Assembly (NCBI GenBank): GCA_029261775.1
Contig: JAJDAR010000291.1
Span: 1 to 37,880 of the forward strand
Length of the DNA stretch: 37,880 nt
Direction of reading: 5' to 3'
Source: Deltaproteobacteria bacterium
Lineage (GTDB): Bacteria; Myxococcota_A; UBA9160; UBA6930
The stretch's first letter is position 1. Each line of letters begins with the position of its first letter. The notes beneath the pieces are model-generated. The model was not told where the DNA came from. It ran no database searches and saw only the letters and a program-made list of their open reading frames with translations. A program made the position numbers and the translations under genes. Below are positions 1 through 37,880 of this stretch, in pieces.

Positions 1-630
1 GGCCTCGACGGGGACCGCACCGGGAGCCTCCTCGAGGCACCGCCAGCCGAGGTCGGTCATCCAGTGCTCGAGGGTTCCGCGGCGGTGGAGGCCGGGCATC
101 ACCCAGGGGCATCCGTTCTCGACGGTCGCGTCGGTGAGGGCCACCCAGCAGGTCAGGTACTGCTGGGGCTCGACGTAGGTGTAGCCGTTGTCCTGGTGCC
201 ACGGGAACTCCTGCGGGCGTTCCCCCTTCTTGTAGACGGCCTGGTCCCAGTAGAGGCGCACGTCGGGGCCGATCAGATCCGCACCGAGGTCCTGGAAGAC
301 CGGGTCGGCGCAGAAGCGGCGCGCGACGGGCGAGCGCAACACGACGTGGGTCGAGAAGGTCAGGTTTCCCTCTTCGGCGATGAAGAGCTTGCCGTCCGGG
401 CGGGTGCGCAGGAACGCCGCCACCTCTTCCTCGATCGGGTCGATGGCCGCGACCAGCTCGGCCATGCGATCCGCGTCGAACGCGTCCTCGAGGAGGAAGT
501 AGCCCGCCTCGTTCCAGGCCCGGGCCTGCGCGTCGTCGATGCAGCGGTAGGGCCCCGGGGGCGCCGACCAGGAGAAGGACTGGTTCCGCGGATGCAGGCG
601 CGGGGCACCGGCCTCCGGTTGCGTCGCCAT
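1..630 (-). CDS. Phytanoyl-CoA dioxygenase (PhyH) family protein, C-terminus cut by window edge
   Basis: The minus-strand frame from ATG at 630 stays open to position 1, giving the first 210 residues of a longer protein. The stretch WHQDNGYTYVEPQQY at about residues 167-181 holds the HxD pair that binds Fe(II) in PhyH-type 2-oxoglutarate oxygenases. It is followed by TCWVALTDATVENGC and a PGLHRRG segment, both typical of the family. The distal His and the Arg that bind 2-oxoglutarate would lie beyond the window. GGAGGACAGTC just before the ATG is a good ribosome binding site. Members hydroxylate varied small molecules (phytanoyl-CoA, ectoine, natural products), so the substrate cannot be named. 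The gene is divergent from the lipoprotein at 775. Confidence 0.85.
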   Translation of the reverse strand, partial: MATQPEAGAPRLHPRNQSFSWSAPPGPYRCIDDAQARAWNEAGYFLLEDAFDADRMAELVAAIDPIEEEVAAFLRTRPDGKLFIAEEGNLTFSTHVVLRSPVARRFCADPVFQDLGADLIGPDVRLYWDQAVYKKGERPQEFPWHQDNGYTYVEPQQYLTCWVALTDATVENGCPWVMPGLHRRGTLEHWMTDLGWRCLEEAPGAVPVEA

Positions 631-762
631 GACTGTCCTCCTCCGCCCGCTCGGACGTTGGTAGCCGCTGCCCACCCTCGCTGCAAAGCGTGGTCCCCTG
701 CGGACCCCGTCGCGGGGCGAGGGCGGCGGGGACCGAGGCCACCCCGCCCTCGTCAGCGACGC

Positions 763-768
763 TACGCT
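763..768 (+). promoter_or_regulatory. -10-like TACGCT box 6 nt before ATG (possible leaderless start)
   Basis: TACGCT fits the TAnnnT pattern of extended or actinobacterial-type -10 boxes and ends 6 nt before the ATG at 775. There is no Shine-Dalgarno in between. Transcription starting about 7 nt after the box would begin at the start codon itself. No convincing -35 box is seen. Confidence 0.3.
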
Positions 769-774
769 GCCGCC

Positions 775-1548
775 ATGCGCCGCCTCGCCCTCGTGTCTAT
801 CCTGCTACCGCTCGCCTGCGCCACCGGCGGCGTCGCCGCCTGGCGGCCCGATCCCGGGGTGGGCGCGGTGGCGCCGGCCGCCGGCGCAGCGCTCGAGGGG
901 GTCGTCGCAGGACTCTACGCAGCGAGCGTGGGCGAAGGCGACTCCGTCGAGATCGAGGAGCTGCGGGTGCTCGACCTCGACGAGCGCCCCTGGCGCGAGC
1001 TGGGACCGACCGACGCCAACGCCGGAACGCTGGGCCTCGTCGCGCACCGCATCTGCCGCCGACGGGACGGGTTCGAGTTCTTGCGCCAGGAGCGGGCGAG
1101 TTGGATGATCTTCCGAGGCAAGACCCTCGTCGCCTACGATCACGGCGAGTTCGGGCCCGGCTGCTCGGTTTCGCGCAGCTTGCGACCCGCGCCCCCGGAG
1201 CTCCTGACCGTCGAGCGTGGGCTGCTGCGGTACGTCGCCCAGCGTTATCCCGCCGGTCGCCCCTCGCTCGAAGAGCGCCTTCGCGGCGGTCTCGTGCTCG
1301 TGGAGGTCGGTCGGCTCGACGATGCGAAGCGCGTGCTCGATCTGGCCGGCCCCCGCATCGACGAGCTGAAGGACCAGATCGAGGGGATCGTCGGCGAGGA
1401 GCGCGAGGTCGGCGACGTGCGCCTCGCGGAGCTCGGTGTCTTGCAGGGGCGCCTGAACCAGGCGCTGCGCGCGGCCCGCAAGCGGGAAAAGGCCGAGCTC
1501 GAAGCCGCGGCGGAGGCCCAGGCAGGCGCCTCCCTTCCCGGCGATTAG
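775..1548 (+). CDS. Predicted lipoprotein of unknown function
   Basis: This 257-residue protein begins with a short signal peptide and lipobox (MRRLALVSILLPLAC), with Cys15 as the likely lipidated residue. I do not recognise the family. The middle contains four cysteine- or aromatic-rich strands (around HRICRRRDGFEF and FGPGCSVSRSL). The C-terminal 90 residues are charged and probably helical, with a coiled-coil-like end (RLNQALRAARKREKAELEAAAEAQ). The frame is open upstream to 64, but the lipobox makes ATG 775 the natural start and a -10-like box sits directly before it. Its stop codon overlaps the stop of the converging ParA gene (TTAG at 1545-1548), leaving no room for a terminator between them. 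Confidence 0.75.
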   Translation: MRRLALVSILLPLACATGGVAAWRPDPGVGAVAPAAGAALEGVVAGLYAASVGEGDSVEIEELRVLDLDERPWRELGPTDANAGTLGLVAHRICRRRDGFEFLRQERASWMIFRGKTLVAYDHGEFGPGCSVSRSLRPAPPELLTVERGLLRYVAQRYPAGRPSLEERLRGGLVLVEVGRLDDAKRVLDLAGPRIDELKDQIEGIVGEEREVGDVRLAELGVLQGRLNQALRAARKREKAELEAAAEAQAGASLPGD

Positions 1549-2426
1549 CGCCGGCGCAGTCCGCGCAGGAACGCGTTCTTCAGGCTCGCGGCGGAGCCCG
1601 GCGGCGCGGCCGGGGGCGATGCCGTGCGCGGCGGTGCCGGCATCGAGACCGCATCCCCGAGCGGCAACAGCTTGCCGACCTCCTCGGCGAGCTCGCGCAG
1701 CTGGCGATGCACGGCCGTGCCGCGTGCCTGGTGCAGGACCGAGCCCGGAATGGTACTGCCCGAGCTGAGCGCCTCGACCCGCGGGCTGCGCGACAGGAAG
1801 CTCTGGAAGCGGGGCCAGCCGCGCTCCTCGGTGGCGGTCGCGAGGCGTTCGTACAGGTCGCGACCCTCGCGGTCGATGCGCGTGCGTCGATCGACCAGGG
1901 TGAACAGCACGCGACCGCGTCGCTCGCCGCCCGGCTCCCGGCCGAGCAGCGCGAAGGCCTTCTCCGCCTCTTCGAACGCCGACCAGTCGGAGACCGGAAG
2001 GATGACCAGATCGGAGGCGACCATGGCGTTGCGGGTCAGGGCCTCGAGATCGCTCTTGGTGTCGAGGATCGTCAGGCCCGGGAAGTCGGTCCGCTCCAGG
2101 ATGGACCGGAGCATCGTCGGATCCTCGGCCCGCATCTTGAGGGGCCCGGTGTCGGGGGGCGTCGGCACGAAGTGGATGCCGTACTGACCCAGCTGGACGA
2201 CCGGCCGCAGGTCGCGCTCAGCCCAGCCGTGCTTCAGGTTCGGCTGGCCCGGGTCCGGCGGCCGGAGCCCGAACATGCGGTCGATGATTCGCTGGTCGTC
2301 GAGTCCGACCAGCAGCACCGGCAGGTCCTGATACAGGGCGCGCAGGTAGATCGCGAGCTGGGTCGCGACCATCGTCTTGCCGACACCGCCCTTGTTCGAG
2401 CAGACGGAGAGGGTGACGCGGCGCAC
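1545..2426 (-). CDS. Orphan ParA/MinD-family P-loop ATPase
   Basis: The deviant Walker A motif SNKGGVGKT lies at residues 9-17 when read from GTG 2426, and the Walker B-like strand is LTILDTKSD. The protein is about 293 aa. The Walker A' segment reads VLLVGLDDQ where ParA proteins normally have LIDLDPQ, so the first Asp is Gly here. The frame is open to an ATG at 2525, but GGAGAGG lies 6 nt before GTG 2426 and that start puts the P-loop near the N-terminus as usual. A Pro/Ala-rich C-terminal tail of about 45 residues ends in a basic LRGLRRR. There is no parB and no parS-like site nearby, so the cargo is unknown. It may position a protein complex rather than segregate DNA. It is divergent from kdsB. 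Confidence 0.85.
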   Translation of the reverse strand: MRRVTLSVCSNKGGVGKTMVATQLAIYLRALYQDLPVLLVGLDDQRIIDRMFGLRPPDPGQPNLKHGWAERDLRPVVQLGQYGIHFVPTPPDTGPLKMRAEDPTMLRSILERTDFPGLTILDTKSDLEALTRNAMVASDLVILPVSDWSAFEEAEKAFALLGREPGGERRGRVLFTLVDRRTRIDREGRDLYERLATATEERGWPRFQSFLSRSPRVEALSSGSTIPGSVLHQARGTAVHRQLRELAEEVGKLLPLGDAVSMPAPPRTASPPAAPPGSAASLKNAFLRGLRRR

Positions 2427-2580
2427 GTCGGACCTCTCCTCCGATCCGCGCAGGGCCACCGCAGCCGTCGATTGCAGCGTAGACTCGGAGCCGTTGCGCC
2501 GAGGGAAGCCGGGGGGAGCACCCATCGCCGCGGAAGGTACCCGTCGATGCGCATCGTCACCATGTCGAGCCGGCGCGCGC

Positions 2581-2586
2581 TAGCAT
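2581..2586 (+). promoter_or_regulatory. -10-like TAGCAT box 7 nt before kdsB ATG
   Basis: TAGCAT ends 7 nt before ATG 2594 with no Shine-Dalgarno between, which is the geometry of a leaderless transcript. It argues against the in-frame GTG at 2588, which lies inside the promoter-to-start spacer. Confidence 0.35.
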
Positions 2587-2593
2587 CGTGAGC

Positions 2594-3349
2594 ATGTCGA
2601 GCCTCCGCGCGGTGGGCGTGATCCCCGCTCGCTTCGCGTCGAGCCGGTTTCCGGGCAAGCCCCTCGCCTCGATCGCCGGACGGCCCATGATCCAGCACGT
2701 GGTGGAAGGGGCCCGCACGGCCAAGCGCCTCTCGGAGGTGCTGGTGGCCACCGACGACCCGCGCATCGTCGACGCCTGCGCGGCCTTCGGTGCACAGGCC
2801 GTCCTGACGTCCGGGCAGCATCCGACCGGCACCGACCGCCTCGCAGAGGCCGCAGCGCATCTGGAGGCCGACGTCTTCGTCAACGTGCAGGGGGACGAGC
2901 CGCTCATCGAAGGCTTCGTGATCGACGCGGCCGTGGCGGCGCTCGAGGAGGCTCCCGAGGTTCCGATGGCGACGGTCGTGCACGCTGCCGGCTCCGACGC
3001 CCTGGACGACCCGAACCGGGTCAAGGTCGTCCTCGATCGGCGCGGCGACGCCCTGTACTTCTCGCGCAGTCCGATCCCCCACGTGCGCGATGCCGGGAGC
3101 TCGGCTGCCCCCCGGATCTGGCAGCACGTCGGCCTGTACGCGTACCGCGCCGCGTTCCTCCGGGAGCTCGTCAGCCTGGACCGGGGCGACCTCGAGCAGC
3201 GCGAGCAGCTCGAGCAGCTGCGCGTGCTCGAGCACGGCCACCGCATCCGCTGCGCCGTGATCGAGGGCTGGCGCAGCCTCCCGGTCGACACGCCGGCCGA
3301 CGTGGCGGGTGTCGAGGAAACCCTCCGACAGCGCGCCGCGGGAGTGTAG
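2594..3349 (+). CDS. kdsB: 3-deoxy-manno-octulosonate cytidylyltransferase
   Basis: KdsB couples CTP to Kdo, giving CMP-Kdo for lipid A core assembly in the cytoplasm. The 251-residue protein starts with the nucleotide-binding signature GVIPARFASSRFPGKPLA (residues 7-24). It has the family motifs LVATDD, HPTGTDRLAEAA, VNVQGDEPLI, LYFSRSPIPH and QHVGLYAYR in the expected order. The length is typical (about 245-255). ATG 2594 is preferred over GTG 2588. The stop at 3349 is followed one base later by the TTG of the next gene, so the two are probably co-transcribed and translationally coupled. Its presence shows an LPS-type outer membrane. Confidence 0.96.
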   Translation: MSSLRAVGVIPARFASSRFPGKPLASIAGRPMIQHVVEGARTAKRLSEVLVATDDPRIVDACAAFGAQAVLTSGQHPTGTDRLAEAAAHLEADVFVNVQGDEPLIEGFVIDAAVAALEEAPEVPMATVVHAAGSDALDDPNRVKVVLDRRGDALYFSRSPIPHVRDAGSSAAPRIWQHVGLYAYRAAFLRELVSLDRGDLEQREQLEQLRVLEHGHRIRCAVIEGWRSLPVDTPADVAGVEETLRQRAAGV

Positions 3350-3350
3350 C

Positions 3351-5879
3351 TTGACCGGACGGCGCGCCCTCGCGCTGGCGGCGAGCCTCTTCTTCCTCTC
3401 CGGTCTCGGCGCCCTGGTGGTCGAGACGCTGTGGCTGCGCTGGTTCCGGCTGCTGCTGGGTGCCACGGCGCCGGCGGTCTCGGCGACCCTCGTGGCCTTC
3501 TTCGCCGGGCAGGCCCTCGGTGCGCGTCTCGGCGGACGCTGGGCCGCCAGCCACCCCCGGCCGCTCCGCCTGTACGCGGCCCTCGAAGCGACCGCCGTGG
3601 TCTGCGCCGCAGCCGTGCCCGCTCTGCTGCTGCTCGTCCAGGGCCCGGTGGACGCGGCCTCCGATGCGCTCCGCGCGACGCCGGTGGCGCTCACCGCGCT
3701 GCGCTTCGGGGTCGCCCTGGTCGCGGCGTTCCCCGCCGGCGTCGCCTTCGGTGCGACGCTTCCGGCCCTGGCCGCGTTCGTCCTGGGAGAGGCCGGGGCG
3801 CTCGGCCGTCGGGGTGCCGCGCTGCTGGCGGCCAACACGTTGGGCGGGGCCGCCGGCGTAGCGCTCGCGAGCTTCGTGCTGCCGCCCTGGATCGGCGTCC
3901 GCGCCAGCTACGCCGTCGGGCTCGCGGCGATCGCCCTGGCCGCGCTCGTGGCGGCCGGCTCGCAGCAGCGTCCGCCGCTGCCCGCCCCTCCGGACACATC
4001 GGCACCCCCGCTCGAGCCCGGCCTGTCGCCCGCTGCCCTGGCCGCACTGGCCGCGCTCTCGGGCATCGGCGTTTTCGCCGGCCAGAGCCTGGTCGTGCAG
4101 GCGTTTACCCGGGTACTGAACCAATCGACCCAGGCCTTCGGCATCGTGCTGCTGGCCGTGCTCCTCTGCCTCGGCGCAGCGGCGTGGCTCGGTGCCGTCC
4201 TGTGCCGAAGGGTCGGCGCGCGAACCTTGCTCGGTTGGGCGGGAGTCGCCGCTACGATCGGCTGGGCCGGGTTCCCCGCGATCTTCGTCGGCGCCACCGA
4301 CGGTCTCTCCTACTGGGGAAGCACGCGGCCCTGGCCGGGTTACCTGATCTCGGCCCTCGGGCTCGCGCTCGCGACCGCGGGCCCGCCGCTGTTCGCTTCG
4401 GGCCTGCTGCTGCCCGCCGTCCTGCATGCGGCGGGTGCCGCCGGCGGCAGCGGGGGAGAAGGCGCCGCCCGGCTCGGCCGGCTGCTGGCCTGGAACACCG
4501 GCGGTGCCGTGGCCGGCGCGCTGCTTGCGCCGTTCGTGCTGCTTCCGGTGCTCGGGCTGTGGATGGGGATCCTCGCCGTCGCCGTGCTCTACGGAGTCGC
4601 GGCCGTCCTGGTTCCCGCTCCGCCAGGGCGCTCCCGGCTGCTGCGAGACGGAGCGCTCGCCGTCGCTTGGCTCGTCCTGATGACCCGGGGCTCTCCCACG
4701 GCGCTGCCGGCCCTGCGGGTCGAGGACGGAGACCGGCTGCTCTTCGCGGAGGAGACACCGGCCGGTCTCGTCGCCGTCATCGAGCGCGCGAACGGCCTCG
4801 TCCTGCAGGTCGACAACCACTACGCCCTGGGCGGTACGGCCGACCGGGTCCACCAGGAGCGACAGGGCCACGTGCCGCTGCTGCTGCATCCGGCGCCACG
4901 GCGGGCGCTCTTCCTGGGCTCCGCGACCGGCGGCAGCGCCGGCGCCGCCCTGGCCCACCCCGTCGAGCAGCTCACCCTCGTCGAGCTCGTGCCCGGGGTC
5001 GCGCGCGCGGCGTCGTTCTTCCGCGCAGCCAACCGCGACGTCGTCGACTCCGTACGCAGCCGGCTCGTCATCGACGACGCGCGCAGCTACCTGCGCAGCA
5101 CCGCCGACCGCTTCGACGTGATCGTCGCAGACCTCTTCGTACCGTGGCGGGCGGGCACGGGCTCCCTCTACTCGCGCGAGCACTTCGAAGCCGCCCGCGC
5201 CCATCTGTCCGAGTCAGGCGTCTTCAGCCAGTGGCTGCCCCTGTACCAGCTCAGCGAAGACGAGGCGTTGATCGTCGCCCGCACCTTCCTCGACGTCTTT
5301 CCGAACGCGGTCGTCTTTCGCGGAGACTTCTTCGGCCGCTTTCCGATCGCCGCGCTGATCGGCTTCGCGGGCGATCCTCCGTCGACGGAGACGATCGAGA
5401 GGCGTGTCCTCGCGCTCGCGGCCGCAGGTGAAGACGACCGCTGGGTGACCCGGCCGGAAGGCTTCTGGGCGCTCCACGTCGGGGCCCTCGGCCCGCTAGC
5501 CCCCGCCCTGTCCGCGCTGCCGCTGAACCGCGACGACCGGCCCGTGCTCGAGTTCCTGGCCGCGCGCAGTCATGCCGGAGGAGCCGGGGGCAAGCTCGAA
5601 CCCTTCGTGGGCCGGCGCTGGGTCCGCTTCGCCAAGGCGCTGCGAGAGGCCAGCCTGCCGGCCGCGGCCTCGTTCGCGGGTCAGGGCGAGAGCCAGCGGA
5701 TCGCGGGCGACGGCGGGCATGCCCTGCAGACCGCCGGGGCGCTGTTCGCCGAGGGGCAGCGCGAGCAGGCCAGCCGCGCGTTGTCAGGAGCCGCTCGGCT
5801 GTTGCCGCGGGACCTGCTGGCCGACGCTCCGGCCGACCCCACGGCCGCCACCGTCTGGCCGGACGGCGGCCGGTTCTAG
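3351..5879 (+). CDS. Fused multi-span membrane protein / spermidine-synthase-like protein
   Basis: The protein has 842 residues. The first ~450 hold about 12 hydrophobic segments resembling an MFS-like or spermidine-synthase-associated membrane domain. The C-terminal part carries a Rossmann methyltransferase-type fold: the SAM or dcSAM glycine loop ALFLGSATGGSAG at about 518-530, the acidic strand TLVELVPGVARAA, and DRFDVIVADLFVPW near 585-598. The final ~120 residues are helical. TTG 3351 is chosen because GGGAG sits 6 nt upstream and it starts right after the kdsB stop; an in-frame start at 3309 would overlap kdsB by 41 nt. Such fusions are widespread in environmental bacteria but few have been characterised. 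Aminopropyl transfer, methyl transfer or polyamine transport are all possible. Confidence 0.85.
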   Translation: MTGRRALALAASLFFLSGLGALVVETLWLRWFRLLLGATAPAVSATLVAFFAGQALGARLGGRWAASHPRPLRLYAALEATAVVCAAAVPALLLLVQGPVDAASDALRATPVALTALRFGVALVAAFPAGVAFGATLPALAAFVLGEAGALGRRGAALLAANTLGGAAGVALASFVLPPWIGVRASYAVGLAAIALAALVAAGSQQRPPLPAPPDTSAPPLEPGLSPAALAALAALSGIGVFAGQSLVVQAFTRVLNQSTQAFGIVLLAVLLCLGAAAWLGAVLCRRVGARTLLGWAGVAATIGWAGFPAIFVGATDGLSYWGSTRPWPGYLISALGLALATAGPPLFASGLLLPAVLHAAGAAGGSGGEGAARLGRLLAWNTGGAVAGALLAPFVLLPVLGLWMGILAVAVLYGVAAVLVPAPPGRSRLLRDGALAVAWLVLMTRGSPTALPALRVEDGDRLLFAEETPAGLVAVIERANGLVLQVDNHYALGGTADRVHQERQGHVPLLLHPAPRRALFLGSATGGSAGAALAHPVEQLTLVELVPGVARAASFFRAANRDVVDSVRSRLVIDDARSYLRSTADRFDVIVADLFVPWRAGTGSLYSREHFEAARAHLSESGVFSQWLPLYQLSEDEALIVARTFLDVFPNAVVFRGDFFGRFPIAALIGFAGDPPSTETIERRVLALAAAGEDDRWVTRPEGFWALHVGALGPLAPALSALPLNRDDRPVLEFLAARSHAGGAGGKLEPFVGRRWVRFAKALREASLPAAASFAGQGESQRIAGDGGHALQTAGALFAEGQREQASRALSGAARLLPRDLLADAPADPTAATVWPDGGRF

Positions 5880-5943
5880 GTTCGGGCAGCCGCGGGAACC
5901 GCAGGGATCGTGCTGCGAGTCGTGGGCCTCGGGGCGCGTCCCG

Positions 5944-6480
5944 CTAGTCGTAGATGGATCGGCGGCGAAGGCGACGCTCGGGCGGCTTGGGCGCGACCTC
6001 GCGCACCCGACCCTCGCACTGCTCGCCGGGCGGTGCATAGACCACCTTACCACCCCGACCGAAGATGCAGCGCCCCGAGCCGGAGGAGGCCAGGGCTGCG
6101 GCGGCGGCCGTTTTCGCAGCCTGTTCGGCCTCGCAGTCGCGCCCCTGCGGCGCATGGACCACGCCGCGCGGGCCGAAGATGCAGACCTCGCCGTAGGTCG
6201 GCTCTCCGACCGGCTCGGCCAGGCCATCGCTCTCGGGGGCGGCAGGGGTCTCCTCCGCACTTCCGGCGGAGGCCCCCTGCACGGCGGCCTCCGGCTCTCC
6301 GGCCTCCGTGGCCGCGCTTTCGCCCGCGGGCTGCTCGGGAGCGGGCGCCGGTGCAGCCGGAGGGGCCACGGGCGTGGCCGTGGCCTTCGGGGGCGAGGGC
6401 ACCCGGTTGAACGAGCCGGCCCAGAGCGGCGCGGGCAGGAGCAGGGCCAGGAGCAGCCAGCACGGCGACGGGTGGAGCAT
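5944..6480 (-). CDS. Small secreted protein with two Cys-bracketed repeats
   Basis: From ATG 6480 the 178-residue product has a clear signal peptide (MLHPSPCWLLLALLLPAPLWA, cut before GSFNRV). An ~75-residue Pro/Ala/Glu-rich linker follows. Then come two copies of a short motif, CIFGPRGVVHAPQGRDCE and CIFGRGGKVVYAPPGEQCE, about 40 residues apart. Each copy is flanked by one Cys on either side, suggesting two small disulfide-closed beta hairpins. The C-terminus is basic (RRLRRRSIYD). I do not recognise the family. An upstream in-frame ATG (6498) would spoil the signal peptide. It converges with the membrane synthase gene at 5879. Confidence 0.7.
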   Translation of the reverse strand: MLHPSPCWLLLALLLPAPLWAGSFNRVPSPPKATATPVAPPAAPAPAPEQPAGESAATEAGEPEAAVQGASAGSAEETPAAPESDGLAEPVGEPTYGEVCIFGPRGVVHAPQGRDCEAEQAAKTAAAAALASSGSGRCIFGRGGKVVYAPPGEQCEGRVREVAPKPPERRLRRRSIYD

Positions 6481-6536
6481 GCCGGTTCTATCGGCCACTC
6501 GGGGCTCGGGCCTGACCGGCTCCGGCTGCCTCGCAG

Positions 6537-8042
6537 CTAGGGCGGTCCTGCCTCGGTGGCGCTCCCGGCGCGCTCGAGCAGCAGCTCGTAGAAGCGGATC
6601 GCCTCCCGGTACGAGGCGACCGAGATGCGCTCGTTCACTCCGTGGACCCGGCTGCGGTCCGTCGAGCGCAGTCGGATCGGCGAGAACCGGTAGGCGTTCT
6701 CGGCGATGCGGCCGTAGTGCTTCGAATCCGTCCCGCCGACCACCAGGGCGGGCACCACGATGGCGTCGCCGACCACGTCCGTCGCCGTGCGCTCGATCAA
6801 CCGGTAGGCGGCCGCGCGGGGGTCCGAGGTCGGCGAGGGCTCACTCGCGCCGATGACCTCGATCTCGAGCTCGGGGTCGTCGACGATGTCGCGTACCCGC
6901 TCGACGACCGCGCCGCTGCTGTCGCCGGGGACGATGCGGAAGTTGACGATCGCCCAAGCCTCTCGCGGCAGGATGTTCAGCTTGGTGCCGGCGCCGGCCA
7001 TGGTGACCGCCGTCGTGGTGCGCAGCACGGCGTTGACCGCCGGATCGCGGGCGATGCGCCGGCGGGCCAAGGTCGAGAACGGTGGAACGGTCAGCATCAG
7101 CCGCTGGCCGAAACCCAGGTGCGGCACGATCGCAGCGATCATCTCCTCGAACACGCCCTCGCGGAAGACCGGCATCGGGTTCGCCTCGAGGGCGAGGACG
7201 GCCCGCGAAATCCGACCGATCGCGCCGCTCGGGGGCGGCATGCTCGAGTGTCCACCCTGGGCGCGCGCCGTCATGCGGATCGAGACCGAACCCTTCTCGG
7301 CGATGCCGATCAAGGCCACGGGCCGCTCGAGTCCGAACAGACCATCGTCGAGAACGACCATGCCCTCGTCGAGGCTGAACCACAGACGAACGCCCCGCTC
7401 CTCCAGCCGGCGCGTGATCCCGGCGGCCCCATCGGGCCCGCCGATCTCCTCATCGTGGCCGAACGCCAGATGGAGGGTTCGCTTCGGCACGAAGCCGCCG
7501 GACACCAGTGACTCGACCGCCTCGAGCGCGCCCAGCACGCCCACCTTGTCGTCGAGGGCTCCGCGGCCCCAGACGTGGCCGTCGGCGATCACTCCCGCGA
7601 ACGGAGGCTGCTCCCAGGACGACAAGGTCGCTTCGGGCACCGGCACGACGTCGAGGTGGGCCGTCAGCAGCATGGGCGGAAGGCTCGGGTCGCTCCCCCT
7701 CCACGTGTACAGCAGGCTCAGGTCGGCGACCGTCTCCCGCTCCAGGGCCTCATGGACGCCGGGATAGGTCTGCTCCAGGTACCGGTGCAGCGCCCGGAAC
7801 GCGTGGACGTCGTGCGGCTCATCCTGGTGCGACACCGTCGGAAAGCGCAGGGCCGCAGCGAGGCGCTCTTCGGGCGACGACCAGGCGGGACCGGCCAGCA
7901 GCGGACCGACGGTGAGGCTCGCGAGCAGAGCCCAGCGACCGACGGCGCCGGCGAGGCGCGTGCGCCTGCGACCGGAGGCGAGGACCGCGTGGCGGACCAT
8001 GCGGCGCGGCGTGGGGCCTCGGTGTCCTGCCGGCTGTTTCAT
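6537..8042 (-). CDS. Membrane-anchored M20 family zinc peptidase (carboxypeptidase S / PM20D1-like)
   Basis: This 501-residue protein has a basic N-terminus, one hydrophobic segment at about 36-52 (signal peptide or anchor), then an M20 catalytic domain. Visible metal and catalytic residues are H129 and D131 (TAHLDVVPVP), D164 (GRGALDDK), the E198-E199 pair (GHDEEIGG), D225 (SLDEG) and a C-terminal VHGVNE His. The lid domain contains GGHSSMPPP and GGTDSKHY. The order and spacing match carboxypeptidase S and vertebrate PM20D1, which hydrolyse N-acyl amino acids or dipeptides. It probably acts in the periplasm. GGGAG lies 6 nt before the ATG, and a TAGAAT box lies about 50 nt upstream. Confidence 0.9.
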   Translation of the reverse strand: MKQPAGHRGPTPRRMVRHAVLASGRRRTRLAGAVGRWALLASLTVGPLLAGPAWSSPEERLAAALRFPTVSHQDEPHDVHAFRALHRYLEQTYPGVHEALERETVADLSLLYTWRGSDPSLPPMLLTAHLDVVPVPEATLSSWEQPPFAGVIADGHVWGRGALDDKVGVLGALEAVESLVSGGFVPKRTLHLAFGHDEEIGGPDGAAGITRRLEERGVRLWFSLDEGMVVLDDGLFGLERPVALIGIAEKGSVSIRMTARAQGGHSSMPPPSGAIGRISRAVLALEANPMPVFREGVFEEMIAAIVPHLGFGQRLMLTVPPFSTLARRRIARDPAVNAVLRTTTAVTMAGAGTKLNILPREAWAIVNFRIVPGDSSGAVVERVRDIVDDPELEIEVIGASEPSPTSDPRAAAYRLIERTATDVVGDAIVVPALVVGGTDSKHYGRIAENAYRFSPIRLRSTDRSRVHGVNERISVASYREAIRFYELLLERAGSATEAGPP

Positions 8043-8093
8043 GGATCGCTCCCGTCGGATGTCGGAGGGCGGAGGCCCTCCCGCAGGGGGCGC

Positions 8094-8099
8094 ATTCTA
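8094..8099 (-). promoter_or_regulatory. -10-like TAGAAT box upstream of M20 peptidase
   Basis: TAGAAT (minus strand) matches TATAAT at five of six positions and lies about 50 nt before ATG 8042. This gives a normal leader that includes the GGGAG ribosome binding site. No clear -35 box is seen. Confidence 0.3.
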
Positions 8100-8508
8100 A
8101 CGCCCGGGCTGTGACTGCGCGCACAGCCGGAACCACGGGGTCGTGCGAGGGTTCGTTTCGTGGGAAGGCCGGTGCTCGCAAGGGCTCGGCCGACCTTCTT
8201 GCCCACGCGGTGCCTCGACCCGCAGGAGTGTGGACGTTCCGCGCTCCATCCCCGTCCGGGCGGGGCGAGGTGCTGCGTGGGCCCCTGCTCGCCTCGCGCT
8301 GCGACCGGCCAGGGCCTCGCCGGGGCGCCGTCCGGACCCCAGCGACGCGTCGCCGCGGCGTCTTCGCCCGCCGATCGGGGTCCAGAAACACGACCCCCCG
8401 AGAGCAGGTCTCCGGTTCCGGGTCTTGCGACCTCGTTCCCTTCGAACCCCACAGCGGCTACGGCGTCCGCGCTCCCGGGGGCGGTGGCCTGGGACGGTGT
8501 CCCGACGA

Positions 8509-8542
8509 CTACCGAGAAAGATTCAATCTTCGGCTCGGGTAG
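8509..8542. other. Imperfect 34-bp hairpin after the 14-codon ORF
   Basis: CTACCGAG (8509-8516) pairs with CTCGGGTAG (8534-8542) with one bulged G. Inside it, AAGAT (8518-8522) pairs with ATCTT (8526-8530). It lies 3 nt beyond the stop of the tiny ORF on the minus strand. There is no T-tract, so a classical terminator is not proven. Confidence 0.35.
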
Positions 8543-8545
8543 TGG

Positions 8546-8590
8546 CTAAGACGCCGCCACCTCACTCGCCGTAGGTTGAGATTGGTCCAA
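8546..8590 (-). CDS. Putative 14-codon ORF with strong Shine-Dalgarno (leader peptide candidate)
   Basis: On the minus strand AAGGAGGT (8598-8605) lies 7 nt before TTG 8590. It opens a 14-codon frame (read M/L-DQSQPTASEVAAS) ending in TAG at 8546. The ribosome binding site is about as complementary to 16S rRNA as possible, much stronger than at most genes here. A hairpin follows the stop. The upstream frame is also open but lacks any recognisable protein feature. A leader peptide, a small regulatory ORF, or chance are all possible. The next same-strand gene (M20 peptidase) is 500 nt away, which weakens a leader-peptide role. Confidence 0.25.
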   Translation of the reverse strand: MDQSQPTASEVAAS

Positions 8591-8842
8591 GTTGTGCACC
8601 TCCTTCTCCGGCGTGTCGATTGACCCCACGAGACCCAGTTGCTCGCTTCGGTCCCGGTGGCCTGAAGGCGCCGATCCAACCGCCCCGGGTCGCCTCCCGT
8701 CGGCCGAGAGACTCGGGAATGAGTGATTTCCCCTGTGCTCCGACCCTATCAGACGGCCTCTGGCGTGGCTAGGAGCTTGCGAGAGAGGGGTTCCGCCCCC
8801 TTCTGCGGCCCTTCGGGGCATGGCCAGCAACGCGGGGCGGCC

Positions 8843-8848
8843 TAGAAT
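8843..8848 (+). promoter_or_regulatory. -10-like TAGAAT box 9 nt before purU ATG
   Basis: TAGAAT ends 9 nt before ATG 8858, and the spacer CGGCGCCCC has no Shine-Dalgarno. A transcript from this box would have a leader of a few bases at most. No good -35 is visible. Confidence 0.35.
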
Positions 8849-8857
8849 CGGCGCCCC

Positions 8858-9727
8858 ATGGCGCACACCGAACCGGCCTCCGAAGCGACCCTGCTGGTGA
8901 CGTGCCCGGACAAGCGGGGCATCGTGGCGGCGCTCGCCCAGGTGCTGCACGGCCACGGGGGCAACATCCTCGACGCCGACCAGCACACCGACGTCGGCGC
9001 GGGGCAGTTCTTCCAGCGCATCCGGGTGGATCTCTCCGAGCTGCACACCGACCGCCGGAGCCTGGAGGGCGCGATCGGCGAGGTGGCCGAGCGCTTCGAC
9101 ATGACCTGGCGGGTCGCCCGTCCGCAGGTGCGCAAGCGGGTCGCGATCTTCGTCTCGCGGGTCGATCACTGCCTGTGGGACCTGCTGCTGCGACACCGAT
9201 CGGGCGAGCTGGCCTGCGATCTCGTCGCCGTGATCAGCAATCACGCCGAGCTCGAGGAGGTCGCCCAGCAGTTCGACGTGCCCTACCACGTCTACCCGGT
9301 CACGGCGGACACGAAGCGTTCCCAGGAGGTCAAGGAGCGCGAGCTGCTCGAGGGTCTCGGGGTCGACCTGATCGTGCTCGCCCGGTACATGCAGGTGCTG
9401 ACCAGCGAGTTCGTGGAGGCCTTCCCCAATCGCATCATCAACATCCACCACTCGTTCCTGCCCGCGTTCATGGGCGGAAGGCCCTATCACCAGGCCTTCG
9501 AGCGCGGCGTGAAGCTGATCGGCGCGACCGCGCACTACGCCACGGCCGATCTCGACGAAGGCCCGATCCTCGAGCAGGACGTGGTGCGCACCAGCCACCG
9601 CGACTCGGTGCGCGACCTGCTGCGCAAAGGCCGCGACCTCGAGCGCACCGTACTGGCCCGGGCGGTGCGTTGGCACCTGGAGGACCGGGTGATCGCCTAC
9701 GCCAACAAGACCGTGGTCTTCGCGTGA
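8858..9727 (+). CDS. purU: Formyltetrahydrofolate deformylase
   Basis: PurU hydrolyses 10-formyl-THF to THF and formate, balancing one-carbon pools and supplying formate to PurT. The 289-residue protein has an N-terminal ACT domain (about 10-85, beginning LLVTCPDKRGIVAALA) and a PurN-like formyltransferase domain (94-280). Catalytic Asn195, His197 (RIINIHHSFLPAF) and Asp233 (ATADLDEGPI) are all present. The length matches the family. The start is supported by the ACT domain boundary and the nearby -10-like box. The next gene begins 31 nt downstream. Confidence 0.96.
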   Translation: MAHTEPASEATLLVTCPDKRGIVAALAQVLHGHGGNILDADQHTDVGAGQFFQRIRVDLSELHTDRRSLEGAIGEVAERFDMTWRVARPQVRKRVAIFVSRVDHCLWDLLLRHRSGELACDLVAVISNHAELEEVAQQFDVPYHVYPVTADTKRSQEVKERELLEGLGVDLIVLARYMQVLTSEFVEAFPNRIINIHHSFLPAFMGGRPYHQAFERGVKLIGATAHYATADLDEGPILEQDVVRTSHRDSVRDLLRKGRDLERTVLARAVRWHLEDRVIAYANKTVVFA

Positions 9728-9758
9728 CGCGACCTGCCCCGGCCCCGGACCTCCGCTC

Positions 9759-10715
9759 TTGACCGGCAACCTGCGCCTGATCGTCTTTGCCGGGCTGCTC
9801 CTGATCGTGATCGTGATGTGGGTCATGGCGTACCTGTCGAAGGAGTTCGAGGAGGTCGCCGGCGGCATCGCGGCGTTGCCCGCCGCCCGGTTCGAGCAAC
9901 TGACGGGCGTCGCGGTCGGAACCGGCGGGACCTTCGAGAACCACCTGCGCTCGGGTCCGGCGATCGCCTTCGGCCTCGGGCGCGACGTGATCCTCGTCGA
10001 CGCGGGTCGCGGCGTGGCCGAGGCCCTGCGCAAGACCGACATCCCCGTCTGGCAGCCCGCCCACGTGGTGATCACCGAGCTGCTGCCCGAGAACACCGTG
10101 GGGCTCGACGATCTCTGGCTCACGGGCTGGGTCGAACGGCGCGAGGCGCCACTGCAGATCCTCGGACCGCGCGGCACGGCGCAGCTCGTCGAGCAGCTGC
10201 GTGCGGCCCACGGCGAGAGTGCCGGCCGGATGGCGGAGCGCTGGGAGCTCCCCGTCGAGGGCGGCCTCACGCCCGTGCAGGAGATCGACGAGCCGACGGA
10301 ACGCGTCATCGGGGGCATGACGCTGCGCCTCGAGCCGCTCGGTGACGGGCTCGCCGCACGCATCGAGGCCGGCCCCCATGCGATGGCCGTCGCACCCCGG
10401 AGCCACGAGCCCGAGCGCCTGGCGGCCTTTGCCGACGGTGTGGACTGGCTGTGGGCCGGCGCGGTCTACGGCGCGTCGCTCGAGGCAGCGGCCGAGGCCG
10501 GTGCGGACCACATCGAGGTCCTGCAGCGCGAGGCGGCCGAGCACTTCCGGCTGGAGGATGTGGGCGGACTGGCCGCCAAGGCGCGCGCCCGGGGCCTGGT
10601 CCTGGTGCGCTTGCGGCCCCCGCCGGTCTTTCCGTCCCAGTACCGCAACCTGGTGGGCGAGACCTACCGCGGTGCCGTGGTGATCGCCGAGGACGGCGAG
10701 CAGATCACCCCGTAG
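9759..10715 (+). CDS. Membrane-anchored metallo-beta-lactamase-fold protein lacking the metal motif
   Basis: The 318-residue product begins at TTG 9759 and has one membrane anchor (residues 5-25), then a domain that follows the course of RNase Z / arylsulfatase-like beta-lactamase-fold proteins. A GTGG-containing strand and ILVDAGRG (the DxGxG turn) are followed by VVITELLPENTVGLDDL at about 103-119. At that place active enzymes read THxHxDHxxGL. Here the three His and the Asp are replaced by E107, L109, E111 and N112, while the surrounding T, V, G and L remain. The protein is therefore probably not a metal hydrolase. A binding, scaffold or pseudoenzyme role is inferred. Its 3' end overlaps the converging rhomboid gene by 11 bp. 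Confidence 0.7.
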   Translation: MTGNLRLIVFAGLLLIVIVMWVMAYLSKEFEEVAGGIAALPAARFEQLTGVAVGTGGTFENHLRSGPAIAFGLGRDVILVDAGRGVAEALRKTDIPVWQPAHVVITELLPENTVGLDDLWLTGWVERREAPLQILGPRGTAQLVEQLRAAHGESAGRMAERWELPVEGGLTPVQEIDEPTERVIGGMTLRLEPLGDGLAARIEAGPHAMAVAPRSHEPERLAAFADGVDWLWAGAVYGASLEAAAEAGADHIEVLQREAAEHFRLEDVGGLAAKARARGLVLVRLRPPPVFPSQYRNLVGETYRGAVVIAEDGEQITP

Positions 10716-12231
10716 ACCCGGGCCGGCCGGGGGACCGGGCGAGTCGAGGCTCCGCGCCCGTCGGCGTGAGGCGCACCAGCAAGCCGTCGTCCGGCTCCGG
10801 CTGCGGGCGCGGCACCTCGCGGGGGGCAGGGACCCTCGGCGCCTCCGGGCTGCGCGGCAGCTGCTCGGGCCGATCCTCGCGCGGCCGTTCGCCGAGGAAG
10901 CGCAAGCGCTGCTCCCGGAAGTACGGATCGGTCGGCGCGAGCAGGATCGCCTCCTCGATCAGCGCGACCGCCCTGCCCTCGTGACCCTGCTGGAAGCGGA
11001 TCTCGGCGAGGGTATCGAGGAGCTCGGGGATGCCCCGCTCCGTCGCCTCGACCGCGCGCTCGGCCATGCGCTGCGCCAGTGCGAGCGCCGACGCAGCGGG
11101 CTCGTCGGCAATCGCGATCGTCCAGGCCTCGTCGTTGAGCAGATCGGGGGCGACGTCCGGGCGTTCGAGCAGAAGCTGCGCACGCCGCAGCTGGGCCTGT
11201 GAGGGCGCCACGAGCGACCCGGCGAGAGCCACGAAAGCCAGCCCGGTGAGGACGCTCAGCCCGATCGCCAGCGCGCGAACCCGAAGCCCGAAACGCCGGT
11301 CCGGTCGTCGAAGGACCCACGCCGTGGTGACGCCGCCGCCCAGCACGCCGCCCCAATGGGCCGCCGATGCCACGAAAGGCAGGCTGCCGACCACCACCAG
11401 CTCCAGCGCCGCGACCCCGACCAGCAGCCAGCGTGGGAGCCGCCAGGTGGCGGGCAGCTCGGCGGGCGCCCGGAACTCGAGCCACAGCAGCACGCCGAGC
11501 AGTCCCATCACGAATCCGGAGGCCCCGACGACGAACGGGTAGGCCCAGAGCAGCGAGGCCCCCACCGCGCCCGCGGCGCTGGCCGCCAGCACCAGCACGG
11601 TGGCCGGCGAGCCGAGCACACGCTCCACGAGACCGCCCACGGCCCACACGCACAGCAGGTTCAGGACCAGGTGCGGCGAGAGCAGACCGATCTGCTCGAC
11701 GAAGCCGTGGAAGAAGTGGGCCGTCACCGCCCGCCAGGGCTCGATGAAGGTCAATCCGAGCCGCAGGGCCCCCGCCGGCGTGGCACCGGGGTCGAGCATC
11801 TGCAGGACCGCGACGAGCAGGCAGGCCACGACGATGCTGCGGCTGACCCAGCCGGGACTCCCGGAACGAGCGCGCTGGTCCAGCCGCTCCATGTGGGCCA
11901 GGCGGGCGGGCCCGTCGGGGAGACGCGCCACCCGCGCCCGGATCGCCTCGAGGGCCTCGGCAGGCGCACCTGGCGCGTCGAAACGGGCACGCGGCAGGGA
12001 CCAGGCGCCCCGTGGACCGGCGACCCGGAGCAAGCGCGAGGTGAGCGCGACGTGGGTCAGATCGCGGTAGGAGAGCACGCCCGCGCGGCGGCGGCCGCGG
12101 GGCCAGCGAATTCCGGTCTCCAGCAGCTCGAGAGAGCCCCAGCCGCGGATCGGAAATCCCTCGCCTTCGCGCCTCTCTGCCGAGCCGTCAGGCGGATCGC
12201 CGAATCCCATGCCGCCCGCATCCCACGCCAT
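10705..12231 (-). CDS. PH-like / rhomboid protease / TPR fusion protein
   Basis: This 508-residue protein carries a beta-rich, PH-like N-terminal domain (about 26-105). The rhomboid membrane domain (130-330) follows, with HLVLNLL (H187, N191), the nucleophile S238 in VVGASGFVMG and the general base H292 in AAHWGGVLGG, so the serine-histidine dyad is intact. After a last membrane segment come about 100 residues of TPR-like helices and a Pro-rich tail. Rhomboids cut transmembrane segments inside the membrane. The PH-like and TPR parts probably bring in partners, but no substrate can be named. A TACACT box 7 nt before ATG 12231 supports this start over ATG 12210. It lies 51 bp downstream of actF on the same strand. 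Confidence 0.88.
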   Translation of the reverse strand: MAWDAGGMGFGDPPDGSAERREGEGFPIRGWGSLELLETGIRWPRGRRRAGVLSYRDLTHVALTSRLLRVAGPRGAWSLPRARFDAPGAPAEALEAIRARVARLPDGPARLAHMERLDQRARSGSPGWVSRSIVVACLLVAVLQMLDPGATPAGALRLGLTFIEPWRAVTAHFFHGFVEQIGLLSPHLVLNLLCVWAVGGLVERVLGSPATVLVLAASAAGAVGASLLWAYPFVVGASGFVMGLLGVLLWLEFRAPAELPATWRLPRWLLVGVAALELVVVGSLPFVASAAHWGGVLGGGVTTAWVLRRPDRRFGLRVRALAIGLSVLTGLAFVALAGSLVAPSQAQLRRAQLLLERPDVAPDLLNDEAWTIAIADEPAASALALAQRMAERAVEATERGIPELLDTLAEIRFQQGHEGRAVALIEEAILLAPTDPYFREQRLRFLGERPREDRPEQLPRSPEAPRVPAPREVPRPQPEPDDGLLVRLTPTGAEPRLARSPGRPGSTG

Positions 12232-12238
12232 CGGCTGG

Positions 12239-12244
12239 AGTGTA
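12239..12244 (-). promoter_or_regulatory. -10-like TACACT box 7 nt before the rhomboid ATG
   Basis: TACACT (minus strand) ends 7 nt before ATG 12231, the spacing expected of a leaderless start. It would let the rhomboid gene be expressed separately from the act operon just upstream. Confidence 0.3.
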
Positions 12245-12282
12245 GAGGGCCCCGTCGGGCAGGCCGGGCCTTCGGGTCGCGG

Positions 12283-13566
12283 TCAGTCGTCCGAGGGGAT
12301 GAGGATCGTCGGGAAGAGCCGCTGGTAGGCCATCACGGTCAGGGCGAACAGGCCGAGGAAGCCCAGCGCGATGCCGACCTGGATGTTGCCGAGAAAGGCG
12401 TAGCTGTCCTCGGGGACCAGCGAAGGCCAGATCAGCACGTTGCGCTCGACCCAGAAGCCAGCGACGGAGATGAAGGCGATCGAGCCCAGGAACACGGGCG
12501 TCTGCTTGGCCTTCTGGCCGAGCAGCATCCAGAACGGGATGACCCAGATGCAGACCCAGGCGAAGAGCGTGGGAATCACCCAGGGCTCGTTGGTGATCCG
12601 CTCCGACCAGCCGTGGAAGTACCAGGTGCCCTGCAGGAACTCGCTGCCGAGCCGCGCCTGGAAGAACTGCGTCTCCTCGGGGAGGTTGCCGTACCAGATG
12701 ACCAGGTACTGCGAGAAGAACAGGTACATCCAGAAGATCGAGAAGGCGAAGATCATCTTGCCGAGGTCGTGGAAGCGATCGGTCGTGAGCGCCGGGCCCA
12801 GGCCGGGAGAATGGCGATGGATCACCGCGATCAGGGTCGTGGCGGAGACGGCGGACAGGAAGCCGCCCCACGCGAAGAAGCCTCCGAACAGGTTCGAGAA
12901 CCAGGTCGGCGTGAGCGACATGATCTGGTCGAAGGCGATGACCGTGTAGCCGAGGGCGTAGATCAGCACGATGATCGGAGCGAGAACCTTGAGCCGCTGC
13001 GCCGAGGCCTCGACCTCTTCCGCGTCGCCCCGCCAGCCTGCGGTCCAACGCTCGAACATGCTCTTCGCGAAGCCCTCCGAGCGGTCGGCGGCGCCCTTGA
13101 GGTGCGGCCGATTCGAGGCCTTCAGGAAGGCCAGGCTCAGAACCGTGAGCACCGCCAGGATGGCGAGGTCCATGGTCGCCAGCCGGGGCATGTTGAGCCA
13201 TGCCTCCTTGCCGGGCGGCGGACCGTGCAGCCACGGGCCGTAGACGTGCTCGCGACCGAAGGCCAGACCGATGGCGACGAGCACCAGGGTGACGGGGATC
13301 CAGGCGGCCAGCGACTCTGCGATGCGACGCACCGGCCCGGGCCAGCGTGCGCCGACGATCACGAAGGCACAGCACAGTACGAGCGCGCCCTGGGAGAGGC
13401 TGCCGAAGTAGAGCGTGTTCACGTGGAAGGCGCGCCATGCCGCCGCCGGGTCTCGCGCCAGTCCGGCCACGAAGGCCAGCACACCGATGAGCGCGAGGAA
13501 GGCCGCCGTGAAGAGCGCCGGAGTCGGAATCGGCTGGGGGTTGGCTCGTTCGGACCCGCCGCTCAC
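12283..13566 (-). CDS. actF: Alternative Complex III subunit ActF (NrfD/PsrC-like quinol-binding membrane subunit)
   Basis: The 427-residue protein has about ten membrane helices (including ALFTAAFLALIGVLAFVAG, VLAPIIVLIYALGYTVIAF and IFAFSIFWMYLFFSQYLVIW) and resembles ActC, as expected for the second NrfD-family subunit. Conserved polar and aromatic motifs include FDQIMSLTPTWFSNLFG and YLVIWYGNLPEE. GTG 13566 is chosen: it overlaps the actE stop as GTGA and GGGAGG lies 6 nt upstream. The longer open frame to 14037 would lie inside actE and actD. It is the last act gene. No actG or cytochrome oxidase gene follows; the next gene is the rhomboid. Confidence 0.93.
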   Translation of the reverse strand: MSGGSERANPQPIPTPALFTAAFLALIGVLAFVAGLARDPAAAWRAFHVNTLYFGSLSQGALVLCCAFVIVGARWPGPVRRIAESLAAWIPVTLVLVAIGLAFGREHVYGPWLHGPPPGKEAWLNMPRLATMDLAILAVLTVLSLAFLKASNRPHLKGAADRSEGFAKSMFERWTAGWRGDAEEVEASAQRLKVLAPIIVLIYALGYTVIAFDQIMSLTPTWFSNLFGGFFAWGGFLSAVSATTLIAVIHRHSPGLGPALTTDRFHDLGKMIFAFSIFWMYLFFSQYLVIWYGNLPEETQFFQARLGSEFLQGTWYFHGWSERITNEPWVIPTLFAWVCIWVIPFWMLLGQKAKQTPVFLGSIAFISVAGFWVERNVLIWPSLVPEDSYAFLGNIQVGIALGFLGLFALTVMAYQRLFPTILIPSDD

Positions 13567-14129
13567 GGCTGTCCTCCCTTCGTCAGGTACCGGACGTAGT
13601 TCACGAGGTGCCAGCGGTCCTCGGGAGTGATGCGCTGATAGCCGGGCATCCGCTGGCCACCGCCGCGGATCAGGTTGTAGAGGTATCCGTCCGTGCGCCC
13701 GGCGGCGGTCACGAGGGGGAACACCCCTGCGAAGGGGCCCTTCTTGTCTCCCGCCATGCTCACCGGGCCGTCGCCCATGCCGCCCTTGCCGTGGCAGGTG
13801 ACGCAGTAGATCTCGTAGACCTCCTGGCCCCGACCCACCGACTTGAAGTTCGCCGGCTGGGGGTTCGTCAGCCGGTCGTTCGCCGGGTCGTACTGCTCGC
13901 GCCGCGGCAGCTCGGCATCGATCGCAACCGCACCCTCGGGCGGCATGAAGGGATCGGGCTGGCCGTTCCACTCCACGCGCTCGTAGGCCTGGACGGCCTT
14001 CTGCCACTTCATCTGCGGAAACCAGGTCTCCGACCACTGCTCCCAGCAGCCGACGGCGCCGGAGACGCCGAGCAGCACCACCAGGAAGGCGACGTGGGCG
14101 GGGAGGTGCCTGGCGCTAGGCCTCGACAA
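13563..14129 (-). CDS. actE: Alternative Complex III subunit ActE (monoheme cytochrome c lipoprotein)
   Basis: The 188-residue protein has a lipoprotein signal (SGAVGC, Cys28 as the first mature residue) and one heme c motif CVTCH (109-113). A C-terminal Met in GGGQRMPGYQ is a likely axial ligand. It is the membrane-tethered periplasmic electron carrier of the complex, passing electrons onward to an oxidase or soluble acceptor. It overlaps the end of actD by 14 bp and the start of actF by 4 bp (GTGA), so the subunits are translationally coupled. Confidence 0.93.
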   Translation of the reverse strand: MSRPSARHLPAHVAFLVVLLGVSGAVGCWEQWSETWFPQMKWQKAVQAYERVEWNGQPDPFMPPEGAVAIDAELPRREQYDPANDRLTNPQPANFKSVGRGQEVYEIYCVTCHGKGGMGDGPVSMAGDKKGPFAGVFPLVTAAGRTDGYLYNLIRGGGQRMPGYQRITPEDRWHLVNYVRYLTKGGQP

Positions 14130-14628
14130 GGTTCACCTCCTTGGCCTCGTGCGCGCGCAGCAGCGCGTCGACCTCGGGGACGTCGCGATCGCGGCACTCG
14201 ACGACCAGCCCGAACTCCTCGGCCGAGAAGCGCTTGTCGTAGGCCTTGTCGGTGACGCCGAACTGCCCGTAGGGCAGCCCGCCGACGACCAGCAGGCCGA
14301 GCAGGGTCGCGATGCCGCCGAACAGGATCGTCAGCTCGAAGCCGATGATCGTGTAGGGCGGGATCGACGCGAAGGGCTTGCCGCCGACCACGATGGGCCA
14401 GTCGAGCGACATCCAGATCGCCATCGAGTAACCGGTCACCACCCCGAGCAGCCCGCCGACGAGGGTCCAGACGCGGACGCCGGAGGGCTTCTCGAGGATC
14501 ACGTCGTCCAGCTCGGGGAACGCCGCGGGCGCGTAGATCTCGAGATCCTGGAAGCCGCGGCCCTTGAGCCGCTTGGCTGCGGCCGCCACCGGCCCCGGAG
14601 TATCGAAGACGCCGACGAGAGAAGGCAT
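14116..14628 (-). CDS. actD: Alternative Complex III subunit ActD (DUF3341)
   Basis: The 170-residue protein has a soluble N-terminal domain starting LVGVFDTPGPVAAAAKRLKGRGF and two membrane helices in the middle (VWTLVGGLLGVVTGYSMAIW and TIIGFELTILFGGIATLLGLLVVGG). A short domain ending RDVPEVDALLRAHEAKEV closes it. This is the normal ActD layout; the subunit is structural and carries no cofactor. Its ATG shares one base with the actC stop (TGATG). Confidence 0.93.
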   Translation of the reverse strand: MPSLVGVFDTPGPVAAAAKRLKGRGFQDLEIYAPAAFPELDDVILEKPSGVRVWTLVGGLLGVVTGYSMAIWMSLDWPIVVGGKPFASIPPYTIIGFELTILFGGIATLLGLLVVGGLPYGQFGVTDKAYDKRFSAEEFGLVVECRDRDVPEVDALLRAHEAKEVNLVEA

Positions 14629-15998
14629 CAGTGGGCGCCTCCGTGAGCCTTGTCGTGGATCGCGAGCTCCTTGATCTCGGTGATCGCAATCACGGGGAAG
14701 ATCTTGATGAAGAGCAGGAACAGCATGGAGAAGAAGCCGAAGCTACCGGCGAAGATCGACAGCTCGGCCCAGGTCGGCGTGTAGACGCCCCACACCGCCG
14801 GCTCGTACTCGCGGGAGAGGCCGGTGATGATGATGACGTAGCGCTCGAACCACATCCCGATGTTCACGAGCGTGGCGATGCTGAACAGGATCCATGGCGT
14901 CGTGCGCGCCCATTTGAACCAGAAGATCTGTGGAGCGATGCAGTTGCAGAACAACATCACCCACGTCGAGATCCAATAGGGCCCGAAGGCACGCAACCAG
15001 AAGGAGGTCTGCTCTGGCTCGACCGCGCTGTACCACGCGATGAAGTATTCGCTCAGATACCCATACGTCACGATCCAGCCCGTCAGCAGGATGAAGCGCG
15101 CGATGTTGTCGAAGTGGTAGTCGGTGATGTAGGCCTCGAGGCCGTAGATCCTGCGCAGCGGGATGAAGAAGGTCAGCACCATCGAGAAGCCGGAGAAGAT
15201 CGCGCCCGCCACGAAGTAGGGGGCGAAGATCGTCGCGTGCCAGCCGGGCACGATGGACATGGCGAAGTCCCAGGACACTACGGAGTGGACCGACAGGACC
15301 AGCGGCGTCGCCAGCCCGGAGAGGTGCAGCACCGCCCGGCTGTGCGACTTCCACTGCCGCGAGGTGCCCTGCCAGCCGAGGGCGAGCGCCGTGTAGACGA
15401 GCTTGCGCCAGCCCCTGTTGCGATCCCGGGCGATCGCGAGGTCGGGGATCAGCCCGATGAAGAAGAACACGATCGAGATCGTCGCGTAGGTCGAGATCGC
15501 GAAGGTGTCCCACTCGAGCGGGCTCTTGAAGTTCACCCAGAGGCCGCGCTGGTTCGGGTAGGGCAGGATGAAATAGCTCTTCCACATCCGGCCGACGTGG
15601 ATGCCGAGGAACTGCGCGGCCGTGAGCACTGCGAAGACCGTCATCGCTTCGGCGCCGCGATTGATCGCGTTGCGCCATTTGGCGCGGAACAGATACAGGA
15701 TCGCCGAGATCAGCGTTCCGGCGTGGGCGATGCCGACCCAGAACACGAAGGTGATGATGTACGCGCCCCAGAAGATCGGGTGCGTGTAGCCACCGATGCC
15801 GAGGCCCAGATACACCTGGTAGACCCAGGTCCCGCCCGCGGCCGTGACCGAGAGCACGGCCAGGCCCAGCAGCAGCAGGTAGCCCATCGAGGGGCGGTGG
15901 TACATGACACCGAGCAGGTCGGTGTTGATCTGGCTGTCCGGCGGCTCCGGCGTGTGGCGCATCGTCTCGGCGACGGACATGGCAGGCGGCGGCGTCAT
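14628..15998 (-). CDS. actC: Alternative Complex III subunit ActC (NrfD/PsrC-like quinol-oxidising membrane subunit)
   Basis: The 456-residue protein has about ten membrane helices with the NrfD-family pattern. Recognisable segments are YHRPSMGYLLLLGLAV, WVGIAHAGTLISAILYLF, FLGIHVGRMWKSYFILPYPN, VLSVHSVVSWDFAMSIVPGWH and YITDYHFDNIARFILLTGW. ActC holds the main quinol site near the periplasmic face next to the Fe-S part of ActB; that assignment comes from published ACIII structures, not from this sequence alone. ATG 15998 lies 4 nt after the actB stop, preceded by AAGGGTGA. Confidence 0.95.
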   Translation of the reverse strand: MTPPPAMSVAETMRHTPEPPDSQINTDLLGVMYHRPSMGYLLLLGLAVLSVTAAGGTWVYQVYLGLGIGGYTHPIFWGAYIITFVFWVGIAHAGTLISAILYLFRAKWRNAINRGAEAMTVFAVLTAAQFLGIHVGRMWKSYFILPYPNQRGLWVNFKSPLEWDTFAISTYATISIVFFFIGLIPDLAIARDRNRGWRKLVYTALALGWQGTSRQWKSHSRAVLHLSGLATPLVLSVHSVVSWDFAMSIVPGWHATIFAPYFVAGAIFSGFSMVLTFFIPLRRIYGLEAYITDYHFDNIARFILLTGWIVTYGYLSEYFIAWYSAVEPEQTSFWLRAFGPYWISTWVMLFCNCIAPQIFWFKWARTTPWILFSIATLVNIGMWFERYVIIITGLSREYEPAVWGVYTPTWAELSIFAGSFGFFSMLFLLFIKIFPVIAITEIKELAIHDKAHGGAH

Positions 15999-16002
15999 CG
16001 AT

Positions 16003-19000
16003 TCACCCTTCGACCGGTCCGCGCACGACCTTCGCCAGGTAGGTCACCGCGGGGCGCGTGTTGAGCACGTGGAGCGCGTGGTAGCCACGCTTGGGATCGT
16101 CGGCCTTCTTCGAGACCGCGCTGTCGTCGTCGCGCAGGTTGCCGAACTCGATGGCGCCCGACGGGCAGGTCTGCTGACACGCCGTCTGGACCGAGCCGTC
16201 GGGGATCGTGGCCTCCCCGGCGCTCTTGGCCTCCTGCCGGCCGTGCTGGATGCGCTGGACGCACATCGTGCACTTCTCCATCACACCCTGCCCGCGAACC
16301 GTCACGTCCGGGTTGAGCCCGAGCCGCATCGGCTCCGGCCACTTGGTGAGCTGGTTGTCGAAGTAGTTGAAGCGCCGGACCTTGTAGGGGCAGTTGTTGG
16401 CGCAGTACCGCGTGCCGATGCAGCGGTTGTAGATCATCCCGTTCAGGCCGTCTTCGTTGTGGTAGGTCGCGATGACGGGGCAGACCGGCTCGCAGGGCGC
16501 CGCGCCGCAGTGCTGGCAGAACATCGGCGAGTTGCGGACGTCCGTGTCGCCGAGTTGCTCGTGGTTCGGACCCATGAAGGCGCGACCGGGGATCAGCTCC
16601 TTGCGGTCACCGTCGCCGACGAAGCGGTCGATCCGGATCCAGGCCATCTGACGGACCCGGCGCGTCTCGTCCTCGCCGACCACCGGAATGTTGTTCTCGA
16701 CGTAGCACGCGGCGATGCAGGCGCTGCAGCCGGTGCACTTGTCGAGGTCGACGGTCATGCCCCAGCGGTAGTCGGAGGCCTTGATCGACTTCTGGTCGAA
16801 GAAGGTGTCTTCGAGCTCCTGGTCGGCCGCGTCGTCTGCCGGGTCGTAGGGCTCGCGGATCTCGTGGGGCTGGTCATGGCCGCCGCCGTGCCCGCCGTCA
16901 TGGTCACCCGCGGGCTCGCCATGCCCGGATGCGGCCTCGCCGTGACCGCCAGCGTGGGCGTCGCCCATCTCGGCGAGCGCTGCGAGGGTCACGACTTCGC
17001 CGAGCTGGCGCTGTCGCTTGTTGTCCTCGGTCTGCATCGCGGGCAACCGGCGATGGCGCCCGGTCTTCGTGAGCGTGGCCCGCTCGGTGAGCCAGGCGCG
17101 CCCGCCACCCTCGTCCACCTGGGCAGGCAGCAGGTCGCTGACGTTCACGCCGCGGGCCATGCCGGGCAGGCCCTGGCCTTCCTTCGACGCGAAGTAGCCG
17201 ACCGTGTGCCCCTGCCCCATCGGCACGGCCACGACGTCGTCGCGAATGCCGCCCCGGGGATAGACCGCGACCTCGAGGGTTCCGGCGGAGGTCTGGATCG
17301 CGATCACGTCACCGCTCTCGACGTCGAGCTTCTCGGCGGTGGCCAGGCTGATCTCGGCCCAGCTGTCCCAGGCCACGGACGTGACGGGATCGGGGATCTC
17401 CTGCAGCACGGGCAGCGCCGCCCCGCGCCCGTCGCCGAGCAGCGAGTGCGGGAAGGCCAGCAGCACGTAGTCGCCCTCTCCGGTCAGGAGGGGCTCGGCC
17501 AGCTCCGCACCGGCTCCGGCAGCCCCGGTCGCTGCAGAGGGAGTCGCCTCGAACACGCCCCCGTTCTTGAGGGCGGTTCGCAGGCCCACGCCGGCCCAGG
17601 CGTCCTCGAGCAGGCTGCGGAAGCTGCCCGTCGGCAGCTTGGCCGCGACGGCCTCGCCCATCGCGCGACCGACGTCGAGCAGGGTGTCTCCGAGGGCCCG
17701 GGTGTCGTAGAGGGGACGGATCGTCGGCTGCACGAGACCGCGGATGCCGGGACGCGGCCGGGCATCGCCCCAGGTCTCCAGCGGTGCATGATCCGGAAGC
17801 ACGAGGTGGGCCTTGGCGGCGGTCTCGTCGGCCGCGGTCGCGAAGCTCACGACCGTGCCGACCTTGGCGAGCGCGGCCTCGAAGCCCGCCGAAGCCGGCA
17901 GGTTGTACACCGGGTTCGCGTCGTGGATCAGCAGGACGTCGACCTCGCCGGCCTCCATGGCCTTGACCAGGGCGAGCCCGTCGCGATAGCTCGAGCGGTT
18001 CTTGGCGGTGCCCTCGGCGGGGGGCACGGTCATCCCGCGGCCGACCGCACCGATCGCCTGGTTCAGATTCAGGACCGCGGCCGACGTAGCCACACCGCGC
18101 CGGCTGGAGAGCGCCGCACCGGGCGGCAGCGCCACGGGGCTCTTCGCCCCCGCGAGGGCGCGACCGAGACGCGTGAGGGTCGCTGCAGGGATCCCGCTCG
18201 CCTTGGCGGCGCCTGCGACGTCGGAGCCGCCGGAGGCCACGGAAGCCAACGCCGCAGCGACCAGGCCCTCGGAACCGGGCTTCGCGGGCAGCCACTCGTC
18301 CGCGGCGGAGGCGGTGACCGACAGCCGCGGTCCCACGTAGACCAGGCGCGCGCCGCCATCGCTGTGGTCGGCGACGTCGCGGGCCTGCGCCCACTGCCGC
18401 TGATGCTCGACCGGAGAGAGCCCGGTATCGAGCACCTCGGAACCGAAGTCGACGATCAGATCGGCGCCGGAGAGATCGAAGACCGGCTCGCTGGCCACAC
18501 CGAACACGCGGCGGGTCGCCTCGCGCAGGGTCTCGTCGACCAGCGGCTCGTAGATGGTGCGCTTGGCTCCGGTCGCGGAGGCGAAGCGGTCGATCAGCCC
18601 GGAAAGCGTATCGCCGGTGTGGCCGCCGAGGACGTGGGCGCGCCCCGGTGCGCGGGCGATCGCCTCGGCGAGAGCCGCGATGGCGTCGTCCCAGCTCGTG
18701 CTCTCGAGGTCGCCCGTCTCTCCCCGGCCCATCGGGCCGTGGAACCGATCCGGGTGGTAGGTGCGCGCCACCGAGGCCTGGGCCTTGGCGCACAGCGCCC
18801 CGCGGTTGATCGGGTGGTCCGGGTTGCCCTCGATCTTGATCGGCCGTCCCTCGCGCGTCGTCACGTGGGTGCCGCAGCCGACGGGGCACTCCTGGCAGGT
18901 CGAGGCGTAGTAGACGGGATTTCCGGGCGTGATCTCCTCGGGCTGCACCACGTAGGGGATCAGCTTTTCGACGTGGTCGTAGCAGCCGGACGCGGCAGCC

Positions 19001-19056
19001 GCGCCAGCGCTCACTCCAACGATCTTCAGAAAATCCCGGCGAGAAGTCTCAGGCAT
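16003..19056 (-). CDS. actB: Alternative Complex III subunit ActB (molybdopterin-oxidoreductase-like plus ferredoxin fusion)
   Basis: The 1017-residue protein begins with a Tat signal (SRRDFLK, residues 5-11) followed by ASGC25, a possible lipobox. Residues ~50-690 resemble the molybdopterin oxidoreductase superfamily, with Cys54, 57, 61 and 89 spaced as in its first Fe-S cluster; in known ActB this domain binds no molybdopterin. Residues ~750-1017 are the ferredoxin part, with CTGCSACIAAC, CQHCGAAPCEPVCP, CIGTRYCANNCP, CTMC and CQQTCP, enough Cys for the usual three 4Fe-4S and one 3Fe-4S clusters. Between the two lies an unusual linker (~697-732) with seven His among Gly, Glu and Asp. ActB relays electrons from ActC to the hemes of ActA and ActE in the periplasm. 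It starts 16 nt after actA. Confidence 0.95.
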   Translation of the reverse strand: MPETSRRDFLKIVGVSAGAAAASGCYDHVEKLIPYVVQPEEITPGNPVYYASTCQECPVGCGTHVTTREGRPIKIEGNPDHPINRGALCAKAQASVARTYHPDRFHGPMGRGETGDLESTSWDDAIAALAEAIARAPGRAHVLGGHTGDTLSGLIDRFASATGAKRTIYEPLVDETLREATRRVFGVASEPVFDLSGADLIVDFGSEVLDTGLSPVEHQRQWAQARDVADHSDGGARLVYVGPRLSVTASAADEWLPAKPGSEGLVAAALASVASGGSDVAGAAKASGIPAATLTRLGRALAGAKSPVALPPGAALSSRRGVATSAAVLNLNQAIGAVGRGMTVPPAEGTAKNRSSYRDGLALVKAMEAGEVDVLLIHDANPVYNLPASAGFEAALAKVGTVVSFATAADETAAKAHLVLPDHAPLETWGDARPRPGIRGLVQPTIRPLYDTRALGDTLLDVGRAMGEAVAAKLPTGSFRSLLEDAWAGVGLRTALKNGGVFEATPSAATGAAGAGAELAEPLLTGEGDYVLLAFPHSLLGDGRGAALPVLQEIPDPVTSVAWDSWAEISLATAEKLDVESGDVIAIQTSAGTLEVAVYPRGGIRDDVVAVPMGQGHTVGYFASKEGQGLPGMARGVNVSDLLPAQVDEGGGRAWLTERATLTKTGRHRRLPAMQTEDNKRQRQLGEVVTLAALAEMGDAHAGGHGEAASGHGEPAGDHDGGHGGGHDQPHEIREPYDPADDAADQELEDTFFDQKSIKASDYRWGMTVDLDKCTGCSACIAACYVENNIPVVGEDETRRVRQMAWIRIDRFVGDGDRKELIPGRAFMGPNHEQLGDTDVRNSPMFCQHCGAAPCEPVCPVIATYHNEDGLNGMIYNRCIGTRYCANNCPYKVRRFNYFDNQLTKWPEPMRLGLNPDVTVRGQGVMEKCTMCVQRIQHGRQEAKSAGEATIPDGSVQTACQQTCPSGAIEFGNLRDDDSAVSKKADDPKRGYHALHVLNTRPAVTYLAKVVRGPVEG

Positions 19057-19072
19057 CCGAGGGTCCTAGGTC

Positions 19073-19798
19073 CTAGTAATGGCAGGTCAGGCAATCCTGC
19101 GAGGCGCCATTGTCGCGGTGGCACATGATGCACCATCCCATTTCGAGCTTCTGGGTGGGCAGACCGTACTGCCACCACTTCGTGTCGGGGGTCATGTACA
19201 GCTTGTCCATGGCCTCGACGGGTCCGTGACAGGTCTGGCAGTCGAAGCCCGCGCGAACGTGCGCCTGGTGCTGGAACTTCACGTGCTCCGGCAGGCGATG
19301 GACCTGCACCCACGGAATCGACTTCTGCTCGGCCCAGTACTGCTTCAGGATCTGGATGCCCTCGAGGGAGTCGTACTCCTTCGGGAAGTTCTCGTGGCAG
19401 CCCATGCAGAGCTCGACCGAGGGAACGCCGGCGGCCCGCGAGCGATCGGTGCCCGAGTGGCAGTACTGGCAGTCCATCTCCCACAGGCCGGCATGGTGCT
19501 TGTGGCTGAAGGGAATCGGCTGGAGCGGGCCCTCGGCTTCGGGGTCCCAGGCCGCGTCGTGGGAGCGGCACGCCTCGAGGGTCGGGAACTCCTTGTCGAA
19601 CTCCTCGGGGATCTCGATGGCCAGGTGGGGATCCGCGGCCGCGAGCGCCTTCAGTTCCTGGGCCTCGCAGATGCTGCCGGCGCGTCGTGCGCTGCTGGCG
19701 CTGGCGTGCGGCCCCGTCGCGATCACCGTCCAGGTGAGAGCGAGGGCTGCAGCGGCGAGAATGACGACGGAACGACGGGGCGAGCGATGCGTTCCCAT
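19073..19798 (-). CDS. actA: Alternative Complex III subunit ActA (pentaheme cytochrome c)
   Basis: From ATG 19798 the protein is 241 residues with one N-terminal hydrophobic segment (SVVILAAAALALTWTVIATG). It carries five heme c motifs: CQYCH (110-114), CMGCH (131-135), CQTCH (187-191), CIMCH (223-227) and CLTCH (236-240). Extra His residues (FSHKHH, FQHQAH) can serve as axial ligands. Five hemes are standard for ActA, which is anchored by its N-terminal helix and stores or relays electrons in the periplasm. The frame is open to an ATG at 19960, but that adds 54 Arg/Pro-rich residues before a good signal anchor and is rejected. It is the first gene of the act operon. Confidence 0.95.
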   Translation of the reverse strand: MGTHRSPRRSVVILAAAALALTWTVIATGPHASASSARRAGSICEAQELKALAAADPHLAIEIPEEFDKEFPTLEACRSHDAAWDPEAEGPLQPIPFSHKHHAGLWEMDCQYCHSGTDRSRAAGVPSVELCMGCHENFPKEYDSLEGIQILKQYWAEQKSIPWVQVHRLPEHVKFQHQAHVRAGFDCQTCHGPVEAMDKLYMTPDTKWWQYGLPTQKLEMGWCIMCHRDNGASQDCLTCHY

Positions 19799-20220
19799 GA
19801 CGTTTTCGAGGCGCCCCCTGTGTGGGTCCGAGCTTTGGATCCGAGCTGCCGTTGGCACCCGCTCCGTGCACACGCCCGGTGTGGAGCCGAGCGAGTACGC
19901 GCCGCGCACAACTCGGACAAACCAGACGCACCCCGCACGGGTGAGCAGGCGCACGTTCATTAGGACTTCAGCTTCGGGGCGTCAACCCTGGAAAACTCCC
20001 GGTGGAACGTCAAAACCCTGTTCTGGCGCACACCTAGGAGGTCGTCGGAGCGGTGCGACGGCGAGTGCGATCGGATACCATCCGCCGCCGTCAACCCCCA
20101 GGGGATTTCGTCGCGCCTGCGACTCCGTCGCGGCGACGACGCACCCTTCGACGCAGCCCCGGTCCCGTTCGCGGGCCGACGCGCAGGGGATGACCCCCAC
20201 ACCAGCGAGGAGAATCGACG
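19799..20220. other. Divergent control region between the act operon and the beta-oxidation operon
   Basis: The 422-bp gap must hold promoters in both directions. On the minus strand TTGACG (19980-19985) is followed after 15 nt by CCTAAT (19959-19964), a possible act promoter with a ~150-nt leader. Toward the thiolase TACCAT (20076-20081) could be a -10 box. Two inverted repeats lie close together: GTCGCG-CC-TGCGAC (20110-20123) and the perfect 13-bp CGTCGCGGCGACG (20126-20138). These share a GTCGC/GCGAC half-site and could be operators for a repressor such as a TetR/FadR type, but in such GC-rich DNA chance is possible. Confidence 0.35.
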
Positions 20221-21456
20221 ATGGGCGACGCCTGGATCATCGACGCCGTGCGCACACCGCGAGGCAAGGGCAAGAAGGACACGGGATCCCTGTCGGGCGT
20301 GCACCCGCAGCAGCTGCTCGCGCAGACGTTGAACGCGCTGCGCGATCGCAACGGCTTCGACCCCGCGGACGTCGAGGACGTCGTCGCAGGCTGTGTGTCG
20401 GCCGTCGGCGAGCAGGCCGCCTGCATCGCGCGCAATGGGGTTCTGGCCGCGGGTTGGGATCCCCGCACTGCCAGCGGTGTGACGCTCAACCGCTTTTGCG
20501 GATCCGGCCAGCAGGCCGTGAACTTCGCCGCGATGGGCGTGATGAGCGGCCAGCAGGACCTCGTGATCGGCGGAGGGGTCGAATCGATGTCCCGGGTCCC
20601 GATGGGCGCGGCCGGGGGCGGCCTCGACGGCAAGGACCCGCAGCTCGCGGCCCTGCATCCCTTGGTCCCGCAGGGCATCTCGGCCGATCTGATCGCCACG
20701 ATCGAGGGCTTCGGGCGCGAAGACGTCGATGCCTTCGCGGCCGAGAGCCAGCGGCGCTGCGAGATCGCCCAAAAGGAGGGCCGCTTCGACAAGAGCCTGA
20801 TCCCCGTCAAGGACGCGGCCGGCCAGATCGTGCTGGATCGCGACGAGCACCCCCGCCCGGGCGGCAGCGTCGAGAGCCTCGGCAAGCTGCCCCCTTCCTT
20901 CGAGGGCCTCGGCGGCTACGTGCAGGAGGGCGACACGCGTTCGATGGACGAGAAGGCGAAGTCCGTCTACCCGCAGGTCGCCGGGATCAAGCACATCCAT
21001 ACGGCAGCCAACTCCTCCGGCATCGTCGACGGTGCCGCGGCCGTGCTGCTCGCGTCGCCGGAGTACGCGAAGGCCCACGGGCTCAAGCCGCGGGCCCGCA
21101 TCATCGCCACCGCCACGGCGGCCGACGAGCCCGTCATCATGCTCACGGCGCCGACGCCCGCCACCCAGAAGTGCCTGCGCAAGGCGGGAATGGAGATCGG
21201 CGACATCGAGCTGTTCGAGATCAACGAGGCCTTCGCGGCGATCCCGATGAAGGTGATGAAGGACCTCGACCTCGATCACGACCGGATCAACGTGAACGGC
21301 GGGGCGATCGCCCTGGGCCATCCGCTCGGGGCCACCGGCGCCATGCTGATCGGAACCGTGATCGACGAGCTCGAACGCCGGGACAAGACCGTCGGCCTGG
21401 TCACGATGTGCATCGGTGGCGGCATGGGCATCGCGTCCATCGTCGAGCGGATCTAG
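20221..21456 (+). CDS. Thiolase (acetyl-CoA C-acyltransferase)
   Basis: The 411-residue protein catalyses thiolytic cleavage of 3-ketoacyl-CoA (or the reverse condensation). The nucleophile Cys93 lies in [13 protein letters not shown], His367 in [15 protein letters not shown] and the second Cys397 in TMCIGGGMG; the NEAFA motif is present. All catalytic residues of the degradative and biosynthetic thiolases are therefore intact. GAGGAGA 7 nt before ATG is a strong ribosome binding site. It heads an operon with two acyl-CoA dehydrogenases (38 and 1,135 nt downstream), which favours a degradative role. No hydratase/dehydrogenase partner (fadB type) is in the window, so chain length is unknown. 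Confidence 0.93.
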
Positions 21457-21493
21457 ACCCCATGCAGCGGCGGTGGTGTCGCGAGGCCGCATC

Positions 21494-22582
<1,089 letters not shown>

Positions 22583-22590
22583 GAGACCCC

Positions 22591-23823
22591 ATGCCGATCT
22601 CCTTCGAGATGAGCGAGACCACCGCGCTGGCGCGCGAGCACTTCCACGCCATGGCGGCGGAGCACCTGCGACCGATCTCGCGCAAGTACGACGTCCAGGA
22701 GCACGATCTTCCGACGGAGTGGGTCGAGTGGTACTGGAACCACGGCCGCAAGGGCGGGCCCGAGAAGGCCGGCCCGAGCGACGGCTTCATCCAGGTCTGT
22801 GTGCAGACCGAGGAGCTCTGCTGGGGCGATGCCGGGCTCTACCTGCGCACCCCCTTCGCGGGGCTGGGTGGCTCGGCGGTGGCGGCGGCCGGCACCCCGG
22901 AGCAGAAGAAGGCCTTCCTCTCGGTCTTCCAGGGCGACGGGCCGCCCGCCTGGGGCGCGATGGCGATCACCGAGGCGAACGCCGGATCCGACAGCGCTGC
23001 GATCGAGACGACGGCCACCCGGGACGGCGACGACTGGATCCTGAACGGCACGAAGATCTTCTGCACCGGCGGTGAGGGAGCCTCGCAGGCCCCCGGCGGC
23101 TTCGTGGTGGTCTGGGCCACCGTCGACAAGAGCGCGGGGCGCGGCGGCATCAAGGCCTTCGTCGTGCCGGCCGGCACGCCTGGCATGACCCTCGTCGGTC
23201 TCGAGAACAAGCTCGGCATCCGCGCCTCGGACACCGCCACCCTGATGTTCGAGAGCTGCCGCGTGCCGATGCAGAACCTGCTCGGCAGCGCCGAGGTCCG
23301 CAAGAAGAAGGCGGGCGCCTCCACCGGCGACAAGGGGGACAAGGGCTTCAAGGGCGCCATGGCGACCTTCGACGCCAGTCGGCCGATCGTCGCGGCGATG
23401 GCGGTGGGCGTGGGTCGGGCCGCGCTCGACTACGTGCTCGAGGAGCTCGCACGCCAGGAAATCGAGGTGCGCTACGACGCGCCGCCGGCCGAGCAGACCG
23501 CGCTCGAGCGCGACGTCATCGAGATGCAGGCGGAGCTCCAGGCGGCCCGGCTGCTGACCTGGCGCGCGGCGTCGATGATGAACCGCGGCCGACCCAACAG
23601 CCTCGAGGCGTCGATGGCGAAGGCCAAGGCGGGCCTCGCCGTCACCCGCATCACGCAGAAGGCAGTGGAGCTGCTCGGTCCGCTGGGCTACTCGAAGAAG
23701 CTGCTGGTCGAGAAGTGGATGCGGGACGCCAAGATCAACGACATCTACGAGGGCACGCAGCAGATCAACCAGCTGATCGTCGCTCGCCGAATCCTCGACT
23801 ACCCGTCGAGCATGCTTCGATAG
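22591..23823 (+). CDS. Acyl-CoA dehydrogenase
   Basis: The 410-residue protein has the complete family pattern. AMAITEANAGSDSAAIETTA is the FAD/substrate loop, WILNGTKIFCTGG the beta-domain strand, and INDIYEGTQQINQLIVARRIL ends the protein with catalytic Glu387. A Lys/Gly-rich loop of about 20 residues (KKKAGASTGDKGDKGFKG) lies before the FAD-binding helices and is longer than in most relatives. It oxidises an acyl-CoA at C2-C3 and passes electrons to ETF. AGGAGACCCC directly precedes ATG 22591, and only 8 bp separate it from the previous ACAD gene. Confidence 0.92.
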   Translation: MPISFEMSETTALAREHFHAMAAEHLRPISRKYDVQEHDLPTEWVEWYWNHGRKGGPEKAGPSDGFIQVCVQTEELCWGDAGLYLRTPFAGLGGSAVAAAGTPEQKKAFLSVFQGDGPPAWGAMAITEANAGSDSAAIETTATRDGDDWILNGTKIFCTGGEGASQAPGGFVVVWATVDKSAGRGGIKAFVVPAGTPGMTLVGLENKLGIRASDTATLMFESCRVPMQNLLGSAEVRKKKAGASTGDKGDKGFKGAMATFDASRPIVAAMAVGVGRAALDYVLEELARQEIEVRYDAPPAEQTALERDVIEMQAELQAARLLTWRAASMMNRGRPNSLEASMAKAKAGLAVTRITQKAVELLGPLGYSKKLLVEKWMRDAKINDIYEGTQQINQLIVARRILDYPSSMLR

Positions 23824-23834
23824 CAGGAGGCCCC

Positions 23835-24086
23835 ATGCCCAACGTGAGTGCGGATCTCGTCGAGATCCTCGTATGCCCGGAGACCAAGCAGCCGGTGGCC
23901 CTCGCCACCGCGGAGCAGCTCGAGAAGCTGAACGCGGCCATCCGCGAGGGATCGCTGCGCAACCGCGGCGGCGACGCGGTGAAGGCGGAGCTCACCGAGG
24001 GGCTGGTCCGCGAGGACGGCAAGATCCTGTATCCGGTGGACGACGGGATCCCGGTGATGCTCATCGAGGAGTCGGTCGAGCTCTAG
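23835..24086 (+). CDS. Trm112-like small protein
   Basis: The 83-residue protein reads like the Trm112/UPF0434 family: the N-terminal LVEILVCPETKQPV and C-terminal KILYPVDDGIPVMLIEESVEL are the conserved ends. Only the first Cys of the zinc-ribbon remains, which is common in bacterial members. An insert of about 30 residues lies between the two halves. Trm112 proteins bind and stabilise methyltransferases in eukaryotes and archaea; the bacterial role is unclear. It is the last gene of the thiolase/ACAD operon, 11 bp after the second ACAD. Its AGGAGGCCCC leader nearly copies the one before that gene. Confidence 0.85.
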   Translation: MPNVSADLVEILVCPETKQPVALATAEQLEKLNAAIREGSLRNRGGDAVKAELTEGLVREDGKILYPVDDGIPVMLIEESVEL

Positions 24087-24100
24087 GGACCCTGGGCGGG

Positions 24101-24120
24101 GCCACGGCTCGGCCCGTGGC
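24101..24120 (+). terminator. GC-rich hairpin 15 nt after the Trm112-like gene
   Basis: GCCACGG and CCGTGGC form a perfect 7-bp stem with a 6-nt loop (CTCGGC) just after the operon end. There is no T-run after it, so it may pause polymerase or protect the 3' end rather than terminate alone. Confidence 0.35.
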
Positions 24121-24149
24121 GAGATCCGGTGGGCTTGGGCGGGTTGCCT

Positions 24150-24263
24150 GGGTCCGGGCCGGCGACGCGGCCGTGCTCAGTGTCGCGCCGAACGGAGTTC
24201 GGGGACCTCGCGTCTGCTTCGGCGGCGCTCGATTGCGCGCGGCCGCGCCGCCGGCCCGGACCC
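24150..24263. repeat. 114-bp hairpin element, copy 1
   Basis: The whole element folds on itself. Arms 24150-24176 and 24237-24263 pair over 27 bp with one mismatch (24165/24248) and one G-T pair. CAGT/ATTG pairs follow, then GCGCCG (24185-24190) with CGGCGC (24223-24228), closing a 32-nt apical region. It aligns without gaps with copy 2 at 28482-28595. The blocks 24171-24192 and 24223-24242 are identical to copy 2, the outer arms differ but keep pairing, and the 30-nt middle is unrelated. It lies in the tail-to-tail gap between the Trm112-like and PAC2 genes. The functional strand is unknown. Confidence 0.85.
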
Positions 24264-24334
24264 CGTTGTCGCGCGGTGCCTACCTTCGTTCGGGGCCGGG
24301 AGACGGGGCCGCGCGGGCCCTCGAGCTGGAGGGG

Positions 24335-25114
24335 TTATTGGGCGAACTCCCTCTTCTTCAGCTCCCGGACGTACTCGGCCAGGGCCGGGTCGCTTGCGAC
24401 CTGCTCGTTGATGCGCTCCTCGAAGGCCGCGGCGGACTTGACGAGGGGTTCCTGGTCGACCGGGAGGTCGACGTGGCGGAGCAGGGCTTGCACGAGGGCG
24501 AGGGCGCCTCGTGGGTTGGGGGTGAGCGTGATGTAGTGCGGGAGCGCGGCCCACAGGCTGAGCACGGGGACGGACTGCTCGCGCAGCCGATCGGCGAGCA
24601 CGCCGACGATGCCGGTGGGACCTTCGTAGCCCGAGGGCTCGATGCCGACGGCGTCGATGGTTTCGGGAGGATGAGCGAAGCCGGTGACCCGGACCGGACG
24701 GGAGTACAGGACGTCGGCGAGGTAGGCGCCGAGCAGGACGACGCGCTCGACCCGCAGGTCGACGACCAGCTCGAGCACGTCGTCGCAGAAGCTGCGCCAG
24801 CGCAGGTGCGGCTCCTCGCCCCGCCCGACGATCAGGTCGCAACGACCTTCGAGGCTGCCGTACTCGAAGCGGTAGTCGGGCCACTCGATGCGACGTTGTC
24901 CGCCCTCGGTGAGCTCGACGCTGGGGCGGCGGACGGTGAAGTCGTAGTACTCCTCACCGTCGATGTGCGCCAAAGGTGCCGTGGGCAGGCTCCGGACCAG
25001 GAAGTCGGCCGCCGCACTGGCCGAGTCGCCGGCGTCGTTCCAGCCGTCGAAGGACAGGATCAATACGGGCCGTTGCAGCGTCGGCAGGGCGAGCAGGTGG
25101 AGCGCGTCCGCCAT
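24335..25114 (-). CDS. PAC2 family protein
   Basis: The 259-residue protein matches the PAC2 (proteasome assembly chaperone-like) family found in many bacteria without proteasomes. Its N-terminus RPVLILSFDGWNDAGDSASAAADFL, the YYDFTVRRPSVEL strand and the central VLLGAYLADVLYSRPVRVTGF are typical, as is the late HYITLTPNPRGALALVQALL. The function in bacteria is not established. ATG 25114 is used; an in-frame ATG at 25144 adds ten residues overlapping the approach to the regulator gene. It lies 45 bp after the response regulator on the same strand, so it is probably the third gene of the kinase-regulator operon. Confidence 0.87.
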   Translation of the reverse strand: MADALHLLALPTLQRPVLILSFDGWNDAGDSASAAADFLVRSLPTAPLAHIDGEEYYDFTVRRPSVELTEGGQRRIEWPDYRFEYGSLEGRCDLIVGRGEEPHLRWRSFCDDVLELVVDLRVERVVLLGAYLADVLYSRPVRVTGFAHPPETIDAVGIEPSGYEGPTGIVGVLADRLREQSVPVLSLWAALPHYITLTPNPRGALALVQALLRHVDLPVDQEPLVKSAAAFEERINEQVASDPALAEYVRELKKREFAQ

Positions 25115-25159
25115 GGGAGAAGGGTGGCAGACCCCTCTGCCCACCGCACCCCGGCGGGC

Positions 25160-25867
25160 TCAGCGCACGAACTTGTAGCCGTGGCCGCGCACCGAGAGGA
25201 TGTGGCGCGGGTGGCCAGGATCGGGCTCCAAGTACTTGCGAAGGCGCACGACGAAGCTGTCGACGACCCGCGTTCGCGTCTCGGGATGCAGGCCCCAGAC
25301 CGATTCGAGCAGCTGGCCGCGGCTGACCACCTGGCCCTCCCGGTCGAGCAGGGCGCGCAGCAGTCCGACCTCCCGGGCGGTGAGCGGGTGGGTCCCCGAG
25401 GCATTCTCGACCTCGAACCGGTCGAAGTGCACGCGTACGTCCCCGAGCTGGAGCAGGGTCTCGCCCTCATCACCCGCCTTCGCACCGTCCCAGCGACGGC
25501 GGCGCAACAGGGACCGGCTGCGCGCGAGCAGCTCGTCGAGCTTGAACGGCTTGGTCAGGTAGTCGTCGGCACCCTCTTCGATTCCACGCACGACGTCCGC
25601 GGGGTCGTCCTTGGCGGTCAGGATCAGGATCGGCACGTAGTTGCCGGAGGCGCGCGTGCGTCGCGCCACTTCGTGGCCCGACAAGCTCGGGAGCATCAGG
25701 TCGAGGATGACGAGATCGAAGCGCGGCTCGTCCTCCGAAGCCGTGAGACGGATCACGGCCTCCTGGCCATCCCCGACGACCTCCACCTCGTGGCCTTCGG
25801 CCTCCAGGTTGAAGGCCAGACCGTCGGCGATGTGGGCTTCGTCCTCGACGACGAGGATCCGCGACAT
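25160..25867 (-). CDS. OmpR/PhoB-type response regulator
   Basis: The 235-residue protein has a receiver domain (1-120) with acidic pocket E8-D9, phosphoacceptor D56 (DLVILDLMLP), T84 in ILTAKDD and K106 in LTKPF. A winged-helix DNA-binding domain (about 140-235) follows, with LTAREVGLLRALLDREGQVVSR and the closing RGHGYKFVR. It is a transcription factor activated by the kinase encoded 25 bp upstream. Targets are unknown; the PAC2 gene downstream and the divergent DUF1329 gene are candidates by position only. Confidence 0.95.
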   Translation of the reverse strand: MSRILVVEDEAHIADGLAFNLEAEGHEVEVVGDGQEAVIRLTASEDEPRFDLVILDLMLPSLSGHEVARRTRASGNYVPILILTAKDDPADVVRGIEEGADDYLTKPFKLDELLARSRSLLRRRRWDGAKAGDEGETLLQLGDVRVHFDRFEVENASGTHPLTAREVGLLRALLDREGQVVSRGQLLESVWGLHPETRTRVVDSFVVRLRKYLEPDPGHPRHILSVRGHGYKFVR

Positions 25868-25892
25868 CAGCCGGCCGCCCGGAGCCGGCGCC

Positions 25893-26855
25893 TCATGACG
25901 ACGCCTGGCCTGCCTGCGGGGTCAGGCGGGCCGGCTCGGCCACGGGCCCCTCGGCGGCTTTCAGGATCACGCTGAAGACGCTTCCCCGGCCCGGCCCCTC
26001 GCTCCGCGCGACGACTTTCCCGCCGTTGCGGCGGACCAGGTTCCAGACGATGAACAGACCGAGACCGAGGCCCGCCTGCCGTTGCACGTCGCGGCCGACC
26101 CGGGTGAAGCGGTCGAAGACCCGGCCGAGGTCCCCGGCCTCGATGCCCTCGCCCTCGTCAGCGATCACCACCTCCACCCGATCGCCGTGGCTGCGGAAGC
26201 CGACCGAGACCGACGCCGGCGGCGTCGAGTATTTGACCGCGTTCTCGAGCAGGTTCCGGAAGACCATCTCGAGCTCCCCGCGATCTCCCCGCGCAGGCAG
26301 CGGGCGGCGACGCGCGCAGTGGATGGCGCTCTCGGGCAGCTGGTAGCGCTCGCGGATCTCACTTGCGGCGCTGGCGAGGATCTCGGTGAGGTCGGAGACC
26401 TCGTCCGGCGTCTTGGCGCGGGCCTCGGCGCGTGCGGCCATCAGCACCTGGTTCACCGTTCGATCGAGCCGCTCGACGTCGCCGCCCATCCGCCCGAGGA
26501 ACTCGCGGCGGCGATCCCCGTCGAGGTCGTGGCGTTCGAGGGTCTCGACGTACAGACGCAGCGAGGCGAGCGGGGTCTTCATCTCATGGGTCACGGCGTC
26601 CAGGAAGGCCTGCTGGCGCTGGTTGCTGCGGATCTCCCGCACCAGCCAGATGCACAGCAGCAGGAGCCCGACGATGATCAGCACGAAGAAGACCGAGCCC
26701 AGGATCAGGAAGACCCAGTGCAGGGTCGTGAGGCCTCGGGTGACCGGGCCGAGATCGCCGACCACCAGCACCTGCCAGCCGATGGCGAGCAGCAGGGCCA
26801 GCACCATCAGGGTGATGCCCATCGCCAGCGGAAAGCGGATGGAGCCCCGGTTCAC
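25893..26855 (-). CDS. Sensor histidine kinase with minimal periplasmic loop
   Basis: From GTG 26855 the protein is 320 residues. Two membrane helices (about 9-31 and 47-71) are separated by only ~15 residues, so there is no room for a periplasmic sensor domain. The HisKA helix carries the phosphorylated H90 (DAVTHEMKTPLASL). The ATPase domain has the N box NLLENAVKYS, the G1 box DEGEGI, the F box FDRFTRVG and the G2 box GLGLGLF. It probably senses membrane state or a partner protein. The frame extends upstream to 27149, but that stretch is Pro/Arg-rich and overlaps the divergent DUF1329 gene. The exact start is uncertain. Confidence 0.92.
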   Translation of the reverse strand: MNRGSIRFPLAMGITLMVLALLLAIGWQVLVVGDLGPVTRGLTTLHWVFLILGSVFFVLIIVGLLLLCIWLVREIRSNQRQQAFLDAVTHEMKTPLASLRLYVETLERHDLDGDRRREFLGRMGGDVERLDRTVNQVLMAARAEARAKTPDEVSDLTEILASAASEIRERYQLPESAIHCARRRPLPARGDRGELEMVFRNLLENAVKYSTPPASVSVGFRSHGDRVEVVIADEGEGIEAGDLGRVFDRFTRVGRDVQRQAGLGLGLFIVWNLVRRNGGKVVARSEGPGRGSVFSVILKAAEGPVAEPARLTPQAGQASS

Positions 26856-26994
26856 CCCGAAACGTGTAGCGGATGCCGGGGATGGCGGCGGAGCGGGCTG
26901 CAGGGGCTCCGCCCGGGGGCCCTTGCGGGTAGACTCCGCGGGCCGTGGAGGAGGCCCGCAGGCGCGGACCGGTCCTCGCGACTGGAGGCTCCCG

Positions 26995-28464
26995 ATGATC
27001 CGTCCCCGCTGCTGGATCCTGACCGCCACCCTGCTGCTCGCCGCCGCGACCGGGGTGCATGCGGAGTTGCCCCCGGAGGGACGATGTCCCGACTTCACCG
27101 GGGCTCCCTCAGGCGAGGGCGAGGTCGATGCGGGCTCGCCCCTGGTCAAGGAGGGAGGGCAGCTCAGCCTGGCCGACCTCCTGGCCTTGCGCCAGCTGCT
27201 GCCCGAGGAGGTCTGGTCCTACCGGGAGGCCTTCTTCTACGAGGGCATGCGGATGACGATCGGCTACTGCCACCGCCGCTACGGCGTGCCCGACTTCTTC
27301 ACGGCGGCCACCGCCGAGTTCGCCGACCGGGTCGAGCTGGACGAGGCCGGCAACCTGCGCGGCTACGTGGCGGGCCTGCCCTTCCCTCCCGAGAGCATCG
27401 ACCCGGCCCGCTCCGACGCGGCCGTCAAGTGGGCCTGGAACCTCGAGCACCGCTACCGCGGCGCAGGCCCGGTCGGTCAGTTCAAGATCCTGGACCTGCC
27501 GAGCCGGGTCGGTGCCCCGCAGACCTACGAGGGCGAGTGGCACTTCCTGCGCACGGGCCATCGCTCGGACCTGGTGGCCAGTGACTACCGGGTCCCCGAA
27601 TCGACCCGCAGCCTCTGGGTGGCCGGCGGGCGCTTCCACGAGCCGACGAACGCGCGGCACCTGGCCTGGCGGCAGATCCGCCCGCGGAAGGCCTCCCAGC
27701 ACTATGAGGAGCCGGACGACACCTTCGTCTACGTGCCCGACATGCGGAAGCCCCGGCGCTCGGCCAGCACCTGGAGCGACGGCCTGTTCACGCCTCGCTA
27801 CAGCGTGTCGGGCGTCGAGGGCGGCGGCGGCGGCGTGCCCTTCGTGACCCAGGGCGGTTCCGAGTTCAGCCCCGGGGGCATCGACTCGATCCACCCGACC
27901 GCGGGGCTCTCGATCGCGGCGAGCGAGGACATCCGCAAGGGCTTCACGGGCCTGGCCCTGCGACCCAACGCCTACGACTGGACCGTGCTCGGCGAGCGCG
28001 AGGTGTTGGCCCCGCTGAACGGCAACGAGGAGGGCTGGCCCTCCGATCCGAGCCGCAACTACGGCCCGACCGGGCTCTCGATCGCGAGCGACCGCTGGGA
28101 CGTGCGCTACGCCGTGGTGATCCGGGGCCGGGCCCGCCGCAAGATCGACGGGGTCGCCGCCATCACGCTCTGGATCGACGCCCAGACCCAGCAGCCGCTC
28201 TACTACATCAGCCAGAGGGAGAACGGCTTCCTGCTCGACATCGGGATCCTGGCGCACCGCTACAGCGGCGACCGGGCGGGCTACCCGGCGTGGCCGGGCG
28301 GGGAGCAGGCGCGGGTCTTCGATCCGGTGGCCGCCGTCTTCTACTACGTGCCGAGCGGCGGGGCGGGCTGGCGGCGGGAGTCCTACGACGTGGTGTCGGT
28401 GCCGATCGATCCGGGCAAGCTGCGCAAGCTGACGTCCACGGACGAGCTGCTCAAGGGGCGGTAG
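26995..28464 (+). CDS. DUF1329 family secreted protein
   Basis: The 489-residue product has a signal peptide (MIRPRCWILTATLLLAAATGVHA, cut before ELPPEG) and no further membrane segment. It looks like DUF1329, with WKWN-type motifs (VKWAWNLEHRYRG), FVYVPDMRKPRRSASTWSDGL, RYAVVIRGRARRKIDGVAAITLWIDAQTQQPLYYISQ and a C-terminal KLRKLTSTDELLKGR. DUF1329 proteins are LolB/LolA-like in fold predictions and often occur next to DUF1302 proteins, but the function is not settled. GGAGG lies 6 nt before the ATG. It is divergent from the histidine kinase and converges with the DUF1302 gene. Confidence 0.82.
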   Translation: MIRPRCWILTATLLLAAATGVHAELPPEGRCPDFTGAPSGEGEVDAGSPLVKEGGQLSLADLLALRQLLPEEVWSYREAFFYEGMRMTIGYCHRRYGVPDFFTAATAEFADRVELDEAGNLRGYVAGLPFPPESIDPARSDAAVKWAWNLEHRYRGAGPVGQFKILDLPSRVGAPQTYEGEWHFLRTGHRSDLVASDYRVPESTRSLWVAGGRFHEPTNARHLAWRQIRPRKASQHYEEPDDTFVYVPDMRKPRRSASTWSDGLFTPRYSVSGVEGGGGGVPFVTQGGSEFSPGGIDSIHPTAGLSIAASEDIRKGFTGLALRPNAYDWTVLGEREVLAPLNGNEEGWPSDPSRNYGPTGLSIASDRWDVRYAVVIRGRARRKIDGVAAITLWIDAQTQQPLYYISQRENGFLLDIGILAHRYSGDRAGYPAWPGGEQARVFDPVAAVFYYVPSGGAGWRRESYDVVSVPIDPGKLRKLTSTDELLKGR

Positions 28465-28481
28465 GCGCGGGGCTGGGAGCC

Positions 28482-28595
28482 GCATCGGGGCCGGGCCCGC
28501 GTCCGTGCTCAGTGTCGCGCCGAAGGACCACCCAGTTCGTCGTGTGGCGGGGGTCGGCGCTCGATTGCGCGCGGACCCGGGCCCGCCCCCGACGC
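28482..28595. repeat. 114-bp hairpin element, copy 2
   Basis: Arms 28482-28508 and 28569-28595 pair with three mismatches (28484/28593, 28491/28586, 28500/28577) and one G-T pair. The pair 28481/28596 extends the stem one step further. CAGT/ATTG and GCGCCG (28517-28522) with CGGCGC (28555-28560) close the apical part. Blocks 28503-28524 and 28555-28574 are identical to copy 1 at a constant offset of 4,332 bp. The 30-nt apical segment is unrelated to copy 1 and can form its own CCAC/GTGG stem (28528-28531 with 28544-28547). It lies between the DUF1329 stop and the terminator of the DUF1302 gene. Confidence 0.85.
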
Positions 28596-28639
28596 GATGT
28601 GACGTGTTGCCGGGCCGACGGAAGAGCAACCCACCAGGG

Positions 28640-28684
28640 AAAAAAAGGAAACGGCCGGGTGTCTTGCGACATCCGGCCGTTTCT
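28640..28684 (-). terminator. Rho-independent terminator of the DUF1302 gene
   Basis: AAACGGCCGG (28649-28658) pairs with CCGGCCGTTT (28673-28682), with inner TGTC/GACA pairs around a TTGC loop. Read on the minus strand the hairpin is followed by CC and seven T (28640-28646), a classical intrinsic terminator 16 nt after the stop at 28700. It is the only such textbook terminator I see in the window. Confidence 0.9.
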
Positions 28685-28699
28685 TGGAGTGGCTTCGAG

Positions 28700-31600
28700 C
28701 TAGAAGGTGTAGCGGAGGCGGAGGAAGACCTCGTCCCGCTCACGCACGACCGACAGGCCGGGCTCGAAGAACTGCTTGTCCCGGTGTCGACCGACGCGGT
28801 TCACCGCACCGGCGGCCGGGTCGTTGATCGGGGCATCCGTGCTCTTCCAGCGGCCGTTGAACAGACCCAGACCGAAGGTCGCCGAGAAGTTCTCGGTGAA
28901 GCGGTAGGTGATCTGCGGCAGCCAGGCGCCCGAGTTCGAGTGGACGTCGTAGACGAACACCATCGAGGGCAGCAGGCGGTCCTGGAAGTAGCCCGTGCTC
29001 ACCGCGAACGTGAAGAACACGTTCCACGGCCCGGTCTGCACGTGGCTCTTGGTCTGGCCTTCCACGTACTGGAAGAACCACTGCGAGTTGATGAAGAAGG
29101 TCCGGTTGGCGTTCAGGAAGTTGATGAAGGTGGGGCGGTCGACGGACACGGTCAGGTTGAAGTTGTCCGTCTCCGACACACCGGACCGGGAGTTCGCATC
29201 CGTGGTCGGCAGGCCCTCGATCCAGGTGAACTCGAGGCTCCAGTTGGACTTGAAGGTGTCCTCCGCGAAGTCCATCGAGAAGCCCAGCACGTTGCGGCGC
29301 TCGTAGCGCAGCACGAGGTCGTTGCCGCCCTGCCACAGGAACTGCCGGCGGCCGAAGCGACCGTTGCCCCCGGCCTTGACCGAGGCCGTCGTGAGGCCGG
29401 TCAGGCTGTTCGCCAAGCCGAGCACCGCCGAGCACCAGCCCGGCTCGCGGAACGAGCAGCGGTTCTTGGCAAAGGGCTGGTCCGGGTTGAACACCGACTG
29501 ATCCCCGGCGTCCCGCGCGGTGAACGTGGTCACACCGTCCTCGCCCGACGAGTTCACGACCAGCGAGAGCATGAAGTTCCAGGACACCGCCGAGATCTCG
29601 GCGCGGAACTGCTGGCCCGTGAACGGATGGATCAGGCCGGTGTTGGTGCCGTCCACATCCGGCCGGTAGCCCTTGTCGCCGGGGCCCCGGCAGCCCGCGA
29701 TGTACGCACAGGTGAATCCGTCGAAGTGGATCGTGCCAGGCTGGGCCCGGGAGGCGTCGGTCGCGTCCCAGACGGCACCCCCCCGGAACGTGCCCTCGAC
29801 GGTCGGGAAGGACTCGAACAAGGCGTTCGGGTCGGCGTTCAGCAGATCGAAGCCGTGCACGTCGCAGTTGGTGTCGTAGAAGGGCCCGCAGCCGAGCAGC
29901 GCCTCCTGCTGATCGGTGAGGAACGGGCTGATGCCGGACGTGAGGAAGGCCGGGCCGAAGCCACCCGCCGCCGCGATGTCCGCCTGGGTCTGCGCACTGA
30001 AGTCCGTCACCAGGGCCGAGCCGCCGTCCGCGGGGTCGACGTTGATCGACACGAGCGGCGTGGGGCACGGAGCGCAGGTCAGGCCGGGCACCGTGCCGCC
30101 CGGGATCGAGGTGAACTCGACGAAGGGCTGCAGGGCCAGCTGGTTGTAGGTCTCGACGGTCAGTCCGCCGAGCCCTGCGAAGAACGCGTTGCCGTTCAGG
30201 AAGCCGCCGGTCGGCGCCGCCGCCGAGGCTGCATTCTGGCCCGACAGGATGTTCCCGAAGATCGCCGAGATGGGTACCGGCGCGCCGGCCGGAACGGTCT
30301 GGCTGCCGAACACCGACTGCGCGCAGGCCGACGGGTCGAGGGCCGAGATGCCGACCGTGCCGGCGCACACCCAGGCGAAGGCCGTCTGGTTGATGCTGTG
30401 GTGAAGCAGCGCGTTGTCGGCGGTGAGGCAGTCGCTCTCGGTCCCGATCCGGCACTTGCCCGTCGACTCCCCCTTGCGCGGCCGGCCACTCACCGGATCG
30501 ACGTTGCGCGAGTACGTGAACAGGACGTCCGCGTAGGGCAGGTCGTTGTAGCCGTAGAAGTCGGAGATGGCGAAGCTGAAGCGATCCCAGCGCCACTCGA
30601 TGCGGCCGCCGATCTCGATGCCCTTCCAGCTGTTCCACGGGTTCGGCGGTCGGATCTCGCCGGCGAGGCCGATGCCGTTCTGCCCGTGGTTCAACAGACC
30701 GAAGGTCTTGCTGCAGGCGACGAGAGGGGTGTACGCCTCGCCGCAGCGACCCAGGTCGTTGGGCTCGAACTGGTCGAAGTTCGCGGCGACTTCGAGACGC
30801 ACGTCCTCGAAGGGGCCCACCTCGTAGAGCGAGAAGATGGCGCGGATGGCCCAGAGCGCGATCCGCGACTCCTCGAGGTTCGGTAGCGAGGCCAGCGCGA
30901 GGTCCTGCGGGTTGAACTGGTCCGTCGTGCGGAAGAGCTCGGTCTTGCCCCAGACGATGTTCTGCTTGCCCGCGCGCACCCAGAGGCGGCTGTCGAGCAT
31001 CTCGATCTCGAGGTAGGCCTCCTTCAGCTCCTTCTCGTCCTGCTGGGAGGCGCCGCGGTTCCACTGCAGCTCGTTGACGGTGAAGTTCTGGTCGAACGCA
31101 TCGCCGTCGCCATGGGCGAGGAAGTCCTGGAGCCGCTCGTTCGGGTACCAGATGCCCTGGGGAACGTGCTTGGGCGCGCCCGCGTCGAAGCGGACCTCGG
31201 GAGCCGGGCGGAAGGGCAAGGCCAGGCCGCCGCCCGCGCCGCCGAGGACGTCCTTGTTGGGGTCACCGGGGCGGAACGGGTTGGGGACCTGCTTGTTGTC
31301 GTGGATCGGCTGGATCTTGCAGCCGGGCGTGATCGGCAGCGCCTGGACACCGAAGCCGTCGGTCGGGCCCTTGGTCTTGCGGCTGCCCCACAGACACTCC
31401 CGACCATTCAGGTTCTGGAACTGCAGGAGCGCGGGATCGTCCGAGCCTTGCTCCGGGAAGTCACTGAGGATCCCGTCCAGGCCGAGGCTCGCGCCGTAGA
31501 AGCCGTTGTAGGTGACGCCGCCCCAGTTTCGGACGGCACGCCGGCTGCCCACCTTGCCGAAGCGGTTCCGGAAGGCCTGCGTGAGGATGGCATCGTCATG

Positions 31601-32050
31601 CTCCCGCCGGGTGTCGCCGATGTAATGGGTGCCGACCCAGCCGTTCTCGCGACCGCTGGAGATCCGCTGCGGCAGCCGGCCGGGCCGGTCGCCGTACACG
31701 TCCACGTTCGGCAGCAGGTAGCAGCCGCGCCGCAACACGCAGTCGAAGCGGCCTTCGATGCGGGCGAACGCCGAGACCAGGTCGAAGGGGCCGAACCCAT
31801 CGGGCGCGATGTCCGCTTCGATCTCGAGGTTGAGCACGTGATACCACTGGCTCAGGTCCCAGTCGTTGGAGCCGCTGAAGTCCGTCCAGAGCGAACGCAC
31901 CTGCTGCTCGTAGTATCCGTGGATCTCGACTTTGCCGTCCCAGAGATCGATCGCTCTTGCCGGCAACGCGCTGGCGACGATCGAACCTGCCACGAACAAC
32001 ACGGCTGCAAACGCAGCTCGCACCTGGTGAGCCGACGTAGCTCCCTGCAT
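28700..32050 (-). CDS. Very long DUF1302 family outer-membrane beta-barrel protein
   Basis: The 1116-residue protein has a signal peptide (cut near SALPARA-IDLWDG) and ends in LRLRYTF, the terminal aromatic expected of outer-membrane barrels. DUF1302 features include IDLWDGKVEIHGYYEQQV at the start, LWVRAGKQNIVWGKTELFRTTDQFNPQDLA, WRWDRFSFAISDFYGYNDLP and many alternating strands in the last 250 residues. DUF1302 proteins are usually about 500-700 residues. The extra length here is Gly/Pro-rich loops with 18 cysteines, mostly in closely spaced pairs. A role in outer-membrane passage or handling of hydrophobic compounds is often guessed but unproven. AGGAGGGGTC precedes ATG 32050; the open frame to 32326 lacks a signal peptide. 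Confidence 0.85.
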   Translation of the reverse strand: MQGATSAHQVRAAFAAVLFVAGSIVASALPARAIDLWDGKVEIHGYYEQQVRSLWTDFSGSNDWDLSQWYHVLNLEIEADIAPDGFGPFDLVSAFARIEGRFDCVLRRGCYLLPNVDVYGDRPGRLPQRISSGRENGWVGTHYIGDTRREHDDAILTQAFRNRFGKVGSRRAVRNWGGVTYNGFYGASLGLDGILSDFPEQGSDDPALLQFQNLNGRECLWGSRKTKGPTDGFGVQALPITPGCKIQPIHDNKQVPNPFRPGDPNKDVLGGAGGGLALPFRPAPEVRFDAGAPKHVPQGIWYPNERLQDFLAHGDGDAFDQNFTVNELQWNRGASQQDEKELKEAYLEIEMLDSRLWVRAGKQNIVWGKTELFRTTDQFNPQDLALASLPNLEESRIALWAIRAIFSLYEVGPFEDVRLEVAANFDQFEPNDLGRCGEAYTPLVACSKTFGLLNHGQNGIGLAGEIRPPNPWNSWKGIEIGGRIEWRWDRFSFAISDFYGYNDLPYADVLFTYSRNVDPVSGRPRKGESTGKCRIGTESDCLTADNALLHHSINQTAFAWVCAGTVGISALDPSACAQSVFGSQTVPAGAPVPISAIFGNILSGQNAASAAAPTGGFLNGNAFFAGLGGLTVETYNQLALQPFVEFTSIPGGTVPGLTCAPCPTPLVSINVDPADGGSALVTDFSAQTQADIAAAGGFGPAFLTSGISPFLTDQQEALLGCGPFYDTNCDVHGFDLLNADPNALFESFPTVEGTFRGGAVWDATDASRAQPGTIHFDGFTCAYIAGCRGPGDKGYRPDVDGTNTGLIHPFTGQQFRAEISAVSWNFMLSLVVNSSGEDGVTTFTARDAGDQSVFNPDQPFAKNRCSFREPGWCSAVLGLANSLTGLTTASVKAGGNGRFGRRQFLWQGGNDLVLRYERRNVLGFSMDFAEDTFKSNWSLEFTWIEGLPTTDANSRSGVSETDNFNLTVSVDRPTFINFLNANRTFFINSQWFFQYVEGQTKSHVQTGPWNVFFTFAVSTGYFQDRLLPSMVFVYDVHSNSGAWLPQITYRFTENFSATFGLGLFNGRWKSTDAPINDPAAGAVNRVGRHRDKQFFEPGLSVVRERDEVFLRLRYTF

Positions 32051-32365
32051 GACCCCTCCTGCTATCCCGAACCGTCCGCTCCACCCCTGCGTCACCGGAC
32101 AGGCCATGGCTTCCCACGCCTGCTGCGCCGCTTCGACTCGGACGATTCGGTCGCGCTTTCCCCCAAAACCCCGGCGAAGGACCCGACCGGACCCTCCGCT
32201 TGCCTCGCCTGCACTTCCCGGGGAACCCGATGTCGGCCGGCGGACACCTACACGATCTGGTGTTCCGCCGTCCCTCCACCCCAGGGGCCCAAGCTCGGCA
32301 AGTGGCAGGTATACGCCGAACGCCACGCGAAGACAACCGAAATTGGCCTTCGGGCCCCCGCGGGG
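32051..32365. other. 315-bp gap between the topoisomerase and DUF1302 genes
   Basis: Both neighbours are on the minus strand, so this holds the end signal of the topoisomerase gene and the promoter of the DUF1302 gene. I see no T-tract hairpin and no clear -35/-10 pair. The frames through it are Arg/Gly/Pro-rich without motifs. The only firm element is the ribosome binding site of the DUF1302 gene next to 32050. Confidence 0.5.
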
Positions 32366-35215
32366 TCAGTCCTCTCCGCGCTCCGGAGCGGCCGGCCGGG
32401 CCTTCCTGGCGGCCGGCTTCGCCTTGGCGGCGGCCTTCTTCGGGGTCGACTTCTTGCGGCTGGCCGTCTTGGCCGCAGCTCGCTTGCGGGTCGTGGACTT
32501 CTTGCGGGTCTTCGCACCGGCGGTCGTCTTCCGCGTCGTCTTCTTGCGCGTCGTCTTCTTCGTGGGCGACTGGGCCTTTTCTCCCTCGTCCCCAGCGGCC
32601 TTGCCACGCGGCGGGAACTCGAAGCCGTGGCGCCCGGTCTCCTTCTGCACCAGGATCGCCGAGAAGGGCCGGCCGAAGCGCGACGTGAAGTCCGTCAGCA
32701 GCTCCGTCTTGCCGTTCTTCATGTACTCCTCGGCCTCGTCTCGTGTGATCTCGCGCTTGCACACGGTGCGCGGGAACACGAAGCCACACTCGGTGGGTTT
32801 CTCGGGCCGCTTGGGCGCCTTCTCCCCCTTGGCCCGCGCCTCCTTCTTGCTCTCGCGCCAGGCCGCATCGATCTCATCGTTCTTCAGCCGCGTCGGGCAG
32901 ATGTACTGCGTCGCCGTCTCGATGATCTCGCGGTCCTTGCAGATCGGACAGCGGCCGAGCGGCTCGGCGTTGATCTCGTACTCGGGGATGTCGCTGGAGC
33001 TCTCCTCGTTCCAGCCCTCCGAGACGACCTTGACCTTGCCCTCGTCCCGATCGAGCTCGAGGTGGCCCTTGTAGGTGCGGCCGTTGCGCGCCGTGAAGCC
33101 GTCGAGCAGGCCCGTCTGCCCGTTCTTGAGCAGCTCCTGGGCTGCGCGCTTGTCGAGGTAGCGGCCCGAGGTGTCCTTCCAGAGGAGCAGCGGACACGGA
33201 TCGTGGGGGCAGCTCTCGTCGGCCTTGGCCTCGCGCGGCAGGCTCTGGTCCTTCTCGCAGGTGTAGAACCACGCCATCTCGACGACGTCGCGGCCGCTGA
33301 AGGGGCACTGACCGATCGGCTCGTCGCCGCCGTAGAGCTCTTCGTACTCGAAGGTCTTGGCGCGCTCGACCACCTCCCGGGCGTAGGTCTCGACCTCCTC
33401 CATGAACTGGCGGCCGGTGCGCTCGCCGCGCTCGACCTCGAGCAGGTGCTGCTCGAGCTCCCCGGTCAGGGCCGGCGAGGCCAGCCGGTCGATGTCGATC
33501 CGGCGCAGGCTGTCGATCAGGCGGATGCCCTTCACGGTGGGACGGAGGGCCTTGCCGACGCGCACGACGTAGCCCTTGCGGATCAGGTTCTCGATGACCT
33601 CGGCGCGGGTGGCCGGGGTGCCGATGCCCTTCTCATGCAGGACGGCGGCGAGATCCTCGTCGTCGACCTGGCGGCCCGCGTTCTCCATCAGCGACAGCAG
33701 CCGCGCCTCGGTGATGCGCGGCGGAGCCTTGGTCTCCTGGGCCGTGGCCTCGACCTCCTGGCCCTGCACCGTCACGCCGGAGGCCTCGCTCTCGCCGGGC
33801 ACCAGGGCGGGCAGCGGCACCGCGTCGGCTTCGTCCTCGGTGCTCGGCAGCACCGCGCGCCAGCCGGGCTCCATCAGGGCCCGGGTTCGGGTGCGGAAGT
33901 GCTCGTCCTCGACGATGGTGATGCGCTCGACCCGCTCCCACAGCGCCTGCGGATGGAAGGCGCCGAGGAAGCGCCGCACGACCAGGTCGTAGAGGCGCTT
34001 GTCGTCGCCCGACAGGGGGCCGCGCGGCTGCGAGCCGGTCGGGATGATCGCGAAGTGGTCGGAGATGCCGGAGTCGTCGAAGATCTTCGCATCGTTCTGT
34101 AGACCGTCGGCGAGCAGGCGCTTGGCCGCCGGCGCGAAGTCGGCGCCCGGCCCCTCGTCGTCGGCCGCGAAGTTGCGCAGCACCTCGTCCACCGTCTCGC
34201 GGTAGTCGCTCGGCAGGCAGCGCGAGTCCGTCCGCGGATACGTGAGGATCTTGTGGCCCTCGTAGCAGCGCTGCGCCGCCGAGAGCGTGCGCCGGGCGCT
34301 CCAGCCGAAGCGCCGGTTGCCCTCGCGCTGCAGGCTGGTCAGGTCGAACAGCGGCGGCGCCGACTCGCGGGAGGGCTTGCGCGTCTCCTCGGCGAGACCT
34401 GCCCTGCCCTGGACCGCGGCGACCACAGCCTGGGCGCGGGCCTCCTCGAAGATCCGGTCGTCCTTGTGCTGATCGTCCTCGCCCGCCTGGAAGGCCGGGT
34501 CGAACCAGCTGGCCGTGTAGGGCTGACCGGCGTGGTCGAAGGTGGCCTCGACCCGCCAGTACGCCTCGGGGACGTGGGCCAGGACCTCGATCTCCTTGTC
34601 GACCAGGAGCGCCAGCGTCGGGGTCTGCACCCGGCCCGCCGACCAGGCGGTGCGCTCCTTCTTGCTCGCAAAGCGCTTGGTCAGGGCGCGGGTCGCGTTC
34701 ATCCCGATCAGCCAGTCGGACCAGGCCCGGCACTCGGCGGCCTGGGCCAGGCCCTCCATCTCGCTGCCGGGGATCAGGGACTGGAAGCCCTTGACGATCG
34801 CGCCCGTCGTCATCGACTGGAGCCAGAGCCGCTCGACCGGCTTCTCGACACCCAGGAACTTCACGACCTCGCGGAAGATCAGCTCGCCCTCGCGGCCGGC
34901 ATCACAGGCGTTGATCAGGCGGTCGACGTCGTCGCGTTGGACGAGCTTCTGGATCGTCCGGATCCGGTCGCTCTGCCCTTTCTTCTTCTTGAGCGAGAAG
35001 GTCTCGGGGATGATCGGCAGGATGTCGAGGGTCCAGCGCTTGTACTTCTCGTCCACCTCCTCGGGCGGCGGCAGCTCGAAGAGGTGGCCGACCGCGAAGG
35101 TCAGGAGATGGCCGTCGGACTCCCAGTAGCCCTCGTGCTCGGTGAAGCCGCCGAGCGCCTCGGCGATGTCCCGAGCCACGCTCGGCTTCTCGGTGATGAT
35201 CAGCGCCTTGGCCAC
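32366..35215 (-). CDS. Type IA DNA topoisomerase (topoisomerase III/TopB-like) with Lys/Ala-rich tail
   Basis: The 949-residue enzyme relaxes or decatenates DNA through a 5'-phosphotyrosine link. The Toprim domain begins ALIITEKPSVARDIAEAL (E9) with the acidic DAGREGE motif at 105-111. The catalytic Y326 lies in KILTYPRTDSRCLPSDY, and HEKGIGTPATRAEVIENLI belongs to the core. Four or so C-terminal repeats with partly degraded zinc-ribbon Cys follow (CPFSGRDV, CPICKDRE, CPHDPCPLLLW). The last ~70 residues are Lys/Arg/Ala/Thr-rich, like a histone H1 tail. GTG 35215 is chosen: it puts the Toprim at the N-terminus and AGAGAGGA lies 8 nt upstream. The extra 98 upstream codons look non-coding. Confidence 0.93.
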   Translation of the reverse strand: MAKALIITEKPSVARDIAEALGGFTEHEGYWESDGHLLTFAVGHLFELPPPEEVDEKYKRWTLDILPIIPETFSLKKKKGQSDRIRTIQKLVQRDDVDRLINACDAGREGELIFREVVKFLGVEKPVERLWLQSMTTGAIVKGFQSLIPGSEMEGLAQAAECRAWSDWLIGMNATRALTKRFASKKERTAWSAGRVQTPTLALLVDKEIEVLAHVPEAYWRVEATFDHAGQPYTASWFDPAFQAGEDDQHKDDRIFEEARAQAVVAAVQGRAGLAEETRKPSRESAPPLFDLTSLQREGNRRFGWSARRTLSAAQRCYEGHKILTYPRTDSRCLPSDYRETVDEVLRNFAADDEGPGADFAPAAKRLLADGLQNDAKIFDDSGISDHFAIIPTGSQPRGPLSGDDKRLYDLVVRRFLGAFHPQALWERVERITIVEDEHFRTRTRALMEPGWRAVLPSTEDEADAVPLPALVPGESEASGVTVQGQEVEATAQETKAPPRITEARLLSLMENAGRQVDDEDLAAVLHEKGIGTPATRAEVIENLIRKGYVVRVGKALRPTVKGIRLIDSLRRIDIDRLASPALTGELEQHLLEVERGERTGRQFMEEVETYAREVVERAKTFEYEELYGGDEPIGQCPFSGRDVVEMAWFYTCEKDQSLPREAKADESCPHDPCPLLLWKDTSGRYLDKRAAQELLKNGQTGLLDGFTARNGRTYKGHLELDRDEGKVKVVSEGWNEESSSDIPEYEINAEPLGRCPICKDREIIETATQYICPTRLKNDEIDAAWRESKKEARAKGEKAPKRPEKPTECGFVFPRTVCKREITRDEAEEYMKNGKTELLTDFTSRFGRPFSAILVQKETGRHGFEFPPRGKAAGDEGEKAQSPTKKTTRKKTTRKTTAGAKTRKKSTTRKRAAAKTASRKKSTPKKAAAKAKPAARKARPAAPERGED

Positions 35216-35550
35216 GTGCAGGATCCTCTCTTCAGGGGTCCATTGGGTCTTTATCCCCTCAGGACTCCCTGCCATCCATCGTTCCGAAGCTGGGCTCGGC
35301 GGGCGGGCCAGACTTAGCCCGAGGCCCAGGCAGTGACAAGGTGGGGCCTCCCGCCGCCACCCCGGGTCGGGGGCTCGGCCAGGCAACTTGAGTGCCCTGG
35401 GACCAGGCCTCCGCTTGCGGGCCGCTCCGGCGTCGGCCAGCCTCCGGCGCCGCTGGAGGCGCCGCTGGCACCTCCACACACCTTCGGGCGAGCCCAGCTC
35501 CGCCCCCATGACGCAACGCTGATCCGCCTGGATCCGGAGAGGACTCCCCC
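35216..35550. other. 335-bp divergent gap between topoisomerase and nucleoside phosphorylase
   Basis: Promoters in both directions are expected. GATAAA on the minus strand near 35250 could be a -10 box for the topoisomerase. An 11-bp direct repeat, GGCGCCGCTGG, occurs at 35446-35456 and 35458-35468, a 12-bp period. Repeats spaced about one helix turn can be binding sites, but two copies in such GC-rich DNA prove little. No ORF of interest is present. Confidence 0.35.
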
Positions 35551-36330
35551 GTGACCGATGCCCAGCCCATCACCGGCCTGACCCCCGACCGCGTGGCACC
35601 CCACGCCCTGGTCTGCGGAGATCCGGCCCGGATCGACCGCATCACCGCCGACTGGGACGGAGCCGAGGAGGTCTGCCAGGTCCGGGAGTATCGCGTCGTG
35701 CGGGGAACACGTGGTGGAATCCCCATGATTGCTGCCTCCCACGGCATCGGGGCGCCCGGGACCGCGGTCCTGATCGAAGAGCTGGTGAAGCTCGGCGTCC
35801 ACACCTTCCTGCGCATCGGCAACAGCGGCGGGCTCGCCCCGGACCTCGAGCTCGGCGATCTGGTCGTGACGACGGGCGCGGTGCGAGACGACGGAACGAC
35901 CCGCAGCTACGTGCGCCCCGAGTACCCGGCCGTGGCGGATCACGAGATGGTCGGGGCGCTGCTCGCCGCGGCCGCGGAGCGCGGCGCCCGGTGCCGCGCG
36001 GGCATCACCTGGAGTCTCGACGCCTTCTACATGCGCAACGCGGTGCTGCAGGCCGACGGCTCGATGGGCTCGATGAGCGTGGACGGCTACTGGACCGCAG
36101 ACCATCCGCAGCGCATCGCCGATCTGCGGGCGGCCCGCGTCCTGAACTGCGAGATGGAGTCGGGCGCGCTCCTCACCTTGGCCAACCTGTTCGGCGTGCG
36201 GGCCGGCTGCATCTGCGTCGTCTCGGATCGCACGCCGTGGCCCGGCCCCGCCGAGATCGATCTCGACAACAACATGGGCCAGTGCATCGAGATCGCCCTC
36301 GACGCGATGGCCCGGGTGGCGCGCACGTAG
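35551..36330 (+). CDS. Uridine/purine nucleoside phosphorylase family protein
   Basis: The 259-residue protein belongs to the PNP/UDP phosphorylase superfamily, which cleaves nucleosides with phosphate to a base and ribose-1-phosphate. Visible motifs are VCGDPARIDRI (phosphate loop), SHGIGAPGTAVLIEELVKLG, RIGNSGGLAPDLELGDLVV and the nucleoside-binding CEMESGALLTLANLFG. The sequence is closest in feel to uridine phosphorylase, but base preference cannot be read safely. GTG 35551 is preceded by GAGAGGA about 8 nt upstream. It converges with the small membrane gene at 36357. Confidence 0.9.
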   Translation: MTDAQPITGLTPDRVAPHALVCGDPARIDRITADWDGAEEVCQVREYRVVRGTRGGIPMIAASHGIGAPGTAVLIEELVKLGVHTFLRIGNSGGLAPDLELGDLVVTTGAVRDDGTTRSYVRPEYPAVADHEMVGALLAAAAERGARCRAGITWSLDAFYMRNAVLQADGSMGSMSVDGYWTADHPQRIADLRAARVLNCEMESGALLTLANLFGVRAGCICVVSDRTPWPGPAEIDLDNNMGQCIEIALDAMARVART

Positions 36331-36356
36331 CAGCGCCTCCCGCAGCTCGACCCGGC

Positions 36357-36614
36357 TCAGCTCTCGTCCTCCCAGAGCACACTGCGCCGGCGCGCGAGCT
36401 GCCCCAGCGCCCACGCCTGCCGCCATGCGGCGGCGTTCGCCAAGGCCAACGCCAGCAGCAGCAGCACCAGCGACGCGTTCCAGTCGAGCTCTCCGTCGGC
36501 CCCACGCACCAGGCCGCGGAGCTGCGCGATCGCCACGAGGGTCGAGGCGGCCGTGACCCAGGGCGCCGCCCGCCCCGCCGCCCTGCCCCGGTCGTTCGCA
36601 TGCGGCGCGCTCAC
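36357..36614 (-). CDS. Small two-helix membrane protein coupled to the RHS gene
   Basis: The 85-residue protein starts at GTG 36614, which overlaps the RHS stop as GTGA, so it is almost certainly translated with the RHS gene. It has two hydrophobic stretches, APWVTAASTLVAIAQL and ASLVLLLLALALANAAAW, and ends RRRSVLWEDES. I do not recognise a family. Genes directly after RHS proteins often encode immunity proteins for the toxic C-terminal tip; small membrane proteins are a common type when the toxin acts on membranes. That is inference from position only. Confidence 0.6.
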   Translation of the reverse strand: MSAPHANDRGRAAGRAAPWVTAASTLVAIAQLRGLVRGADGELDWNASLVLLLLALALANAAAWRQAWALGQLARRRSVLWEDES

Positions 36615-37880
36615 GGGATCAGGCCCGCGAGCTGGAAGCCGAAGCCCAGGCCGCCGAGGTCGAGGCTGGCCCCGAGATCCGGGGACAGCTCGAGCACCTT
36701 CAGCTGCCGGGGCCCGCCGGGCGCACTGGAGCCCGAAGGTCCACCGGGGCCGCCGCGTGGGCCGCGACCCCGCGGCCCGTCGAGGCACGCGCACTCGACC
36801 CGAGGCCCGGGCTGGGCGCCGTGGACCGCCCCCGGGTCGGAGCTGGCATCGATCACGATCGCGGCCGCGCCGAGGACCACCGACGTGATGCCCAGACCGA
36901 GGGCCAGTGCGGGCGACGCGACGACCAGCCCGGCCACCCCGACCGCCAGCGACGCGATCGACAGGGCGCGGACGACCGTGACCTGGTAGAGCCCGCCCGG
37001 ATCCCAATAGTGGTAGGGGTTGCCCGTGGTGTAGGTGTGCTGGTTGAGCAGCTGGTAGACCGGGTCGGGGGCGAGGAACCGACCGACCCGCGGATCGAGC
37101 AGCCGATGGCCGAGCAGCACCAGCCCTCCGACCTCAGCGCCCTGGGCGAAGCGCCGGTGCGGGTCCAGGCCCGGATCGCCGGACTTCACCTCCTGCAGGG
37201 CGTAGGCGAGGTAGCCGTAGTGGGCGACCACCTCCCCGTTTGCGTCGGTCACGAACTTGACGTGGTTGCGGAAGTCGAGATGGCGGTACAGGTGCGATCC
37301 GGTGACCAGGTCGATGCGCACCTCCCCTGCGTCGAGGGCGATCGGCACACCGCTGGCCGTGGCCTCGACGCGGCCGCCGAAGCGCCAGGTCGTCGTCTGG
37401 CCGGCCAGCGTGCGCGAGACCGGGCGACCCGCGGCATCCCAGACGAACCGATCCGGGCCGTGGGCCCGGATGCGGCCGGCGCCATCCCAGTCCAGGGACA
37501 CTCCGTTCCTGGAGGTGACGTAACCCGCCTCGTCGTAGACGTAGGCGACGCTTCCGCAGCCTCCGGAGTCGGCCTGCAGGAGCACGCTGCGCTCGGCGTC
37601 GTACTGGTAGGTCCACTGCTCCGCGCAGCCGCCGACGGCCGCCGTGCGATAGGTCTCGTTGCCCAGACCGTCGAACTGGTGCAATGCGCCTTGCAGGTCG
37701 TCGTAGAGATCGAGATCCAGCCGGGCGCCCCCCTCGCTGCCCGGACCGGAGCTCGTCGCCGTCAACAGCTGCACGGTCTCGATGCTGCTCGCGGCGTTCG
37801 CGCCGAAGGTCTCCGTCTCGACCCGGTGGCACAGCGGGTACGGGAAGCCGCAGCCGCCGCCGAGCGAGGTGCGCTCGACC
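36611..37880 (-). CDS. RHS/YD-repeat protein, C-terminal part (N-terminus beyond window)
   Basis: The frame is open through the window end, giving the last 422 residues. YD-type repeats (YDAERSVLLQAD, YDEAGYVTSRNG, WDGAGRIRAHG, WDAAGRPVSRT) lead to the RHS core boundary LGHRLLDPRVGRFLAPDPVYQ...GNPYHYWDPGG. After it comes a variable tip of about 125 residues. It has two hydrophobic helices (VRALSIASLAVGVAGLVVA and LALGLGITSVVLGAAAIVID), then a Gly/Pro/Arg collagen-like stretch, then a hydrophobic end. In polymorphic toxins the tip is the effector; here no known toxin domain is visible. GTGA overlap links it to the small membrane gene downstream. Confidence 0.88.
   Translation of the reverse strand, partial: VERTSLGGGCGFPYPLCHRVETETFGANAASSIETVQLLTATSSGPGSEGGARLDLDLYDDLQGALHQFDGLGNETYRTAAVGGCAEQWTYQYDAERSVLLQADSGGCGSVAYVYDEAGYVTSRNGVSLDWDGAGRIRAHGPDRFVWDAAGRPVSRTLAGQTTTWRFGGRVEATASGVPIALDAGEVRIDLVTGSHLYRHLDFRNHVKFVTDANGEVVAHYGYLAYALQEVKSGDPGLDPHRRFAQGAEVGGLVLLGHRLLDPRVGRFLAPDPVYQLLNQHTYTTGNPYHYWDPGGLYQVTVVRALSIASLAVGVAGLVVASPALALGLGITSVVLGAAAIVIDASSDPGAVHGAQPGPRVECACLDGPRGRGPRGGPGGPSGSSAPGGPRQLKVLELSPDLGASLDLGGLGFGFQLAGLIP

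Follow-up and report, generated by a model that had tools for sequence, protein, structure and literature searches.

Dispersed non-coding hairpins with a fixed asymmetric core and freely varying, complementary arms in an order of Myxococcota-type bacteria

The stretch of DNA analysed here (hereafter the window) comprises 37,880 nt from Deltaproteobacteria bacterium (GCA_029261775.1, contig JAJDAR010000291.1, positions 1-37,880, forward strand; GTDB lineage Bacteria; Myxococcota_A; UBA9160; UBA6930). Two of its junctions between convergent genes each hold one copy of a long hairpin element, and the features of these junctions are as follows.

23835-24086, forward strand: Trm112-like gene upstream of copy 1 (Pfam PF03966; start codon read from the sequence)
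24150-24263, forward strand: hairpin element copy 1 (own1), between the Trm112-like (forward) and PAC2 (reverse) genes; model score 99.8 bits
24150-24171, forward strand: variable outer stem of copy 1, 5' arm, pairing with 24242-24263
24172-24181, forward strand: conserved core of copy 1, 5' half, CGTGCTCAGT
24182-24231, forward strand: variable head of copy 1, 50 nt (5-54 nt in other copies)
24232-24241, forward strand: conserved core of copy 1, 3' half, ATTGCGCGCG
24242-24263, forward strand: variable outer stem of copy 1, 3' arm
24335-25144, reverse strand: PAC2 family gene converging on copy 1 (Pfam PF09754)
26995-28464, forward strand: DUF1329 gene upstream of copy 2 (Pfam PF07044 on a longer reading frame; homologues)
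28482-28595, forward strand: hairpin element copy 2 (own2), between the DUF1329 (forward) and DUF1302 (reverse) genes; model score 95.5 bits
28482-28503, forward strand: variable outer stem of copy 2, 5' arm, pairing with 28574-28595
28504-28513, forward strand: conserved core of copy 2, 5' half
28514-28563, forward strand: variable head of copy 2, 50 nt
28564-28573, forward strand: conserved core of copy 2, 3' half
28574-28595, forward strand: variable outer stem of copy 2, 3' arm
28646-28685, no strand assigned: terminator-like hairpin distinct from the element, lying between copy 2 and the DUF1302 gene
28700-32326, reverse strand: DUF1302 reading frame (Pfam PF06980; start uncertain), converging on copy 2

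The original prediction had described the two copies as 114-bp hairpins that align without gaps at an offset of 4,332 bp, and realignment reproduced this with exact coordinates and 79 of 114 positions identical. The identical blocks it named (22 and 20 nt) are present, and its five double changes all proved correct when checked base by base in both copies: from copy 1 to copy 2, GC becomes TA at 24170/24243, GC becomes CG at 24164/24249, CG becomes GC at 24163/24250 and, outermost, CG becomes GC at 24155/24258 and GC becomes CG at 24151/24262. A sixth column, 16/99, also differs (A-C in copy 1, C-G in copy 2), and only copy 2 has breaks in three outer pairs (3/112, 10/105 and 19/96). Each copy folds into one long hairpin, which as RNA is better than 200 of 200 shuffled sequences on both strands (z from -4.4 to -6.5). 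Self-BLAST of the window returned the pair at E = 8.7e-9 and no second dispersed repeat. Across the 5.3-Mb, 578-contig assembly of the same genome, a 21-nt block occurs perfectly exactly twice, and three extra matches with 3 mismatches are at the control level. The separate hairpin at 28646-28685 has an 18-bp stem with an A run ahead of it and TTTCTT at its 3' end, resembling a two-way terminator. Two further hairpins were seen in this genome: a strong one at 8201-8282 of the window between divergent reading frames (-63.6 kcal/mol for 8190-8290), and an AT-richer, long-armed one between tandem genes (contig C309; L264:8414-8519) that the core does not match.

Covariance models run on relatives, the check proposed with the original prediction, together with core-pattern searches raised the count by 26 copies, spread over nine additional genomes of the order to which the window belongs. 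The stems pair in all 26, so that neither condition named as refuting the prediction, a lack of more copies or unpaired stems, was realised. The family totals 28 distinct copies in 10 genomes (families f1, f2, f4, f7 and f10), with one to six copies per genome. A model built from the two window copies detected three in G013 and a single one in G014; a six-sequence model extended the set to G056, G022, G046 and G079 and raised the G013 total to four. Applying a third model to 20 genomes with greater sensitivity brought in copies from G044, G046, G032, G056 and G013, and a search for the core pattern gave extra copies in G032, G044 and G056 and one in G065. These model searches scored 9 to 150 candidates per genome, which limits their sensitivity. 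Weak matches in G002/G003 and on contig C255 of G032 (31-37 bits) were left out of the count, being hairpins with another head. Neighbouring copies tend to lie 4-9 kb apart (13198 and 22009 on contig C95 of G044; 24150 and 28482 in the window), a spacing that may hint at local duplication.

As far as searched, the family is confined to this one order of Myxococcota-type bacteria, within which its presence is patchy; model searches of four congeners of the window genome found no core-bearing copy. Phylum-wide, with 9 candidates scored per genome, a depth at which members could be missed, no model match lay outside the order, and the core-pattern matches found there, in 379 genomes sampled across the phylum, have arms that do not pair. 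A stricter pattern applied to approximately 85,000 species genomes gave 13 loci, of which only those on two contigs from a single Myxococcota MAG and on one from a deltaproteobacterial MAG fold; they add no locus beyond known carriers, among which are Myxococcota bacterium IP29b_bin.147 and Deltaproteobacteria bacterium Meg19_02_Bin_151. Viral contigs gave no match with pairing arms to the gapped core patterns; an exact 15-mer had 44 matches there, at the level of sequence alone. As had been predicted, no Rfam family matches the window hairpins at the gathering threshold. Permissive searches with family members, compact copies included, returned only miRNA-type models, which are generic for any long hairpin and were discarded.

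All 28 copies share one layout, with a variable outer stem of ~20-30 bp on the outside, then the core, then the head, for a total length of 67 to 118 nt. The core is asymmetric, CGTRCTCAGY facing RTTSCGYRCG, and this pattern fits 27 of the 28 copies, the sole deviation being at two positions in G079. Three core positions are not Watson-Crick, namely columns 3 (T-G) and 6 (T-C) in 28/28 copies and column 9 (G-T) in 27/28, and column 4 covaries (G-C in 24 copies, A-T in four). Heads are either compact (5-6 nt; G032, G044, G046, G056 and G065) or long (48-54 nt; the window copies, G013, G014, G022 and G079). The 5' arm of the outer stem is 56% G and 69% purines. Arms are never identical between two copies of one genome, and arm classes common to several copies exist within genus g25 and G046 only. 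In nine of 18 copies the core strand carries the motif GTTGCY no more than 60 nt from the hairpin, compared with a background of 2% per 60-nt flank. It lies 5' of the hairpin in some copies and 3' in others, and three of the nine carriers (G044a, G044b and G056b), together with the orthologue G032b, are closely related.

The arms drift and stay complementary. With 18 sequences the covariation score was 0.603, compared with 0.176 after shuffling and at most 0.165 after sliding; double changes occur in 21 of 30 pairs and account for 121 cells versus 37 in the shuffled control (18 aligned arms). Pair differences among the first 18 copies were double in 1250 cases and single in 201, and within single genomes two copies of G046 differ by four double and no single changes in 20 pairs, two of G044 by two double and no single changes. 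The original prediction took covariation without indels to be a mark of selected structure. In a helix selected in one RNA strand, G-U is tolerated better than A-C. Outer stem positions 3-20 of the 28 copies (504 pairs) hold 482 Watson-Crick pairs, 1 G-U, 11 A-C and 10 others; the excess of A-C over G-U on the core strand has a two-sided p of 0.006, indicative because the copies are related, and the reverse strand, which reads the A-C cells as G-U, still has them at only ~2% of pairs. With counts of one and 11, the view that covariation without indels by itself marks a structured RNA is not supported: G-U appears too rare for selection on one RNA strand, which suggests maintenance at the DNA level (template switching or hairpin DNA) or use of both strands. 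Template switching has been proposed to yield simultaneous double changes and perfect stems (PMC8794818). Double changes of this kind can thus also arise through template switching or from a DNA hairpin (PMC8794818). Such correction would erase the core mismatches too, so that their fixation would indicate selection on the core.

Approximately 12 of 16 independent loci lie at convergent gene junctions, which hold 27% of intergenic bases and make up 24% of long junctions (overall background 24-28%; p ~1e-4; the counts rest on a crude gene caller based on reading frames). The other loci are tandem (G014 and G044a/G032b), lie upstream of a P450 gene (G013e, in the tandem/divergent group) or at a contig end (G046a). 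In 400 kb of G013, convergent junctions yielded four long hairpins, every one of them a family member. Inverted pairs, with each hairpin after its own gene, occupy convergent junctions in G013 and at apparently one shared locus in G044, G032 and G056, and where a single copy stands at a convergent junction, its core has the orientation of the nearer gene in ~9 of 11 cases. The neighbouring genes have no common theme (Trm112/PAC2, DUF1329/DUF1302, rpoD/AICARFT, acyl-CoA dehydrogenase/DUF2203, glutamine synthetase, Na/H exchanger and others), a mixture that speaks against a regulon. A scan, together with the flanks of 18 copies, gave no T run after the stem as in an intrinsic terminator, and a scan for sigma-70 type promoters gave no promoter-like site.

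Comparison of orthologous junctions showed that the element persists at some sites, decays at others and gives way to other hairpins. Between the DUF1329 and DUF1302 genes, where the window has copy 2, G056 has an intact copy in the same orientation, G044 a decayed one whose 5' arm is replaced by another hairpin, and G032 no core-bearing copy any longer; in G002 and G003 the site is taken by a palindrome of unrelated sequence (arms ~50 bp). The Trm112-PAC2 junction, the site of copy 1, holds other hairpins in G002, G003, G008, G023, G038 and G050, and the rpoD-AICARFT junction holds the element in G013 and, by eye, other short hairpins inside a 40-55 nt gap in G002 and G004. The G044b locus carries the core in G044 and G056 and, in G032, a related head (GGGCTCTAACCCCATGTCGCCC) on arms of the same type; the related head GGGCTC ... 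CCCCATGTCGCCC, again with this arm type, is found at L356 ~2436-2557 (G032) and L360 ~8400-8490 (G056), at or beside a core-bearing copy. A second set of hairpins follows the same plan, with a fixed head (AAATNAAGCGCAGSC ... CGAGCCAT) and variable, near-perfect arms; it includes one copy in the window's own genome (contig C130; L258:5432-5617), an inverted pair in L248, and loci L242, L243, L247, L249, L159, L160 and L302. Near-perfect palindromes with GGGGAC were also seen at orthologous junctions (L128 and L129, after the DUF1329 gene in G002 and G003; L162, L178 and L185), and are possibly linked to the Y1 transposases of some of those genomes. Taken together, these comparisons mean that the positions are partly old and that hairpins with different heads replace one another there, and the presence of a copy at the DUF1329 junction in two different families suggests that inheritance may be largely vertical. 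At the three orthologous loci compared, neither a clean empty site nor a target-site duplication was found; a candidate empty site in G044 for the G032a locus was rejected, the alignment being a diverged or replaced stretch with no clean joint.

On balance we consider it somewhat probable that the window hairpins are copies of a dispersed, non-coding, palindromic hairpin repeat of MITE/REP-like type, whose core is recognised by a protein and whose arms are kept complementary. The core, as the identity-bearing part, would be the recognition site of a putative trans-acting protein, which during copying or mobilisation most likely binds the DNA hairpin in its extruded or single-stranded form. The arms would need complementarity only, most likely kept by arm-to-arm template switching in replication; copies that stop folding would be lost, and those that persist would do so mostly at the 3' ends of convergent genes, the places where harm may be least. 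There the transcript hairpin may, perhaps, help to end or protect messages as a secondary gene-end role. We counted in favour of the repeat the 28 copies in 10 genomes with the core intact in 27, the outer-stem pairing with its double changes, the unrelated neighbours, the convergent bias, the inverted pairs, the differing heads and the decayed copy at shared loci, the four congeners that gave no core-bearing copy and the second hairpin set of like plan. Counted against it were that no mobilising enzyme was found, Y1 being absent in five carriers, that neither a clean empty site nor a target-site duplication turned up, that copies are few and partly old, and that the core mostly follows the sense of the nearer gene and shows two positions of G-U type when read on that strand, as an RNA function might lead one to expect. 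A more specific version, which we regard as tentative, has mobile DNA hairpins of which only the internal, mismatch-bearing core is recognised while the arms drift as long as they stay complementary, the head types (core A, the related G032 head and the AAATNAAGCGCAGSC/CGAGCCAT head) being specificity classes of one putative hairpin-binding recombinase system.

The hairpins could instead be RNA elements of gene ends, acting at convergent junctions as a two-way transcription barrier or as a hairpin that protects 3' ends, with the core as an RNA site for protein binding. The prevalence of convergent loci, the inverted pairs with each hairpin behind its own gene, the agreement with the nearer gene, and the rpoD-AICARFT junction with either the element or another short hairpin all point this way, and use of both strands would itself disfavour G-U and A-C alike. 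However, no T run follows the stem, a terminator-like hairpin already stands beside copy 2, the copies are few and adjoin unrelated genes, some are tandem or divergent (G014, G044a/G032b, G013e), and A-C outnumbers G-U by 11 to 1, so that we hold this reading to be possible but doubtful. A structured RNA gene acting in trans is improbable: strong covariation speaks for it, as do the G-U pairs that the conserved core has on one strand, whereas the near absence of G-U pairs from the outer stem, the sporadic presence, heads of 5 to 54 nt, and the lack of a promoter-like site of sigma-70 type and of an Rfam match speak against it. An invariant core with free, near-perfect Watson-Crick arms is better accounted for by a DNA hairpin repeat than by a gene acting purely as RNA.

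Two other explanations were weighed. The covariation may be a mere by-product of palindrome correction in an element with neither function nor mobility, which the near-perfect Watson-Crick arms, as expected from template switching (PMC8794818), would fit; yet correction should also erase the core mismatches, which stay fixed, and the core is common to five families of the order, making this account unlikely too. A single-stranded-DNA recombination site working like an integron attC would explain why the hairpin folds just after genes, conserves certain unpaired positions and varies in its head, but in the flanks, read by eye, consistent RYYYAAC/GTTRRRY boxes were not apparent at the base of the stem, the conserved part lies inside, flanked by ~20 bp of variable stem, and cassette arrays were not seen, so we think this very unlikely. 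The original suggestion of a new structured RNA or a REP/MITE-type element is partly supported: the element is real, structured, outside Rfam and distributed like REPs or MITEs, and a purely RNA form of it is less favoured.

Literature searches gave no description of this hairpin element, and it represents a previously undescribed palindromic repeat family with an unusual plan, a fixed core between freely varying, complementary arms. It also exemplifies how strong covariation, which is usually taken to prove a functional RNA, can go together with a near absence of G-U pairs that points to upkeep at the DNA level or to use of both strands, and a count of G-U versus A-C could be a simple check when new RNAs are called from covariation.

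Among known systems, copies of a MITE are expected to share sequence along their whole length. The arms of the present element differ between copies and are nonetheless complementary, and no genome holds several near-identical copies as a hairpin MITE would. The ERIC/IRU repeats, intergenic hairpins of ~130 bp of which ERIC alters mRNA stability in an orientation-dependent manner (PMC2229807), are the nearest in size and likewise intergenic, and are set apart, ERIC by description, through the same difference in the arms. With integron attC sites the element shares a plan only, in that the hairpin folds, conserves some unpaired positions and varies in its terminal part, whereas its core is internal, with no cassettes and no R-box motif seen at the base. 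Stems maintained by template switching in RNA genes are perfect, with both arms changing together and few intermediates (PMC8794818); these features are shared, but the element is a dispersed intergenic repeat. REPs are intergenic palindromes, mostly at the ends of convergent or tandem genes and often inverted dimers; they are 20-40 bp long, bear an unpaired GTAG or CGTC tag at one end and occur in high copy number, those with CGTC having no known transposase (PMC3733652). The element resembles them in its intergenic position, convergent-junction bias and inverted dimers, and differs in its length of 67-118 nt, internal core, freely varying arms and one to six copies per genome. The flanks of 18 copies, by eye, show no consistent tag (CGTC lies beside G022 only). 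Mobilisation by a RAYT/Y1 transposase was rejected, since the carriers G013, G014, G046, G056 and G079 have no Y1 and a model search of 22 Y1 loci from other genomes found the element in none. With REP-like location and inverted pairs, but a different length and neither a consistent tag nor a link to Y1, the element is best filed among the dispersed palindromic repeats.
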